Of a stretch of DNA of 64,000 bases, positions 1 through 64,000 are shown piece after piece (within the stretch, counting starts at the first letter, position 1; the number at the start of each line of letters is the position of its first letter). Both the position numbers and the translations under genes were made by a program. The notes beneath the pieces are model-generated. The model was not told the DNA's origin. It worked only from the letters and a program-made list of their open reading frames with translations, and ran no database searches. Origin of the DNA: Fibrobacter succinogenes (lineage in GTDB: Bacteria > Fibrobacterota > Fibrobacteria > Fibrobacterales > Fibrobacteraceae); NCBI GenBank assembly GCA_902762795.1, contig CACWPM010000011.1, positions 1-64,000 of the forward strand, given 5' to 3'.

Positions 1-1
1 G

Positions 2-3000
2 AAGCAGGTTTCAAAAGAAAGTAGAGAATTTGACATCTCCCGTAACGCACGAGAACAAGCACTCAACGAGGAACAGTCTGCCCGCGAGCGTTCGCTGTTT
101 GGCAGTGAATATGAATTGAAGTTGCGCAACCAGCTGAACCAGAGAGCGATTGCGGTGGAATGCGCCGAGTGGATTCGCCAGAAGGTAAAATTCCGGACGA
201 ACATAACCGACTTGAACTATCAGACGTTTATGCATGTAAAGCAGCCCGATGACGATGCCTTGTATACGCCGTTCAACGAGTTTTCGGCGGTGGGACTCGG
301 TGTAGAAAAAGGCAACAACATTTCCAATTTCAGCATGAGGGTTTCGGCGCCTCTTTCCAATGACTATATCAACAAGTTTAATGAATGCTGGTTTGATGAA
401 GCGCAGTTTGAAGAAGTGACCCAGGCGGTCATGGACAGCATTGCTACGGTCTATAAAGAAAATTCTCCCGACTTCATTTACTTTGTAACGCTCTACAATA
501 TCTTCCATGAATTCTTAAACGACATTAGCGAAGATGTTTTGCCGAATTCGGCAACGGGTTTCAAGGAAAGTGCTATTTGGAAAAAGCTTTACAACTTCCA
601 GAAAGATGCAGCCCTTGCCATCATCAACAAGTTGGAAAAATACAATGGTTGCATTCTCGCTGATAGCGTGGGTCTAGGCAAGACTTTCACTGCACTTGCG
701 GTGGTCAAGTATTACGAGAATCGCAACAAGAATGTGCTGGTGCTTTGCCCCAAGAAGTTGAACAACAACTGGATGACCTTCAAGAACAACCAGACAAACA
801 ACCCGCTTGTTACGGACCGTTTTCGTTATGACGTGCTGTACCATTCGGATTTGTCGCGCGATTCGGGGAGCACGAATGGCCTTGACTTGAGCCGCATTAT
901 TTGGAGCAATTACGACCTTGTGGTGATTGATGAATCCCATAATTTCCGTAATGGCGGTACGGCCACAGGCGAGGATTTTTCTGCCGATGAATTTGACGAT
1001 GATATCGACCGCAAGGAAAACCGCTACCAGCGCTTATTGAATCAGGTCATTCGCAAGGGCGTAAAGACGAAGGTGCTGATGCTTTCGGCGACGCCGGTGA
1101 ACAATCGCTTCAACGATTTGAAGAATCAGTTGCGCTTGGCTTACGAAGATGATTCGGAAAAGATGGATTCTTTGCTGAACTTGAACAATGGCATTGATTC
1201 CATTTTCAAGCAGGCGCAGAGTGCTTACAATGCGTGGGCAAAACTCCCTGCTTCTCAGCGAACTACGCAGGCGTTGCTAGAAACGTTGGATTTTGATTTT
1301 TTTGAATTGCTTGATTCGGTAACGATTGCGCGTTCCCGCAAGCATATCGAAAAATTTTACGACATCAATGAAGTGGGTAAGTTTCCGGAGCGTTTGCCAC
1401 CGATCTCGGAGTCTCCCGAGTTGACGGATTTGGTGGGGATTTCGTTCGATAGCATTTACTTGCTATTGAGCCAGTTGCAGATGAGCGTTTATAGTCCGGC
1501 GAGATTTGTGCATCGTAGCCGCCTTGAAAACTACATTGATAGTTCTGAAGAAAAGGATTTACTTTACGGTCGTGAACTAGGTATTCGAAAACTCATGAGC
1601 ATCAATATGCTCAAGCGTTTGGAAAGTTCCGTTTATTCGTTCAAGCTAACATTGAACCGTTATTATGAATTGGTTCTGAAGACTGTTGACAAGATTGAAA
1701 AGTACAAGAGGTGTATTGATGCGGGCAAAGAGGCCGCAGATGCAGATGTTATTTACGATATCGATAGCGCTGCCCTAGAAGATGATGAATTTACCGTCGG
1801 CAAGGATGTCCATTTTAAATTGTCCGATATGGATTACATTGGCTGGCTGAATGAACTCCGTCAAGAATTAAATGTACTTGCTCAATTGCAAAAAACGATT
1901 GAACAGCTTTCTCCTGAACATGATGCAAAACTTCAGACGCTTTATGACCGGATTTGCAACAAGATAGAAGCCCCAATCAATCCTGGGAATAAGAAGATAA
2001 TTTTGTTTACTGCATTTGCCGATACTGCGAAATATCTCTATGAACAGCTCTCTACGAAATTGAACAAGGAGTATGGAATTCATACGGCTTTGGTGACGGG
2101 CGATATGGATGGCCGTACGAACCTCCCGAATTTGCGCGCCGATTACGATACGATGCTGACGTATTTTTCGCCGCAGTCCAAGGAACGCCATTTGCTCAGG
2201 AACGTTGTTCCGGGCGATATCGACTTGCTGATTGCGACGGACTGCATTAGCGAAGGCCAGAACTTGCAGGATTGCGACTACCTGATTAATTACGACATCC
2301 ACTGGAACCCGGTGCGCATTATCCAGCGCTTTGGCCGTATAGATCGTATCGGCAGCAAGAATGCAAAAATCCAGCTGGTGAACTTTTGGCCCAACGTGAG
2401 CCTCGATGAATACATCAACCTGAAATCGCGTGTGGTCGCCCGCATGAAAATTTCGGTGATGACCGCGACCGGCGATGACAACCCCATCAGCGCCGAAGAG
2501 AAGGGCGACTTGGAATACCGCAAGGAACAACTGCGCAAGTTGAAAGAAGACGTAGTTGACCTTGAAGACATGAAGGGCGGCGTGAACATTGTGGATTTGG
2601 GCTTGAACGATTTTCGCATGGACTTGCTGCAATATCGCGAAACCCATCAAGAAGTTGAAAATGCGCCCACGGGAATTTATGCGCTCGTGCATGCCGACGA
2701 AACAGGCGAATTGCCGCCCGGCGTGATTTACATTTTGCGCAACCGCAACAACGCCGTGAATATCCGCCTGCCGCGGGCTTGCCACGCCCGACACTACACT
2801 CTGCAAGGCCTTCAACAAGGAAACTGCCGACGGCCGCAAGATGGGCAAATACAGCGACCTTTTGCAGCAGGCAATCGCCTCGATTATCGAAGTCAAGGAA
2901 GAATCCGATATCGACAGCCTCTTTGGAGAAGGCGAGACCACCGCACTCACCGGCGAAATCCGCGGCCTAGACGATTTTGAACTCGTGACATTCCTGGTGG

Positions 3001-3008
3001 TAAAATGA
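2..3008 (+). CDS. SNF2-like helicase of a defence system, 5' partial and frameshifted near the 3' end
   Basis: The reading frame is already open at base 2, so the true start lies outside the window; the first in-frame start-like codon (TTG 116) is not the natural start. Counting from base 2, residues 221-228 carry the Walker A motif (DSVGLGKT), 310-313 the DESH box, and about 775 the helicase motif VI (QRFGRIDRIG). This is a superfamily 2 helicase of the kind often fused to an upstream phospholipase D-like nuclease domain, which would be off the left edge. The original frame runs to a stop at 2980, but its last ~70 residues look like out-of-frame sequence. A sensible conserved C-terminus (starting around LCKAFNKET, ending DDFELVTFLVVK) is readable in another frame from about 2781 to the TGA at 3006-3008. 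That TGA overlaps the next gene's ATG as ATGA, which supports it as the ancestral end. The gene is therefore frameshifted, probably with a small deletion, or the assembly is wrong there. Confidence 0.85.
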
Positions 3009-3652
3009 TAAACCTGCCCTCTTCGACATTCGTGGGCAAGGTGGTGCCCAAGGAAAAGTTCTATAGCAAGTGCGCCGTGAATACGGTGACCAAGAACCTG
3101 TTTGTCAAGTACGTAGAACAGATTGTGTGGCAAAATAAACTGACCGCGCAGACCATGGCCGCCGAAAAGGGTTTGCTGGTGAACGAAATCGATGTCTTTG
3201 AAGTAAAAATGAAGTCGTTCGAGTGCCCGCGCAAGTTGTTTGAATTCATTGACCAGAATTTGCACCACCACAACATATTTGTCTTGACTTATGACGACAA
3301 AGCAAAACTCTTCGTGAACTTCAAAGAAAAAGAGAAGGACGAAACCTTCCTAGAATCCTTCGAAACACCGTGGAAACCCATCGCCGAACCCGCATTTAAT
3401 TTGTCCGGCAGCAACATGGACGAAATCTACGAATCCATCGTCCGCAGTGCCGCCCCAGATAACGTCATTGCGAGCGAAGCGAAGCAATCCAGGCCGTCTC
3501 TAAAAGACTATATTATACAAAATAAACAAAACGCCAAAATCCAAGCCCAAATCGAAAAGCTGGAAAAGAAACTTGCCAACGAAAAGCAGTTTAACAGACA
3601 GGTGGAAATAAGGGCTGAGATAAGGAAATTGGAAAAGGAGATTAGAGGATGA
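3005..3652 (+). CDS. DUF4391 domain protein
   Basis: A 215-residue protein beginning MINLPSSTFVGKVVPKEKFY, which I recognise as the DUF4391 family. These proteins usually accompany an SNF2/PLD-type helicase and a type III-like methyltransferase; their biochemical role is not established as far as I know. It overlaps the restored helicase end by four bases (ATGA) and the following SIR2 gene by four bases (ATGA at 3649-3652), so the three genes form one translationally coupled operon. The last ~50 residues are a charged helix likely to form a coiled coil. Just before it, residues encoded at about 3463-3500 read VIASEAKQSRP. This is the translation of a short dispersed DNA repeat, so the linker appears to have absorbed a repeat insertion in frame. 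Confidence 0.8.
   Translation: MINLPSSTFVGKVVPKEKFYSKCAVNTVTKNLFVKYVEQIVWQNKLTAQTMAAEKGLLVNEIDVFEVKMKSFECPRKLFEFIDQNLHHHNIFVLTYDDKAKLFVNFKEKEKDETFLESFETPWKPIAEPAFNLSGSNMDEIYESIVRSAAPDNVIASEAKQSRPSLKDYIIQNKQNAKIQAQIEKLEKKLANEKQFNRQVEIRAEIRKLEKEIRG
3463..3500 (+). repeat. Short dispersed repeat inserted in frame in the DUF4391 gene
   Basis: The bases begin GTCATTGCGAGCGAAGCGAA and continue into GCAATCC, a short partly palindromic element known from intergenic regions and gene ends of many bacteria. Here it lies in frame in coding sequence as VIASEAKQSRP. Recognition is from memory of the motif, and no second copy was seen in this window. Confidence 0.5.
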
Positions 3653-4011
3653 TTAATAGAGACTATGAAACCATTTATGAAGCGCTAAAGAAAAATAAAT
3701 TGGCTTTTTTTATTGGTTCTGGTTTTTCTAAAGCGGAGTGTGCTGATTATCCATTATGGAATGATGTTTTAGAGACTTTAAAGCTTGATTTAGCCGAAGG
3801 AAATACAAAAGACTCATTATATAGAGAAACTGATGCTTTGAAGATAGCGCAATTTCATAGGTTGAAATTTGGCAAGGGGACTACTAAAAAGACTACAAAG
3901 AATGCATTCCCAAAAGTTGCAGTTCCAGGCGATTTGACGAAACGCTTGTTGAATTTGTACCCACATTGTATTGTTACAACCAATTGGGATCGTTTTTTGA
4001 TAATGCTGTAA
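3649..4011 (+). CDS. SIR2-family protein, N-terminal part (gene continues in the -1 frame)
   Basis: Encodes the first ~117 residues of a SIR2-like NADase domain: the nucleotide-binding loop FFIGSGFSKAE at about residues 18-28 and TTNWDR at about 109-114. The frame then runs into LIML and a stop at 4009-4011. At 3993-3999 the zero-frame codons are CG-T TTT TTG, a canonical X XXY YYZ slippery heptamer. Slipping back one base gives NWDRFFDNAVNDN, continuing without a gap into the long downstream frame (3966-6323). So 3649-6323 encodes one ~890-residue SIR2 protein split by a one-base shift. This is either programmed -1 frameshifting, a phase-variable T6 tract, a disabling mutation or a base-calling error. 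SIR2-domain defence proteins deplete NAD+ on phage infection; that role is inferred from the family and the island context. Confidence 0.75.
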   Translation: MINRDYETIYEALKKNKLAFFIGSGFSKAECADYPLWNDVLETLKLDLAEGNTKDSLYRETDALKIAQFHRLKFGKGTTKKTTKNAFPKVAVPGDLTKRLLNLYPHCIVTTNWDRFLIML

Positions 4012-6323
4012 ATGATAATGCTTATATGTATGATGTAATTGCTGCTGATTACGAACTTGTTGAATCAGAAAGTAATTCAAAAATTATAAAAATGCATGGG
4101 GATTTTGAACATGACAACTACGTTTTTACAGAAGAAGATTATTTAAATTATCAAGATAATTTCCCATTAATTGAGAACTATGTAAAAAGTATAATTTCAA
4201 CCCATGTTGTGATATTCCTAGGATATTCGTTTAATGACATTGATTTGAAACAAATTTTCAATTGGTTTCAAAATAAATCAACAATCCAGCCGGCTGCATA
4301 TTTGGTCCAAGTTGGAACGAACAATGTTTTGAGAAGTTATTTAAAAAAATATGGAATAACTGTGCTAGATGTAATTCCCCCTGATAGAGAAATTACAAAT
4401 GATATATATAAAGAAGCTATTGATAAATTGATTGCGAATATAGAAAACTTTGAAGAAAATAAATATTCAAATGATGCTTTTGAATATGTACTACAAAGAA
4501 TACAAAAGTATAGATTATATTCTGTTGTGTTGCAATCTCAGTTGACAGCAAATCTAGGAAATTGCAAAATAGCGAAGGGCGCTGATGGGAAAAATTATCT
4601 ACAATTTTACGATAAATTGCTAACTGGCGATATCAATAAGAAAAGAAGAAACATTTATAAAAAATTTGTAGAGACGTTGAATAGCGAAGAATGGCTGGAA
4701 AAAAATAAAGATAGATATCGGTCTCTGAAAGAAATATTTTTTAAATGTAATGTAAACGGTGTTGTTTATGCGGACTACATAGAGAAAGGTGGACTTTGCC
4801 ATGTATTTGAGGGTGAGAAAAAAAATGATGATATAAAAGAATTTCAAAATTTCTTTTATAATTTGAATGATAATCCCACAGATGTGAACCAAAAAATGAA
4901 ACGCGTGTATTGTCTTTATAATTTAAAAGATTACAAGCGTGCTTATGATGAAAATAAAAATGTTATTGAATTATGTAAGAAAGAAAAGAATTGGAAAAAT
5001 CTATTTATTGCAATTTTCAATCAAAAGATTATTTCATTCTTTGGTAGATTTGAAAACAGAGCTTTGGTTAATAACGAATGGGATCTTGATGATGTATTTC
5101 ATAAATTGCCGTTTGAAATACAAAATGAATGCTCAGAATTATATCTCTTTTTAAAAGATGGTGGGCTGTATACAGAACTATCAAAAGCCCAATCAAAATT
5201 AGATGACATAAAAGATAAAATAGACAAAGAACGAAATGGAACCATTTTTTTTGACTCAGAAAGAGAATATGATTCTATAGCATTTGATAATCTTGTTTAC
5301 TATATATTGGGAAATTATATATGTATAGATCAACACAAAGTGTATACAGATATTTGTCGAAAGTATTTGGAATGCAGTATTTTGAGTCAAAGAAGAAATT
5401 CTGATTTGCGCCTCTCAAAAAATGAAATCTATACATTTATTAAATCATTAGATCAAAACATTCTAAAAAAACTCCTAAAGAAAGAAGATGGGACGTTCAA
5501 TACTTTGACTTTGAGTGAGAATGATACACAATGGTTGATTGACGCAACGATTAACTGCCAAAAAAATAGTATTTCATTTAATTATTTAGACAATGCGTTT
5601 TTTGTATTATCTCTAACAAAATTAGAGAGAAATGAATACGAAAATTTTTTTAATAATTTGATGGATATAATAACTTATCCTGCAAAATATCAAATAAAAT
5701 TTTCTCAGATAGGTGAATTTATTCTGTGCCAAAGTCATTTTTTCAAGAACAATCCAAAAAAGTACTTTGACAGGCTTGTGAATGAATTTCTTTCTTCATT
5801 CGTTGATGACCGAATAAGTCCCCTAAATCTCGAATATCTAAGAAATGGGGACCTTGGTTACTTATTTGATAAATTTAAGCTGTCGTTTAAAAATGATTCT
5901 TTATTAAATAATTTTATAGCGGAATTGTCTAAGTATCCCCTTAACGAACAACTCCAATATCGAACAAATGTTTTGATACCTCTTTATCGTCATTCAGATG
6001 AAAAATGTAAATCTATAATAAAAAAATGCGTCCATTATGCAAAAGAAAAAGACGTAGAAATTGGAAAACTTGATTCTATAATCACATTTAATTATCTGTT
6101 GAACTTACAGGAAAGTGAGATAAAAAACTGGACAAAGACGTTCAGAAAACAAATGTTTAAAATCATGAATAAAATGCCGCAAGATTTTTATTCATTCCAC
6201 CTCAAACGAGCGTATATTTTGCTAAAAAGGCTATGTAAGAAAGATCCTTTGTGTAAACCAATGATGAAAACTATTGAGAAAATGATAAAAACAAACAATC
6301 CTTTTATTAGGGACTTGAAATAA
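3966..6323 (+). CDS. SIR2-family protein, C-terminal part including the rest of the catalytic domain
   Basis: The functional reading begins at the frameshift near 3996, not at a separate start. The apparent ATG at 3966 lies inside the N-terminal half in the wrong frame, and the residues up to about 3995 are spurious. Downstream come the rest of the SIR2 fold, with KIIKMHGDFEHD (the family's catalytic histidine region) and VVIFLGYSFNDIDL, then ~650 residues of lysine- and asparagine-rich, mostly helical sequence that may be a TPR-like sensor. This two-part plan, NADase followed by a long helical region, is typical of stand-alone SIR2 abortive-infection proteins. The gene is strikingly A+T-rich compared with the helicase before it and mod after it, consistent with separate acquisition. 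It follows DUF4391 with an ATGA overlap. Confidence 0.75.
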   Translation: MYCYNQLGSFFDNAVNDNAYMYDVIAADYELVESESNSKIIKMHGDFEHDNYVFTEEDYLNYQDNFPLIENYVKSIISTHVVIFLGYSFNDIDLKQIFNWFQNKSTIQPAAYLVQVGTNNVLRSYLKKYGITVLDVIPPDREITNDIYKEAIDKLIANIENFEENKYSNDAFEYVLQRIQKYRLYSVVLQSQLTANLGNCKIAKGADGKNYLQFYDKLLTGDINKKRRNIYKKFVETLNSEEWLEKNKDRYRSLKEIFFKCNVNGVVYADYIEKGGLCHVFEGEKKNDDIKEFQNFFYNLNDNPTDVNQKMKRVYCLYNLKDYKRAYDENKNVIELCKKEKNWKNLFIAIFNQKIISFFGRFENRALVNNEWDLDDVFHKLPFEIQNECSELYLFLKDGGLYTELSKAQSKLDDIKDKIDKERNGTIFFDSEREYDSIAFDNLVYYILGNYICIDQHKVYTDICRKYLECSILSQRRNSDLRLSKNEIYTFIKSLDQNILKKLLKKEDGTFNTLTLSENDTQWLIDATINCQKNSISFNYLDNAFFVLSLTKLERNEYENFFNNLMDIITYPAKYQIKFSQIGEFILCQSHFFKNNPKKYFDRLVNEFLSSFVDDRISPLNLEYLRNGDLGYLFDKFKLSFKNDSLLNNFIAELSKYPLNEQLQYRTNVLIPLYRHSDEKCKSIIKKCVHYAKEKDVEIGKLDSIITFNYLLNLQESEIKNWTKTFRKQMFKIMNKMPQDFYSFHLKRAYILLKRLCKKDPLCKPMMKTIEKMIKTNNPFIRDLK
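3993..3999 (+). other. Candidate -1 slippery heptamer T TTT TTG in the SIR2 gene
   Basis: Six T then G, positioned in the zero frame exactly as X XXY YYZ. A single backward slip joins the two halves of the SIR2 domain at the expected residues. I could not identify a convincing downstream stimulatory stem-loop or an upstream Shine-Dalgarno-like stimulator, so an indel in a homopolymer remains an equal explanation. Confidence 0.5.
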
Positions 6324-6612
6324 TAAATTGAACATTTCTCTCTACTATTTGATATTTCTTTGATAGAAACGGGTGGCTGACAGAATTGCTCTTATTTGGC
6401 TTTCTATAATTATAGAAATTTCAACCTACGGAACGATATCTGCCAAAATCCTCGAAATTCTGCTAAAATTACCACTTTTGATTTATTCTCCCACATATCT
6501 CGATAAAAGTGTAGTTTTTCAACACTTTTATCAAGATATTTCTGTGTTTCCACGACACTTTTGCAGCTTAACGCAATCGATATAATTATATATTTCGTAC
6601 AAAAGGTATCCC
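6324..6612. other. Intergenic region between SIR2 and mod
   Basis: A 289-bp A+T-rich spacer. It contains a long imperfect inverted repeat (6495-6539) and, just before mod, an A/T stretch (ATATAATTATATATT, about 6581-6595) that could serve as promoter or upstream element. A 70-codon frame here (6373-6585) runs through the inverted repeat and shows no protein features, so I do not call it. Confidence 0.5.
6495..6539. repeat. 18-bp inverted repeat with a 9-nt loop upstream of mod
   Basis: The left arm is ATATCTCGATAAAAGTGT (6495-6512), and the right arm at 6522-6539 is its reverse complement with one mismatch; the loop is AGTTTTTCA. No T tract follows, so it is not a standard terminator. It could be an operator for the modification gene, an RNA hairpin ending the SIR2 transcript, or a remnant of an inserted element. 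Confidence 0.75.
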
Positions 6613-8532
6613 ATGGAAAAGATGAAGTTTGAAACTCCCGATATGGCGCAGATGAACGTCGAGAAGATTGCCGCGCTGTTCCCGAATTGCGTGACCGAAA
6701 GCAAGGCCAAGGATGGCGAGCTGAAGAAGGCGGTGAATTTCGATGCGCTCAAGCAGATGCTCGGCGAGAGCGTCGCGGAAGGCGACGAGTCCTACGAATT
6801 TACCTGGGTCGGCAAGCGCGACGCCATGGTAGAAGCCGCGAAACCCATCCGCAAAACGCTGCGCCCCTGCGTGGAAGAATCCAAGAACTTCGACACCACC
6901 GAGAACCTCTATATCGAAGGCGACAACCTTGAAGCCCTGAAACTCCTACAAGAAGGGTACCTGGGCAAGGTCAAGATGATATACATCGACCCGCCCTACA
7001 ATACCGGCAACGACTTTATCTACAAAGACGACTTCCGCATGGACAGCGCCAAGTACGCCGAAGAAAGCGGCGCCGTGGACGACGAAGGAAATCGCATGGT
7101 GCAGAATTCCGACAGCAACGGCCGTTTCCATTCCGACTGGTGTTCCATGATTTACAGCCGCCTGCTGCTCGCCCGCAACCTGCTCACCGATGACGGCGTG
7201 ATATTCATCAGCATTGACGATAACGAACAAGCGAACCTGAAAAAGATTTGCGACGAAGTGTTTGGCGGAAGTAATTTTGTTGCAAATGTCATATGGAAAC
7301 ATACACAACAAAGCAAAAATGATGAACTTCATTTTTCAAGACAGTATAATCATACGTTCGTGTATGCTCACGATATGAACCAATTGCCAAGATTTTATAT
7401 GGAAAGGACTGCTGAAGATAATGTAAATTACAGTAATCCTGATAACGATCCGAAGGGCTTGTGGCGAAGTGGGGATGTCCGCAGTCCAAATTACAGAAAA
7501 ACGTTGTGCTATGATATTGTTGCTCCAAATGGAAATGTGATAAAGGCTCCAGAAAAAGGTTGGAGATGGTCGGAAGAATCAATCAAAGAAAAAATTTCTA
7601 CGGGAGAAATTAAGTTTAAAAGTGATTTTAGTGGCATTATACGAAAAATTTATTTGAACGATCAAGTGGGGCGAACTCCTGAAAATTTATGGGATGGACC
7701 AAAATATGGAACAACTCGTCAATCTGCGGCAATGATAAAAGAGCTATTTAATGGAATTCAGGTTTTCGATACTCCAAAACCAATAGAACTTGTCCAAAAT
7801 ATGTTGGCTCTATTAAGAGACCCGTGTGGAATTGTTTTAGACTTCTTCTCTGGTTCCGCGACAACGGCTCATGCCGTTATGCAATTGAATGCCGAAGACG
7901 GCGGCCATCGCAAATTCATCATGGTCCAATTACCTGAAAAATGCGATGAAAATTCTGAAGCCGCAAAGGCGGGCTACAAGACCATCTGCGAAATCGGCAA
8001 GGAACGCATCCGCCGCGCAGGCGACAAAATCCTTGCGGAACAACAAGCCAAAGAAAAATCGGCCGCCGACAAAACGGACCTGTTCGATAGCACAAGCGAC
8101 AAGCCCGCAGCCGCAAAACCGTTGGACATCGGCTTCCGCGTCCTGAAAATCGACGACTCCAACATGAAGGACGTCTATTACTCCGCCGGCGAAATCTCCC
8201 AGCAAGACCTCGTCGAACAAATCAGCAACATCAAGGACGGCCGCACCGACATGGACCTCCTCTTCGGCTGCCTCGTCGATTGGGGCGTCCCGCTCTCGCT
8301 CCCCATTAAAACCGAAACCATCGAAAACCTCCAAGTCTATAACGTTAACGACGGCGACCTAGTCGCCTGCTTCGCAAACGACATCCCCGAAGCCGCCATC
8401 CGCCAAATCGCAGCCGCCAAGCCCCTCCGCGCCGTCTTCCGCGATTCCAGCTTCAAAAGCGACTCCGCCAAAATCAACGTCACCGAAATCTTCAAAACAA
8501 TCAGCCCCAACACTACGGTAAAGGTGGTGTAG
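6613..8532 (+). CDS. mod: Type III restriction-modification system methyltransferase (Mod), beta-class adenine/cytosine-N methyltransferase
   Basis: 639 residues. The catalytic motif DPPY is at residues 126-129 (YIDPPYNTGNDF). The S-adenosylmethionine-binding motif DFFSGSATTAHA is at about 410-421. This motif IV-TRD-motif I order defines the beta class, typical of type III Mod subunits. Mod methylates DNA (usually N6-adenine) and confers sequence specificity on the Mod-Res complex. The partner Res is at 16927-19974, separated by about 8.4 kb of other defence genes. The central target-recognition part (about 7265-7850) is visibly more A+T-rich than both ends of the gene, consistent with domain swapping. 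The ATG at 6613 is preceded by a long A+T-rich leader with an inverted repeat. Confidence 0.92.
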   Translation: MEKMKFETPDMAQMNVEKIAALFPNCVTESKAKDGELKKAVNFDALKQMLGESVAEGDESYEFTWVGKRDAMVEAAKPIRKTLRPCVEESKNFDTTENLYIEGDNLEALKLLQEGYLGKVKMIYIDPPYNTGNDFIYKDDFRMDSAKYAEESGAVDDEGNRMVQNSDSNGRFHSDWCSMIYSRLLLARNLLTDDGVIFISIDDNEQANLKKICDEVFGGSNFVANVIWKHTQQSKNDELHFSRQYNHTFVYAHDMNQLPRFYMERTAEDNVNYSNPDNDPKGLWRSGDVRSPNYRKTLCYDIVAPNGNVIKAPEKGWRWSEESIKEKISTGEIKFKSDFSGIIRKIYLNDQVGRTPENLWDGPKYGTTRQSAAMIKELFNGIQVFDTPKPIELVQNMLALLRDPCGIVLDFFSGSATTAHAVMQLNAEDGGHRKFIMVQLPEKCDENSEAAKAGYKTICEIGKERIRRAGDKILAEQQAKEKSAADKTDLFDSTSDKPAAAKPLDIGFRVLKIDDSNMKDVYYSAGEISQQDLVEQISNIKDGRTDMDLLFGCLVDWGVPLSLPIKTETIENLQVYNVNDGDLVACFANDIPEAAIRQIAAAKPLRAVFRDSSFKSDSAKINVTEIFKTISPNTTVKVV

Positions 8533-8537
8533 TATTT

Positions 8538-9455
8538 ATGTACCAAAGTGTGAATGATGTTTACAAAGAAATTTTTGGTGAAGACCAATCTCGTGAAGGT
8601 GAAGCCCTTGAGAAAATAGCAAATTTAGTGATTTCCAGATTAAAAAATGAGCATTCCAAATGGGATGTCAGTGTTCCAGGAACTTACTCAAATCAGTCTT
8701 ATCAGGTTGATGGTGTTTTGGAAAAGTGTGAAGAATCTATTGAATGTAAAGATTATTCTAAACGAGGTGATAAAGTTGGACGACCAGACGTCCAATCTTA
8801 TGAAGGGGCGTTGATTGATCAACCATTCAAAAAAGGAAATTTTGTTTCAAGTACGGGATATTCAAATCGCGTTCCAAAATATGAACAAGGTTTAACTAAA
8901 AATCCTAAGGCTGTTCCAATTGAGTGTTATGAAATAAGAAATGCGGAACAAAAAGATTTAGAAGGGAGAATTCGAACCATTGTTGTTAACGTTTCTGCGT
9001 TATCTGATTCTGGTAAATGGAAAATTCTGCCTATTTTTACAGAAGCAGGCGAAAAAAGATTAATCGACAAACTTCAAGATGGGTCTTGTGTATCACGAGT
9101 AGATAAAATATGCGATGTTCATGGAAATACTATATCGACTATACCGGAATTAACGAAAGATTGTCATAAATATATGTATCCTTCATTAAATGAAATGTAT
9201 TTCACATATGTTCCTCTTACAACGGGATATGTAGAGATTTGCAATATTTGGATTGAATTAAAGGGGATGGAGATTAGGATTCCAATAGAGCATATTGTAA
9301 TAGAAATAAAAAAGGATGAAAAAGTTGCCCTTTATGTAAAAAATTCATCAGGATCAATTGATAGCATTTTATCTATTGAGGACCTCAAAGATCAATATGT
9401 AAAAATGGGCGGCTTAGAATCACAGCGAGCAAAAGGAAAAGAAAATGAGCAATAA
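8538..9455 (+). CDS. Mrr-like PD-(D/E)XK restriction endonuclease family protein
   Basis: 305 residues. The N-terminal half has the pattern of an Mrr_cat nuclease: a conserved N-terminal helix with REGEALEKIANLVI, then YQVDG with Asp58, then IECKDY with Glu69-x-Lys71. After that comes VGRPDVQSYEGAL, the usual Mrr helix that positions the active site. The C-terminal ~150 residues are unassigned. It starts six bases after mod stops and overlaps the following HEPN gene by 11 bases, so it and the HEPN gene probably act together. Its A+T content matches the HEPN and Thoeris genes rather than mod. Expected activity is cleavage of DNA, perhaps modified or invading DNA; the target is unknown. Confidence 0.75.
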   Translation: MYQSVNDVYKEIFGEDQSREGEALEKIANLVISRLKNEHSKWDVSVPGTYSNQSYQVDGVLEKCEESIECKDYSKRGDKVGRPDVQSYEGALIDQPFKKGNFVSSTGYSNRVPKYEQGLTKNPKAVPIECYEIRNAEQKDLEGRIRTIVVNVSALSDSGKWKILPIFTEAGEKRLIDKLQDGSCVSRVDKICDVHGNTISTIPELTKDCHKYMYPSLNEMYFTYVPLTTGYVEICNIWIELKGMEIRIPIEHIVIEIKKDEKVALYVKNSSGSIDSILSIEDLKDQYVKMGGLESQRAKGKENEQ

Positions 9456-10656
9456 AAAAACTGCTGGTAATCAAGAATTAAATGAAGATGTTGAAAAATT
9501 CGCAAACGAATGCATTTCTTTTGATGTTGATTTTTGTTCGTGTGGAACTTTTGGAGTCCGTAACGGAATCTCGTATTCACTTGTAAATGAAGGTCATCAA
9601 AAATTATTGGATATTTCAACAAAATATGCTACAAAAGATATATTGCCCAAAGAAATTGAAAATTTCATTCTTGATGCGGCTCTTTCGATTAAGAAAAATA
9701 ATGCAACCAAAGAAGATGTATTAAATGCCTTGGATAGTGCTATTAAAGCATCTATTTGTAATAATACGGTTATTTTACCTGTATCCGGAATAGAATTGAA
9801 AGAACCTTTTAAAATTGGGACATTTGTAATACATCCTAAAGAAACGTTTATAGCTAAAATGACGTTTCCTAATGAAAAAGCAAAAGAAATAGTTGAAAAA
9901 AATTTCAATAATGTGGAAACTCTGGCTGTTGGTGATTTTAATTGTCATCCAGAATCTGCAAAAGAGATTGCTCGAGGACAACTTGTATTTGAATTGTCTC
10001 GTTTTAAAGCGTTTATTCCATTGTTTTCGAACTCTATAAAATATTGGATATTCCCGTTAAAAACAGACATTCCCCTCTCTGATTGTTCATATGTCTATAA
10101 CAGTAGTGGTTGTATTTCTACTTCTTCGATTGTGTCAAATTTAAGACCCTTAGAATTGGATAATAAGCAGTTCAAATCGGAATCTGTAAGAGATTTTTTA
10201 TTGCAGAAAGTTCATTATGACGAGATTATATCAGGAAACTCTGATTTATGGAATCGTGTACATATAGCTTTTGAATGGTTAGGCAAACAATACGATGAAG
10301 AAAATGATGAAAATAAGATGATTTATTCAATATTTGCTTTAGAATGTTTGCTAAATTCAAATACAGAAAATTTTTCTTCTATTACTGCAGCTGTAGCAGA
10401 AAAGTGTGCTTACTTGTTAGGCGCCAACAAGGAAGAACGGGTCGCTATATTTAACGATGCGAAAAGTTTGTATAAAATTAGGTCTGCTTTAGTGCACTCT
10501 TCTAATAAAGATGGCGTAAATGGAGAATTAGTTAATAACTCTTATACAATGGCGATAGGTGTTTTATTTAAGGTTGTAGACTTAATTTTAAATGAACGTG
10601 TTGATTCTTTGAAGAAATTAGATGATTTTATAATAAATATAAAATTCAAGGATTGA
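9445..10656 (+). CDS. Apea-like HEPN domain protein, putative RNase effector
   Basis: 403 residues. The C-terminal ~130 residues resemble the Apea-like HEPN family: helices with IYSIFALECLLNS, then KIRSALVHSS containing the HEPN catalytic signature R-x4-H (Arg346 and His351), then a final long helix. HEPN proteins with this motif are usually metal-independent RNases used in abortive infection or toxin systems. The N-terminal ~250 residues are unassigned and may be the sensor. It overlaps the Mrr-like nuclease gene by 11 bases, and the ThsA gene starts five bases after its stop, so transcription is probably continuous. Pairing of an Mrr-type nuclease with a HEPN protein is discussed as a finding. 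Confidence 0.65.
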   Translation: MSNKKTAGNQELNEDVEKFANECISFDVDFCSCGTFGVRNGISYSLVNEGHQKLLDISTKYATKDILPKEIENFILDAALSIKKNNATKEDVLNALDSAIKASICNNTVILPVSGIELKEPFKIGTFVIHPKETFIAKMTFPNEKAKEIVEKNFNNVETLAVGDFNCHPESAKEIARGQLVFELSRFKAFIPLFSNSIKYWIFPLKTDIPLSDCSYVYNSSGCISTSSIVSNLRPLELDNKQFKSESVRDFLLQKVHYDEIISGNSDLWNRVHIAFEWLGKQYDEENDENKMIYSIFALECLLNSNTENFSSITAAVAEKCAYLLGANKEERVAIFNDAKSLYKIRSALVHSSNKDGVNGELVNNSYTMAIGVLFKVVDLILNERVDSLKKLDDFIINIKFKD

Positions 10657-10660
10657 ACAA

Positions 10661-11572
10661 GTGTTTAATTATATTCAAAAGAATCTATTTTATATAAAAC
10701 AAGAAACGATAAAACTTGTTGGCTCAACATATACTTTTTATGGGTTTATCTTTTTTTTGCAACCTGCAGAAAATATTTTGCCTCCAGAATTAAGTGTTTT
10801 ACATAGAATAGGGTTGGGTGTATTATATCTTCTAATAACTATAATTGTATCTTTTGCAATCAAGGTTATTTCTTTATATAGAAGCAATTGCTATCTCTAT
10901 CTCAAAATAAAAGACACTCATTATATTTATGTCCATTATGGAGATGTTTTTGATGCCAATATAATAAAAAATTCGATTACTAAGAATTCTGACGCAGAAA
11001 ATGGAAGAAATATAATTATTCCTACCAACTGTTGTTTTGATACTAAAGTTGATGATGTACAAATTGCTAAAGGATCTTTGCAGGGAATAGCAATAAACAA
11101 AATGATAGCGCATGGGATATCGGAGACTGAAATATCACAAAGAATAAAGCAAAATTTGATTTCACAAAAAATAGATTATAAAACTTTGGATAAAAAACAA
11201 AAACCTAAGGGAAATTTGAATAGATATCCTGTAGGAACCATTGCTACCATAAATGGTTTTGACAATATTCGGTTTATGTTTTTGGCTCTTGTTAAATTTG
11301 ATAAGGATTTGCATTCTATACGTCCATCGCCAGGAAATTTTCATCTTGCATTAGGCCGCATGATAAAAAATATGTCAAGAAATTCAGAGCAATATCCGAT
11401 TATTTTGCCTATTATTGGTTCAGGTTTATCCAATAGTCGCCTTTCTGAGCAAAATCTTTTAGAATATATTCTTAAATTACTGAAGTTGCACCAAAACGAA
11501 TTTAATTGTGACATCCATGTTGTTATTTATAAAGACAAGAAAAAGGACATATCTATAACATCTGCCATATAA
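10661..11572 (+). CDS. thsA: Type II Thoeris effector ThsA: two transmembrane segments plus macro domain
   Basis: 303 residues with a GTG start five bases after the HEPN gene. Two hydrophobic segments occupy about residues 18-36 and 45-70. A cytoplasmic domain follows with macro-fold signatures: YVHYGDVFDANI at about 88-99, NIIIPTNCCFDTKVDD, and KGSLQGIAINKM; near the C-terminus GRMIKNMSRN and LPIIGSGLS. This matches the ThsA macro domain (formerly DUF6430) of type II Thoeris. In that system the TIR protein makes a histidine-ADP-ribose signal, the macro domain binds it, and the membrane part then collapses the membrane of the infected cell. The TIR partner follows 11 bases downstream. The assignment rests on residue patterns and gene order. 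Confidence 0.8.
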   Translation: MFNYIQKNLFYIKQETIKLVGSTYTFYGFIFFLQPAENILPPELSVLHRIGLGVLYLLITIIVSFAIKVISLYRSNCYLYLKIKDTHYIYVHYGDVFDANIIKNSITKNSDAENGRNIIIPTNCCFDTKVDDVQIAKGSLQGIAINKMIAHGISETEISQRIKQNLISQKIDYKTLDKKQKPKGNLNRYPVGTIATINGFDNIRFMFLALVKFDKDLHSIRPSPGNFHLALGRMIKNMSRNSEQYPIILPIIGSGLSNSRLSEQNLLEYILKLLKLHQNEFNCDIHVVIYKDKKKDISITSAI

Positions 11573-11583
11573 GGAAAAATAAT

Positions 11584-12147
11584 ATGATTAATAGAACCGG
11601 AAATTATGTGGCATTTTATGTAGATGAGCCATTTTACGAAGGAAATTTAGGCGCCTACGCTTCTTACGATTTTTGTTACTATCAAATGATTAAAACATGG
11701 AAAGCGACAGATTCTGAATTCCATTTTGTAAATTCCCATGATAAAACTTATAATGTCAGAGATGGCAGTTCGTGGGAATATACTTTAAAGCCAAGATTGC
11801 ATGATCGTTTATTACGGTCTAAAAATATCATTTTGATTTTAAGTAGTCATACTAAATATAGTCGCGCTCTTCGGGAAGAGATTGATTACGGAATAAATGC
11901 ATGTGGCCTTCCTGTAATTGTGATATATCCGGATTTTTCTCAAAGAACGGATATTGTTGATTCTAGAGGAAATTTCTTATCGAAAGTCACAAATTTATGG
12001 GATAAACTCCCCATATTTAGGGATAGCATGGATGAGGTCGCGACAGTTCATATTCCATTTCAGAAGCAATTGCTGAAAAAGGTTTTAAGTGATCCAAAAT
12101 TTACCGTTCAGCATATGGGTGATGGACAATATTTCTTTTCTGTTTAA
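11584..12147 (+). CDS. thsB: Type II Thoeris sensor ThsB: TIR-like domain protein
   Basis: 187 residues. The start resembles the Thoeris ThsB-like TIR fold (NYVAFYVDEPF), followed by YASYDFCYYQMIKTWKA. The residues KNIILILSSHTKYSRALREE match the central strand and helix of TIR domains, in which the glutamate (E of LREEID) is the usual catalytic NADase residue. ThsB senses phage infection and converts NAD+ into a signalling nucleotide for ThsA. It is preceded by AAGGAAAAATAAT, giving a reasonable ribosome-binding site for the ATG at 11584. Together with 10661-11572 it forms a complete two-gene type II Thoeris system. Confidence 0.8.
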   Translation: MINRTGNYVAFYVDEPFYEGNLGAYASYDFCYYQMIKTWKATDSEFHFVNSHDKTYNVRDGSSWEYTLKPRLHDRLLRSKNIILILSSHTKYSRALREEIDYGINACGLPVIVIYPDFSQRTDIVDSRGNFLSKVTNLWDKLPIFRDSMDEVATVHIPFQKQLLKKVLSDPKFTVQHMGDGQYFFSV

Positions 12148-12201
12148 AATGAGACAACAATAAAAGGCCGTAGAACAAACGAAATAAGGATGGATTAAAA
12201 A

Positions 12202-14583
12202 ATGGATGTATACAAGCCTCAGCAATATTCTGATTTTTTAAAGGCCTTCCCTTATGAGAAGGCTATGTCGATGACGTTAGAAGACTACTCCGGCATAGCA
12301 ACGGAAAATGACAATTACTTTTGTCGATGGATTGAGTTTAAAGCAAAGGACCTTGGCGGAATTCGTGGTGGCAGTGCGTACAAATATGGCATATATCGAG
12401 TTAAGAATGATGAGAATCCGCCTAAGAATGGCTACATTGAAAATGGATATGCCTGGCTTAAAGAGGTTGGAACAACATTTGAAGAAGCGTCTAATTATGT
12501 ATTGACCAATATCAAAAAAGTTATCCAGGCTGCACATGAAGGGCGTTTTGAAGATATAGATGGCATTGAAGGCTTTTTTGACGTATTTAAATGGAAAGTC
12601 GCTTTTTTGTATTCAGAAAAAAAACTAGTTCCCATTTACAAAGTGGAATCGTTAAGGTATTTAGCCGTTCAGCATGGCATGGAAAATGCCAATACGGCGC
12701 CGATATCTGCTTTACAGCGGTTTCTTATAAGACAGAAACAAGATGAAGAATCTATTTGGGATTTTGGTGATCGACTGTGGAAACAATGGGTGAACTATGA
12801 TGAAAGAACCCGCTATTACATCGCTCGTCTTTCTTATGATGACAAAATAGAACGGGCTGTGTCTGAAAAACATTGGATTACGCAGCAACGATATGGCGTA
12901 CAAGACGGTGCTACGGTTACGAAACTTCTGAAAACGATTAAGAAAATTAAAGAAAATGACATTCTTCTATTGACGAACGGGAAAAAGATTGTCGCTGCTG
13001 GTCGAGCTAAGGCATTTATAAAAGAAAATGCTACGCACGAAGCAAAACTTTCCAAATTCATAGAAAATAGAAGGCATGAATTCTTTGATTTTAATGGCAA
13101 TGTGTTTTTTTCGGATTGCCCTTGCTATTACGAATCGCTTAGTTCAAATAGTGCAACACAGGATACTTGGGAACAGTTCATCAATGTTGAACAATGGGAT
13201 TATTATAATCCCGATTCTGAAGTGACAACCTCGGGGCTCAAGCACAAAGTTCGCAATGCTACCGTGCAAAACACAATCTTTGAAGTTGATACCGAATGGG
13301 GTAAACAAAAATACGAGGAACTTGAAAATAAGGAACCGGAACCATTAGAAGATGTTCCAGAGGTAGAGTATATGGATGAATTGACATCTCTTTTAAAGAA
13401 GAAAAAGAATATAATTCTTCAGGGAGCTCCTGGAACAGGCAAAACATACGAAACGGCGGAGTTAGCCTTATCAGTGATGGGTGATCCCATGGCTAAATCG
13501 GAAAATCGTGAAAATCTGATGAAACGTTATCGTGAACTGATTAACGAAAAACGAATTGCTTTTGTCACCTTCCATCAAACAATGGATTATGAATCTTTTG
13601 TAGAAGGCCTAAAGGCTGTTCCCGTCAAAGATGAAAACGAGAAGGTCATAGGCGGAGTCACTTATGAACCCAAGCCAGGAATCTTTAAAATCATCTGTGA
13701 GAATGCAAGGACTAAGAAGGATGAAGATTTTGATTCTAACTTCGATAAGTATCTACAATCTATAAAGGGATTTGAAAATAAAAAGACAATTCCCTCATTT
13801 TCTGGGAAATTTCAGATTGATGTTTGGTATGACGGTGGCGCTACAATTCAGGTTCGTAGTACGAGATCAACAATCCTAGATCCGACAAAATCGCCATCTC
13901 CCGTAAATATTGAAAAAATAAAGAATCAGGCAAATGGCGATATTGAACACGGCGAAAACAACTGGCCTCATTATGCCAATGCGATTATTGCTGCAGTTCA
14001 AAAAGAATATGCTCCAAAAACAGATTCTGATAAGCAACCATACGTACTGATTATTGACGAAATAAATCGTGGCAATGTATCAAAGATTTTTGGCGAATTA
14101 ATAACGCTTCTTGAGCCGGATAAACGTGAAGGTGAGGTTAATGAGGTAAAGGCCAAATTAACATATTCACAGTTGGATTTTACTGTTCCATCTAATCTAT
14201 ACATTATTGGCACAATGAATACGACAGACCGCAGCGTTGGAACCATTGATTACGCTATTCGCCGCAGATTTGCTTTCAAAACTTTGGAATCCGATAGAAG
14301 TGTTATTCAGGAATGGGATGGATTTGAAACCGAGAGTGTTCGCGAAAAATCATTAAAGTTGTTTGATTCTGTCAAGAAATTCCTTGAAGACAATAAAGTT
14401 GATATGGATATCAAGGATATGATGGTCGGCCATAGTTACTTCCTTGCCGAGAATCCGGTTGATTTGGATATGAAATGGCAGTATGAAATCCTTCCGTTAA
14501 TGCAAGAATACTATAAGGATGGAATTATCAAAACTGAGCCCAAGCAGGTTTCTATCCAGGAATTTATTGATCCAGTAGAGTGA
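12202..14583 (+). CDS. mcrB: McrB-type AAA+ GTPase of a modification-dependent restriction system
   Basis: 793 residues. The C-terminal half is an McrB AAA+ motor: Walker A GAPGTGKT at about residues 408-415, the McrB-specific FVTFHQTMDYESFVEGL, Walker B VLIIDEINRGNVSKIFGEL, and the GTMNTTDRS signature followed by the arginine-rich YAIRRRFAF. McrB uses GTP and assembles into rings that drive the McrC nuclease. The N-terminal ~380 residues are the target-recognition part and do not look like the E. coli 5-methylcytosine domain. Residues about 235-275 (NDILLLTNGKKIVAAGRAKA) resemble an EVE/PUA-like base-flipping domain. Its stop overlaps mcrC as TGATG. Confidence 0.88.
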   Translation: MDVYKPQQYSDFLKAFPYEKAMSMTLEDYSGIATENDNYFCRWIEFKAKDLGGIRGGSAYKYGIYRVKNDENPPKNGYIENGYAWLKEVGTTFEEASNYVLTNIKKVIQAAHEGRFEDIDGIEGFFDVFKWKVAFLYSEKKLVPIYKVESLRYLAVQHGMENANTAPISALQRFLIRQKQDEESIWDFGDRLWKQWVNYDERTRYYIARLSYDDKIERAVSEKHWITQQRYGVQDGATVTKLLKTIKKIKENDILLLTNGKKIVAAGRAKAFIKENATHEAKLSKFIENRRHEFFDFNGNVFFSDCPCYYESLSSNSATQDTWEQFINVEQWDYYNPDSEVTTSGLKHKVRNATVQNTIFEVDTEWGKQKYEELENKEPEPLEDVPEVEYMDELTSLLKKKKNIILQGAPGTGKTYETAELALSVMGDPMAKSENRENLMKRYRELINEKRIAFVTFHQTMDYESFVEGLKAVPVKDENEKVIGGVTYEPKPGIFKIICENARTKKDEDFDSNFDKYLQSIKGFENKKTIPSFSGKFQIDVWYDGGATIQVRSTRSTILDPTKSPSPVNIEKIKNQANGDIEHGENNWPHYANAIIAAVQKEYAPKTDSDKQPYVLIIDEINRGNVSKIFGELITLLEPDKREGEVNEVKAKLTYSQLDFTVPSNLYIIGTMNTTDRSVGTIDYAIRRRFAFKTLESDRSVIQEWDGFETESVREKSLKLFDSVKKFLEDNKVDMDIKDMMVGHSYFLAENPVDLDMKWQYEILPLMQEYYKDGIIKTEPKQVSIQEFIDPVE

Positions 14584-15875
14584 TGGACTCCCTTAAATTA
14601 AAAGAACACGATAAAGTATCGCTTAAATCCTTGAGTGACGACTTAAAGGGTTTTCTTTCTACGTGTCGACTGCTAAAAAATGGCTACATGGAGCCCCCCA
14701 AGTATTTGGGACTTGGCTGGAAAAATGATACTATTTTGCAAGCCAGCTACTATATAGGAGCTTCTTGGCTGGTCGAGAATGAATCTGCTATTGTAGTGAC
14801 GCCTAAAATGGGAAATATTGACTTTGTAGAGATGTTTATAACTGCACTTGCGGTTGATTCGGATCCAGAAGTTAACTATTTCAGCAGATGCTATGGAATA
14901 GAATTTGATGCCCCTAAAATTACAGTAGAAAAAAACTTGTGTCAGGTTACACCGCTGATTTTGTTACACTATGTAACTCTTCTTGAAAAACTTGTAAAAA
15001 GAGGCCTAAAGAAAGGATATGTGAATCAGGAAGAGAATCTCAATTCAAAGATTCGAGGGCGAATTTATGTTCCTGCACATGTTCAACAAAACGTGTGTAC
15101 GCAGCGTGAGGATAGGGCGTATTGTCGTTTTCAAGAATATACCGAAGATATCCCAGAAAACCGTTTGTTAAAGAAGGCTTTGTATTTTGCGTATCGTGGA
15201 ATTTGCCGTTATAAAAGTTTTGATAAATATCGTGTTGAATTGCAAAGTCGTTTGAATCGGCTTTTCGCCGCGTTTATTAATGTTTCTAGTGATATTGAAA
15301 TTTATCAGGTAGCAAGAGTTTCCCATAATAAATTATTTCGGCATTACAGCGAGGCTATTCGTGTAGCCAAGATGCTTTTGCGACATTTTGATAATTCTAT
15401 TCGTAATGTAGACCGGGAGGAATCCTATGAAACGGCCCCTTTCTGGATTGACATGGCTAGGCTTTTCGAGTTGTACACATATAGCAGGTTAAATGAGAAA
15501 TATCCTGACCAAATTGAATTCCAGAAAAAAGGCTGCGCTGGCACCTGCGATTATTTGAAAGTTGCAAAAGGTGATTCGGCTGAGCGTTTGATTTTAGATG
15601 CTAAATATAAGCCTTATTACGAACGTGGCGGAATAGATTGGGAAGACATTCAGGAAATCAGTGGTTATGCTCGTGACAAGAAAATATTGGCTGAATTGGG
15701 CTGGTTTAAGGATGGTGAATTGAACGTTCAGGAAGTTCCTCCATGTGTTGTAATTTACCCAGAATATGGTGAAGTAAACGACACCTTCGGAGAAAATCTT
15801 CTCGATAATGCAGAAGTTGTTTCTGACTATACCAATTTCTATAAAATCGCAGTAAAAGTGCCGAGATTGCAGTAA
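14583..15875 (+). CDS. mcrC: McrC family nuclease subunit
   Basis: About 430 residues. The ATG at 14583 overlaps the mcrB stop (TGA 14581-14583); a GTG immediately before it at 14580 would add one residue. The N-terminal region fits the McrC McrB-stimulating domain. The C-terminal half contains the PD-(D/E)XK nuclease core, with RLILDAKYKPYY at about residues 335-346 (Asp and Lys of the active site) and a preceding FEL-YSRL helix. McrC binds the McrB ring and cleaves DNA at modified sites. Translational coupling and the family pairing make the assignment firm; the modification recognised depends on the unusual McrB N-terminus. Confidence 0.88.
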   Translation: MDSLKLKEHDKVSLKSLSDDLKGFLSTCRLLKNGYMEPPKYLGLGWKNDTILQASYYIGASWLVENESAIVVTPKMGNIDFVEMFITALAVDSDPEVNYFSRCYGIEFDAPKITVEKNLCQVTPLILLHYVTLLEKLVKRGLKKGYVNQEENLNSKIRGRIYVPAHVQQNVCTQREDRAYCRFQEYTEDIPENRLLKKALYFAYRGICRYKSFDKYRVELQSRLNRLFAAFINVSSDIEIYQVARVSHNKLFRHYSEAIRVAKMLLRHFDNSIRNVDREESYETAPFWIDMARLFELYTYSRLNEKYPDQIEFQKKGCAGTCDYLKVAKGDSAERLILDAKYKPYYERGGIDWEDIQEISGYARDKKILAELGWFKDGELNVQEVPPCVVIYPEYGEVNDTFGENLLDNAEVVSDYTNFYKIAVKVPRLQ

Positions 15876-15967
15876 TGGGAAATGGGCTGGTTCGTACCTT
15901 TTATGGAAAAATGTGGGTTCTTAAACCTCCCAAGTACGCGGATATTATCCTCTTTAATGAAAAATAA
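15875..15967 (+). CDS. Possible 30-residue micro-protein coupled to mcrC
   Basis: An ATG at 15875-15877 overlaps the mcrC stop as TAATG and reads 30 codons (start MGNGLVRTFYGKMW, end IILFNEK) to TAA at 15965-15967. The coupling geometry is the same as mcrB-mcrC, which is the main argument. No family is recognised and the peptide may be an untranslated leftover of a longer gene. Confidence 0.3.
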   Translation: MGNGLVRTFYGKMWVLKPPKYADIILFNEK

Positions 15968-15994
15968 GTATCTTTTAAATTATACGGAGGCATT

Positions 15995-16210
15995 ATGATC
16001 CAGGATTCTTTCGAATTTGTCGTGTATATGATTCACGCTTGCGCGAACAAGTGGAATCGGATGCCGTCCGCTGTATATAAAAAACTTAGGGATTCCGGTT
16101 GCATCCAAAAGTTCCTTGTCCCCAATTACGAAATAATGCACACGCAAGGGACTGATTTTGTCGTGAGCGATATCGAGGAATATTTGAAAGTCCGCAAGGT
16201 AGCCATATGA
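15995..16210 (+). CDS. DUF3791 domain small protein
   Basis: 71 residues, with a good ribosome-binding site (ACGGAGG) before the ATG. The sequence (FVVYMIHACANKWNRMPSAV, then YEIMHTQGTDFVVSDIEEYL) matches the DUF3791 family. These small helical proteins are found next to DUF3990 proteins. The stop overlaps the next ATG (ATGA at 16207-16210). In similar arrangements DUF3791 is a candidate antitoxin or adaptor of the DUF3990 protein, but that is inference from adjacency, not proven function. Confidence 0.8.
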   Translation: MIQDSFEFVVYMIHACANKWNRMPSAVYKKLRDSGCIQKFLVPNYEIMHTQGTDFVVSDIEEYLKVRKVAI

Positions 16211-16686
16211 TTGTTTACCATGGTTCAATACAGGTCGTGCAGAAGCCTGATATCAACCATTCCTATAGGCCCCTTGATTTTGGAATGGGGTTCTATGTGA
16301 CTACCGTTCGCGAGCAGGCTATCCGTTGGGCCGTAAGAAAGTCAAAAATTTATGATGGTGCGAGTCCTGTTCTGAACATCTATGAGATGTCGGATTTTAC
16401 AAGCGATTTATCGGTAAAGACTTTTCCAGAAGATTTGACTGAATGGATAAATTTTGTCTGCAAGTGTCGCGATGGGGCATTGGATTACAAGGATTATGAT
16501 GTTATCGTAGGCAAGGTCGCGAACGACAAGGTTTTCCGTGTGGTAGATATGTATCATTCGGGAATCTGGGACTTAGACCGTGCCTTGAGAGAAATCAAGG
16601 TGTATCCGCATTACGACCAGATTGCCTTCATTACGCAGAAAGCGATTGATTCGTTACTGACGTTTGTTTCTGGCGAAGAGGCTTAG
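16207..16686 (+). CDS. DUF3990 protein, ADP-ribosyltransferase-like putative toxin
   Basis: 159 residues. The N-terminus VYHGS, followed by DFGMGFYVTTVREQAIRWA, matches DUF3990. Its H...G-x-G-F-Y-x-T pattern is that of PARP-like ADP-ribosyltransferase folds. A target is unknown; the usual inference is a NAD-using toxin. It is sandwiched between a DUF3791 gene (four-base overlap) and a 75-residue helical protein three bases downstream, giving the compact layout of a toxin-antitoxin cassette. Base composition is closer to the flanking chromosome than to the A+T-rich Thoeris and HEPN genes. Confidence 0.75.
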   Translation: MIVYHGSIQVVQKPDINHSYRPLDFGMGFYVTTVREQAIRWAVRKSKIYDGASPVLNIYEMSDFTSDLSVKTFPEDLTEWINFVCKCRDGALDYKDYDVIVGKVANDKVFRVVDMYHSGIWDLDRALREIKVYPHYDQIAFITQKAIDSLLTFVSGEEA

Positions 16687-16689
16687 CTT

Positions 16690-16917
16690 ATGGATGGCGA
16701 AGTTCTAGAGAAGGTTTATCAGGAACGCCTGGAAGAACGGATTATAGCGCATTTGGCGCAGGTGCGTAAGTGTTCGCTGGAAGAAGCTATGGATCTTTAT
16801 TACCAGAGTAAGCTTGCCGATAAAATCCATGAGGGCGTTGAAGGCATCCAGTATCTTGATTACAAAGTCCTTGTGCAGATACTTGAAGAAACAGAACTTT
16901 CTGCAAAACATTCCTAA
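16690..16917 (+). CDS. Small helical protein of the DUF3791/DUF3990 cassette
   Basis: 75 residues, acidic and predicted all-helical (VYQERLEERIIAHLAQ, then EAMDLYYQSKLADKIHEG). It begins three bases after the DUF3990 stop and ends nine bases before res. Proteins of this size and position commonly accompany DUF3990. It may be the true antitoxin or a stabiliser of the complex, and I assign no function beyond that. Confidence 0.65.
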   Translation: MDGEVLEKVYQERLEERIIAHLAQVRKCSLEEAMDLYYQSKLADKIHEGVEGIQYLDYKVLVQILEETELSAKHS

Positions 16918-16926
16918 TTTTACACT

Positions 16927-19900
16927 ATGAAAATCCAGTTCAAGTACCAGCAGTTCCAGGCGGATGCCGCGAAGGCCGTTTGCGATGTTTTCGCGGGGCA
17001 ACCCTACCTGGAATCGAGCTACTTGATGGATTCGGGTACGACCAAGCTCTTTGGCGGCAGTGTGCCTGCGCAGAGGGGCGTGACCGGCTTTTGCAACCAG
17101 CGTCTGGTGCCCGAGCTGAGCGATTCCAAGGTGCTTGCGAACTTGCAGGCGGTGCAGTCGGCGAATCTTTTGCCGCAGTCCGACAAGCTGGAAGGCCATT
17201 ACAACCTGACCATCGAAATGGAAACGGGTACGGGCAAGACCTACACCTACATCAAGACGATGTACGAGCTGAACCGTGCCTACGGCTGGACCAAGTTTAT
17301 CGTGGTCGTGCCGAGCATCGCCATTCGCGAGGGTGTCTATAAGTCGTTCCAGATTATGCAGGAGCATTTTCTGGAAGAATACGGAAAGTCTATCCGGTTC
17401 TTTATCTACAATTCGCAGAACCTGACCGAGATTGACCATTTCGCGTCGGACAGTCACATCAACGTGATGATTATTAACTCGCAGGCGTTCAACGCTACGG
17501 GCAAGGACGCGCGCCGTATCCGTATGAAGCTCGACGAGTTCCGCAGTCGCCGCCCGATTGACGTTATCGCGAGCACGAATCCGATTCTGATTATCGACGA
17601 GCCGCAGAGTGTCGAGGGTAAGAAGACGAAAGAGGGCCTGGCGGAATTCCAGCCGCTGTTGACTTTGCGCTATTCGGCGACGCACCGCAAGGACGCCATC
17701 TACAACATGGTTTACCGCCTCGATGCGATGGATGCCTACAACAAGCACCTGGTCAAGAAGATTAGCGTCAAGGGCATTACGGTGAGCGGTTCTACGGCGA
17801 CCGAGGGCTACTTGTACCTGGAAGGCATCCAGGTGTTTACAGACAAGGCTCCTGTCGCGACTCTTGAATTTGATTGCAAGGGCAAGGGCGGTCTGCTCAA
17901 GAAAAAGGCCCATGTCACGAAGGGTTTTAATCTTTACGAACAGTCGGGCGGTCTTGAAGAATACAAGGACGGCTATACTGTTACCGAAGTGAACGGCAAT
18001 GATTCTTCTGTGACTTTTACGAACGGCAAGAAGATTTTTGCTGGTGACTGTGTGGGTGTGGTGAACGAGGAACAGTTGCGCCGCATTCAGATTCGCGAGA
18101 CGATTATTTCGCACTTCGAACGTGAACGAGCGCTCTTTAGCAAGGGCATCAAGGTGCTTTCGCTTTTCTTTATTGACGAGGTCAAAAAGTATCGCGATTA
18201 CGACGCTCCGGACGAGATGGGCATTTATGCCAGAATGTTCGAAGAAGAATACGATTCCATCCGCAAGTCGATGCAGCAGGATTTGCTGGAGAGCCCGGAG
18301 TATTTTGAATTCCTGGAAAAAACGGATGCCCACAAGGCGCATGCGGGGTATTTCTCCATCGACAAGAGCAAGAAGGGCGGCGGTCGCTTTGTCGATAGCA
18401 AGGTCGCTCGCGGGTCATCGGATTCCGACGATATTGACGCTTACGACTTGATCATGAAGGACAAGGAACGCCTGCTTTCGCGCGAAGAACCGGTGCGGTT
18501 TATCTTTAGCCATTCTGCCCTGAAAGAAGGCTGGGACAATCAGAACGTTTTCCAGATATGCACGCTCAAGAGTAGCGCTTCGGAAGTCCGCAAGCGGCAA
18601 GAAGTGGGCCGCGGCTTGCGTTTATGCGTGAACCAGAACGGCGAACGCATGGACGAGAGCGTTTTGGGTGGCGACGTGCATTCGGTGAACGTGCTTACGG
18701 TTATCGCGAACGAGAGTTACGAGGATTTCGCGAAGGCGTTGCAGACCGAAATGGCGGAAACGATTGGTAGTCGCCCGGTCAAGGTGACGATAGACCTGTT
18801 CAAGGGAAAGTCGTTTACATCGGAAGCCGGCGAAAAGCTTTTTGTGACAGATGACTTTGCGCAAACGGTTTACGATGCGTTGCTGGAATGTGGCTATGTG
18901 AAGAAGGGTGCATTGACGGATAAGTATCGCACGGATAAGGCTACCGGTGCGCTGACCCTTTGCGAAGAAGTTGCTCCTTATTCTGCAAGCATTTGTGGCG
19001 TTCTTGATACGCTTTACGATGCCGATGCGATTAAGCCCGAAGATGCCCGCAAGAACAATGTGGAACTGCACTTGAACAAGAGCAAGTACAATTCCAAGGA
19101 GTTCAAGGAACTTTGGCAAAAGATTAACGCGAAGTCTGCTTATGTAGTGGATTTCGAGACTGATGAACTTGTCCGTAAATCGGTCGATGCGCTGAATGCG
19201 AATTTGCGTGTAACGAAGATTTTCTTCAGGGTGTCGCAAGGTTCATTGGATAAAATCAAGTCCAAGGAACAGCTGGAGGCGGGCAATGCCTTTAAGATGG
19301 AATCTACGGAATCTAGGGTTGCCGTCGCCACCGCAAATTCCAGCGTCAAGTACGACTTGATAGGAAAAATTGTCGAAGATACGGGGCTAACCCGCAAAAC
19401 GGTCGGCGAAATTCTGAGCAAAATCCAGAAGCCCGTCTTTGACCAATTCCAGGAAAACCCCGAAGAGTTTATCATCAAGGCGAGCCGCCTAATCAACGAA
19501 CAGAAGGCGACCGTCATTATTGAGCATATTACGTATAACAAGCTGGAATCCAGTTACGAGACGAGCATCTTTACCGATAACACGATGAAGGGGCGCCTCG
19601 GTATGAATGCTTGCGAAACGCACCAGCATTTGTACGACCACCTGATTTATGATTCCAGTAACGAACGCGACTTCGCGCAAAAACTGGAAACGAGCAAGGA
19701 AGTCTCGCTCTACATCAAGCTGCCCAAGGGATTTTTCATCAACACGCCTGTCGGCAAGTATAATCCCGACTGGGCGATTGCCTTCCACGAGGGTGAAGTC
19801 AAGCATGTTTATTTTGTCGCCGAAACCAAAGGCTCCATGAGCACTATGGAACTTCGTGAAATCGAATCTGCCAAAATCAAGTGCGCCCGTAAACATTTCG

Positions 19901-19974
19901 CCGCCATTTCCAGCGACTCCGTCACCTACGACGTAGTGGATTCCTACGAACGATTGCTGGAATTGGTAAAGTAA
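16927..19974 (+). CDS. res: Type III restriction-modification system endonuclease/helicase subunit (Res)
   Basis: 1015 residues. An N-terminal superfamily 2 helicase carries Walker A METGTGKTYTY (about residues 97-107) and the type III-specific DEPQ box (IIDEPQSVEG, about 222), with QEVGRGLRL as helicase motif VI. The C-terminal PD-(D/E)XK nuclease is visible as PDWAIAF followed by VYFVAETKGS near residue 963. Res uses ATP to move or signal along DNA and cut when two Mod-Res complexes meet at unmethylated sites. It should pair with Mod at 6613-8532 despite the 8.4 kb between them. The length and motif order are normal for a complete Res. Confidence 0.93.
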   Translation: MKIQFKYQQFQADAAKAVCDVFAGQPYLESSYLMDSGTTKLFGGSVPAQRGVTGFCNQRLVPELSDSKVLANLQAVQSANLLPQSDKLEGHYNLTIEMETGTGKTYTYIKTMYELNRAYGWTKFIVVVPSIAIREGVYKSFQIMQEHFLEEYGKSIRFFIYNSQNLTEIDHFASDSHINVMIINSQAFNATGKDARRIRMKLDEFRSRRPIDVIASTNPILIIDEPQSVEGKKTKEGLAEFQPLLTLRYSATHRKDAIYNMVYRLDAMDAYNKHLVKKISVKGITVSGSTATEGYLYLEGIQVFTDKAPVATLEFDCKGKGGLLKKKAHVTKGFNLYEQSGGLEEYKDGYTVTEVNGNDSSVTFTNGKKIFAGDCVGVVNEEQLRRIQIRETIISHFERERALFSKGIKVLSLFFIDEVKKYRDYDAPDEMGIYARMFEEEYDSIRKSMQQDLLESPEYFEFLEKTDAHKAHAGYFSIDKSKKGGGRFVDSKVARGSSDSDDIDAYDLIMKDKERLLSREEPVRFIFSHSALKEGWDNQNVFQICTLKSSASEVRKRQEVGRGLRLCVNQNGERMDESVLGGDVHSVNVLTVIANESYEDFAKALQTEMAETIGSRPVKVTIDLFKGKSFTSEAGEKLFVTDDFAQTVYDALLECGYVKKGALTDKYRTDKATGALTLCEEVAPYSASICGVLDTLYDADAIKPEDARKNNVELHLNKSKYNSKEFKELWQKINAKSAYVVDFETDELVRKSVDALNANLRVTKIFFRVSQGSLDKIKSKEQLEAGNAFKMESTESRVAVATANSSVKYDLIGKIVEDTGLTRKTVGEILSKIQKPVFDQFQENPEEFIIKASRLINEQKATVIIEHITYNKLESSYETSIFTDNTMKGRLGMNACETHQHLYDHLIYDSSNERDFAQKLETSKEVSLYIKLPKGFFINTPVGKYNPDWAIAFHEGEVKHVYFVAETKGSMSTMELREIESAKIKCARKHFAAISSDSVTYDVVDSYERLLELVK

Positions 19975-19990
19975 ATAATCATTATATTTA

Positions 19991-20716
19991 ATGTCTGTTA
20001 TGAAACTTTCAGTCGTTTTGTGGACCACATTTTCTTTCCTCCTCTCGGCTTGTTCCGACTCCTTCACGGATGCTCGTGACGGACAAAGTTATGACGTTGT
20101 GAAAATCGGCGAGCAGATATGGATGGCGGAAAATCTGAATTACGAAACGGAGACAAGTGCTTGCCCGGATGGCGATTCTCGCAATTGCAAACGAATGGGG
20201 CAGCTTTATACGTGGGCGGAAGCGCAAACTGTTTGCCCTGAAGGTTGGCGTTTGCCGATGAAGGCTGATTTTGAGGCACTCATTTCTGCGGTGAATCCTG
20301 CGATGTCCGTGGATGCCGCGCTGTCCCATACGCAGTCTCGTGCCGGCAATTCCGGCGCAGTTCCTGATGCGTCTAGTGCGGTTCTAGATAATAAAGCGGG
20401 CGCGGTCTCGAATAAAGTCGGTGCGGCTTTAAAAGCAAAAGATGGTTGGTTCAAGAAAGGGAACGGCACCAATGACTTTGGATTCAAAGCACTCCCGGCG
20501 GGCTATCGCGGCGCAATCTCGAAAGCGGATGACGGTTCGATTTCTGGCGGCAAGTTCGATGGTATCGGCGGTTACGCGTATTTCTGGAGCGCGACCGAAG
20601 ATCCTGAAAATCCTAAATCGAATGCGTATTACTTGTTCTTGTCGTTCAATAGCGATGCGGCAAGTTTGAATGCGTTTGCGAAAGAGGACTATCGTTCCGT
20701 GCGCTGCGTTCGATAA
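19991..20716 (+). CDS. FISUMP-domain lipoprotein
   Basis: 241 residues. A lipoprotein signal peptide (FSFLLSACSD) places it in the envelope. The mature part is a single FISUMP domain, the Fibrobacter succinogenes major paralogous domain: DGQSYDVVKIGEQIWMAENL, then LYTWAEA, CPEGWRLP, and the closing YFWSATED and RSVRCVR. The function of this family is unknown; it is strongly expanded in Fibrobacter and related lineages. The start could be ATG 19991 or the nearer ATG 20000 (MKLSVV), which gives a more typical signal peptide. It is transcribed in the same direction as res but is a chromosomal rather than a defence gene. Confidence 0.88.
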   Translation: MSVMKLSVVLWTTFSFLLSACSDSFTDARDGQSYDVVKIGEQIWMAENLNYETETSACPDGDSRNCKRMGQLYTWAEAQTVCPEGWRLPMKADFEALISAVNPAMSVDAALSHTQSRAGNSGAVPDASSAVLDNKAGAVSNKVGAALKAKDGWFKKGNGTNDFGFKALPAGYRGAISKADDGSISGGKFDGIGGYAYFWSATEDPENPKSNAYYLFLSFNSDAASLNAFAKEDYRSVRCVR

Positions 20717-20874
20717 AGTTCGCGCGTCCTCGGTACATTCGCATTCTCTGCATGGTACCATTCGCGGATACTTCCTATGTGAGGCTACGCGCTGGTGTAA
20801 ACAAAATAATTCTATTTGTAAAATTTTCCCACACCCCTTGCCACATCTAGCGACATTAGGTACATTAATGCAGC

Positions 20875-20914
20875 ACGTGGTTCTCTGTCAAATGGAGAAC
20901 CGCGTCTTTTTTTT
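20875..20914 (+). terminator. Rho-independent terminator between the FISUMP and AlbA_2 genes
   Basis: An 11-bp stem (ACGTGGTTCTC / GAGAACCGCGT, one G-T wobble) with a nine-base loop is followed by eight T. It is 160 bases after the FISUMP stop and only about 50 bases before the next start, so it could also act as a leader attenuator for the AlbA_2 gene. Confidence 0.8.
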
Positions 20915-20966
20915 ATTCTGGGTTTCCCGGGATAAGGGGACGCCTCAACTACCCAATGGAGGCGCA

Positions 20967-22289
20967 ATGAATAACGAAAATCATCTTGTTGAATACAAGC
21001 GCGAATTGTCAGAAACCTTCGAACGTTCTGTAATCGCTTTTTTGAATTCTACCGGCGGTCACATCTATATTGGAATCAATGACGATGGCTCTGTATATGG
21101 CGTTAAAGATATAGACCATGTGCAGCGTCAAGTAGCAGATAGAATCTTGAACAATATCAAGCCCAATGCTATAGGGCTCTTTGAAGTTGTGGCGGAGAAA
21201 AAAGATAACAAGAATATTGTTCATGTGGCAATTTCTGGTGGTCCCGAAAAGCCGTATTACTTGAAAAAGGCGGGTATGACACCCGAAGGCTGCTTTATGC
21301 GCGTGGGTAGTTCTGTCCATGGAATGAGCGAAAAGATAATTCTAGAGACTTTCGCCTCTCGTGCAAAGGTTTCTCTTGCCAGGATTCCGGCTCCGCGGCA
21401 GGATCTGACTTTTAGCCAACTAAAAATCTACTACGAAGAAAGCAAAAAAACTTTGAACAGTCAATTTGCCAAGACGCTAGAATTGCTTACTCCTGACGGA
21501 AAGTACAACTACAATGCTTACCTTCTTGCGGATGAAAATGGAGTGTCAATAAAGGTGGCGCGGTACAAAGGTGCGGACAAGTACGACCTTATCGAAAACG
21601 AGGAATTCGGTTACTGTAGCATTATCAAGGCTGTAAAATCGGTGCTCACGCGATTGAAAGTGGCAAACATTACACATGCCAAGATTACACCTATGGAGCG
21701 TATCGAAAAGCCTTTGGTTGATCCGGTCGCCTTGCGTGAGGCGGTAATCAACGCTGTTGTTCACAATGATTACACGAAGGAGGTTCCGCCCCTGTTTGAG
21801 ATTTTTTCTGATAGGATGGAAATAACGAACTACGGCGGGCTAGTGGAGGGCCTTTCAAAAGAAGATTTCTTCAACTGTTGCTCTATGCCTCGCAATCGTG
21901 AACTTATGCGTATTTTCCATGATTTAGATATGGTCGAGCAGCTTGGGAGCGGTATGCGGCGTATTCTGCGTTCTTATGATGAAAATGCGTTTTCGTTTAC
22001 GAATCATTTCATGCGGACTTCGTTCTATTTTGAAGGTCAACAGCGGTTGGGTGATAGGATAAATGATAGGATAAATGATAGGATAAACGATAGGATAAAT
22101 CTTACGGAAACAGAATCGCTGATTTACGCAGAAATAAAACGGAATCCTTCCATTACAGTTCCCCTACTTATGCATGAAACAGGTTATTCCGAACCGACGA
22201 TTAATAGGACATTGAAATCCTTACGGGAAAAATCGTGCATTACCCGCATTGGAGCTCGAAAGAATGGACGTTGGGATATCTTGCAATAA
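20967..22289 (+). CDS. AlbA_2/HATPase_c_4 family ATP-binding regulator (RecG-like C-terminus)
   Basis: The ATG at 20967 is preceded by GGAGG at the right distance; the longer open frame upstream covers the terminator and is not used. 440 residues. The N-terminal AlbA_2 (Schlafen-type) domain has HLVEYKRELSETFERSVIAF and GGHIYIGINDDGSVYGV. The middle carries the GHKL-type ATPase signature (PLVDPVALREAVINAVVHND, NYGGLVEG, LDMVEQLGSGMRRIL). The C-terminus is a winged-helix segment (NPSITVPLLMHETGYSEPTI), suggesting a DNA-binding regulator. Between ATPase and winged helix is DRIN repeated four times, encoded by a 12-bp tandem repeat. Target genes are unknown. Confidence 0.85.
   Translation: MNNENHLVEYKRELSETFERSVIAFLNSTGGHIYIGINDDGSVYGVKDIDHVQRQVADRILNNIKPNAIGLFEVVAEKKDNKNIVHVAISGGPEKPYYLKKAGMTPEGCFMRVGSSVHGMSEKIILETFASRAKVSLARIPAPRQDLTFSQLKIYYEESKKTLNSQFAKTLELLTPDGKYNYNAYLLADENGVSIKVARYKGADKYDLIENEEFGYCSIIKAVKSVLTRLKVANITHAKITPMERIEKPLVDPVALREAVINAVVHNDYTKEVPPLFEIFSDRMEITNYGGLVEGLSKEDFFNCCSMPRNRELMRIFHDLDMVEQLGSGMRRILRSYDENAFSFTNHFMRTSFYFEGQQRLGDRINDRINDRINDRINLTETESLIYAEIKRNPSITVPLLMHETGYSEPTINRTLKSLREKSCITRIGARKNGRWDILQ
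22053..22100 (+). repeat. 12-bp tandem repeat, four copies, coding DRIN x4
   Basis: Four head-to-tail copies of GATAGGATAAAT, the third with C at the last base. The unit length is a multiple of three, so copy-number changes would lengthen or shorten the linker without breaking the frame. Confidence 0.95.
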
Positions 22290-22296
22290 AGCGGTC

Positions 22297-23019
22297 TTAC
22301 AATAAATAATCCATCCTGATATTCCGCATACTTTCGAACAAATTCGCCTTGAGCGTGGAGCTTCCTTTTGTCAAGCTCTTGATTTCTTCGCGGATGGTTT
22401 TGCGATGGCTTGCTTTCGAGAATTCGCAGGTGCAGGTGAACTTGCGAATGTCCGCGTCTTCGGCGTAGGCGATGATTTCGCTTTCTTCGCAGTAGCAGAG
22501 CGGGCGGATAATGCTGCACGGATATTTCTCGTACGGCACCATTGGCGGCATGCCGCTAAACTCGCCCTTGTACAGCATGTTCATCAAAAGCGTTTCGACG
22601 ATGTCGTCCATGTGATGCCCGAGCGCAATCTTGTTGAAGTTGTTTTCGCTCGCGAACTTGATAAGCTCTGTGCGGCGCTGCGTGCTGCACCAGTAACAGT
22701 TCAGCTTGCGGCCTTCCTTGAGGCGCGCTTCCACGGCAACGTCCTTGAAATAGAACGGCACTTGCGGGTATTCTTCTGCCATGCGTTGCAAAAATTCGCG
22801 GGACGCTTTGTCTGCAAAATCGCTTTGGATGTGGATGGCGGCAAGTTCGCACTTGGGCCCGAATTTGCCGAGTCTTGCGGCGAGCTCCATCAACAGCACG
22901 CTGGAATCCTTGCCGCCGCTTGTGGCGATGAGCACGCGGTCTCCGTCTTCAATCAGGTTGAAGTCGTGAATGGCTTTCGTGATTTTCTTATTGACTCTTT
23001 TGCGAATTTGACTAGACAT
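22297..23019 (-). CDS. ttcA: tRNA 2-thiocytidine biosynthesis protein TtcA family
   Basis: About 240 residues from ATG 23019; a TTG at 23034 would extend it by five residues. The ATP-pyrophosphatase P-loop SGGKDS is at residues 34-39, LGHHMDDIVETLLMNMLY follows, and cysteines 108 and 111 (NCYWCSTQRR) form the CxxC that in TtcA holds an iron-sulphur cluster. The family thiolates cytidine 32 in tRNAs. It is shorter than E. coli TtcA but contains the complete catalytic core. It converges with the AlbA_2 gene (only seven bases between stops). Three copies of a 12-bp repeat lie right upstream of its start. Confidence 0.75.
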   Translation of the reverse strand: MSSQIRKRVNKKITKAIHDFNLIEDGDRVLIATSGGKDSSVLLMELAARLGKFGPKCELAAIHIQSDFADKASREFLQRMAEEYPQVPFYFKDVAVEARLKEGRKLNCYWCSTQRRTELIKFASENNFNKIALGHHMDDIVETLLMNMLYKGEFSGMPPMVPYEKYPCSIIRPLCYCEESEIIAYAEDADIRKFTCTCEFSKASHRKTIREEIKSLTKGSSTLKANLFESMRNIRMDYLL

Positions 23020-23040
23020 AATTACTTTATCCAAAGCTCG

Positions 23041-23076
23041 CGCAGTTTCGAGCGCAGTTTCGAGCGCAGTTTCGAG
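23041..23076. repeat. 12-bp tandem repeat, three copies, upstream of ttcA
   Basis: Three perfect copies of CGCAGTTTCGAG, followed by a degenerate partial copy. They lie within 25-60 bases of the ttcA start codon, in its leader or promoter region. They do not belong to any gene. Confidence 0.9.
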
Positions 23077-23165
23077 TACAGTTCCCGATCGATTCTCGCG
23101 GCATTTCCTCTTTCGTGCGCGTCTCGTTTAAACTTGGCGCAGTTCCATTTACAGATACCGTTCAT

Positions 23166-23194
23166 TAAAAAAGGCTCTCGTACGAGAGCCCCTT
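23166..23194 (-). terminator. Rho-independent terminator of dnaN
   Basis: The perfect palindrome GGCTCTCGTACGAGAGCC (23173-23190) lies 25 bases past the dnaN stop and is followed on the minus strand by a run of T. Confidence 0.85.
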
Positions 23195-23214
23195 TAAATT
23201 TTTCACGACCGCGG

Positions 23215-24336
23215 TTAGTTGTCCGTCAGGTGCGTCGGCATCAACAGGAACGAGAAGTTCATGTTTTCGCCAACCGGTTCGATGATGCAAGCGCCAAGCG
23301 GGTTGTTCATCTTCATGATGACTTCTTCGCTCTTGCACATGCCGAGGATTTCTGCGAGGAACTGGCCGTTGAAGCCAATGCAGAAGCTGCCTTCGCCGTT
23401 GTGCGTGATGGCGAGTGCTTCGCGAGAATCGCCGCCGACATCCGGGTCCGTGGCGCTGAGTTCGAGGATGTTGCCGTCGAACTGCAAACGGATCTTGCGG
23501 GTGCGTGCGTTAGCCATCGAAATCACGCTGCGGATCTTGTTCTGGAATTCCGTGGTGTTCGCCTGAGCGGTACGTTCAAACTGCTGCGGGATCACGGAGC
23601 GGTAGCTCGGATACGGTCCTTCGTAGAGTTTCGAGATGACCTGAATAGATCCCGTGTTGAAAAGAATATGCGTTGCAGACGTGCGGACTTCGACCGTTGA
23701 ATCGCCCTTCGCCATGTGAAGAATGTGTTGCAAAGCCTTGTGCGGGATGATGACACCGTTCGAAAGTTCTGCACCTTCCTGGTCGATAGCTGCACGGCCG
23801 AGACGGTGACCGTCTGTTGCGACCATGGAAACCTTTCCAGCAGCCGCTTCAAGATAAACGCCGTTCAAGCTCAAACGCGTGGAGTCGGTGGAAGTTGCGA
23901 ACAATGTCTTTTCAGCGAGAAATGCAAGTTCGCTTGCGGCGATGTTCAAGGTTTCGCCGTTTTCGATTTCCGGGAACGGCGGGAAATCGTTCGCGTCAAA
24001 GCCGATAATGCTTGCCTTGCCGCGTTCGCTCCACTGGATCTTGACCAAGTAGTCCTGTGCATCGAAAGTGATGTTCGTGATGCTCGGGTCCACAAGGTTC
24101 TTCACCTGGTCGAACAACTTGCGTGCGTTGATGACGACCGCGCCATCACGTTCGCCCTGAACTTCTACCTTGACCCTGATACCGAGGTCCAAGTCGGTGG
24201 CACTCACTTCGAGGAAGTTTCCTTCGAGGCGAAGCGAAAAGTTATTTAAAATCTGTATCGTCGATTTATTCGGGACGGCGCTAATCGCCGCTTGCAGGGC
24301 TTCCTGCAATACATTCTTCTGAATGGTAAACTTCAT
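23215..24336 (-). CDS. dnaN: DNA polymerase III subunit beta (sliding clamp)
   Basis: 373 residues, normal for the family. The N-terminus MKFTIQKNVLQEALQAAISA, the internal VSMVATDGHRLGRAAI and the C-terminus FSFLLMPTHLTDN correspond to conserved parts of the beta clamp; its end forms the partner-binding pocket. The protein forms a dimeric ring that tethers replicative polymerase to DNA. It is not next to dnaA, gyrB or recF as in many bacteria. Upstream (transcriptionally first) is a 49-residue membrane protein gene whose stop is three bases before the dnaN start, so the two are probably co-transcribed. A strong terminator follows. Confidence 0.95.
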   Translation of the reverse strand: MKFTIQKNVLQEALQAAISAVPNKSTIQILNNFSLRLEGNFLEVSATDLDLGIRVKVEVQGERDGAVVINARKLFDQVKNLVDPSITNITFDAQDYLVKIQWSERGKASIIGFDANDFPPFPEIENGETLNIAASELAFLAEKTLFATSTDSTRLSLNGVYLEAAAGKVSMVATDGHRLGRAAIDQEGAELSNGVIIPHKALQHILHMAKGDSTVEVRTSATHILFNTGSIQVISKLYEGPYPSYRSVIPQQFERTAQANTTEFQNKIRSVISMANARTRKIRLQFDGNILELSATDPDVGGDSREALAITHNGEGSFCIGFNGQFLAEILGMCKSEEVIMKMNNPLGACIIEPVGENMNFSFLLMPTHLTDN

Positions 24337-24339
24337 GAA

Positions 24340-24489
24340 TTAGCCTCTCTGGATGATCATTGTTCCTACGAAAAATACAACGACGATGATAGCGAGGAGC
24401 GCGATGACTCGTTTATCCAGCGCATTTGACTTCTTCGGGACGAATTTTTTGGCGTTTTGCTTTGCTCTTCTGCGATCGCTGCGACTCAT
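24340..24489 (-). CDS. Small basic single-pass membrane protein upstream of dnaN
   Basis: 49 residues: a lysine/arginine-rich N-terminus (MSRSDRRRAKQNAKKF) followed by one transmembrane helix (VIALLAIIVVVFFVGTMII). The minus-strand ATG is at 24489 and the stop at 24340-24342, three bases before dnaN. Composition, a clear N-in membrane topology and tight spacing argue for a real gene. Function unknown; it is too short for most automatic gene callers. Confidence 0.65.
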   Translation of the reverse strand: MSRSDRRRAKQNAKKFVPKKSNALDKRVIALLAIIVVVFFVGTMIIQRG

Positions 24490-24552
24490 AGAAAAATCTC
24501 CATTGTTTTATATCGTGAAATCTACTATTTTAGAGACTAGTCGGAAGAGATT

Positions 24553-24834
24553 ATGAACGAAAAAACTCTAAATAAGCTGAAAAATACGGCAATGGACTGT
24601 GCATCCAACGTTCTTTCGCGTGTCGAATTGTCCATGGTGCAGTCCAAGCTCAAAAACAAGTTCCAATTGCTCGGACAGCATGTTTACGAAGCTATCCGTG
24701 AAGGTCGTTTGGATAACATTAAGGATGATCCGTCTACAGTCGAGGCAGTGGGAGCCATCTTCGAAATCAAAAAGCAAGTCGCAGAACTTGAACAAAAATT
24801 GAACAAAGACGCAGGTTCCTGTGAAAAAACTTGA
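24553..24834 (+). CDS. Small helical coiled-coil protein, partner of the M23 peptidase
   Basis: 93 residues, almost entirely helical with heptad-like spacing at the C-terminus (IFEIKKQVAELEQKLNKDAG). A ribosome-binding site (GGAAGAG) precedes the ATG. Its last 14 bases overlap the start of the M23 peptidase gene, so the two are translationally coupled. No family is recognised. By position it may help position or control the peptidase in the periplasmic or membrane region, although it lacks a signal peptide. Confidence 0.75.
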   Translation: MNEKTLNKLKNTAMDCASNVLSRVELSMVQSKLKNKFQLLGQHVYEAIREGRLDNIKDDPSTVEAVGAIFEIKKQVAELEQKLNKDAGSCEKT

Positions 24835-25645
24835 AGTTCACATTTACCCGAACAAGAATTCGCGCGGAAAGGACATTACATTTTCCGTGCGGAAAGTTGT
24901 CATTTACTTTATTCTATCCGTCTGCGCCATTTTGGGTTTTATCATGTTCTCGCCGGTCCAAATTGTGGAGAACTTGTCAAACGGCAACTTGATGGATGTT
25001 TATCACCAGAATTCAGTCATCAAAAATGAAATCAAGAAAATCCGCACGGTTGTCGATACGACCATCTTAAAGATAGAGGAAACTCGCGTTGTCCGCGACA
25101 GTTCTCTGAAACTAGGCGGTCTTGGCTTTACTCTGGAAAACGCAACCTTCGAAGATGAAAATTCCCCGAAAAAGAATTTACATGCAATAAGGTCAACGTT
25201 CCGAAAGACTCTCAACAAACTTGAAGCCGATTCTGCACTTGCAGCACGTATTCCCGTATTGCATCCTCTCAAAAATCATCACGATATCAAGAGCCGTTTT
25301 GAAATGGTCTTCGATGCATTCACGGACCAGGAACTTCCGCATAGAGGCGTTGATTTTTTGGCAGCCGAAGGCGATACAGTCTATGCGACCGGGGCAGGCA
25401 CCGTTGTCGAAGTGCGCAAGCATCGCGGTTTTGGGCTCGCAATGAAAATCGAACATACAGAAAATGTTAAAACATTCTATGCGCATCTTGGCGATGCCCT
25501 TTTGAAAAAAGGGGACAAGGTTCGTCGTGGAGATCCAATCGCGCTCATAGGCAAAAGCGGGCTTCAATCAAGTCTTGGCCTGCATTATGAAATCCGAGTG
25601 AATGGAGTCCCCGTAAACCCCGAAGATTATTTTATTACAAAGTAG
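24821..25645 (+). CDS. M23 family peptidoglycan peptidase, membrane anchored
   Basis: 274 residues. One transmembrane segment near residues 25-50 (VVIYFILSVCAILGFIMF), then a helical region, then a LytM/M23 domain from about 155 onward. Metal-site residues are recognisable: HRGVDFLAAEGDTVYATGAG, then FYAHLGD and GLHYEIRVNG near the end. M23 enzymes cut peptide crosslinks in peptidoglycan or, if inactive, regulate amidases. Here the HxxxD and LHYE motifs are intact apart from a GLH in place of the commoner HLH. It probably remodels the cell wall. It overlaps the preceding small gene by 14 bases and is followed by a terminator. Confidence 0.88.
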   Translation: MKKLEVHIYPNKNSRGKDITFSVRKVVIYFILSVCAILGFIMFSPVQIVENLSNGNLMDVYHQNSVIKNEIKKIRTVVDTTILKIEETRVVRDSSLKLGGLGFTLENATFEDENSPKKNLHAIRSTFRKTLNKLEADSALAARIPVLHPLKNHHDIKSRFEMVFDAFTDQELPHRGVDFLAAEGDTVYATGAGTVVEVRKHRGFGLAMKIEHTENVKTFYAHLGDALLKKGDKVRRGDPIALIGKSGLQSSLGLHYEIRVNGVPVNPEDYFITK

Positions 25646-25687
25646 TCATTAGTTTGTAATAAACAGTTATTGATTGTAGAATACTGG

Positions 25688-25720
25688 AAAAATCCCGTCC
25701 AAGAGGAGGGATTTCTTTAT
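25688..25720 (+). terminator. Terminator after the M23 peptidase gene
   Basis: AAATCCC (25690-25696) pairs with GGGATTT (25708-25714), followed by a short T-rich stretch, about 45 bases past the stop. It is a fairly weak stem but well placed. Confidence 0.6.
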
Positions 25721-25751
25721 TGCGCTTGCGATAAATAGATATAAAATATGG

Positions 25752-26435
25752 TTATAAATGTTCCAGCCAGCCGATCTGTTCGGCAGCAATCGTTATGAAT
25801 AGCAACGGCCAGGCGCTATCATAAAAAATCCCGTTTTGTTTTTTATTGATTACGTTGTACATAAATACAAATGAAAACGTAGCGACGATACATGCGATAA
25901 ATCGCGAAAGAACGGCTCCCGGCGTTATGAAAAATCCAGGAAAGCAACCAAAGAGCAAACCCATCGCCGCCTTGGACAAACACAAGCCGGAAATGCCCAA
26001 ATCCAAAGTTCTATGCTTTTGGCGTAAATAGCTCCATGAATAAACTATAAGTACGATGAGGACAAAACTGGTGTATGGAATATATGACAAGACTTCGGAG
26101 AGTTTGATTGCTTTGAGCGCTTCGGAAGAACCAAACTGCTTATTTCTTAAGAAAAATGCAATCTGCTCTGTTGCGTAAAAGCCTCCAAAAATAGAGACGA
26201 AGGACAACGTTACCATGGCGTTCTTGAAATTCTCTTTTTCTTTCTTGAGCTTTTTTTTCTTTTGTTCAATCGGCTCAAGTTTGTCCATCCGGTTGATGAT
26301 GATGTCCATGCGCTCGTCGGACTCTTCTTTTTCGGCAGCGTCCAGCTCGTCATAAAGTTCATCTAGCGACATCTTGCGAATGCGCTTCTTGAACGCTTCC
26401 AGAGATTCTTCGGCATGAGTTTTTTCTTCTTGCAT
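25752..26435 (-). CDS. Membrane protein, paralogue of the adjacent upstream gene
   Basis: 227 residues: a charged N-terminal ~75 residues predicted helical, then about four transmembrane segments. Its end (PGFFITPGAVLSRFIACIVA, then NKKQNGIFYDSAWPLL and AAEQIGWLEHL) aligns visibly with the neighbour at 26446-27141, so the two arose by tandem duplication. The pair is separated by ten bases and is probably one operon. No known family is recognised; a membrane location is the only functional statement I can support. Confidence 0.75.
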   Translation of the reverse strand: MQEEKTHAEESLEAFKKRIRKMSLDELYDELDAAEKEESDERMDIIINRMDKLEPIEQKKKKLKKEKENFKNAMVTLSFVSIFGGFYATEQIAFFLRNKQFGSSEALKAIKLSEVLSYIPYTSFVLIVLIVYSWSYLRQKHRTLDLGISGLCLSKAAMGLLFGCFPGFFITPGAVLSRFIACIVATFSFVFMYNVINKKQNGIFYDSAWPLLFITIAAEQIGWLEHL

Positions 26436-26445
26436 GCGAATGAAT

Positions 26446-27141
26446 TTACAAAATTGTCAACCGTCCGATATGTTCCAACGCAAGCGAAATTAAAAATAAA
26501 GGTATCGAATTCCTGAATAAAATTCCTTTGTACTTGCCAACCTGATAGTTATAGAAGTAGAAGATGGACAAAGCGACAATAATGCTCGAAATGACGCGCG
26601 AAACAATCGGTCCCGGAGTCACGAAAAATCCGTAATAGCTACCAAAAACAAGTCCGACTAGACCGTTTGTGAGGAAAAAGACGGAAATTACTTGTGTGAT
26701 GGCGGCTTGACCAATTTTCTTTATTTTGTCAGTAAAACCTTTTTCCTTTTCGCTCCAAATACAATAGAATTGAAATACAAAGCAGACGATGGCGCAAGAA
26801 TATGGAAAATAGGGGAGGTAATCCGTAAATGTGATTTCTGGGTGCGGAGGGGCGCCACGCATTCGTTTGATAATGGCTACGAACAAGTAAAGGTACTCGG
26901 TTGCGCATGCTCCTAATACCAAATAAATAAGAAGCATGTACTTTGTGAAGTCGCGCTTTGCTTCGCTTCGCATTTTCTCCCATTCACGGAGTTCCTTGGC
27001 AACGATGTCTTTGCGTTCCGGTGTCGGGTCGTCTTTGACGGCTTCCCATTCTTTTTCGAGTCGCCCAAGCGTGAAATGTTGGACTCGTCTCTCGTACGCC
27101 TTCAAGGAGGCTTCGTCATTTGGAAACGGTTTTTTATTCAT
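26446..27141 (-). CDS. Membrane protein, paralogue of the adjacent downstream gene
   Basis: 231 residues with the same plan as 25752-26435: a charged N-terminal helical region (residues 1-70), four or so membrane segments, and a shared C-terminal pattern (YGFFVTPGPIVSRVISSIIV, KYKGILFRNSIPLF, LEHIGRLTIL). It is the first gene of the two-gene minus-strand unit. Function unknown. Confidence 0.75.
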   Translation of the reverse strand: MNKKPFPNDEASLKAYERRVQHFTLGRLEKEWEAVKDDPTPERKDIVAKELREWEKMRSEAKRDFTKYMLLIYLVLGACATEYLYLFVAIIKRMRGAPPHPEITFTDYLPYFPYSCAIVCFVFQFYCIWSEKEKGFTDKIKKIGQAAITQVISVFFLTNGLVGLVFGSYYGFFVTPGPIVSRVISSIIVALSIFYFYNYQVGKYKGILFRNSIPLFLISLALEHIGRLTIL

Positions 27142-27688
27142 TGCAGATTAATTTAATTAGTCGTTAGTTATTGGTCAATAGTTATTCTCTAAGTTCTGCA
27201 AGCTAAAATTTCTCTCGTCTGTAGTCCAAAGGGCGTTCTCTCGCCTCTCGTCTAACTTTACTGGATCCTTCCCCTACGGTGTCAGGATGACGTCCCTAAA
27301 TTCTAAACTCTTCCCACTGCCAACTAAGTTCTGCCAACAGCCAACTAATCTCTCCTACTTCCTATTTCTCTCTACATTTTAACTTCCTACTTGTACTTTC
27401 GCTCCGCTCAAGTACCAAATGCTGGTCTCGGTCATGCCAAAACAAATTTTGTCGCGACTCTCGACCTACGCATTTGTCCTACTTCCTAATTCTCCCTACA
27501 TTTTCCCTTCTCTCGTCTCTCGTCTCTCGTCTCAAGTCTTCCTACTTGTTATATTTATGGTCCCCAGGCTTTGCTTTGCAGGCGGGCGGTACTTTCCGTC
27601 AAGAAACATAGGGAGCTCGGATGCGATCCATACTTTTGGACCGGTCTTGGGGATATATCAAGTTTTGCTTTACCCTTTAGGAGTTTTA
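27142..27688. other. Intergenic region rich in low-complexity repeats, upstream of the RNase E/G gene
   Basis: Nothing here looks coding. It holds pyrimidine-rich low-complexity sequence, a (CTCGTCT)n run at about 27510-27535, and a 28-bp direct repeat with three mismatches (TCCTACTTCCTA... at about 27354 and 27477). It also has a GGATCC...GTCAGGATGACG block at about 27262-27293 resembling one at 60038-60058, and TTAGT-type repeats near 27160. The last ~130 bases (AGGAG before the ATG) are the likely leader of the downstream gene. An open frame extending upstream to 27419 passes through these repeats and is rejected. Confidence 0.6.
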
Positions 27689-29224
27689 ATGGCAAATAAG
27701 TGTAAGCGCGGAATCTTGATTAGCAAAACACCGTACGAAAAGCGCATCGCCATCATGGAAGATGGTGAACTTGCGGAATTGGTTGTTGAAGGTGTTTCGT
27801 CTAATCGAGTTCTGGGCAATATTTATAAGGGTGTCGTCCAGAAGGTGCTTCCCGCACTCAAGGCGGCATTCATTGACATTGGTCTTGAGAAGGCCGGCTT
27901 TTTGCATCAAGAAGACGCCATGGACCGCAACGAACTGTTGCGCCGCGAATATGGCGACGATGATGAAGAAGGCGATGCCGATAAGGAAGTTTCGATTGAC
28001 GAAATTCTCCAGGAAGGCCAAGAAATCATGGTGCAGGTGGTCAAGGAACCGATTAGCACCAAGGGTGCCCGTTTGACGACACACTTGAGCTTTGCTGGCC
28101 GCTTCCTGGTCTGCATGCCCGGTACAAATTTCGTCGGCGTGTCCAAGCGTGAACGCGATCCGGTCAAGCGCCGCGAGTTCAAGAAGGTCGTCCGCCGTCT
28201 CAAGGGCCGCGACGTGGGCTACATCGTCCGCACCAACGGCCTCAACGAATCCGAATTCGAAATTAACAAGCAGATGCGCGAACTCGAAAGCAAGTGGGAA
28301 CAGACGAAGTACAACTTCGAAACCATGCCGCCCGAGACCTGCATCTACGAAGAATCCGATTCCATCGAACAGACCGTTCGCGAATACTTTGGCGACAACA
28401 CGGACTACGTGTATATCGACAACCGCGACGAGTACTTTGCTCTCCGCGATTATCTGAAGGTTCTCTCTCCGGATAAGCTCGACAAGGTCAAGCTCTGGAG
28501 CTCCAGCGAAAGCTTGTTCGAATACTTCAAGATCGAAAACGACTACGCTCGCTCCTTGCAGCGTCAGGTACCGCTTCCGCGCGGTGGCAACCTCGTCATC
28601 GAACAGACCGAAGCTCTCGTGTCCATCGACGTGAACACGGGTCCGAAGGTGCACGGCAAGGACCAGGGCAAAATCATTCTCGAAACAAACCTCGACGCCT
28701 GCCACGAAATCGCAAAGCAGCTGCGCCTCCGCGATGTGGGCGGCCTCATCATCATCGACTTCATCGACATGGAAACGGATGAAGACCGCGAAGCCGTCTA
28801 TCAGGAATTCCGCAAGGCAATCCGCCGCGACAAGGCCCCGATCAGCCCGGCCCCGATTAGCCAGTTCGGTCTCATGGAAGTGACCCGTAAGCGCGTCCGC
28901 GTGAACCTCATGACCGAGAAGACCGAATGCTGCCCGGTGTGCAACGGCAGTGGCCGCATCGCGACGCTCGAATCGACGCTCGGCATGATCGACCGCTGGC
29001 TTGCACGTGCCCATACAAAGGCCCGTCTCCGCGAAGTGACCCTCGTCGTGAGCGCTCCGGTGATCGATGTCCTCTGCAAGGACTTGAACCGTATGTTCAA
29101 CTATCTGGAATACAAGCACAACATCAAGATTTCCCTCGTGGAAGATGAATACGCTCACATCAACCAGTTCTGGATGTACGACAAGAATAACGAGGACATT
29201 ACGGATTTGTACAACTTCGCATAA
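27689..29224 (+). CDS. rng: Ribonuclease E/G family endoribonuclease
   Basis: 511 residues from ATG 27689, preceded by TTTAGGAG. The order is that of RNase G: an N-terminal S1-like region interrupted by an acidic insertion (YGDDDEEGDADKE, about residues 88-100), an RNase H-like and DNase I-like catalytic core with Asp314 (VSIDVNTGPKV) and the second aspartate in GLIIIDFIDM, and the zinc-link CCPVCNGSGR that joins dimers. It lacks the long disordered C-terminus of E. coli RNase E, so it is G-sized. The family starts mRNA decay and processes 5S/16S rRNA in the cytoplasm. A terminator follows 48 bases after the stop. Confidence 0.93.
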   Translation: MANKCKRGILISKTPYEKRIAIMEDGELAELVVEGVSSNRVLGNIYKGVVQKVLPALKAAFIDIGLEKAGFLHQEDAMDRNELLRREYGDDDEEGDADKEVSIDEILQEGQEIMVQVVKEPISTKGARLTTHLSFAGRFLVCMPGTNFVGVSKRERDPVKRREFKKVVRRLKGRDVGYIVRTNGLNESEFEINKQMRELESKWEQTKYNFETMPPETCIYEESDSIEQTVREYFGDNTDYVYIDNRDEYFALRDYLKVLSPDKLDKVKLWSSSESLFEYFKIENDYARSLQRQVPLPRGGNLVIEQTEALVSIDVNTGPKVHGKDQGKIILETNLDACHEIAKQLRLRDVGGLIIIDFIDMETDEDREAVYQEFRKAIRRDKAPISPAPISQFGLMEVTRKRVRVNLMTEKTECCPVCNGSGRIATLESTLGMIDRWLARAHTKARLREVTLVVSAPVIDVLCKDLNRMFNYLEYKHNIKISLVEDEYAHINQFWMYDKNNEDITDLYNFA

Positions 29225-29271
29225 GCTGTCATCCGCGATTATCGCTTTGAAAATCACGCATCAAGCGTAAA

Positions 29272-29298
29272 AGATCCTGGCTTCCGCCAGGATTTTTT
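29272..29298 (+). terminator. Rho-independent terminator of the RNase E/G gene
   Basis: ATCCTGG (29274-29280) pairs with CCAGGAT (29287-29293) and is followed by T6. Confidence 0.8.
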
Positions 29299-29316
29299 GT
29301 CATTAAAAATACGCAC

Positions 29317-29347
29317 AAAAAAAAGACGCCTGCCCATCGCAGACGCC
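29317..29347 (-). terminator. Rho-independent terminator of the first fibro-slime gene
   Basis: On the minus strand GGCGTCTGC, loop GATGG, GCAGGCGTC (nine pairs, two wobbles) followed by eight T, 20 bases after the stop at 29368. Confidence 0.85.
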
Positions 29348-29367
29348 TTTAGAGAGAGGATGTCTTT

Positions 29368-32300
29368 CTAGTTATTCAAGTCGATTTCAAAACCCTTTGT
29401 TCTTCCGTGACGCACTCCCCAAAGGAAGTCCTGCGTGCGGTCGGCTTTAGTTTTCCACCCAACTTTGATTTTGTACTTAAGCCTTGCAATGTAGACACCT
29501 GTGCCTACCAATCTTCCCAACTTAGACTTCATATTCCAAGCAATGAAGATTTTTCCGTTATTCTCGTTGGCGAGACAGTTCCCGTTGTAGAGGGTGTCCG
29601 TGCAGGAGAGTTTTCCCGAACTGCGGTTCACGAATACGCCAAGACTCGTGTAGTAATGGGTCTGGTATTCTAGAGTCGTCGTCTCAGTGAGGATTTTCGT
29701 AACTTTTTCTATAGCGCTAGAATTGTTGTTTGCAATATTATTCAAGTCCTGAGCATCGATATATCCTCTTCTATACGCTTGTACAATGTTCTCATCAAGA
29801 CCAAGACGGTCTATACTCTCACCTTCAATAAGACGTTGTTCAAGGCTCTTGCCAAAATCAGCAATGCTCTTATTGTTCGCATTTGCTATGGAAGCCTTGA
29901 GTTCCGTGACCTCGTCCTTCACATAACTCGAAAGACTCATGTCGCCAAGATAATGACCTTGCACGCCATATTCCTCTGCAACTTCCTTGGCCGTCTTGGG
30001 TTCATCCGTCTGATAAAGCTTCGGAACAGAAGGCGTCGGACTCTGGATAATCTCTATCGATTCTTCCTTTTCGCCAATCGTCACGACCGGCGAGCTCGTG
30101 ATAGTCACTTTCTGGTCACCGGAGATGCGAACAAACGGATTTCTCGGATCGGTGCTTCTGTGAAGGAGGTCCATGTGTACGTTCGGAACCAGCTTGACGG
30201 AATCTCCTACGGCAGGGATGTTTTCCTTATCATTGCTGATACTTCTAAAGAACAGCTGCCATTTGTTTTTATTGGGCTTGGACAAAATGTCCGGGACGAT
30301 GTCTTCCCTTACTTCGCCAGTCCGTTTAAAGAAGTATTTGAAATAGTTCGCATCGCTTTCATTTTCGCAATCAAGACCTTCGCTGAACGTCAATGTAAGG
30401 ACGGTCGAACCGTCATTGCTGTAAGCAATATCAGCCTTTGTGATAACCGGGCCAATCGAATCGGTCACATCGCCCGCAAGGCTAATACTTGACATCATGC
30501 CGGTGTTAGAGCCATCGCTGTAACTCCAGAATGGCGTAATCTTTCCGCTATAGATATTTTCAGCGCCACCGGTAAAGGGAGCTGTACCAAATCCCCCGTT
30601 AACGGTAATGATCATGGAACTGTCGGAGTTGTTTGTTACGACACCATTGACAATTGTCGGGAACTTTTCGCCGAATTCAATCTGCAAGGAATCCATGCGG
30701 ACCAATTTTTTGTCAATAGGCTTTGAAAGTTTCGCATAGACGCTATCTCCACGGCCATCGCCATCCCTATCGAAAATACTTGCGAATACGACTTGCGGTA
30801 CAGGCGGGTCACTGAACAAAATGTTTTTCCAAATGGCACGCTGCGTTTCGTCGGCGCTAGAGACAATCAGCTTTATGTCTTGAACAGGCGCCGAAGCCTT
30901 GATGTAGAATGTCGCCTTGCCGCTCTTGAGAGTAATGGCGTTAATGGCGTTTCCGTTTTCGTCACAGGGGATAACAGCCGGGTTGTTCGTTGTTATGTAG
31001 ACCATGTCATCGAATGTCGCCCACTCTTCGAACATCACATTTACGGCATAGCGAGTGTTCACCCAGTTTTTATTCGCATTCTTGTCAAAGTGCTCTTTTT
31101 CCCCATCAACTTCGACGGAACCGTCGATGGGATTGTCCGTCCCGAGAGCAGTCCAGACATTGCGATTATCAACGCGCGCATAATAAATCTTGGGCGAATC
31201 GTACTGGTTGATGACAAAAGTGATTTCGTCGTATTGGGCTTCATCTTTTTGCAAAGAGAAGCGCAACTGGTACGTTCCCGGCGGCAATCCGTGACTAGAT
31301 CTAATGAGAGCCGTATCGATGGTAAACCCGGTGAACCCAGGCTTGATTGTAATACCGCCGAACCAAGTTTTTGCCGTATCGAGAGGAACGCCTTCGGCGT
31401 AAGCGCCGCTGCCAATCAAGATGAAGTTCGAAGGAGCCGCGACGGTATCGATAATCGTAGCGCCTGAGAAATCGCAGGAAAGCGCTTGCTGGCTAACACG
31501 CTGGTAAATCTCGTAATTGATAAGCCCCATCTCGGAAAGTTCCTTGGCGAGAATGCTAGCTTCCGTCCTAAGATCGATGGAAGTCCGCATTTTGAAGTTC
31601 GATTCCGTTTGATGGCGTTCCGCATAGAAAATATGGAACGGATAGCTGGCTCCTTCGATAAGCCCGAGCGTGTCGAGGTCAACGGCCCCCGTTACCTGCG
31701 GATGCTGCCCGCCGATATCCACGACAAGGCGGTTGTTGATGAATACCCAAACGTCATCGTCACCGAGGAATTCGAAATATTGCCCCGGCACGTATTCGAA
31801 CGTAGCCTGGATCTTCATGGTGAAGCCAAAGTTGTGCCTCTTGCGGTTGGCGGAAATGTTGTCAAAGAACGGATTCTCGATAGTTTTTTCATCATCGAGA
31901 TACTGGAAATCGTCCAACAAGAAGAGACCCCCTTCAGGACTGGACGCATTTTTCTGCCCGAGCCAGAGTCCACCGGTATCGAGGCTAAGTTCTATGGAGC
32001 GGCAAGTGGCATTCGTATAATCCCTGCCGTTCTTTTGCGCTAAGACTTGCGGTAGGAACCATTGGTTGATATGGGTAGTAAGCTTGCATTCTTCAGGGAA
32101 ATTTGCCGCTTGTACAGGGACTCCATTTGGACCGAGGTATTGTTCGACCATGCCCCTCATGTAGCCTCGTCTTTGGCTGTCCGTAGCATTCGCCCCTCCA
32201 CATCCGCCAGAGCCGAAGTCGTTGCTTGTGGCATATATCGGATTGCTGTAATAGAGGTCTTTCGCGCCGTTCCCGTAAGAAGTCGTTGTCGTGGAATCGC

Positions 32301-33201
32301 GTCTGTTGAAGGTCGTTACGATATCACCGTCACCGAGTTCTCCGTGGAACCAGTCGAACATCATCACGGGAAGCGTCTTGACAGGGCAGTCGCCCAGGAT
32401 GCCAGGGTACTTATTGTAAACGACTGTCGGGGCCCCAATTTCCTTGCCGGCCTTGACCCAGATGGTATCAGTCTGGGCAGCGGCACTATCGAGCGACAGA
32501 AGGATGCTCTGGACTGCAGGATCGATTTTGGTATAGTGAAAATCTCCTACGTAGTCATATCCGATAGTCTGCTTGAAATAGACCTGCAACGAGCCTTCGG
32601 GCGGAGTAATTCTTGCTTCGAACCATCCGCAGTAGTTCTTGACCGTTGTCATCTTGGCGTTTTCTCCACCTGCGACATAAACGATTGCAGATGTATTTGC
32701 CCATGGAGCAAAGAAACGTATGACTTTTCTCTTGACCTGCGTCGTCGTTCCCGGACCACCGGGACGACCAGGGCGGTCTCCACCGGGATTTGCCGTCTGT
32801 GGAGGTGTAATAGGGTCTGGGCTATTGGCCTGGGTGGCGCCTCGGTCGGTAATTGTAATGATGATGTCGCTTGCGACAGGTTCTGCTCCAGCAAACGGCG
32901 TAACCGTTGCTACGGCAGTCCCGTTGCAACCCGCTCTCGTATAAAAACTTAACGTCGGCGTTCTTGCTTCATCCATCGTTGCCTGGACGTAAAAAGAACC
33001 GTTACCGTAGCTGCTAAGTGCCGTGCAAGCGCTAGTTTGATTGGGATTCGAATTGCGAAGACGAACATAAAGATTCGCTCCGTTATTCCGTGTCATTTCA
33101 TTTTTGACAAGAATATTGTAACCTGCAGCTACCGACGGAATAGCTGCACATAAGAGTATAATCAATAAACTCAAGACAATATTTTTACACCGCATCCACA
33201 A
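29368..33201 (-). CDS. Fibro-slime domain surface protein (copy 1)
   Basis: 1277 residues with an N-terminal signal peptide (IVLSLLIILLCAAIPSVAAG). After a proline/glycine-rich linker (about residues 135-155) comes a beta-rich module with aromatic residues (VIRFFAPWANTSAIVYV). Then a fibro-slime/PA14-like domain covers about 277-540 and carries the hallmarks LPVMMFDWF, GLWLGQKN, GGLFLLDDFQYL, YFEFLGDDDVWVFINNRLVV and YPFHIFYAERH. The rest consists of repeated beta-sandwich-like modules and a C-terminal domain shared with copy 2 (GRLVGTGVYIARLKYKIKVG). Members of this family in Fibrobacter are linked with the outer surface and cellulose adhesion. It lies in tandem with 33403-37299, each gene having its own terminator. 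Confidence 0.9.
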   Translation of the reverse strand: MWMRCKNIVLSLLIILLCAAIPSVAAGYNILVKNEMTRNNGANLYVRLRNSNPNQTSACTALSSYGNGSFYVQATMDEARTPTLSFYTRAGCNGTAVATVTPFAGAEPVASDIIITITDRGATQANSPDPITPPQTANPGGDRPGRPGGPGTTTQVKRKVIRFFAPWANTSAIVYVAGGENAKMTTVKNYCGWFEARITPPEGSLQVYFKQTIGYDYVGDFHYTKIDPAVQSILLSLDSAAAQTDTIWVKAGKEIGAPTVVYNKYPGILGDCPVKTLPVMMFDWFHGELGDGDIVTTFNRRDSTTTTSYGNGAKDLYYSNPIYATSNDFGSGGCGGANATDSQRRGYMRGMVEQYLGPNGVPVQAANFPEECKLTTHINQWFLPQVLAQKNGRDYTNATCRSIELSLDTGGLWLGQKNASSPEGGLFLLDDFQYLDDEKTIENPFFDNISANRKRHNFGFTMKIQATFEYVPGQYFEFLGDDDVWVFINNRLVVDIGGQHPQVTGAVDLDTLGLIEGASYPFHIFYAERHQTESNFKMRTSIDLRTEASILAKELSEMGLINYEIYQRVSQQALSCDFSGATIIDTVAAPSNFILIGSGAYAEGVPLDTAKTWFGGITIKPGFTGFTIDTALIRSSHGLPPGTYQLRFSLQKDEAQYDEITFVINQYDSPKIYYARVDNRNVWTALGTDNPIDGSVEVDGEKEHFDKNANKNWVNTRYAVNVMFEEWATFDDMVYITTNNPAVIPCDENGNAINAITLKSGKATFYIKASAPVQDIKLIVSSADETQRAIWKNILFSDPPVPQVVFASIFDRDGDGRGDSVYAKLSKPIDKKLVRMDSLQIEFGEKFPTIVNGVVTNNSDSSMIITVNGGFGTAPFTGGAENIYSGKITPFWSYSDGSNTGMMSSISLAGDVTDSIGPVITKADIAYSNDGSTVLTLTFSEGLDCENESDANYFKYFFKRTGEVREDIVPDILSKPNKNKWQLFFRSISNDKENIPAVGDSVKLVPNVHMDLLHRSTDPRNPFVRISGDQKVTITSSPVVTIGEKEESIEIIQSPTPSVPKLYQTDEPKTAKEVAEEYGVQGHYLGDMSLSSYVKDEVTELKASIANANNKSIADFGKSLEQRLIEGESIDRLGLDENIVQAYRRGYIDAQDLNNIANNNSSAIEKVTKILTETTTLEYQTHYYTSLGVFVNRSSGKLSCTDTLYNGNCLANENNGKIFIAWNMKSKLGRLVGTGVYIARLKYKIKVGWKTKADRTQDFLWGVRHGRTKGFEIDLNN

Positions 33202-33352
33202 CTCCCTGAATACTAGTTAACCTAATAGAAAATACATTCTATCTCGTGATATTTATCAAATTTTTTTTTTTGGTTTGTAAAATAAATTGCGAAGTCAGCA
33301 ACACTTGAAGGTTGTTTCTGTTGTTAGGGTGAAAAGTTCCGTTTTTATACAG

Positions 33353-33379
33353 AAAAAAGGCGCCTCCAAGCGCCTTTTT
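33353..33379 (-). terminator. Terminator of the second fibro-slime gene
   Basis: AGGCGC, loop CTCCAA, GCGCCT flanked by A and T runs on both sides, 24-50 bases past the stop at 33403. It could work in either direction, but only the minus strand has a gene ending here. Confidence 0.8.
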
Positions 33380-33402
33380 GAAGTTCGGTTCCTATCTGGA
33401 AA

Positions 33403-36400
33403 TTATGGTTTCAAGTCGAAGTCGGAAATCGAGAGATGCGGGTGGCGGAAGCCCATGAGGAAGTCCTGGGTGCGCTTGGTAATTCTCTTGCCATTTACAA
33501 TGAGACGGATTTCAAGTCGACCGATATAAACGCCGGTGCCGATGAGTCTTCCATTTTTGCCACGTGGATTCATGGCCAAGAAAAGGTGTCCTTCGTTTCC
33601 AAGGCAGTTCACCGCTCCGTCCGTTTTGAAGATGTCATCGTTACAGGCTATCCGACCCTCGCCACCGTTGACGAAATGCCCAAGGCTGGAGTAGTAAGTC
33701 GTCTTGTAGCTGAGTTCCGTCTTGTCAGCCATGGATTCGGCGATGGTCTTGATATCGTCCTCGGTGCCATGCATATAGTTATGCAAGTTGTCCTTGTTCA
33801 AAAGCCCATTGTCGAGTGCATTGACAATGACATCGCTTAGACCGAACCTTTCCTTGGCTTTATCCGGCGATATTTCGCCCCGGTCTATCATGGACATGAT
33901 AGTTTCAAGCGAAATCGTCGACGGGTTTCCGTTTAGGTTCGCTTCCTTGTCTTCGAACATGGTGGAGGTCTTGACGACCTTCGCAATTTCGCTGATTTCG
34001 TTCTCGACAAGCTCGGACATGTTCATGTCGCCAAGATAATGCCCTTGCGTCCCGTACATTTCGCCAACCTGGTTTGCCGTGAGCGGCTTGTCACTTGTGA
34101 CAAGAATAGGGACTGTAGCCGAATCGCTACGGACAATTTCCTTTGTTTTTTCGAAATACGGAGAATCCTTGTCCATCATGACGACCGTGGGACTTGTGAC
34201 TGTAATCCGCTGTTCGCCAGTAATGCGCACCCACGGATTCTTGTCATGAGCCGGAACGCCTACAAGATCGACGGCAAGCCCGCCTTCGGAGGGCGGCTTA
34301 ATGCGTACGGAGTCGCCCACGATGGGGAGAATATCCGAGACAGATTTTTTCGAGAAGAAGAGCTTCCAGCGGTTTGCAGGTTGCGTCACGATGTAATCCG
34401 CCTCTTGCACGACCGTAGAAAGCGACCCGTTGCCATAACTGCGGAAACCAAACAAGCTGGAACCGGCGTTCTTTTCGCTAAGGCCTTCGCTGAAAGTGAG
34501 CAAAAGTTGCGTTTTTCCATCGTTTGTGTATGATATTTCCGCCGCCATGATGATAGGCCCTATAGCATCGCCGAGGAGACCGTCCACAGAGAAATTTGCA
34601 ACGGAATGGTCTTCGGGGTTCGTATAAGTGTACTGGACAGTAATTTTTCCAGAGTAAGGTTCCGTAGCCCCTCCCGTGGATATGATCGAGCCAAAACCAT
34701 CGCCATCAGCGACAAGCGAAAGCTCGCTCGCACCGTCCTTATAGACGACATTCGCTTGTTCGTAATGAGTTTGTCCAAACGTGAACGTGATGACGTTGAG
34801 GACGCTATTACCGCCAAGCGGCTTGTTGAAACTTATCCAGACACTGTCGCCACGTCCATCACCGTTTCTATCGTATATAAAAGCTGTTTCGATTTGTGGA
34901 ACCGGAGGTTCGGCGATTTTGATGTTCGTCCAGTTGATCCGCTTGTTCTTCGCTGCAGTTGTAGCCACCGTAAGCGTTCCTTTTTCAACGGCTCCAGTCG
35001 CCTTGACATAGAAAGTATTCTTTCCGTTTAAAAGCTGGAATTCTCCATTCGCAAGAGGATTTCCAAGGGAATCGCATGGAATAAGTTTCGGGTCCGTGGT
35101 CGAGGCGTAGACAGCTATTCCGCTGTAGCTCGAAGCCCAGTCCTCAACATAGGTCACGTTAATGGGGTAGATGCGCCCAGCCCAAAGCTTCTCGTTCTTG
35201 TTCAAGTTGATGGGGAGCGTATCACTGCTGACATCGCGGTTCGATTCGTTTCCGAGAAGTTTCCAGAACTTGCTGAAATTAAGCGTATCCTGATTGATGA
35301 CATCTATGACGGAGTAGTTCGAATCGATAATCTTCGCAAAGGCTATGTTCGGAAGCTCTGTCGGCGGGATGGTGAAATAAACGTCCTTAAATTCCTTGGG
35401 ATTGTTCTTGAGCGAAACACGCACATAGTACGTTCCCGGCGGGAGCGCCTGCATACGGGAAATCGTCGTCGTGTTGATCGTGATCATCGTGTAATCGTTC
35501 GTAACCGTTATTCCGCTATAGTAAAGCGAATCCAGTTTGCTTAATGCGACACCAGTCGTCGGAAGGCTTCTTCCGAATAACGTAAAGTTCGAGGGCCCGC
35601 GCTCCGTACGCCTGGTTTCGGAGTTTGCGGAGAAATCGCAGGCAAGCGTCTTTTCGCGGATATTCTGCCACACTTCCTTCTTGATGAATGTCGAATCTGT
35701 CGAATGATCGGTCAAGAACATGCTCGATTCCACCTTCAAGTCGATGGACGTCCTCATCATGAAATTCGACTGCGTGCGCTTGCGTTCCGCATAAAAAATG
35801 TGGAACGGATAAGTTTCTCCGGGCGTGAGTCCCAGGTCATCCAGGTTCACGGACCTCATGACTTTCTTGTGCTGTCCGCCAATATCGACAACTAGCTTGT
35901 TGTTGATGAACACCCACACGTCATCGTCGCCGTTGAATTCAAAATATTGGCCTTTTACATAAACAAACTCCGCCTGGATCTTCATCGCGAAACCGTAGTT
36001 GTGATAACCAGGTGCGTCTTTTCCGCCGCTAATGGAATCGTAGTGCGGATTTTCGATTTTTTGCGCAGAGTCGAGCCAACGGAAATCATCCAACAGGAAC
36101 AACCCGCGTTCCGGGCTTTCGTCATCCTTTTGCCCGAGCCAGAAACCGTCATCGGTAAGCGTGAGTTCTAGATCGCGGCAGGTGACGTTCGTGTAGGAAT
36201 TGGCTCCGTCCGTATAAACGACTTCAGGGAGGAACCAGTTGTTTATATGCGTAGAGTTCTTGCAGCCGCTAGGAAAATTCTTTGCCATCACGGGCACGCC
36301 ATTTGCGCCCAATTCATTTTCCACCATTCCTGTCATCGGTGAACCTTCACAGCCACCTTGGCCAAAATCTTCATTTGTACCAGTGCCAAACATCGGGACG

Positions 36401-37299
36401 CCGCGCATGTCAAAACCTGTACGTCCGGCTCCGCCATCCCCGTAGCTAAGTCCGTTTTTGGAACCGTCAGAATTCATCGAACCGTCATACCAGTCAAACA
36501 TCATCACGGGAAGAATCTTCGGCAAACATTCGCCAAGCACACCGGGATATTCGGCATGAATTTCAGGCGTGCCGTACTGGTAGGCGACAATCCAAATAGT
36601 GTCACTGGCTGCGATTAAAGAATCCAAGCTTATCGGCACGAGCGCGGAATCACTTTCAGTCGTGCCATCGGCCCCGACATACATTGTTCCTATCGTCTGC
36701 TTGAAATAAACATTTACCGTATCTACGGTTTTTGGAATCCTGCTTTCAAACCAGCCGCAATACGGTGAACCCACCGGGGTCATGTAGTTTTCAGAACCAT
36801 TCAAGTACATGATGGCATTCGTATTTGTCCACGGAGTGAGGAAACGGATATGCCTCTTAGGCTTTGGCGTGATTACAGGCTTTGTTTCAGAATACGTCAG
36901 CGTATCTTCGTCAAGGACAATCCAGACTTCAAGCTTCGTCTTGTTCGTTCCATCGGCATAATCCGCATCCCTGTACCCAGGGAACAGTTCCCCGAGGAGA
37001 GGCTTGTTGTTGGGACTCAGGTCCGTGCGGCACGAATTACCGCTGCAGCCAAGCCCAAATTGCAAACGACGGACATCTTTCTTGCCATCCGCAAGACGTT
37101 CATTGGTAAATTCGATGGTAAACGTGCTGTCATCGCCCTTTTCAAGCGATTTATACACGAAATTGCTTTCGTTGTCGGCATAGTACAAGACATTGCCGTC
37201 ATAAATGATGTGAGCAACCGCTACCGTCTGTGCCAGAGCACAGACACTAAAAACCGCCAAACACACCAAAACCCTGCAAATAAGTTTATTAATCCTCAT
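33403..37299 (-). CDS. Fibro-slime domain surface protein (copy 2)
   Basis: 1298 residues with signal peptide (ICRVLVCLAVFSVCALAQ). Same architecture as copy 1: an N-terminal region, a beta module HIRFLTPWTNTNAIMYLNGS, the fibro-slime/PA14-like domain at about 261-520 (LPVMMFDWYDG, GLFLLDDFRWL, YFEFNGDDDVWVFINNKLVV, YPFHIFYAERK), beta-sandwich repeats with RNGDGRGDSVWISF, and the shared C-terminal domain (GRLIGTGVYIGRL, RTQDFLMGFRHPH). The two proteins are clearly homologous along their whole length but well diverged, so the duplication is old. Likely secreted and exposed, probably in adhesion to plant polysaccharide; substrate not shown. Confidence 0.9.
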   Translation of the reverse strand: MRINKLICRVLVCLAVFSVCALAQTVAVAHIIYDGNVLYYADNESNFVYKSLEKGDDSTFTIEFTNERLADGKKDVRRLQFGLGCSGNSCRTDLSPNNKPLLGELFPGYRDADYADGTNKTKLEVWIVLDEDTLTYSETKPVITPKPKRHIRFLTPWTNTNAIMYLNGSENYMTPVGSPYCGWFESRIPKTVDTVNVYFKQTIGTMYVGADGTTESDSALVPISLDSLIAASDTIWIVAYQYGTPEIHAEYPGVLGECLPKILPVMMFDWYDGSMNSDGSKNGLSYGDGGAGRTGFDMRGVPMFGTGTNEDFGQGGCEGSPMTGMVENELGANGVPVMAKNFPSGCKNSTHINNWFLPEVVYTDGANSYTNVTCRDLELTLTDDGFWLGQKDDESPERGLFLLDDFRWLDSAQKIENPHYDSISGGKDAPGYHNYGFAMKIQAEFVYVKGQYFEFNGDDDVWVFINNKLVVDIGGQHKKVMRSVNLDDLGLTPGETYPFHIFYAERKRTQSNFMMRTSIDLKVESSMFLTDHSTDSTFIKKEVWQNIREKTLACDFSANSETRRTERGPSNFTLFGRSLPTTGVALSKLDSLYYSGITVTNDYTMITINTTTISRMQALPPGTYYVRVSLKNNPKEFKDVYFTIPPTELPNIAFAKIIDSNYSVIDVINQDTLNFSKFWKLLGNESNRDVSSDTLPINLNKNEKLWAGRIYPINVTYVEDWASSYSGIAVYASTTDPKLIPCDSLGNPLANGEFQLLNGKNTFYVKATGAVEKGTLTVATTAAKNKRINWTNIKIAEPPVPQIETAFIYDRNGDGRGDSVWISFNKPLGGNSVLNVITFTFGQTHYEQANVVYKDGASELSLVADGDGFGSIISTGGATEPYSGKITVQYTYTNPEDHSVANFSVDGLLGDAIGPIIMAAEISYTNDGKTQLLLTFSEGLSEKNAGSSLFGFRSYGNGSLSTVVQEADYIVTQPANRWKLFFSKKSVSDILPIVGDSVRIKPPSEGGLAVDLVGVPAHDKNPWVRITGEQRITVTSPTVVMMDKDSPYFEKTKEIVRSDSATVPILVTSDKPLTANQVGEMYGTQGHYLGDMNMSELVENEISEIAKVVKTSTMFEDKEANLNGNPSTISLETIMSMIDRGEISPDKAKERFGLSDVIVNALDNGLLNKDNLHNYMHGTEDDIKTIAESMADKTELSYKTTYYSSLGHFVNGGEGRIACNDDIFKTDGAVNCLGNEGHLFLAMNPRGKNGRLIGTGVYIGRLEIRLIVNGKRITKRTQDFLMGFRHPHLSISDFDLKP

Positions 37300-37574
37300 C
37301 CGCGACTCCTAAGATATTATTTCCCTTATCCCACAGCGTTTCCCACACACTTAAGAAAAAAAATAACAATAAACACTTGATATTTATAGACTTAAAGTAA
37401 TTATTACATGAAAAATGTTGTAGTATTGTGAAATTCCTCAACAATGTAAATCAAAAGAAACAAAACAGTCAATAATTGTCGGTCGTTAGTCCATAGAATA
37501 ATCGATTCAAAGCCCCTCATGGCAACAAAAAAAATCCTACCTTTACACTTGTATATTCAAAATTGGAGAATAAA

Positions 37575-38978
37575 ATGAATCGTGTTTACCTAGTTGCCAC
37601 GGTGGCCTCCAAAATGGAAGCCAAAGTCCAGGAAATCGTTGACGCCGTTTCCAAGGCGGGTCTTATCGCCTCCGTCTACAAACCACTCGATGTGATTTCC
37701 GCTGCAGATAGTGTCGAAGAAATCAAGGCAGGCAAGTCAGCCGTGCTCATGGAAAAAATCTGTGCCGATTTCCTCAAGCAGGACTTTGACGCTGTCGACG
37801 CCGTTATCGTCGAAGGTGCAACGGGCATGAACGATGTCATTGCCCACAAGTATAACGACGATCTCGCCTCCGCCCTCGATGCGAAGATCTTTGCCGATGG
37901 CGAAGATGCGGAACTCTTCTGCCCGAAGCGTTTGCTCCGCTGCGAAAAGTGCCTCGCCGGCGACCTCGCCACCCCCGCTGCCGAACGCCGCGTAAGCCAG
38001 GCCATGTTCCGCGCAAGTCTCCTTTCCAAGGCTTCCAAATGCGTGAAACGCATCGTGCTTCCGGAAGGCTCCGAACCGCGTACCGTGCAGGCAGCATGCC
38101 TCGCCGTCGAACGCAACATCGCCGTGCCGGTCCTCATCGGCAAGAAGGAAGAAATCGAAGCGACCGCAAAGTCCGTGGGCGTGAAACTCCCGGAAAATAT
38201 CGAAATCATCGAACCGAGCGCCGAACTAGCCGAAAAGTACGTGCCGACCCTCGTGGAACTCCGCAAGGCGAAGGGCATGACTCCGGAATCCGCACGCGTT
38301 GCTCTTTCTGACAACGTCATGCTTGCAACGATGATGCTCAAGTTCGGCGAAGTGGACGGCCTCGTTTCCGGCGCCATCCACTCCACGGCCGATACGCTCC
38401 GCCCGGCCCTCCAGATTATCCGTACCGCTCCGGGCGTGAAGTCCGTGAGCTCCGTGTTCTTCATGTGCATGAAGGACAAGACCTACATCTACGGCGACTG
38501 CGCTATCAATTTGAACCCGCTCGCCGAAGAACTCGCCGATATCGCCCTCCAGTGCGATGACACGGCAAAGGCTTTTGGACTCCCGAGCCGCGTGGCCATG
38601 CTCTCCTACAGCACCATCAATTCGGGCAAGGGCCCGGATGCAGACCTCGTCGTGGCCGCTACGGCCGCCGCCAAGGCCGCCCGCCCGGAAATGCTCGTCG
38701 ATGGCCCGCTCCAGTATGACGCAGCAACCGTCCCGAGCGTCGGTGCGCTCAAGGCCCCGAACAGCCCGGTCGCCGGCAAGGCTACCGTGTTCGTGTTCCC
38801 GGACCTCTCTGCCGGTAACATCGGTTACAAGGCCGTACAGCGCAGCGCACACGGCACAATCGCTATCGGCCCGATGCTCCAGGGTCTCGCCAAGCCGGTG
38901 AACGACCTTTCCCGCGGCGCCCTCGTCGAAGACATTGTCTACACGATCGCCTTGACCGCTGTTCAGGCCCAAAAGTAA
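37575..38978 (+). CDS. pta: Phosphate acetyltransferase
   Basis: 467 residues from ATG 37575, preceded by TTGGAG. The C-terminal ~320 residues are a complete PTA_PTB catalytic domain: [87 protein letters not shown] and [18 protein letters not shown]. The N-terminal ~130 residues are a shortened P-loop/DRTGG-like regulatory part, so the enzyme is between the short and long types. It converts acetyl-CoA and phosphate to acetyl phosphate, the step before acetate kinase in acetate fermentation. It is monocistronic here; no ackA is adjacent. Confidence 0.95.
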
Positions 38979-39052
38979 GACCGTTCGACTGTGAGGTGGA
39001 ACCTCCGACTTCGCCTCACTCTCGCAAAAGCGTGCAAACGAGTGTCGTAAAG

Positions 39053-39129
39053 TTATGCTTGCATAATTTTATGGCCGCGTGTAGCCGCGGACGCCAAAGG
39101 CGTCAACCGCGTCTCGTATTAACGAGGCG
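39053..39129. repeat. Array of three short hairpins
   Basis: TTATGC-TT-GCATAA (39053-39066), GACGCC-AAA-GGCGTC (39090-39104) and CGTCTCGT-ATTA-ACGAGGCG (39110-39129). The middle hairpin and its flank (GTAGCCGCGGACGCC) recur almost exactly at 61860-61885, where a similar three-hairpin layout is seen. Confidence 0.7.
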
Positions 39130-39218
39130 CTTGTTGCTCACAGAAGTCATTGGGAATTGCGCAAAACTCTCGCGCCCTGCATTTGTCACCCTGGCCACTG
39201 TACCGGGGGCGCCATTGC

Positions 39219-39249
39219 AAAAAAGCGGACTTTTAAAGTCCGCTTTTTT
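39219..39249. terminator. Bidirectional rho-independent terminator between pta and 39337-40179
   Basis: GCGGACTT (39225-39232), loop TTA, AAGTCCGC (39236-39243) with A6 on the left and T6 on the right, so it can stop transcripts from both sides. Confidence 0.85.
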
Positions 39250-39336
39250 CATAAATCGTTTTTCTGCTTAAAGTGTCATTCCCGTCCCGGAACGGAATCC
39301 GGGATAAACTCCGGCGGAAATCTCCTTTATAAGAAG

Positions 39337-40179
39337 TTATTTCTTTTTGTTATTCGCTTTTCTCTGCGCTTCGATAGCTTTCTTTATCTGTTCACTGTCT
39401 TCCAGATGTTTCAGCGAAAGCTTATCCTTGTGCTTGCGGTAGATAATCTTCCACAGTTCTTTCAAGTGCCAGCGAGCGCGCTTGTCTTCGAGAATGTACC
39501 CGTCGCGAACACCGGCATCAAGTCCCCGTACGATCAGTTCCATTGCGTCATCGTAGCGGTCCTGGTCATAGCGCAAATCGGCAAGGAAATAATAGTTGTA
39601 GATGTCTTTCTGGTTCTTTTCAAGCGCGAGTGTCAAGTACTTGTCCGCCAGTTTTTCGTCTGGCCATGAAAGCAATAGCGGTACATATGGCAATACGAAA
39701 TGCGCACGCCCTAGAATTTGCCAGTCCTCTGCTGCTGTCGCCACATCGCGAACTTTCCCTGCAATGCCTTCCTTGAGCGACGAGATGACATTCCGCTCGG
39801 ATCCCCACATCGAAAGCGTCGAGGCGTAAACGTGTGCGATTTCCTTGTTCTTCGGGAACTTTTCGTAGGCGCTTTTGCTAGCGTCCATCAATGTGTCCAA
39901 ATGAAGCTGGCGCTTCTTTTCGTCGAACTGGACAAATCTAAAGCAGAAATAGAGCGTCTTGACGTAGCCTTCTGTAGCGGCTTCCAGGACAGTGGAATCT
40001 TCCATCGCCTTCCGGTACGCTTCCTTCATGATTTTTGCGTTCTTGGCGTCGGCCTTGTCGCCGTTAGCGCGCAGAGCCCTTGCGGCATAGCAGGAATCTG
40101 CCAAATGCAAATAGTCGTTTGCGCTCGCGAAACTTACAACAAGTAACAGCGCAAAAATTATTTTGGACGTAATCCTCAT
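39337..40179 (-). CDS. Periplasmic helical-repeat (TPR-like) protein
   Basis: 280 residues from ATG 40179, which gives a good signal peptide (MRITSKIIFALLLVVSFASA); a start 21 bases upstream would put extra residues before it and overlap the micro-ORF stop. The mature protein is all-helical with TPR-like spacing (LADKYLTLALEKNQKDIYNY, YDDAMELIVRGLDAG) and ends in a lysine-rich tail. No family name is recognised. It is the last gene of a minus-strand series after phosphofructokinase and a 47-residue ORF. Confidence 0.75.
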   Translation of the reverse strand: MRITSKIIFALLLVVSFASANDYLHLADSCYAARALRANGDKADAKNAKIMKEAYRKAMEDSTVLEAATEGYVKTLYFCFRFVQFDEKKRQLHLDTLMDASKSAYEKFPKNKEIAHVYASTLSMWGSERNVISSLKEGIAGKVRDVATAAEDWQILGRAHFVLPYVPLLLSWPDEKLADKYLTLALEKNQKDIYNYYFLADLRYDQDRYDDAMELIVRGLDAGVRDGYILEDKRARWHLKELWKIIYRKHKDKLSLKHLEDSEQIKKAIEAQRKANNKKK

Positions 40180-40187
40180 GAATACGT

Positions 40188-40331
40188 TTAGACTTTCCAA
40201 TTCTGAAGAATCTTGTTCACCGAGGCAATGCGAGTTTTTTCTTCATCGGTGCCATGGAACGTTTTGAACAAGAGATTCCTGTATTCCATCAAGGCGGTAC
40301 GGATAATGATTTTTTCTTCTTTTTTAAGCAT
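40188..40331 (-). CDS. Micro-ORF, 47 residues, between phosphofructokinase and the TPR-like gene
   Basis: Reads MLKKEEKIIIRTALMEYRN to KILQNWKV with ATG 40331 and TAA 40188-40190. It starts 15 bases after the phosphofructokinase stop and ends eight bases before the next ATG, filling the gap exactly as an operon gene would. The predicted peptide is a charged helix. There is no strong ribosome-binding site and no known family, so it is a moderate call. Confidence 0.45.
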   Translation of the reverse strand: MLKKEEKIIIRTALMEYRNLLFKTFHGTDEEKTRIASVNKILQNWKV

Positions 40332-40346
40332 GGTATATAAATTAAG

Positions 40347-41699
40347 TTAGTGTTTCTTACTGCGCTTACCCTTGCCGGAGAAATAGTCCTGCTGGCGCGT
40401 CGCTCCAAGAACAGCGTGCCAAAGCGTTCCGTTCGGGTTAATTTTTTTGCGTTCATTGACGGCATATTCTATAGGCACGTGCGAGAATGCCCCGTTCATG
40501 CTGCCAACGACCATGTCCGTCTTGCCAGCCATGCCGGCGTGCACGGCGCTTTCGGCCAACTGGAAGCAGAAAATGGCGTCTGTGCCTTTGGCCGGAATAC
40601 TACGGACCATGTAGCTTGGGTCAAAGTACTTGATGTTGATTTCTTTCCCGACCTTGTCGAAATGTTCCTTAATCTTGCGAGTCAAAAATTCGCCGATGTC
40701 GTTCTTCAAAATGTTGCCGCTTGCGTCGCGGCGTTCTTCCTGGTCCTTGAAGAGTTCCTGTCCGGCACCTTCAGCGACCGCAATCACGGCATGTGTCTTG
40801 CCACATCCGTAACGGCTTTCGAGAGCCTTGAAAAGACCACCTTCGCCTTCGAGTTCAAACGGGACTTCGGGTACAAGGCAGAAGTTCACGACTGTCGTGG
40901 CAAGTGATGCGTACGCAGCAATAAAGCCTGAATCGCGGCCCATGAGCTTCACGAGGCCAAGTCCGTTGTAGGCGCCGTTCGCTTCGATATGGGCGCTTGT
41001 GATAACGTCTGTAGCACTGAGAACTGCTGTTTCAAAACCGAAAGTCCTGTCGATCAAGTTCAAGTCGTTGTCGATCGTTTTCGGAATACCGATAACAGAA
41101 ATAGGCTGCTTGCGTTTCTTGACTTCTTCGGCAATGGCGTGGGCGCCACGGAGCGTGCCGTCACCACCGATGCAGAACAGCACGTTGATGTTCAGGCGCA
41201 TGAGCGTATCGACCATGATCGACGGATCCTGCATTCCACGGGAACTTCCGAGGATAGTACCGCCGTCTTCCTGAATGGCATCGACCACATCCGGGTCGAG
41301 CACTATGGGAGAATAGCCATAATTCGGATTCAAGCCGCGGTAACCATAAGGGATACCGAAGATGTTCCTTACTCCGTAGTCAAACCAGAGCACTTGTACA
41401 AGGCCCTTGATGACATTGTTGAGCCCCGGGCAAAGGCCGCCGCAAGTCACGATGCCTGCACGAGTCCATGCCGGATCGTGGAAAATCGTTTCGCGTGGAC
41501 CAGCCGCTTCAAGGGACGGGACCGGGATGCCTTTCGCAAGATAATCTGAAATGAGGTTGACGTCCGTGGTAAGACTGACCTTATCGTTTTCGGAAACGAA
41601 CGGAACGCCGTTCATTGGCGACTTTAACGTGCCCTTGCCAACGGTTTCAATCGAAAGGTCATAATCCAACGGATTCTTGATAATGTCGTCCTGAGTCAT
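40347..41699 (-). CDS. 6-phosphofructokinase, probably ATP-dependent, long-clade type
   Basis: 450 residues, longer than E. coli PfkA because of an N-terminal extension. The phosphofructokinase core is clear: GIVTCGGLCPGLNNVI, GYRGL, FCIGGDGTLRGAH, IGIPKTIDNDL, TFGFETA, KLMGRDSGFIA and VAEGAGQ. GGDGT (Gly, not Asp, after GGD) is the signature of ATP use, whereas PKTIDND (Lys instead of Gly) belongs to the clade that contains PPi-dependent enzymes. This combination is seen in plant- and trypanosome-like ATP-PFKs. It catalyses fructose-6-phosphate phosphorylation, the committed step of glycolysis. The donor is inferred from the motif. Confidence 0.88.
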   Translation of the reverse strand: MTQDDIIKNPLDYDLSIETVGKGTLKSPMNGVPFVSENDKVSLTTDVNLISDYLAKGIPVPSLEAAGPRETIFHDPAWTRAGIVTCGGLCPGLNNVIKGLVQVLWFDYGVRNIFGIPYGYRGLNPNYGYSPIVLDPDVVDAIQEDGGTILGSSRGMQDPSIMVDTLMRLNINVLFCIGGDGTLRGAHAIAEEVKKRKQPISVIGIPKTIDNDLNLIDRTFGFETAVLSATDVITSAHIEANGAYNGLGLVKLMGRDSGFIAAYASLATTVVNFCLVPEVPFELEGEGGLFKALESRYGCGKTHAVIAVAEGAGQELFKDQEERRDASGNILKNDIGEFLTRKIKEHFDKVGKEINIKYFDPSYMVRSIPAKGTDAIFCFQLAESAVHAGMAGKTDMVVGSMNGAFSHVPIEYAVNERKKINPNGTLWHAVLGATRQQDYFSGKGKRSKKH

Positions 41700-41780
41700 A
41701 CCACGCCTTTTTGAATTTTGGAGTTTCCGCCATGAAAAACGCCATGCAAACGGAACACCTCAAAAATACATAATGAAACC

Positions 41781-43703
41781 TTAAATGGACAAGCTTGGGA
41801 AGTGTATTTTCGTGCGTAGACCGGGGTTTGCGTTTTCCAATTCTATGGTCATATTACATAAATTGCACAATTTCTTTACCATAGAAAGTCCAATGCCAGT
41901 GCCACTTGTCTGTCGCGTCATTTCGTTTTCGACTCTGTAAAATTCCTGGAAGACTTTTTTCATTTCGGAAGGCGGGATACCCGGACCGTAGTCACGGACG
42001 GCGAGGTACATGTCCGTTTCCTTGATTCTGAGTTCGACGTTGATCATCTTGTAGTCGGCGTTCTTCGAGAACTTGAGCGAGTTGTCTACGAGATTCATTA
42101 GAATCTGCATAATGGCATCGCGATCGATCATGAGGCTAATGTTGTCGGCATCGGTATCCGATGAAACGGTCAGTTCAAAACCTTGTTTTTCGACGTTCTT
42201 GCTGTAAGTGGCGATGAAATCATCCAGAACATCTTTGGGCTTAGCCATACGGAGCTGCACATTCCAGCGGTTGCCATCGAGCTTCGACAGGTTCAGCACA
42301 TTCTGGATGAGCCTGGAAAGGCGGTCGGCTTCGCTTGCGATTTGTCCATAATACTTCTGCTTCTTTTCTTCGCTTGCGACCCAGGAGTTCTGCAACAATT
42401 CCGCATACATCTTGATGGCAGTGAGCGGAGTCTTTAGTTCGTGCGTAATAGCGGAAACAAAATCCTGGCGTTTTGCGGCAAGCTTCACGCGGCTTTGCGT
42501 CACGTGGTAAATCGAGATCAAGCCGATAGCAAGAACGGCAAGCATCAAAAATCCGATAAACAGGACAAATTCACCGCCGGGGGCACGCTGCGTGGTGTAC
42601 ATCTTGAACGTAATATCCGAAAGCGGCGCCTGCAATGTTTCCGAAAGAAGTTCAGTCGTGATGTTGTTGCGTTCACCGAATGCAACAAAAGCCTTGTTCT
42701 TATGGAAAAAGGCGAGCACGAGCGGATCTTGCTGGTTGCCCTTAGTTACGCCCTTGTACTTTTCGATTTCGTTCTTGACAAGGTTCGTGAGGTAAGCACG
42801 AGCGTCCACGATAAATCCTTGAATAAACACATCGTGTCCACGTCTTACTGTGCGGTGGAAAATAATGTAGTTCGAATCAACGATAGCCTGGAAAAAATCA
42901 ATTTCCGCTTCCATGGAATGGGTCGTTTCCGTGTTAATCAAACGAACCAAGAGTCCTGTCGTATCGAGCTTGGTCGATTCGACTCCGAAAGCGAAATCGC
43001 CTGTTTCGGTAATTTGTTCGACACGCGGCTTGTTAGCCTTCTTTTTCTTGCGCGTACTAGCGATATCGAGATCTTGTTTGTAAATTTGGTCGATAAGCCT
43101 GCTGTCATTCTTGCGCGTCGAATCGGAACTCCTTTCGGCACTGCTCGATGTCATCGCTATTGCCGATGGCGAAGATATCGCAGAAAATCCCGACGTGTTG
43201 AGAATTTGACCAATCTTGTTCCGAATGGCGACACGTTTGTCCCTATCAACCATGGGGATACTTTCAAGAACGCCGTCCGGGAGAACGGGCGTACTCAATT
43301 TGCCGGAAGGATCGAGCTGGAAATGCCCGACAAGACCAACATAGTGGCTCCTCTGCGGAAACTCCGCCAGTTCGGACATGGTAATCTCTTCACCGCCGAA
43401 CACAGGAACCGAGCGAATGAATCGGTAGTCGGCGTAAGAGCGCCTGTCTTCAATCGCCAGGTCCGCAGTAATGTTCTTGTTCAAATTCTGTAGCACAGAG
43501 AACGCATGTTCCTTATAACCAAAGAGCGACGACGTTTGCAGCTGTGCATAGGAATGACTTAACAGCATTATTACGGGAATCGCAATAACGATAAAAATCG
43601 CCACAAAAATGAGACGATCTTTAGAGGCAAGAATAAGGCTCCGCAGAGCCTTGATCTTGCTAGAGAGGTATGTTGAGATTTTATTTATACCGATTTCTCG
43701 CAT
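41781..43703 (-). CDS. Membrane sensor histidine kinase
   Basis: 640 residues. A first transmembrane helix at about 27-50 (LIFVAIFIVIAIPVIMLLSH) and a second at about 375-400 flank a ~320-residue extracytoplasmic sensor of unknown fold. A HisKA domain follows with the phosphorylated His421 (FVSAITHELKTPL), and an HATPase_c domain with N box LMNLVDNSLKFSKNA, G1 RDYGPGIPP and G2 GTGIGLSMV. It overlaps the response regulator gene by 19 bases, so the two are a co-translated two-component pair. The signal is unknown; the large sensor includes a serine-rich variable stretch near residue 190-205. Confidence 0.92.
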   Translation of the reverse strand: MREIGINKISTYLSSKIKALRSLILASKDRLIFVAIFIVIAIPVIMLLSHSYAQLQTSSLFGYKEHAFSVLQNLNKNITADLAIEDRRSYADYRFIRSVPVFGGEEITMSELAEFPQRSHYVGLVGHFQLDPSGKLSTPVLPDGVLESIPMVDRDKRVAIRNKIGQILNTSGFSAISSPSAIAMTSSSAERSSDSTRKNDSRLIDQIYKQDLDIASTRKKKKANKPRVEQITETGDFAFGVESTKLDTTGLLVRLINTETTHSMEAEIDFFQAIVDSNYIIFHRTVRRGHDVFIQGFIVDARAYLTNLVKNEIEKYKGVTKGNQQDPLVLAFFHKNKAFVAFGERNNITTELLSETLQAPLSDITFKMYTTQRAPGGEFVLFIGFLMLAVLAIGLISIYHVTQSRVKLAAKRQDFVSAITHELKTPLTAIKMYAELLQNSWVASEEKKQKYYGQIASEADRLSRLIQNVLNLSKLDGNRWNVQLRMAKPKDVLDDFIATYSKNVEKQGFELTVSSDTDADNISLMIDRDAIMQILMNLVDNSLKFSKNADYKMINVELRIKETDMYLAVRDYGPGIPPSEMKKVFQEFYRVENEMTRQTSGTGIGLSMVKKLCNLCNMTIELENANPGLRTKIHFPSLSI

Positions 43704-44413
43704 TCTGGAGCCGAGCGCATCTGGTAACCTTCACCGCGGAAAGTGACGAGCAATTTCGGATGAGCCGGATCGTCTTCGATTTTCTTGCGGAGCTTGGTGA
43801 TGTGGATATCCACCGTACGCGTGTCGACGGATTCCGCATTTTCGTAACCCCAGACCTTGCGGAGGAGTTCGGAACGCGGAATCGCATGGTCGCGGTTGTT
43901 CCAGAGATATTCAAGAATTTCAATTTCCTTGCGGGTGAACGCAAGTTCTTCCGTACCGCGAACGCCCGTGTATTCACGGAAGTTCACGCGGAGGTTCCCT
44001 GCTACAAGCTTGCCTTCGTTTTCCATTGTCTGGCGGCTACGGCGGAGCACCGCTTCGATACGAGCAAGGAGCATCGGCACGGAGAACGGCTTCGGGATGT
44101 AGTCGTCGGCGCCGAACTTGAGCCCGTTGATGATATCGTCATCGGAATTCTTTGCAGAAAGGATGATGATCGGGAGGCTCTTGTCCTTTTCGCGAATCTT
44201 GTCACAGACAGTAAACCCGTCCATGCCCGGAAGCATGAGATCCAGAAGTACGAGACCGTACTGTCCTGAAAGAGCTTCGGCAAGGCCGCTTTCGCCGTCA
44301 ACGACGTGCTTTACTCGATAACCGTTGAGTTCGCAGAGGTCTACGAGACCTTCGGCAATGGCAATTTCATCTTCGATAATGAGGATGTTCGTGCTGCTTG
44401 TATTTTGAGTCAT
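43685..44413 (-). CDS. OmpR/PhoB-family response regulator
   Basis: 242 residues. The receiver domain has acidic pair ED (residues 14-15), the phosphorylated Asp58 (LVLLDLMLPGMDG), the threonine/serine switch (IIILSAKNSD) and Lys (DDYIPKPFSV). The C-terminal winged-helix Trans_reg_C domain reads LAFTRKEIEILEYLWNNRD and VDTRTVDIHITKLRKKIE. It is the first gene of the pair with the histidine kinase at 41781-43703. It binds DNA as a phosphorylation-dependent dimer; its regulon cannot be read from the window. Confidence 0.93.
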   Translation of the reverse strand: MTQNTSSTNILIIEDEIAIAEGLVDLCELNGYRVKHVVDGESGLAEALSGQYGLVLLDLMLPGMDGFTVCDKIREKDKSLPIIILSAKNSDDDIINGLKFGADDYIPKPFSVPMLLARIEAVLRRSRQTMENEGKLVAGNLRVNFREYTGVRGTEELAFTRKEIEILEYLWNNRDHAIPRSELLRKVWGYENAESVDTRTVDIHITKLRKKIEDDPAHPKLLVTFRGEGYQMRSAPECEKSV

Positions 44414-44461
44414 TCTTGGATACCTACTCTCTTCTAACCAACTAGTATTATATATACAAAA

Positions 44462-45199
44462 TTAAAGGGCAAAACCACCACCCAATTCGAATGCAAAGTG
44501 ACCGGCATCGATGTCGCTATCATATTCGCCGCCGAGATAGCACTTTACGTTAGCGTAAGCTGCAATCGGGATAATCGGGAGCTTGAAGCGGGCACCGGCG
44601 AGCAAGTGGAAGCCAACGCTCTTGTTGAGGCCTTCCTTCTTTGCCATATCAACGACTTTTTCGGCCAGCTTCTTTTCATCCATGGTGAAATCGTCATCCA
44701 TGCGGTCGATAACCTTTTCTACAAACGACTTGTTCAAGATAAACGTGTTCCAGTACATCGTGAGACCAGCACCGACATACGGACGAATAGGAATGAGCGG
44801 TATGGAAAGGAACGGGTAGGTGACGGAAATGTCCGCGTTCATGGCGATGTACTTCGGGGTAGCCTTGCCGAACGGGACGCCGGAAAGTTCAATGTGCAGC
44901 GGGATTTCTTCGTCGCCATTCCAGAGGGAGGCGTTGTAGGAGGCGAACTGGATGTTGAATGTCGCTTCGATGTCGATTTTCGGAAGGATATCGAGCCATG
45001 CCTTGAAGCCGAACCCCTGGATGTAGGAGAAATCGCCGTGGCTGAAACCGATTTTGCCTTCAGTGCCCTTGATTTCGGCTCTGTCGGCTTTCTTGAGGGT
45101 GGTTCCGACGTTCGGGGAATAATGTCCGCCAAAGCCCGCAATGGCGAAAGACTGGGTGGCAAGCAAAGCTGCCGCTGCAAAGATTAATTTGAAGTTCAT
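44462..45199 (-). CDS. Outer-membrane beta-barrel-like protein
   Basis: 245 residues with signal peptide (LIFAAAALLATQSFAIAG). The mature sequence alternates hydrophobic and polar residues, includes LIPIRPYVGAGLTMYWNTF (a pattern typical of porin-like barrels) and ends in an aromatic/hydrophobic strand (FAFELGGGFAL). Probably an eight- to ten-stranded outer-membrane protein. It lies just upstream of the response regulator on the same strand but 48 bases apart, so co-regulation is possible and not shown. Confidence 0.7.
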   Translation of the reverse strand: MNFKLIFAAAALLATQSFAIAGFGGHYSPNVGTTLKKADRAEIKGTEGKIGFSHGDFSYIQGFGFKAWLDILPKIDIEATFNIQFASYNASLWNGDEEIPLHIELSGVPFGKATPKYIAMNADISVTYPFLSIPLIPIRPYVGAGLTMYWNTFILNKSFVEKVIDRMDDDFTMDEKKLAEKVVDMAKKEGLNKSVGFHLLAGARFKLPIIPIAAYANVKCYLGGEYDSDIDAGHFAFELGGGFAL

Positions 45200-45305
45200 G
45201 GATTTATTGCTCCTAGGAATGTTTTGCCTTGAAACTAAATAATTATTTAGAAAAAAGGTGTTTACAATTCAGAAAATGGTGCATTTTCGCCTATTTGTGA
45301 CACTT

Positions 45306-46706
45306 TTACTTGATTGCCGGTACAAAGAGGAACTTCTTTTCGCCCTTTTTAACATCAACGGTCCCGAAATTGAAAGCCTTGACCGTATTTCCGGCATCGC
45401 CTTCAGCAACGACAGAGACCTCATGCGAACCCGGTTCGACAGGGATTCGTGTCATCTGGAAGGAGTTCGGCAAAAAGAGCGCGATGCGGAGGTCCGCTTT
45501 TTCGAGTTCGCTTTGAGCGATATCCGTACCGATATTCGTAAAAAGGTTGAACAGAGCATTTTCGGTCTTCATGGCTTTCTTTGCAGCTTGGGCCGCAATC
45601 GTGCGGAGGACGACTCGAATGGCCGTTCGTGTCATCGTTGACGCAAAGTCGTCCTTGAGATTCATTTCGAGTTCCTTGTCGAGCGCCATCACCTTTTCAG
45701 GGCGGATGCCGGACTGATTGTCTACAGAAATGCTGAAGTGGTCGACCTTGCTTTTGAACGAGATTGCTTCGGGGAGAGCAAAGCTGATATGGAACGTTTG
45801 CCCATCGCTAGCGCCAGCGACTGGCGGGGCGCCGACCGTGGTGCTCTGAATCTTGCCGGTCTTCCCGTCCTTGTAGGTAAGATTCAGCGTGCCGCCACTG
45901 ACATACGTTCCCGACATTTTGAGTTCACCAAGAATTGGACCGTGCCCCGCATACCCGATGACGATAATTTCCTGTCCGAGTTCATGAGCGGACGTCGCCT
46001 TGGGTGTTTCTGTAGCAATGTCAAGACCGAGCGTCCTGATATCGTCTTCGCGGTCATTGCGCTTCAAGCTTTCGATGATGAACTGCCGCGCTTCTTTCGG
46101 GAGGTTCAGGATGTTTTCGTTGTAGGCCTTGACGGTCTTGTAGTAAGCGATGGCAGCCTCATCTTGCTCTCCGGCCATTTCATAGACGATTGCGGAGAGG
46201 TAGCGGAGGAATCCGTTATCATTAGTCTTGTCGTTGTCTTTCTGATAAAGTTCATTCATCGCCTTTTGGGCTCGGTTCACTTCGACCATAGCGCCATCGA
46301 TATTCTTTTGCGCGAGGTAGTTCATGATCTGCATTTCATGGAGAACCAGCACTTCAAATGGGCGAGCCCTGTACGGACGGATGTTGTCGTTTGTGACAAT
46401 GGCGGCAGCTTCGTTTGTAATGGATCGCGTATAAAGTTCATCGTAAATCTTGTCGGCCTTGTCGAAGTTGGCAGCGCTTTCCGCATAGTTCCCGCTATAG
46501 TGGTAAAGAACGCCCAGGTCAAAGTAATAAAGAAATTCTGTCTTTTCACCGTAAAGGTCTTCGTGATGCTTTTTGATTTCGCCAATTGCCGCCTCAACGC
46601 CTTTATTTTCAAAAACAGGCGCGAGAGCTTCATAGCGCGTCATGGACTTGTTTGCACAGGCCGAGAAAAGGATTGTCGCGATGAGGAGTAAAAGTAAACG
46701 TTTCAT
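45306..46706 (-). CDS. COG3014-like lipoprotein with TPR-like repeats
   Basis: 466 residues from ATG 46706, which begins an exact lipoprotein signal (MKRLLLLLIATILFSACANK). The longer upstream open frame covers intergenic repeats. After the lipobox come helical repeats (LYHYSGNYAESAANFDKADK, QIMNYLAQKNIDGAMVEVNRA) and then a C-terminal half rich in beta strands (VIGYAGHGPILGELKMSG). The pattern fits the COG3014 lipoprotein family, often adjacent to lpoB. Here lpoB is the next gene upstream on the same strand, with repeats in between. A role near the peptidoglycan synthases is suggested by that neighbour only. Confidence 0.75.
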   Translation of the reverse strand: MKRLLLLLIATILFSACANKSMTRYEALAPVFENKGVEAAIGEIKKHHEDLYGEKTEFLYYFDLGVLYHYSGNYAESAANFDKADKIYDELYTRSITNEAAAIVTNDNIRPYRARPFEVLVLHEMQIMNYLAQKNIDGAMVEVNRAQKAMNELYQKDNDKTNDNGFLRYLSAIVYEMAGEQDEAAIAYYKTVKAYNENILNLPKEARQFIIESLKRNDREDDIRTLGLDIATETPKATSAHELGQEIIVIGYAGHGPILGELKMSGTYVSGGTLNLTYKDGKTGKIQSTTVGAPPVAGASDGQTFHISFALPEAISFKSKVDHFSISVDNQSGIRPEKVMALDKELEMNLKDDFASTMTRTAIRVVLRTIAAQAAKKAMKTENALFNLFTNIGTDIAQSELEKADLRIALFLPNSFQMTRIPVEPGSHEVSVVAEGDAGNTVKAFNFGTVDVKKGEKKFLFVPAIK

Positions 46707-46740
46707 ATTAGTAAATGTATATAAAAAATGCTCGCGAGTG

Positions 46741-46920
46741 GCGAGCCGGTAAGGTATTAGGTAATGGGAGGTAGGTAGTAAACAGTAAACAGTGGTTAGT
46801 AAGCAGTGGTTAGTAAACAGGATGTGTAATTGGAACGTTTCTATTACATCCCTAACCACTAATCACTTTTGAATCAAATCCTAACCACTTGCTACCTTCT
46901 ATAGCCTACAACCTATAACC
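46741..46920. repeat. Intergenic TTAGTAAACAGTG-type repeats
   Basis: Between the COG3014-like lipoprotein and lpoB. The direct unit (AGTAAACAGTGGTTAGTAAG and variants) recurs at 46775-46821, and the reverse-complement form (CCTAACCACTAATCA, CCTAACCACTTGC) at about 46852-46894. An inverted relative lies at 63137-63173. No coding signal. Confidence 0.65.
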
Positions 46921-46946
46921 TAATGGAGCCGAAGGCTCATAGCAGA

Positions 46947-47552
46947 TTAGAACTTCACGCTGCTCTTGGACATGTACTTCTTGATTTTCTTGTCGCCGAG
47001 CCAAAGCTTGCGGTGGCTCTGGATGTCGGTGAGTTCCATGTCGATCTGGTAGACGACCACCTGTTCGCCACCTTCCTGGTCCACAATGGAATTGATGGCT
47101 CCAGTGAGCATCAGATCTGCACCAATTTCCATGCCGGCATCCTTGGTGGTTTCTTCGGTAGTGTTGCCCTGCTGGTCGGCAAGTTCGTCACGGAGATCGG
47201 CGCGTTCGTTGGCGTTAGCTACGAATTCAGCCTTGCCGGAGTTGATGAGAGCACGTTCAATATCCTTGATGAACGTTTCGACACGAATGTGTTCATGGCT
47301 CTTGTTGCGAACCTTTCCAATCACGATTGTCGGAACGGAGCCTTTCTGCTGAGCGTACTGATTGTACCACGGGCGGTCAAGGCAATCCGTAATCATTTCG
47401 TCAGCGACAAGGCGAGAATCGGTATCATTCCAGCTACCGGAAAGGTCGGTAACAGTGTTGACATCGAGACGGGTAACTTTTTTGCCTCCGTCGGCACAGC
47501 CGGAAAGGAAAGCGATACTTGCGCAAAGGGCTAAAATCCAAATTTTAGACAT
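46947..47552 (-). CDS. lpoB: Penicillin-binding protein activator LpoB-like lipoprotein
   Basis: 201 residues from ATG 47552 with lipoprotein signal (LALCASIAFLSGCADG). The mature part matches the LpoB family: DLSGSWNDTDSRLVADEMI, PTIVIGKVRNKSHEHIRVET, the helix IERALINSGKAEFV, GADLMLTGAINSI and the final strand KLWLGDKKIKKYM. In E. coli LpoB is anchored in the outer membrane and stimulates the peptidoglycan synthase PBP1b through gaps in the wall; the same role is inferred. A longer frame upstream adds residues before the signal and is not used. Confidence 0.85.
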   Translation of the reverse strand: MSKIWILALCASIAFLSGCADGGKKVTRLDVNTVTDLSGSWNDTDSRLVADEMITDCLDRPWYNQYAQQKGSVPTIVIGKVRNKSHEHIRVETFIKDIERALINSGKAEFVANANERADLRDELADQQGNTTEETTKDAGMEIGADLMLTGAINSIVDQEGGEQVVVYQIDMELTDIQSHRKLWLGDKKIKKYMSKSSVKF

Positions 47553-47602
47553 TGTGTACTCCTGGATTGGGAAAAATATGTTATAAACATACAAAAAAAA
47601 CA

Positions 47603-47632
47603 TAAAAAAAACTCCCCAAAAGGAGAGTTCTT
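47603..47632 (-). terminator. Rho-independent terminator after the PEGA gene
   Basis: On the minus strand AACTCTCC, loop TTTT, GGGGAGTT (one wobble) followed by a T run, 28-57 bases past the PEGA stop. It separates the PEGA gene from lpoB. Confidence 0.75.
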
Positions 47633-47659
47633 CGAAAAAAGTCTTTTTTCTAACCGAAA

Positions 47660-48202
47660 CTAGCGTTTTTTCTTCTTGCCCGAAGTGGCATCGAGATGGA
47701 CATCAACCGTTTCTTCGCCCTTGACCTGCACGAGAGTTTCTGCGCTCTTGCGGTTGCTGCACTGGGCGCGGATCACGTGGTCGCCGGCATCGAGGTTGCG
47801 CACAACAAGTTCGGCACCGTCGGTCTTGTCGGACTGTTCACCGTCAACGAAGATAAGGCAACGCGGCGGATTCGTCGTAATCTTGACGTGACCCTTCGGG
47901 ATCTTGGTGCTGAAGTCGAAGTTGTTACGTTCGTCCTTGCCCGGCCAAACGTTTACGCGCTTGTTGACGAGTTCAAAGCCCTGGTCGATGACAACGAGCG
48001 TCTGGCGGCCAGACTTGACTTCCTTATCCTTGATCGGGCTCTTGCCGAGAGGTTCCCCACCCAGGAACACGTCACTGTTAGGCGGTTCTGTGATAATGTT
48101 GACGGTTGCGGCCTTGCCACGCGGAGGTGGATCTTCTTCGTCAGCGACGGCGGTCGTGAAGAGGAATGCCATCATCAAGGCGAAAATATAAAGCTTTTTC
48201 AT
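47660..48202 (-). CDS. PEGA-domain periplasmic protein
   Basis: 180 residues with signal peptide (YIFALMMAFLFTTAVAD). Two PEGA-type beta modules are visible: VNIITEPPNSDVFLGGEPLG with GRQTLVVIDQGF, and VKITTNPPRCLIFVDGEQSD with AGDHVIRAQ. The protein ends in a basic tail (SGKKKKR). PEGA domains are surface-associated beta modules of uncertain role. It lies upstream of lpoB in the same direction but a terminator separates them. Confidence 0.8.
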   Translation of the reverse strand: MKKLYIFALMMAFLFTTAVADEEDPPPRGKAATVNIITEPPNSDVFLGGEPLGKSPIKDKEVKSGRQTLVVIDQGFELVNKRVNVWPGKDERNNFDFSTKIPKGHVKITTNPPRCLIFVDGEQSDKTDGAELVVRNLDAGDHVIRAQCSNRKSAETLVQVKGEETVDVHLDATSGKKKKR

Positions 48203-48339
48203 GGGATGTACTCCTATTTTGCATGTAAAAGAGTTAATTCACATCTAGAATTTAATTCTTTTTTTACAAGACAAATGTTAAAGTGCCGTAAAATGTGCGT
48301 AAATATTTGGTCTATAATTGGTCTATATTAACTACTTTT

Positions 48340-50124
48340 ATGTATATGAAAGCGCTTTATCAAAAAATTCGCAGTTTACAAGGGAAAAACTACGGTCTTT
48401 ACAAATCCTTATCGGACCGTCCATGGGATTTTGGAGACTTCGTGCTGGAATTTCTCCACGTGCAGGGGGACCCATACGCACCGGCCTCGCGTGTTGTGAT
48501 CAAGTCAAGCTTGCAGATGCTCGGATACCCCAGCGAATGGGGAAGCTCTTTTGAACGACGCCTTGCTTTGAGCGATTTTCTTTACCGCAGACTTTCATCA
48601 CTTGTGCGTGAAAAGTATCTCGATAAGGAAGCTGCCGTTATTTTTGATACCGCTGGACCTGAAATGCTGGTGCGGAACGCGCTGTGGGTCGACAACGGCG
48701 AACTGCGAGCATGTTTGCAAGTGCGCTTGCCGGGAGACGGTCGCAAAATACAGGCGGAAGATGCGGCAGAAATCTTGACGATGGTTTTACCGGACTTGGT
48801 CTCTGCAGCATTGTACAATTCGGGCGAATCGAAACCGGACGGCGTGGAGCCCGAACTTGTCGAACATTACCGCGTGCTTGCTGAACGCAAGGAAATCTTG
48901 ACGCAGCTTGAAGAACGTGGACTTTGTGCGTTTGTGCCGGATGGCGCCGTTTTGCCTCGTGCCTCGGGACTCAGCGAACTCCCGATGGAAGGAGCAGTTC
49001 CGTTTGTGGCGCCCGAAGAAATGGCGGTGACACTTGTGGCAAACGGTCGCGAAATCCGCGGCATGGGAATCCCGAAGGGTATCACGGTGATTTCGGGCGG
49101 GGCGTTCCACGGAAAATCGACGCTTTTGCAAGCCTTGGCAAAGGCGGTTTACCCGCATGTCCCGGGAGACGGACGCGAAGGCATTGTCGTGAGCGAATCG
49201 GCGGTGCGTGTGGGCGTCGAAGATGGCCGCAGCGTGCGCGGGACAGACCTCTCGCAGTTTGTGCGTGATTTGCCGGGCGGAATTTCAACGAAGAACTTTA
49301 CGACCGCCTGTGCTTCGGGCTCGACGAGCGAGGCCGCGAACTTGATGGAAGCGATGGAAGCGGGGAGCGATGTGTTCTTGATTGACGAAGACTCCTCTGC
49401 CGTGAATTTCTTGATTCGCGATGTCCGCGTGAGGAAGCTCCTGGGTGATGACCGCGAACCGCTTATCCCCTTGACGGACCGCATCCGTGAAATCCAGAAT
49501 CGTAGCTTTATTTTAGTAGCAGGCGCCTGCGGAGACTTTTTGGACTTGGCGGACAACATCATCGTGATGGCATCGTACAAGGCGGAATGCGCGCGAGTGA
49601 ACGGAAAAAATGTGGCCGCAGGGCTCGCTGATGTCGCTGGGAATGCCGAGGCTATTGGGATGGCTGGCGGGAATGGCGCAAAAATTGTGCCGGGATTGCC
49701 CGCATTTGTAGAACCGCAGTGTCGCGACTTTGCGGAATACGTGAAACCCTTGCTCCCGTCGTTGCGCCCCGCGTCTACAGTGGAGCGCCAGGTGAAAGTG
49801 AAAATCTCTGGCGATACGTTATTGCAAATCGGGTTCCTTGTTTCGGACACTTCCAAGGCGGGGGCGCTTGTGGATAAGCAACAGCGCTTGGGTGCAGGAT
49901 TCATGCTGTTGAACCTTTGCCAGAATGCAGCAAGCAACAACGGTCCTGCGAACGGGGATCCGTCGAAGTCCGCAACGATTATGGAATGCATTACCGCACT
50001 TTGCGAAAAAATCAAGAACGTCGGATTCCGTAACCTGCCGCAAGGCATGAGCCGTGAAATGAGCCTCCCGCGAGCGATCGACATCGCATGCGTGCTCTAT
50101 CGTTTAAAAAACAACAGAAAGTAA
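48340..50124 (+). CDS. ABC-class ATPase (COG3044/DUF2791-like P-loop protein)
   Basis: About 594 residues from ATG 48340 (a second ATG at 48346 is equally possible); the upstream extension is AT-rich leader. It has a single ABC-like ATP-binding core: Walker A SGGAFHGKSTLLQAL, an acidic Walker B-like FLIDEDSSAVNFLIRD, and ISTKNFTTACASGSTSEAANL, which resembles an ABC signature region. The N-terminal ~230 residues (LQGKNYGLYKSL, GDPYAPASRVVIK) are typical for this predicted ATPase family, whose function is unknown. It has no membrane segments, so it is not a transporter subunit. No operon partner is adjacent. Confidence 0.85.
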   Translation: MYMKALYQKIRSLQGKNYGLYKSLSDRPWDFGDFVLEFLHVQGDPYAPASRVVIKSSLQMLGYPSEWGSSFERRLALSDFLYRRLSSLVREKYLDKEAAVIFDTAGPEMLVRNALWVDNGELRACLQVRLPGDGRKIQAEDAAEILTMVLPDLVSAALYNSGESKPDGVEPELVEHYRVLAERKEILTQLEERGLCAFVPDGAVLPRASGLSELPMEGAVPFVAPEEMAVTLVANGREIRGMGIPKGITVISGGAFHGKSTLLQALAKAVYPHVPGDGREGIVVSESAVRVGVEDGRSVRGTDLSQFVRDLPGGISTKNFTTACASGSTSEAANLMEAMEAGSDVFLIDEDSSAVNFLIRDVRVRKLLGDDREPLIPLTDRIREIQNRSFILVAGACGDFLDLADNIIVMASYKAECARVNGKNVAAGLADVAGNAEAIGMAGGNGAKIVPGLPAFVEPQCRDFAEYVKPLLPSLRPASTVERQVKVKISGDTLLQIGFLVSDTSKAGALVDKQQRLGAGFMLLNLCQNAASNNGPANGDPSKSATIMECITALCEKIKNVGFRNLPQGMSREMSLPRAIDIACVLYRLKNNRK

Positions 50125-50276
50125 AATAGGCATTCAGATCACTTTGTCGTCCCGGGTTTATCCCGGAATTGCGGCATCGATTTCCAGGATGCATTTTATC
50201 CTCGAATTATGCTAAATTATCGCTATTTCTAGACAGCGTTATTGCTGATCTGGATACAGCTCTTTATATTACGAAT

Positions 50277-50657
50277 ATGAATTTTTTGAAATCTGTCATT
50301 TGCATTTTGCTCTCTTTAAGCTTGGTCGGCTGCGCCGTAAGCCGAAACCCAAACCCCGTAATCCGTTACGGGGCGAACACGGGTGCAACTCTGGCGGGAC
50401 CTGGTTTTCTGGTACTTTGCGTGGCCGCAGCCTTGGATGACGAGGACCATTCCGATAAAGATGTGGAAAACTTGGGTTTATTAGGACTAGGCGCCGCTGC
50501 TATAGGCTTTGCAGCAGGCGCGGTGCTCGGCGGAACTGTTGGATTTTTCAAGTGGATGTTCAACGGGTTCGAAGACGACAGAATAGCATCGACGCCCGAC
50601 TTGCCGGAAGAAATTTTACCGCCAGCGAAGAATAATGAATACGGGGATAATTTTTGA
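50277..50657 (+). CDS. Small lipoprotein with glycine-rich membrane-like segment
   Basis: 126 residues from ATG 50277, starting a lipoprotein signal (FLKSVICILLSLSLVGCAVS); a longer frame upstream lacks support. Mature part: an ATGATLAGPGFLVLCVAA segment and GLLGLGAAAIGFAAGAVLGG, which are glycine- and alanine-rich hydrophobic helices, then an acidic tail. It may anchor in or cross the outer membrane. No family recognised. Confidence 0.65.
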   Translation: MNFLKSVICILLSLSLVGCAVSRNPNPVIRYGANTGATLAGPGFLVLCVAAALDDEDHSDKDVENLGLLGLGAAAIGFAAGAVLGGTVGFFKWMFNGFEDDRIASTPDLPEEILPPAKNNEYGDNF

Positions 50658-50831
50658 GTTGGGAGTTCTAGGCTGCTAGTTACTGAGGCCACGTCGCGGC
50701 CGTTGCCCCATCCATAATTTCTTGTGGTACAAAGTATGAATTCCCTCCTTCGCTACGCCCAGTCGAGAAGGGCTTTTTTCAAGATTTTCTAATGACCAAT
50801 AACTATTCACTAATAACTGCGCCGAAAGCGC

Positions 50832-52424
50832 TTAGTGTGCCAAATGCAATTTGCGGAGGACCTTACCTAAAAGCTCGTTCAGGATGTCCTTGGCGTCTTT
50901 GCTGCCAAGGTAGCGCTGGATGATAAGCGTGAGCGTAAAGAGCGCAATACCTGCAGCACAAGCGTAAACGACAAGCGTTACAAAACCTGTATTGCGGACA
51001 AAATCACCCGAAATGTGATCGAGACCGATAGCAACCGCAATCATGATGCCAAATGCGACGAGGGCGCGAGCCATGTTGAGGAGGGCATCCTTCATGCCAT
51101 CGGCGCCGTTCTTTTTAGCCCACATGAAAATCATCGAGACAACTTGCAGAATGGCGCCTGTTGCACCGATAATCGGGACGCTCTTGATGCCAAGCCCCAC
51201 TTCGGGGGCGCCAAGCAAAATGTAGGCAGGGATGGTTGCCGCAAAAATGCCCGTGTTCAAAAGCGTCGGGACCCACATGCGTTCGCAAGCGTAGAAGCTG
51301 CGGACAAGGACCGCTTGCAGACAAAGTCCAAGGCTTACGGGCAAGTACCAGCGGAGAATTTCAGAAATAGCTTCGGTCGTTTCGCGATGGAATGCGCCGC
51401 GTTCAAAAAGAATGCGCACGGCCGGGAAGCTTAAAGCCCACACGGCGACGACAGCCGGAATCAAGATACAGAACATGCGCGAGAGGCTTTTCCAGATTTT
51501 GCGGTTGAGCTGCGGGAAATCGCCTTCCTTGACAAGACGCGCCATGTCTGGGTAGCTCGTGACGCTGACGGAAAATCCAAAGACTGCGACGAGCGTGTAC
51601 ATGACACGGTAAGCGTAGTTGAGACTCGAAATGCCGCTTGTACCGAAACTTGCGCCAAAGCTTCTGATAATAAATTCAAGGCCGAACATGGAACCCACGC
51701 CAAGGGACATCGGGAGCATCATTTTAAAATAGCGGATAATGTCCGGGTGCTTGGGTTCAACGATAAATTCATAATGGACACCGCCACGCTTGGCGCCAAA
51801 AATCTGGAGTGCGAAAAATCCGATGAAAGCGCCGACCGGAACGCCCCAGGCAAATCCGGAGAGACCGTAATCGTTGCCGGTGTAATTCGTGAGGGCAAGG
51901 CCTGCGGCACCGCCACCGACAATTGCAATGTTGTAGATAAGGCCTGTGAGCGAAGGAATCAAGAACTGCTTGCGCGTATGCTGGACTGCAACGAGGATGC
52001 TACCGACGAAGATGAAGATTTGCCCCGGTAAAATAATGCGTCCATAGTAAGTCGCGCGTTCCAGAAGTTCAGGCGTCACGCCATCGACTGTGAGAAGCGC
52101 AATCAATTCCTTCATCCAGATGAACGCAGGAACCACAAGAATAAGAAGTGCAAGCCCGAACGTGTTGAGTACGTTGCTGAAGAATTTCCAGCCCGCCTTC
52201 TCGTCGCCCGCGACTTTGTAGCCCGTGAAAATCGGAATAAAGATGATGGACAGGAACCCTGTGCTTACGACATGGTTCAAGATGTCCGGAATCATGAACG
52301 CGAGATCAAGAGCGTTTTTTTCGAGCGACACGCCGGCAGCGTGGGCAAGGAGCATTTCACGGAAAATCCCGAGTATGCGACTCAGGAGCATAGAAACGGC
52401 AACAATTATGGCGGCTTTATTCAT
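50832..52424 (-). CDS. murJ: Lipid II flippase MurJ (MviN)
   Basis: 530 residues from ATG 52424 (MNKAAIIVAVSMLLSRILG); a frame extending another 177 codons upstream has unrelated composition and is not used. About fourteen transmembrane segments are recognisable and the N-terminal SRILGIFREMLLAHAAG is the MurJ signature. FERGAFHRETT is a second conserved motif. MurJ moves lipid II across the inner membrane for peptidoglycan synthesis. It is divergently oriented from the outer-membrane protein gene at 52497. Confidence 0.92.
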   Translation of the reverse strand: MNKAAIIVAVSMLLSRILGIFREMLLAHAAGVSLEKNALDLAFMIPDILNHVVSTGFLSIIFIPIFTGYKVAGDEKAGWKFFSNVLNTFGLALLILVVPAFIWMKELIALLTVDGVTPELLERATYYGRIILPGQIFIFVGSILVAVQHTRKQFLIPSLTGLIYNIAIVGGGAAGLALTNYTGNDYGLSGFAWGVPVGAFIGFFALQIFGAKRGGVHYEFIVEPKHPDIIRYFKMMLPMSLGVGSMFGLEFIIRSFGASFGTSGISSLNYAYRVMYTLVAVFGFSVSVTSYPDMARLVKEGDFPQLNRKIWKSLSRMFCILIPAVVAVWALSFPAVRILFERGAFHRETTEAISEILRWYLPVSLGLCLQAVLVRSFYACERMWVPTLLNTGIFAATIPAYILLGAPEVGLGIKSVPIIGATGAILQVVSMIFMWAKKNGADGMKDALLNMARALVAFGIMIAVAIGLDHISGDFVRNTGFVTLVVYACAAGIALFTLTLIIQRYLGSKDAKDILNELLGKVLRKLHLAH

Positions 52425-52496
52425 GGATAGTGTAAAATATAGAATGGTTGATTGTTGTTTGAACCTATTGCGTAATCTTTTTGTATATTTCCTATT

Positions 52497-53066
52497 ATGA
52501 AAAAGATATTGATACTTATTTCCTTCCTCGTTCTCGCGGCTTTTGCCCAGAACTATGACACCATTGAACCGGAGAAAAAACTCCAGCGTCCAGTTTACAG
52601 TTTCCAGACAGCTGCGTTCGGTCTTGCTTTCTGGAGTAACTACCATGACAACGAGAAGAATCCTGAAAAGGATCACGTCACGGCATTCCCGCTTATCCGC
52701 TACGGCCACATTTGGGAAATGACGACTCACGGCGCTATTACGACGATTACGAACTGGCATGCCGAATTTGGCACGGATTGGGAACTTGAAGGCAATATGC
52801 TTATCGGTGGACGTTATTCTCCACTTGATGAAGTCGTTTCTCCGTTTGTCGGCGCCGGTATCGGTCTTGGTTTTCAAGTTGACGCATTCTTTGATGACTG
52901 GATCGGTGCTTTCGGTATGTGCTTGGGCGGTGAAGTCGGTTTGAACTTCTTCCACAATTCTGCCGTTCAGCTTGAAGCCGGTTTCGGTTTCAACATCCTT
53001 GCTACGAAGGTTGACTTTAGCAAGAGCTTCAAGAGCTGGAACCTCTTCTTCGGCGTGAACTACTAA
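52497..53066 (+). CDS. Outer-membrane beta-barrel-like protein
   Basis: 189 residues with signal peptide (LILISFLVLAAFAQ). Alternating residues and aromatic strand ends (FGLAFWSNYHDN, VVSPFVGAGIGLGFQVDAFF, VQLEAGFGFNI, NLFFGVNY) indicate a small barrel. The final strand ends in tyrosine, usual for barrel insertion. It starts 72 bases from murJ in the opposite direction. Function unknown. Confidence 0.7.
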   Translation: MKKILILISFLVLAAFAQNYDTIEPEKKLQRPVYSFQTAAFGLAFWSNYHDNEKNPEKDHVTAFPLIRYGHIWEMTTHGAITTITNWHAEFGTDWELEGNMLIGGRYSPLDEVVSPFVGAGIGLGFQVDAFFDDWIGAFGMCLGGEVGLNFFHNSAVQLEAGFGFNILATKVDFSKSFKSWNLFFGVNY

Positions 53067-53118
53067 TTTGTAAAAAGAGTCCGCGAGTGTATTGCAAAAC
53101 GCCCGCGCGATTTGATTG

Positions 53119-53197
53119 TAAAGCCCGCCTCCAAGCGGGCTTCTCCTTTATAGAAATGCTGTATGAATTGCGCGGCGAAATGTCCGCGCGTTTTTTT
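53119..53197 (+). terminator. Two consecutive terminator-like hairpins after the outer-membrane protein gene
   Basis: First hairpin AAGCCCGC-CTCCAA-GCGGGCTT (53121-53142), with few T after it; second hairpin GCGCGG-CGAAATGT-CCGCGC (53170-53189) followed by T7. The second also overlaps the end of the minus-strand gene. Confidence 0.75.
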
Positions 53198-54194
53198 ATA
53201 CTGCGATTTTGAAATCGTTCAGGAGTGTGCGGCGGCTGATCTTGCCTTGCTGCTGTAAACGCTCGACAAGAATGCCCGGGCGCACGTGGAACAACCCCGA
53301 AAAATGCTGGATGCAACGAGTTTCGTTAAAACGTCCGCAACAAATGAGTTCGCATTCTTCGGCTTCCGAAAGGAGCATGTCTTGCGCGAAACGATGAGCT
53401 TCGATTTCTCGGGCATTCTTGGCGGTTGCGGAGTTAAGCGCGGGGACTTGCGCTTGATTGCCGAGCAGCAAACAAGAGGTACGCAAGGGGTGATAAAGCA
53501 CATGTGCTACCGCGTGGAACAATGCTTCAAGGAATTTCGAATCGTCCATCTTGGTTGTCGGGAACTGGACGACAGGCCTAGAACCTCTCCAATAGAATGC
53601 GCAAGTGGGTATGGGGGCCGTGAGAAACGGCTCTATTTCGATGACTTCAATTCCGCAGTCCAATAGCGCCTCTTGAGCAATTCTGCGGATGCCCTGATAG
53701 TGATGAAAAGCGTTTGTTCGCAAAAATTTCAGGCATGAAATAATAGCTTCGCGGTCGGGCGTAAATTCGGCATTCGAGCGTCTGGACTGGAGCTCACCGA
53801 GACGGATCCATGCGGCGTATGTTTGCGGGTTTGCAGATTGCAGCGTAGTGCCGTAATAATTTTCAAACCCCGCGATGCTCCCGACCTGCATGAACTTGAA
53901 CACGGAGCAAACAAGGTCCGCCCCCTTCACGTTTGCAGGAATATGTCCCATCTTTTGCAAGGCGCGGATAGGGAACTTGCGGACCCAGGGTAAAAGCTTT
54001 TCGAATTCCTTGTCCTTTTTGCGCGAAACGGTGGGACCATTGCCGAAGGCTAGCTGGAATGCGACTTGGGCTTTGGCGCTTGCGGTTTCCATCAGGCTAC
54101 TGTAAGAATAACCAAGGCGACGAAAAAATTCGTCTTGCGTGATATTCTCCCTTTTTTTGATCTGTCTAATGGAATCTTTCAAGCTCATGTCCAT
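53196..54194 (-). CDS. XRE/ImmA-type (COG2856) protein lacking the catalytic glutamate
   Basis: 332 residues. The C-terminal half resembles the ImmA/IrrE metallopeptidase family: ALFHAVAHVLYHPLR and NAREIEAHRFAQDMLLSEAE. The zinc-peptidase HExxH appears as HAVAH (His227 and His231), with alanine at 228 where the catalytic glutamate should be, so it is predicted inactive as a protease. The N-terminus (SIRQIKKRENITQDEFFRRL) could be a degenerate helix-turn-helix. This layout, XRE plus COG2856, is typical of HigA-like antitoxins or phage-style repressors with a built-in sensor. No toxin gene is next to it; the neighbour is a GDSL esterase. Confidence 0.65.
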   Translation of the reverse strand: MDMSLKDSIRQIKKRENITQDEFFRRLGYSYSSLMETASAKAQVAFQLAFGNGPTVSRKKDKEFEKLLPWVRKFPIRALQKMGHIPANVKGADLVCSVFKFMQVGSIAGFENYYGTTLQSANPQTYAAWIRLGELQSRRSNAEFTPDREAIISCLKFLRTNAFHHYQGIRRIAQEALLDCGIEVIEIEPFLTAPIPTCAFYWRGSRPVVQFPTTKMDDSKFLEALFHAVAHVLYHPLRTSCLLLGNQAQVPALNSATAKNAREIEAHRFAQDMLLSEAEECELICCGRFNETRCIQHFSGLFHVRPGILVERLQQQGKISRRTLLNDFKIAV

Positions 54195-54227
54195 AAAATA
54201 AATAATTAACGTGTCAAATGTCTAATT

Positions 54228-55394
54228 CTATTTCAGCAATTCTTCAGGAACGCATTCAGCCATGGCTTCGTACGCTTTTGCACTGGGGTGCAAATGGTCG
54301 CCTGAATCAAAGTTGTTTGCAAAACGCTTGGGATCGTCGTGCCCGCGGACTGCTTTGTCGAAGTCTACACAGCCATCGAAATCGGCTGCGGTTCTGAGCC
54401 ATTCGTTGAACGCCATGCGGATAAAGTCCCTATTTTCGTTGTAGGTGCGCCAACCGTAAATCGGCAGTAGCGTGCCACTGTAAATCTTGAGACCGAGCTT
54501 GCGTGCATGCGTGATGTAAAGCGAACGCACTCCATTAATGAGATCGTCTGCAGTCGGCATGTCACTCCAGGGACGGAACTTGTTGACTTCGACCCCGACC
54601 GGGTGGATGATATCGTTGATTCCGTGTTGCACGATGACACTACGTGCGCCTGCAACATTCATTTCGATGGGAAAGCGCGTGGCACCTTTAAGGCCGTAAG
54701 CAGCGTAGGTGATGCAGCTATATTCACGCAATATGCGAGTGCCGCTGACAGCACGGCGGATGATGGATACGTTGTTGTAACCTTCGCGGGCGCAGCGGAG
54801 CGTGAGGTAATCGGGCCAGTCCTGTGCCGTGATGGAATCGCCGAAACAGACAAGTGCGAAATTCTTTTCTTCGGTTAAAATGTCAATCGTATTGAGGAAA
54901 TAAATCCAGTTTGTTTTACGCGTAAGATTATCGGGGAGTATTGCCGACTTTGCGAAATTGCCGTAGCTGAACTTGCCGCCCGAAAGCGGACCCGTGATTG
55001 CCGTACCGGCGTTCATTTGTGTGAAATTTCCGAAGTACATGCTGACATCGAATATTTCGCCCGCGGTAACCTCAAACGGGATTTCGTCGCTCAGGATTTC
55101 TTCGCCAGCAGGAATGGATGTCGAAATTTTCCCGCCAAAGGTAATTGAGCAGGGAATATACGAAGATTGTACAGCTTTTAGGGATTGTGCGGACTTCGCG
55201 ATATACGCTTCGTTAATTTGTACAGACTCCGTACCGGTAAGGTTTGAAAAATGGAAACACAACTTGCTCCCTGAAAAGCAAGCACGAATAGAATAACGGA
55301 GAGTCAAGTCTTTGGCGTATGTAGCTTCTTTGCGGTCGGTGATAGACGTGGCATTGCCCCAACATGCGACCCATTTTGAAAATTTTTCTGGCAT
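54228..55394 (-). CDS. SGNH/GDSL-family hydrolase
   Basis: 388 residues with no signal peptide visible. Catalytic blocks of the SGNH family are present: VCFGDSITAQDW (block I, nucleophilic serine), VIVQHGINDI (block III, Asn of GxND) and GDHLHPSAKAYEAMAE (block V, Asp-x-x-His). An N-terminal ~170-residue beta-rich domain precedes the catalytic part, as in carbohydrate esterases of this type. In Fibrobacter such enzymes often deacetylate plant polysaccharides, but the substrate here is unknown and the lack of a signal peptide is odd. Confidence 0.82.
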   Translation of the reverse strand: MPEKFSKWVACWGNATSITDRKEATYAKDLTLRYSIRACFSGSKLCFHFSNLTGTESVQINEAYIAKSAQSLKAVQSSYIPCSITFGGKISTSIPAGEEILSDEIPFEVTAGEIFDVSMYFGNFTQMNAGTAITGPLSGGKFSYGNFAKSAILPDNLTRKTNWIYFLNTIDILTEEKNFALVCFGDSITAQDWPDYLTLRCAREGYNNVSIIRRAVSGTRILREYSCITYAAYGLKGATRFPIEMNVAGARSVIVQHGINDIIHPVGVEVNKFRPWSDMPTADDLINGVRSLYITHARKLGLKIYSGTLLPIYGWRTYNENRDFIRMAFNEWLRTAADFDGCVDFDKAVRGHDDPKRFANNFDSGDHLHPSAKAYEAMAECVPEELLK

Positions 55395-55545
55395 ATTCCA
55401 AATTATAGTAAATAACGATGATAGGAACTTTTATGAAAAAAAATTTTCGTTTCTGAACGTAAAAATGATTTATCCATCTTAACCATAAAATCATTGGTCT
55501 AGCAAAATGGAATGTGCTAGTTTGGGAAAAAAAAAGGAGTACATC

Positions 55546-57222
55546 ATGAAAAACAAATTCTATTTAACAGCAGTGATTGCATGCGCCCTGATGTGCGCGA
55601 ATTGTAGCGAAGAAAATAAAAAGGAAACGACAAAGACCGAAAACGTTCACGAAACCGAAACGGAGATTGTAATGACGACTACGCCGGATATTCACCCCAA
55701 GGGAGAACCGAAGGCAAGCGAAACCTCGCGCGGTACGTTGAAGCTGTTGGCGGCAGCATCTTCGAAAAATATGGACTATTCGGTCAACAAGAAATTTGTG
55801 AAAGATATTGACAAAGTTCTTAAAGATGTATCCGGGCTTCGTAGTACCGGAAAGACGGTCCTTGGCGGAAGGCGAGGAAGAGCGGCTAGCGGCTTCAACG
55901 ATGGAAGCACCGACGGATCAGCTGGAATTTCCGATGGATTAGGTTCTCTGCTCGGCGGATCGGCGGTAGCGGCATCTGCACCAAAAACACATGCTAAAAG
56001 ATCATTTACTAGCGAAAAATCTACTCCGCGATTGTTATTATCTAAATCTGCATCGTTAAAAAAATCTGTTCCAGCTGCGTCACATGACGTTTATCTCGTT
56101 TCGGATAGCGATGAAAGTGAATCCTGGGATGATGACGAATCCGCTTCTAGAAAAGAGAAAAAAAAGTATAGGCACTCCAACGATCAAAAGTCGGGATTGC
56201 TCACCGCAGGCGAATGGAACGATTTGGAACATTGGAGTTTTTGGACCGAACTTTTGAACGATAACAATTATTACGACAAGCTGGACTACTGGAAGTTTTT
56301 CCCGAAGAAACTCGTGGCTGTAAAAGTAGTGGATGGGAACAACGTAGATGTACCCAACGTCCCCGTGATACTCCTCAACGGCAAAAAAGTAGAATTTGTC
56401 ACAAAGACCGATAACGCAGGAAACGCATATTGCTGGATTAATTTGTTTGACAACAACAATCAATACTCTAGACCGAAAGATTTTTGGTTGATTGTCGACG
56501 GTGTCGAGATTAATGGAAATCTTAAAATCACTGGCAAAAATGACAGAAAACTCAACATGAACACTGTTGTCGACAAGACCGCTAAAATTCCTAAAGCCAT
56601 GGCCGACATCGCATTCATTGTAGATGCAACGGGTTCTATGAGTGACGAAATCAATTTCCTCAAATCCGATCTCAGCTACATTATTGAACGCGCTAGATTC
56701 GAAAGCAACATTGAATTACGCACGGCGGCTCTGTTTTATCGCGATAAGGGCGATATTTACCTCACTCGCCATGATGACTTTACAGACGACGTTTCGCAAA
56801 CTCAGGAATATGTTTCAAAACAAAAAGCTAACGGCGGTGGCGATTACCCCGAAGCGGTTCACTCGGCACTTGAAGCCTCGTTGCGGAATCTTTCCTGGGA
56901 TGAGTCGGCACGCGCGCGCGTAGCATTCCTTATTCTCGATGCGCCGGCCCATTATGAAGACGAGGTCATCAAAAGCCTTCAGGAATCCATTTCCCTTTAT
57001 GCGAAAAGGGGCATCAAGTTGATCCCGGTGGCAGCAAGCGGTGTAGACAAACATACTGAATTCATGCTGAGATTCTTTGACCTTGCAACGGGCGGTACTT
57101 ACGTATTCCTCACGGATGATAGTGGCATCGGTAATTCGCACATCAAGGCATCTGTTGGCAATTACAAGGTAGAAAGGCTCGCAGATTTAATGATAAGATT
57201 GATCAAGAAAAATGTAGAATAA
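55546..57222 (+). CDS. von Willebrand factor A domain lipoprotein
   Basis: 558 residues from ATG 55546, preceded by AAAAGGAG; the start shows a lipoprotein signal (TAVIACALMCANCS). A long low-complexity, glycine- and serine-rich region (about residues 100-190) precedes a carboxypeptidase-regulatory-like segment (VAVKVVDGNNVDVPNVPVIL). A VWA domain begins near residue 358: IAFIVDATGSMSDE (MIDAS metal site, with DxTxS rather than the more common DxSxS), TAALFYRDKGDIY and FLILDAPAHY. Such proteins bind other proteins in a metal-dependent manner on the cell surface. Partner unknown. Confidence 0.82.
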   Translation: MKNKFYLTAVIACALMCANCSEENKKETTKTENVHETETEIVMTTTPDIHPKGEPKASETSRGTLKLLAAASSKNMDYSVNKKFVKDIDKVLKDVSGLRSTGKTVLGGRRGRAASGFNDGSTDGSAGISDGLGSLLGGSAVAASAPKTHAKRSFTSEKSTPRLLLSKSASLKKSVPAASHDVYLVSDSDESESWDDDESASRKEKKKYRHSNDQKSGLLTAGEWNDLEHWSFWTELLNDNNYYDKLDYWKFFPKKLVAVKVVDGNNVDVPNVPVILLNGKKVEFVTKTDNAGNAYCWINLFDNNNQYSRPKDFWLIVDGVEINGNLKITGKNDRKLNMNTVVDKTAKIPKAMADIAFIVDATGSMSDEINFLKSDLSYIIERARFESNIELRTAALFYRDKGDIYLTRHDDFTDDVSQTQEYVSKQKANGGGDYPEAVHSALEASLRNLSWDESARARVAFLILDAPAHYEDEVIKSLQESISLYAKRGIKLIPVAASGVDKHTEFMLRFFDLATGGTYVFLTDDSGIGNSHIKASVGNYKVERLADLMIRLIKKNVE

Positions 57223-57323
57223 ATTATTATAAAATAATATAGTACACGCGGCAGAAAAAATCGAGAAACAATATGGATGAAACGCATCGACAAGATGCGC
57301 CGATGACAAATAAGAATTTTTAT

Positions 57324-57356
57324 TCTTTGGCTCCGGAGGTAGCCAAAGATTTTTTT
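57324..57356 (+). terminator. Rho-independent terminator
   Basis: TCTTTGGCT (57324-57332) pairs with AGCCAAAGA (57341-57349) and is followed by T7, about 100 bases past the vWA gene stop. Confidence 0.8.
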
Positions 57357-57372
57357 ATACTAAATTCACGAA

Positions 57373-58275
57373 TCATCTTTTCATTTTCTGCAAGCAAGAT
57401 TTTACCCATGCAGGTTTGACAAAGAATACCGCAACGCCAATCACAGTTGACGTATGGAAAAGGGTATGGGAAACAAGTGAGGCCGCAATATAAGCGTCTA
57501 ATCCAGGGATACGGATAAAATTGATTAAATTCAATAAAATTTGAATAAACATCATTAAAGAGCCAACGATCAGAACCGCAGCATTCCTTTTCACAAGCGC
57601 AAATACGCCAACCGCTAAATTAACAACGCCAAAGAAAGCAAGTTGAAAAACGGGAGGTTGCGTACAAACAAAATGAGCCAAACTGTTCAATCCGCTTACA
57701 ATAAAACAGATGGCGCAAAGCCGGAACAAGCCCAAATTAAACGGCTCTTCCGCAGCGGCAGCCCCACTTTCATCATGCTTTTTAGATGCAACAAAGAACG
57801 CAGCCACAGCAACAACAACGTTCACATTAAAAATCAAGTTAATAAGGATCTGGACAATATTAATTTGTCTTACTTCATCTCCCATTAAAGCATGGATGGG
57901 ATTAATGATGAACGCGCTCGTAATAACCCAAACAAGAAACAGCACCGCCAATATTTTTAGAACTTTCACATTCTTTTTGACAAGCGTAAATATCCCTAGT
58001 GCGAAAAAGATTATAATCGCCGAAGCACCAAACACAAACGGGATGAGGACCCCAGACGCAAGCAACAGTCCGACCGTTCCAAGCAAATCTTCAAACGACG
58101 AATTCGTAAGCGCGCTCCACAGCGAACTGAAAAATCCACCACGCGCGGCAATAATGGACATGTTGACGACAATGTTCAACAAGTTCACAATGAACACAAT
58201 AGCGCAAACCCTAAGCAAAGCCAGGTTGCCGGTGAAGCTAGATTTTTCTTCCATTTTATTTTCGCCTTCGCACAT
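57373..58275 (-). CDS. Multipass membrane protein A2 (paralogue of 59104-59940)
   Basis: 300 residues with about eight hydrophobic helices and a start shared with the paralogue (MCEGENK, then FTGNLALLRVCAI). Two halves look related: NLALLRVCAIVFIVNLLN and NLGLFRLCAICFIVSGLNSL, so it is an internally duplicated four-helix protein. It lacks recognisable transporter motifs and I assign no function. The leader sequence before the start is nearly identical to that of the paralogue, so the genes are probably regulated alike. Confidence 0.75.
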   Translation of the reverse strand: MCEGENKMEEKSSFTGNLALLRVCAIVFIVNLLNIVVNMSIIAARGGFFSSLWSALTNSSFEDLLGTVGLLLASGVLIPFVFGASAIIIFFALGIFTLVKKNVKVLKILAVLFLVWVITSAFIINPIHALMGDEVRQINIVQILINLIFNVNVVVAVAAFFVASKKHDESGAAAAEEPFNLGLFRLCAICFIVSGLNSLAHFVCTQPPVFQLAFFGVVNLAVGVFALVKRNAAVLIVGSLMMFIQILLNLINFIRIPGLDAYIAASLVSHTLFHTSTVIGVAVFFVKPAWVKSCLQKMKR

Positions 58276-58354
58276 TTGGATTCCTTTTTATTATGCGCAG
58301 TTTCCCGCGCGTTATTTATGCAATGGATGATGCAACGCTAGATTCACAACTTCC

Positions 58355-58762
58355 CTATTTCGTTAAATATTTTTTCAATTCCGAAAACGAATGCGAATAA
58401 AAAAGCACAAACCGGCCGCGAATAAAAATAAACCCAAACCACTTTCCTAATATAGTATTGATTTTCTTAATTCTGAACTTTCCAGGTTTCAACGTCACGG
58501 AATTACCAAGAAAAAAAGTAATTCGTGCGGATTCATCTTCGAATAATTCGACTTTCCTTGGAAACAGGTGAGCTATAGCAAACAAAATATAAAGACTTGC
58601 AACAGCCATATAAATCCAAAAAATGACATTGTCCTTGTAAACGTCCGAGTTCATAACTCTATTTATATACATGCCCATAATAACAGCATAAATAACAATA
58701 CCTTCTATTGACCCCCAAAGCCAAAGTTTGCTTTTCGCTTCATATACTTTATTTTCACTCAT
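58355..58762 (-). CDS. Small membrane protein B2 with C-terminal cytoplasmic domain
   Basis: 135 residues: two hydrophobic helices (IEGIVIYAVIMGMYINRV and VIFWIYMAVASLYILFAIAH), then ~65 residues with an alternating pattern (VELFEDESARITFFLGNSVT) suggesting a PH-like or beta-rich fold. Its C-terminal part matches the decayed copy at 58755-59095. Function unknown. Confidence 0.65.
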   Translation of the reverse strand: MSENKVYEAKSKLWLWGSIEGIVIYAVIMGMYINRVMNSDVYKDNVIFWIYMAVASLYILFAIAHLFPRKVELFEDESARITFFLGNSVTLKPGKFRIKKINTILGKWFGFIFIRGRFVLFYSHSFSELKKYLTK

Positions 58763-59095
58763 ACCGTATGTTCCTATTTTTTACTAAATATTTCTCCAGT
58801 TCCGGAAACAGATCCGCCGAGAAAAACAGCATTCGACCACGAATCCACAAGGCCGCGCCCCATTTCCCATTTGGCTTCCATTTTTTTGTCGCACCAAATT
58901 AAATTTTTCTCGAGAAACCGTCATGCTGTTTCCTAGCAAAAAAGTAATGCGCATCGTTTCATCGTCCAAAATCGCAACCTTTTTAGGAATAGCATGAAGT
59001 GCTTCAAAGCAGAAATAAAGGAGGAATACTTCTCTAAACACCCACATAAAATTGATAGAGTCGTAAGCAAAGACGATTTGTGTGTATAAACGCAA
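58755..59095 (-). pseudogene. Decayed or frameshifted copy of small membrane protein B
   Basis: The open frame (58784-59095, TTG start) matches B2 from KKVAILDDETMRITFLLGNS but then turns into unrelated sequence after EKFNLVRQK. At the A7 run of the coding strand (T7 at 58881-58887) a -1 shift restores a sensible end (GKWGAALWIRGRMLFF and LFPELEKYLVKN) and a stop overlapping the start of B2. The first transmembrane helix of B2 is missing here. So the copy is damaged at both ends, or the A-run is one base short in the assembly and the start is misread. Confidence 0.65.
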
Positions 59096-59103
59096 GCATC
59101 ATT

Positions 59104-59940
59104 TCATGAACGCTTTATCTTTTGCATGTAACGCTTTGTTCTTTCCGGTTCAATAAAGAATGTCGCCACGTAAACGACAACGTACGTACTGAAAAATAAT
59201 CCGATAACAACACTGCTGACATAATAAACGTCAATAAAACGTTCATGAGAATCTTGAATCGTATTCCAAACGGTTCCCACATAAGCCACTATAGAATAAA
59301 CCATCAAAACCAGCGAATTCTTTTTTACAAATGCGTACAACCCCACCGCTATAGGAACAAAAATCCACAGAACGGACATTCCCCAGAATGCCTTATAATC
59401 ACCCCTAGCCAATATACCGACAACGCCATGCAGCCCATTTACTAAAAAGAACGCCGCACAAAAACGAAGCAATCCTAAATTCATATTTTCATTTTTGGTA
59501 ACGCATGTGCCTTCCTTTACTCGAGTCTTTGCATCAATCAAAAAAATCGAAACGGCTAGCACAGCGTTAACATTCACAAGACGACTTACATACTTCCAAA
59601 CAATGTAACTAATTGGATAATCGGTAAAAAGCAAATCATGGGGAGCAAAAGCAATCACGCTCCACACCATCGAGATAAACATAAAAACCGCATAGATTTT
59701 TAAAACCAGCGTTTTCTTTTTGACAAGTGAAATAACGCCAATCGCAGCAACAATCAAACCAGCCGGAAGATAAGCCCAACTCAAAGAATCATCGTTCACC
59801 TCTGACATCAACAAAGTCCAAGATAAATACAAAGATTTACTCAGCCCGCTTACAATCACTATAATCGCACAAACTCGAAGCAAAGCCAAGTTGCCGGTGA
59901 ATTGAGTTTTTTCTTCCACTTTATTTTCGCCTTCGCACAT
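59104..59940 (-). CDS. Multipass membrane protein A1 (paralogue of 57373-58275)
   Basis: 278 residues, also a double four-helix protein (NLALLRVCAIIVIVSGLSKS and NLGLLRFCAAFFLVNGLHGV). It starts MCEGENKVEEKTQFTGN, almost identical to A2. The 5' leader (TTTGGATTCCTTTTTATTATGC on the plus strand next to the start) is the same as for A2. The pair A1-B1 and B2-A2 are remnants of a duplicated unit in head-to-tail and rearranged order. Function unknown. Confidence 0.75.
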   Translation of the reverse strand: MCEGENKVEEKTQFTGNLALLRVCAIIVIVSGLSKSLYLSWTLLMSEVNDDSLSWAYLPAGLIVAAIGVISLVKKKTLVLKIYAVFMFISMVWSVIAFAPHDLLFTDYPISYIVWKYVSRLVNVNAVLAVSIFLIDAKTRVKEGTCVTKNENMNLGLLRFCAAFFLVNGLHGVVGILARGDYKAFWGMSVLWIFVPIAVGLYAFVKKNSLVLMVYSIVAYVGTVWNTIQDSHERFIDVYYVSSVVIGLFFSTYVVVYVATFFIEPERTKRYMQKIKRS

Positions 59941-60091
59941 TTGGATTCCTTTTTATTATGCAAACAATATAAAAAAATGGCCCGGATTTTATTCCGGGTC
60001 GTGTTGTAATTCTTTATGGATCCCCTCCCTCGCGTTGCTCGGTCGAGGATGACGAGGAACGCGCGCTCGGTCGAGAATGACACCGAAGGCG

Positions 60092-61414
60092 TTATTTCAC
60101 GAACGCGTTGTAAATCGCCTTGATAGCCTTTTCGGTATCGGCTTCGTCAACACCGGTGATGATGTTGATCTGGGAAGAACCCTGGTCGATGATGCGGACG
60201 TTCACCTTGCTTTCTGCGAGAGCCGTAAAGAGCGTCGCGGCAACGCCGATCTTGTTCGTCATGCCGTGACCCACGGTAGCGATAAGAGCGATGCCCGGGA
60301 AAATCTTGATACGGTCGGGGCGCATCTGCTGCGTGATGTCTTCGAGAACAACGTCCTGCACGGCATCGAGAGCCTTGGAATCCACGACAATGCTCATGGA
60401 GTCGATAGCGCTCGGGCAGAGTTCGTAGGAGAGGCCTTCGCTTTCGAGAACAGCGAGCACGCGGCGGCCAAAGCCAACTTCCTTGTTCATCATGGACTTT
60501 TCGATGTAGATCATCGAGAAGCCCTTGCGGCCTGCAACACCCGTAATCGGGAGCTTTGCGCTTTCCGGAGTCGGGCCAATGATGGTGCCGGCATCTTCCG
60601 GACGGTTCGTGTTGCGGATGTTGATCGGAATCTTCTTCGCGCGGCACGGAGCGATGGATTCGTCGTGGAGAACGCTTGCGCCGGAGTAGGCGAGTTCGCG
60701 GATTTCGCGGTAGCTCACGTATTCGATCGGCAGCGGGCTTTCGACGATGCGCGGGTCTGCCATGAGCATGCCCGAAACGTCCGTCCAGTTTTCGTACTTG
60801 GCAGCGTCAATGCCGTTTGCAAGGATTGCGCCCGTAATGTCGGAACCGCCACGGCTGAAGGTTTTGACTTCGCCACGGAGGTTAGAGCCATAGAAGCCCG
60901 GCAATACGTACAACTGATTTTCGTCGCCGAGAGTCTTTGCAATTTCTTCGTAAGTCTTCGGAGCAATGCGGTACTTGTCATCGAAAGTGATGAGCGGGTA
61001 GCTATCGACGAAGTTTGCGCCGAGATACTTTGCCATGAGGCGTGCGCAGAGGAATTCGCCACGGCTCACGAGGAAGTCCGTGCTCACGGATTCCGGATGG
61101 TTCTTGAGCTTGTCTTCGAGACTGTCGAGGTCTTCGGTGAGTTTGTCTTCAAGGCCCAAATCCTTGCAAATTTCGTCATAGCGCTGACGAATCAAGTTCC
61201 ACGGGGTCGAAAAGTCGAGGCCCTTGGAGGCGAGATCATAAGTACTGTAGAGGAGATCGGTAAGCTTGGTTTCTTTCGGATTACGCTTGCCGGGGGCGGA
61301 AACGACGATGACCTTGCGGTTCTTGTCGGATTCAACGATGGCCTTGATTTTCTTGAACTGGCCGGCATCGGCGACAGAGCTGCCGCCGAACTTGCATACG
61401 ATTCTTTGACTCAT
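60092..61414 (-). CDS. Aspartate kinase
   Basis: 440 residues from ATG 61414, preceded by AAAGGAAAAA; a longer frame upstream is not needed. The kinase domain has KFGGSSVADAGQFKKI (residues 7-22), VVSAPGKR, STDFLVSRGEFLCARLMA, KTFSRGGSDITGAI and SYREIRELAYSGASVLH. Two C-terminal ACT domains follow (KGFSMIYIEKSMMN and ALIATVGHGMTN). The enzyme phosphorylates aspartate, the first step toward lysine, threonine and methionine. The ACT domains indicate feedback control by amino acids. It is a monofunctional enzyme with no fused homoserine dehydrogenase. Confidence 0.94.
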   Translation of the reverse strand: MSQRIVCKFGGSSVADAGQFKKIKAIVESDKNRKVIVVSAPGKRNPKETKLTDLLYSTYDLASKGLDFSTPWNLIRQRYDEICKDLGLEDKLTEDLDSLEDKLKNHPESVSTDFLVSRGEFLCARLMAKYLGANFVDSYPLITFDDKYRIAPKTYEEIAKTLGDENQLYVLPGFYGSNLRGEVKTFSRGGSDITGAILANGIDAAKYENWTDVSGMLMADPRIVESPLPIEYVSYREIRELAYSGASVLHDESIAPCRAKKIPINIRNTNRPEDAGTIIGPTPESAKLPITGVAGRKGFSMIYIEKSMMNKEVGFGRRVLAVLESEGLSYELCPSAIDSMSIVVDSKALDAVQDVVLEDITQQMRPDRIKIFPGIALIATVGHGMTNKIGVAATLFTALAESKVNVRIIDQGSSQINIITGVDEADTEKAIKAIYNAFVK

Positions 61415-62096
61415 TTTTTCCTTTCGGGCCACCAAACCTCTCAGCTTCGAGCGCAACCGCTTTCCTCGCGATTGTCGTGCCCAAGCCTACCCATCTGGCC
61501 AGCCACTTTTAGGCGCCCTCTAAAAATTCATTCTCAAAAATTTGGCTGCGACACATCGTGCAGGTTGCATATTCATGCCAACTATACGGCTCAGTCATGC
61601 CCATGCAAGCATGGGCGCGACGTTCACCTTTTATAGTTGTCGTCACTCAAAGTGGTAAAGACTTCCAGTATTCACCACTTTTCGTTCCTGCCTGCACTCG
61701 GTCTCGCTCAAATTTTCAAATCAAAGCAATTTTTATCGGTCGCCTTGGTTTATGATTTGTCTATGTCTGCGACGGCACTTTACCGCCGCGCGCGGACAAA
61801 TGTAGCAAAAGTGTGCAAGGCGAGCAAGGCGAAAAAACTTGTTTTTTCATCTTTGAGCCGTAGCCACGGACGCCGAAGGCGTCAAAAGGCGAGAGTCGCG
61901 TCAAGACATTTATGTCTTGACATGACCGAGCCAAGCTACACGCACTCCGAAGGAGTGCCATGTAGCAATTGAAAAGAATCGTGGCAAGGTTTCAATTTAA
62001 GCAAATGGCGGCTAGCGGCAAAATTACACTCCAACAAACGCAATTTTCTATATTCATTTACATAAAACTAAAATCATCATAGGAGAAGGAGAAATC
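61415..62096. other. Long intergenic region with hairpins and repeats
   Basis: 682 bases with no convincing gene. The segment 61860-61966 contains three hairpins like those after pta. The frame 61637-61972 looks like chance coding through these repeats and is rejected. The last ~25 bases hold GGAGAAGGAG, the ribosome-binding site for the next gene. Confidence 0.6.
61869..61966. repeat. Array of three small hairpins, related to 39053-39129
   Basis: GACGCC-GAA-GGCGTC (61869-61883), GTCAAGACAT-TT-ATGTCTTGAC (61900-61921, a perfect 10-bp inverted repeat), and GCACTCC-GAA-GGAGTGC inside outer arms GCTACA/TGTAGC (about 61935-61966). The first hairpin and flank are nearly identical to 39080-39105. 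Confidence 0.75.
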
Positions 62097-63095
62097 ATAA
62101 GAAACTATTTACTCGCCGTCGCGGCATCCGCATTCCTCATCACCGCCTGCGGCGAAGACAGCACAACAAACTCCATATCCACAGCGGGTTCCCTTTACGT
62201 CGATGAATCACGGCACTTAATTGTGATGACACCTTACGAAACGAGCAGAGACCTATGCGTCCTAGAAAATAACAGCTTAGTCTGGAAAACCATAAAGCGA
62301 ACTCCCGATTCCGATTCTTCCAAATACGAATTCATTGGCGACACTCTCGTCCTTTACGAAATTAACGAAGGAGAACCCGCTTCCTATGGAGTTGTATTCA
62401 TAGGTGGCACCGCAGGCAACATCTACGGAACATGGACCCATACCGGATGCAACCGCGAAAGCCAAACAGGCGAAACAGAATGCTATACAAATACTCGCTA
62501 TGGCACTCGAACCTACAGTTACTCTTCAGGGAAAGTAACATACAAAGTTGAATACCACATGGATCTTTATGTTGCCGACGAACAGGCAAGAGGCTATATG
62601 GAATCTGGCTTTATGGCTGATTTGTATAGTTACTTGACCAGCAGAAGCTATCTAAAAGATGTTATCAGCATTACGGCCAACGAAGATCAAGCAACCAGAG
62701 TCTCGAGAAGCATCGAAGAAAACGGCGTTCAAATTATCGAAAGCACAAAGACAAACCAAACCTTTAAGATTGGCGACAAGACATACACCGTGACCGTCAA
62801 GAAGGCAGAAACGACCCTCCACTACACAGGCCGCGCCAACAGGGAAGCCGTTGTCGAAGTAACTGACGGCACCACGACCTGCAGCAGTTACGCCATCTAC
62901 AAGACGGTGGACCAGAATCTCTGCAAAACAGAAAACCTCCAATATTTCACTACCAGTTTCAATGAAGACGACGATGGCCACAAGTACTTATCGGTATTAC
63001 ATTACGAGAACACCGACCACGAACAGTTCTTGGAATGCCTTAGCAGCATTGCATTACCCATCACGAATGTCCCTGCCCCAAGCCCTGTTAAATAG
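62097..63095 (+). CDS. Lipoprotein with apparent ATA start codon
   Basis: 332 residues if initiated at ATA 62097. The frame opens just after the strong ribosome-binding sequence GGAGAAGGAG (62082-62091), and its first residues form a perfect lipoprotein signal: RNYLLAVAASAFLITACGED. There is no ATG, GTG or TTG in frame before the signal; the first such codon (GTG 62223) would remove it. So either AUA (or AUC 62094) starts translation, or an original ATG has mutated. The mature protein, with GGTAGNIYGTWTHTGC and repeated threonine-rich strands, is probably an envelope beta-rich protein of unknown function. Confidence 0.7.
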   Translation: MRNYLLAVAASAFLITACGEDSTTNSISTAGSLYVDESRHLIVMTPYETSRDLCVLENNSLVWKTIKRTPDSDSSKYEFIGDTLVLYEINEGEPASYGVVFIGGTAGNIYGTWTHTGCNRESQTGETECYTNTRYGTRTYSYSSGKVTYKVEYHMDLYVADEQARGYMESGFMADLYSYLTSRSYLKDVISITANEDQATRVSRSIEENGVQIIESTKTNQTFKIGDKTYTVTVKKAETTLHYTGRANREAVVEVTDGTTTCSSYAIYKTVDQNLCKTENLQYFTTSFNEDDDGHKYLSVLHYENTDHEQFLECLSSIALPITNVPAPSPVK

Positions 63096-63227
63096 AGCAG
63101 TGAGAGGTTAGCATCATCCCAACTTATTCCGTAACCCTGTTTACTAAACACTGTTTTCTGACCACTACTTAACAAAAATTTACAGGACAAATCGGCAAAA
63201 AAAGCGTGTTTATATAGTAGAGGGTCT

Positions 63228-64000
63228 ATGAAAAAACACGAAAAATTGATGCTTATCGCCGCCCAATCCAACATTCCAGTTCTTTTGCAAGGGGAATCCG
63301 GAGTCGGCAAGGAAATCGCAGCTAGATTCATCCACAAGAACAGCCCACGGAGCAGGGGACCGTTCATCGCGCTCAACTGCGGCGCCATCGCACGGAACCT
63401 CGCCGAAAGCCTTTTGGAAGGCTCCAAAAAGGGGGCTTACACCGGAGCATCCAACGATCACAAAGGCATCGTACAAGCAGCAAATGGCGGTACGCTCTTT
63501 CTCGACGAAATCGGGGAAATGCCATTCGACATGCAAAGCAAGCTTTTGCGCATATTGCAGGAACATTCCGTGCTCCCGCTCGGGGCCACGCAAAATGAAC
63601 CCGTCGATTTCAGACTCGTGTGCGCAACAAACCGAGATTTGCAAACCGAGATCAAGAACGGAAATTTCCGCAAGGACTTGTACTTCAGATTAAGCGCATT
63701 CCCCATTGTCATCCCGCCTCTCCGAAAGAGGACTGACTTTGCAGAAATCGCGACAACTGTATGGAATGACATAACCGAAAAAACTTTTGCAGAACAGTTC
63801 CCGCTTCAAGACTGGGAAATCAAAGCACTATCCAATTACAAGTGGCCCGGCAATATCAGGCAATTAAAAAACGTACTTCAACGCTACGCGCTTTTGAAAG
63901 AGCACGACATCTCGCTCGAGGAAATTCTCTCCGAAGAATTCTCAAGAAAAGCCATTAGGGACACTGACGAATGCTTCATGTACCAGGTCCGCGCATCGGC
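63228..64000 (+). CDS. Sigma-54-dependent AAA+ transcriptional activator, 3' partial
   Basis: Open from ATG 63228 to the window end (about 257 residues so far). The sequence enters the AAA+ domain at once: Walker A VLLQGESGVGKEIA, the sigma-54 contact loop KGAYTGASNDHKG (GAYTGA, not GAFTGA), Walker B GGTLFLDEIGEMPFD, RFRL-type ATNRDL, FRKDLYFRL (arginine fingers) and WPGNIRQLKNVL. No receiver, GAF or PAS domain precedes the AAA+ domain, as in PspF-type activators. The C-terminal helix-turn-helix is beyond the window. It uses ATP to remodel sigma-54 RNA polymerase. A small spacer with AGGGT sits upstream of the start. Confidence 0.9.
   Translation, partial: MKKHEKLMLIAAQSNIPVLLQGESGVGKEIAARFIHKNSPRSRGPFIALNCGAIARNLAESLLEGSKKGAYTGASNDHKGIVQAANGGTLFLDEIGEMPFDMQSKLLRILQEHSVLPLGATQNEPVDFRLVCATNRDLQTEIKNGNFRKDLYFRLSAFPIVIPPLRKRTDFAEIATTVWNDITEKTFAEQFPLQDWEIKALSNYKWPGNIRQLKNVLQRYALLKEHDISLEEILSEEFSRKAIRDTDECFMYQVRAS

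What the first reader, a model, noticed from the sequence alone, without database searches (positions are those of the whole stretch)
62082..62110. Lipoprotein gene with apparent AUA initiation codon
A strong ribosome-binding sequence, five-base spacer and perfect lipoprotein signal surround ATA at 62097, with no normal start codon in frame before the signal. AUA (or AUC) starts are very rare and normally poor, so the gene may be down-regulated on purpose or recently silenced by ATG to ATA.
Basis: seen in the sequence. Interest (0 to 1): 0.5.

Follow-up and report, generated by a model that had tools for sequence, protein, structure and literature searches.

The report
Fibrobacter lipoprotein gene, start-codon mutation
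In one Fibrobacter genome an otherwise intact lipoprotein gene begins with ATA where its six closest relatives have ATG, which is best read as a single-letter change (or, less likely, a base error in the draft assembly) that should lower how much protein is made.

Summary
At 62097 an intact 332-codon lipoprotein frame starts with ATA, five bases after AGGAG (62087-62091), with no ATG, GTG or TTG in frame before its lipobox Cys (62148). The window is from a Fibrobacter draft genome (G000). The six closest orthologues found (63-68% identical) lie at the same locus, between lysC and a sigma-54-type regulator gene, and all six have ATG at exactly this codon. Promoter-like CTATATTC, AGGAG, signal peptide and reading frame are kept. 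Pairwise dN/dS (0.21-0.27) is close to that among the orthologues (0.16-0.25). In 844 kb (21%) of the genome no convincing second lipoprotein gene without a normal start was found, so AUA is no evident habit. Best explanation: one recent G-to-A change in the start codon, leaving weak initiation at AUA. A base error cannot be excluded, because no second genome of the species was found. Deliberate down-regulation lacks support: no relative read shares the ATA; the one hint is a second AGGAG six bases upstream, absent from the orthologues. Bacterial ATG-to-ATA alleles and AUA starts are documented (E. coli rpoS; S. aureus infC, ccpN, citZ). Interest is low.

The parts
62048..62055 (+). CTATATTC, promoter -10-like element, invariant in window and six orthologues
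   Evidence: Invariant columns in A1. CTATATT lies within 120 bases upstream of 31 of 558 ORFs picked by length, 5.4 expected. Against: the sigma-70 consensus scan found no site in this region (0 found, 2.4 expected in shuffles).
62081..62085 (+). Upstream second AGGAG, not present in the six orthologues
   Evidence: Sequence; orthologue leaders.
62087..62091 (+). AGGAG, Shine-Dalgarno sequence, 5 bases before ATA (6 before ATG in the orthologues)
62097..62099 (+). ATA at the start-codon position (ATG in 6 of 6 orthologues)
62097..63095 (+). Intact lipoprotein reading frame, 332 codons plus stop; lipobox LITA-C with Cys at 62148-62150
60092..61414 (-). lysC (aspartate kinase), divergently placed neighbour, present at the six orthologous loci
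   Evidence: Pfam AA_kinase and ACT; synteny. The end given is the ATG of MSQRIV, worked out; the listed frame extends to a TTG at 61456.
63228..64000 (+). Sigma-54-type regulator gene (AAA+ domain at the N-terminus), downstream neighbour, runs past the window end (314 aa in all)
   Evidence: Pfam Sigma54_activat; full frame in L078; synteny.

Best explanation
A G-to-A substitution has turned the ATG start codon of an ordinary, conserved Fibrobacter lipoprotein gene into ATA. Shown: ATA stands where the six closest orthologues have ATG, and the promoter-like element, AGGAG, signal peptide and frame are intact. Inferred: the change is recent; the initiator tRNA still starts at AUA with N-terminal fMet at low efficiency, helped by the AGGAG five bases upstream, so a correct but scarce lipoprotein is made.
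For: Six of six orthologues at the lysC to sigma-54-regulator locus have ATG at this codon and the same 17-codon distance to the Cys. Frame open over 332 codons, no stop. Pairwise dN/dS of window against the six 0.21-0.27, among the six 0.16-0.25; Tajima relative-rate chi2 at most 1.33. If the gene were fully neutral, an intact frame would have a chance of 0.07 after 2% and 0.0015 after 5% neutral change, with an assumed 0.1 indel per substitution (0.54 and 0.21 if only stops are counted), so the start change is likely young or the gene is still used. CTATATTC is kept and CTATATT is enriched upstream of ORFs. Precedents, passages read: E. [quoted passage not shown] S. aureus AUA-start reporters of ccpN and citZ at about 10% of AUG, up to 30% for ccpN in rich medium, and ribosome density at the AUA start of infC (PMC13009471).
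Against: The base rests on one draft genome; no second genome of the species was found, the best long DNA match being 78% identical (one search warns that very near records may be left out). A frame-broken paralogous gene lies about 3 kb away at 58784-59095, which fits either gene decay or local sequence errors. The window protein differs at 13 of 112 columns invariant in the others, against 0-5 of 99-104 for each orthologue; it is also the most distant of the seven, which could explain this, but some relaxation is possible. The predicted RNA fold pairs both AGGAG motifs with downstream bases, though it is no more stable than shuffles (z -0.15). Translation from this AUA was not measured.
Confidence: 0.6

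Rival explanations
1. The ATA is a base error, or a minor-strain base in the consensus, of the draft assembly; the cells carry ATG.
For: G000 is a draft of 89 contigs, 96.74% complete and 2.76% contaminated. The six orthologues all have ATG. A frame-broken paralogue lies about 3 kb away.
Against: The lipoprotein frame shows no other break, and lysC next to it is intact and 98.6-99.7% identical to the six relatives over the parts held. Single-base consensus errors in short-read assemblies are rare (general knowledge; the sequencing method here is unknown).
Confidence: 0.15
2. A true null: AUA initiates too poorly to matter and the gene is a very young pseudogene.
For: The E. coli figure of up to 1% of ATG for ATA, as cited in PMC12864459 (Hecht et al. 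2017; that paper itself is not held). A family member is frame-broken in another species (L046). 13 of 112 otherwise invariant columns changed.
Against: Frame, promoter-like element and AGGAG are intact; rpoS ATG>ATA kept at least about a fifth of its protein, and S. aureus AUA reporters gave about 10-30%.
Confidence: 0.15
3. AUA is kept by selection as a weak start, as argued for S. aureus ccpN, perhaps offset by the doubled AGGAG.
For: AGGAGAAGGAG instead of the single AGGAG of the orthologues; intact frame and low dN/dS.
Against: No relative read shares ATA; no convincing second such lipoprotein gene in 844 kb. A doubled AGGAG may be chance.
Confidence: 0.07
4. Translation starts elsewhere: ATC 62094, or GTG 62223, which would drop the signal peptide and make a cytoplasmic protein.
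For: GTG 62223 is the first normal start in frame.
Against: ATC or ATT before the start is found in orthologues that have ATG; a start at 62223 loses the conserved signal peptide and lipobox.
Confidence: 0.03

Closest known systems
E. [quoted passage not shown]
   Same: Single-base ATG to ATA start change in an otherwise intact gene; protein lowered (up to 5-fold), not abolished.
   Different: Arose in laboratory culture and was measured; here there is only sequence from a draft Fibrobacter genome, and the gene is an uncharacterised lipoprotein.
S. aureus AUA starts of citZ (NCTC 8325 lineage), ccpN and infC (PMC13009471, passages read)
   Same: AUA start; citZ is a lineage-specific case. The paper is about extended Shine-Dalgarno motifs.
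   Different: ccpN's AUA is described as conserved and limiting expression; here no relative read shares it.
Group A Streptococcus emm4 ralp3 with ATA start (PMC11238559, one passage read)
   Same: ATA in place of the ATG of another lineage, suggested to give little protein.
   Different: A different gene, not a lipoprotein.

Membership tests
Bacterial lipoprotein (Sec signal, signal peptidase II) | Short charged N-region, hydrophobic core, lipobox ending in Cys | tested here: met
   I/M-R-N-Y then LLAVAASAFLITA-C, read; passes the pattern filter. No signal-peptide predictor was available; the motif is recalled knowledge.
Fibrobacter lysC-locus lipoprotein family | Homology to the genus family over most of the length | tested here: met
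   42 of 80 genus genomes, the window's own included, match at E<=1e-30; six others at 63-68% identity.
Fibrobacter lysC-locus lipoprotein family | Position between lysC and the sigma-54-type regulator gene | tested here: met
   Both neighbours found at all six orthologous loci.
Fibrobacter lysC-locus lipoprotein family | ATG start at the homologous codon (a habit of the family, not a defining test) | tested here: not met
   ATA in the window; ATG in 6 of 6 orthologues; an ATG at a suitable distance in 43 of 45 family genes read, the other two being this gene and a frame-broken one (which keeps its ATG in another frame).
Conserved weak AUA-start genes (ccpN or infC type) | AUA kept across related species | tested here: not met
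   No ATA at the start of any relative read; not all family members were fetched.
Conserved weak AUA-start genes (ccpN or infC type) | Measured reduced initiation at AUA | not testable with these tools
   Needs a reporter assay or ribosome profiling.

The most novel reading that the evidence does not exclude
The ATA is fixed in this Fibrobacter species and, together with a doubled AGGAG that the orthologues lack, forms a deliberately weak, IF3-sensitive start that keeps a lipoprotein at a low, condition-dependent level.
Probability: 0.06. Interest if true: 0.5.

Novelty: new member of a known kind. Interest (0 to 1): 0.2.

Why it matters
Modest. If real, it is a natural start-codon down-mutation in a clean context (same promoter-like element, signal and frame as ATG orthologues) that would let AUA initiation be measured in Fibrobacter. 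It also shows how annotation that allows only ATG, GTG and TTG would miss or shorten such a gene and lose its signal peptide: the first start in the ORF list is GTG 62223.

Tried and rejected
Genome-wide AUA use: not seen in the sample. In 444 kb, five frames had AGGAG 4-9 bases before ATA with no earlier start; three are ATA directly followed by ATG, one (window 50737, minus) looks spurious by eye, one is this gene. In 844 kb, after GGAG and with no normal start from the frame opening to 15 codons on, ATA headed 8 frames (my count of the listed rows) against 20 for TTC, 19 for CTT and 30 for ATG; of the eight only this one carries a lipoprotein signal. L082 looked like a second start-less lipoprotein but has an ATG 41 codons before its Cys.

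infC as a control for non-AUG starts: its frame was found but the start could not be fixed (TTG or ATG); no ATA stands out by eye. Left open.

Translational coupling to an upstream ORF (ATG 62005, 25 codons, stop 62080-62082; translated): thought to be chance, since it spans the promoter-like element; not checked systematically in the orthologues. RNA fold around the start: minimum energy -9.4 kcal/mol pairs both AGGAG motifs with downstream bases, but no more stable than shuffles, z -0.15. Promoter and terminator consensus scan: no promoter site and no terminator at the gene.

Protein function: no family reaches its curated cut-off in Pfam or NCBIfam. The structure prediction from four sequences was poor (mean pLDDT 49.5), so no fold search was made. 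Hecht et al. 2017 is not held and is cited only through PMC12864459. The one literature search that named Fibrobacter (9 papers, 8 listed) shows no title or abstract opening on AUA starts; this is a listing only, not proof of absence. Searches were general searches, listings only, except the four papers opened (passages). PMC10158994 was read in passages on IF3 and third-base pairing and not used for a number.

Full report
WHAT IS THERE. The window is the first 64,000 bases of contig C11 (65,491 bases) of a Fibrobacter draft genome, G000, 3.93 Mb in 89 contigs; genus by homology to named records and the Fibrobacter-1 RNA. At 62087-62091 stands AGGAG, then AAATC, then ATA at 62097, followed by a typical lipoprotein signal ending LITA-C with the Cys at 62148. 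The frame opens at 62016 and contains no ATG, GTG or TTG until GTG 62223, which lies beyond the Cys. It ends at 63095 after 332 codons with no internal stop.

RELATIVES. Of 80 genus genomes, which include the window's own, 42 have a match at E<=1e-30. Six others are close: G001, G027, G082, G083, G085 and G097, at 63-68% amino-acid identity (64-68%, 63-66% in the alignment). At all six loci the gene lies between lysC (98.6-99.7% identical over the parts held) and a sigma-54-type regulator gene (79-83%), as in the window. All six have ATG exactly where the window has ATA, 17 codons before the Cys, preceded by AGGAGAAAATC (five) or AGGAGAAAATT (one). In a wider reading of L001-L049 (tblastn E<=1e-20), 46 distinct frame ends were scored. 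42 had an ATG in reach of a lipobox Cys. One more, L049, was missed by the Cys pattern and has an ATG. Two belong to one frame-broken gene (L046), whose ATG is in another frame. The last is the window gene. The ATG test shows presence at a suitable distance, not a proven start. Not every hit was fetched, so not all family members were read.

STATE OF THE GENE. Pairwise dN/dS (Nei-Gojobori) of window against the six is 0.21-0.27 with dS 0.85-1.14; among the six it is 0.16-0.25. Tajima relative-rate counts with G067 as outgroup are not unequal (chi2 0.0 to 1.33). Against this, the window changes 13 of 112 columns invariant in the others, while each orthologue changes 0-5 of 99-104; the window is the most distant of the seven, so this is expected in part. 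CTATATTC at 62048-62055 is invariant in the seven, and CTATATT is found within 120 bases upstream of 31 of 558 ORFs picked by length against 5.4 expected; the generic sigma-70 scan found no site. Under full neutrality, with kappa 4 and an assumed 0.1 indel per substitution, the chance of an unbroken frame is 0.27 after 1%, 0.07 after 2% and 0.0015 after 5% change; counting stops alone it is 0.74, 0.54 and 0.21. So the change is likely young, or the gene is still used.

IS IT A HABIT OF THE GENOME? In 844 kb in 40 stretches (21% of G000, window included) a lipoprotein-signal filter accepted 62 frames: 50 with ATG, 9 with only GTG or TTG, 3 with none. The three are this gene, L082 (which has an ATG just outside the range) and L072, which looks like an antisense frame (by eye). 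The filter also passes some false frames. An AGGAG-anchored scan of 444 kb gave five ATA frames without an earlier start, three of them ATA followed at once by ATG. No convincing second case was seen; four fifths of the genome were not scanned this way.

MECHANISM. The simplest account is one G-to-A transition in the start codon. From the literature, AUA starts work weakly: up to 5-fold loss in E. coli rpoS ATG>ATA, where the same paper cites up to 1% of ATG efficiency from Hecht et al. (PMC12864459); about 10%, and up to 30% for ccpN, in S. aureus reporters (PMC13009471); suggested to be low for GAS emm4 ralp3 (PMC11238559). The AGGAG at five bases favours some initiation. The predicted RNA fold pairs the AGGAG motifs with downstream bases but is no more stable than shuffles (z -0.15), so it says little either way. 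That initiation happens here is inference.

WHAT CANNOT BE SETTLED. No other genome of this species was found; the best long DNA match was 78% identical, the held set has one genome a species, and warns that very near records may be left out. A base error or mixed-strain consensus is therefore possible. A tandem paralogue about 3 kb away is frame-broken, which can be read either way. Deliberate weak initiation has one hint, a second AGGAG at 62081-62085 that the six orthologues lack, and no further support.

VERDICT. Observation confirmed; the mutation reading is supported; purposeful regulation is not. It is an ordinary kind of event with documented bacterial precedents.

Noticed in passing
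window 58784-59095 (-): Short ORF resembling part of the neighbouring ORF 58355-58762 (-), with the rest of the similarity continuing in another frame: a frame-broken tandem paralogue, or a local sequence error.
   Followed up: partly
L046 (genome G101), about 1420-1570: A homologue of the lipoprotein keeps an ATG start, but the frame is lost within the signal-peptide region; a second family member broken in another species.
   Followed up: partly
window 62081-62091: Doubled AGGAG (AGGAGAAGGAG) before the ATA; the six orthologues have a single AGGAG.
   Followed up: partly
window lipoprotein, alignment columns 155 and 166 (0-based): Two cysteines shared with the more distant G067 protein but absent from all six closer orthologues; perhaps an ancestral disulphide lost in them.
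   Followed up: no
window 27552-27652 (+): Fibrobacter-1 RNA (RF02983), 107 bits.
   Followed up: no
G008, G013, G018, G020, G031, G034, G035 and G087: Two or more copies of this lipoprotein family lie close together on one contig in these species.
   Followed up: no
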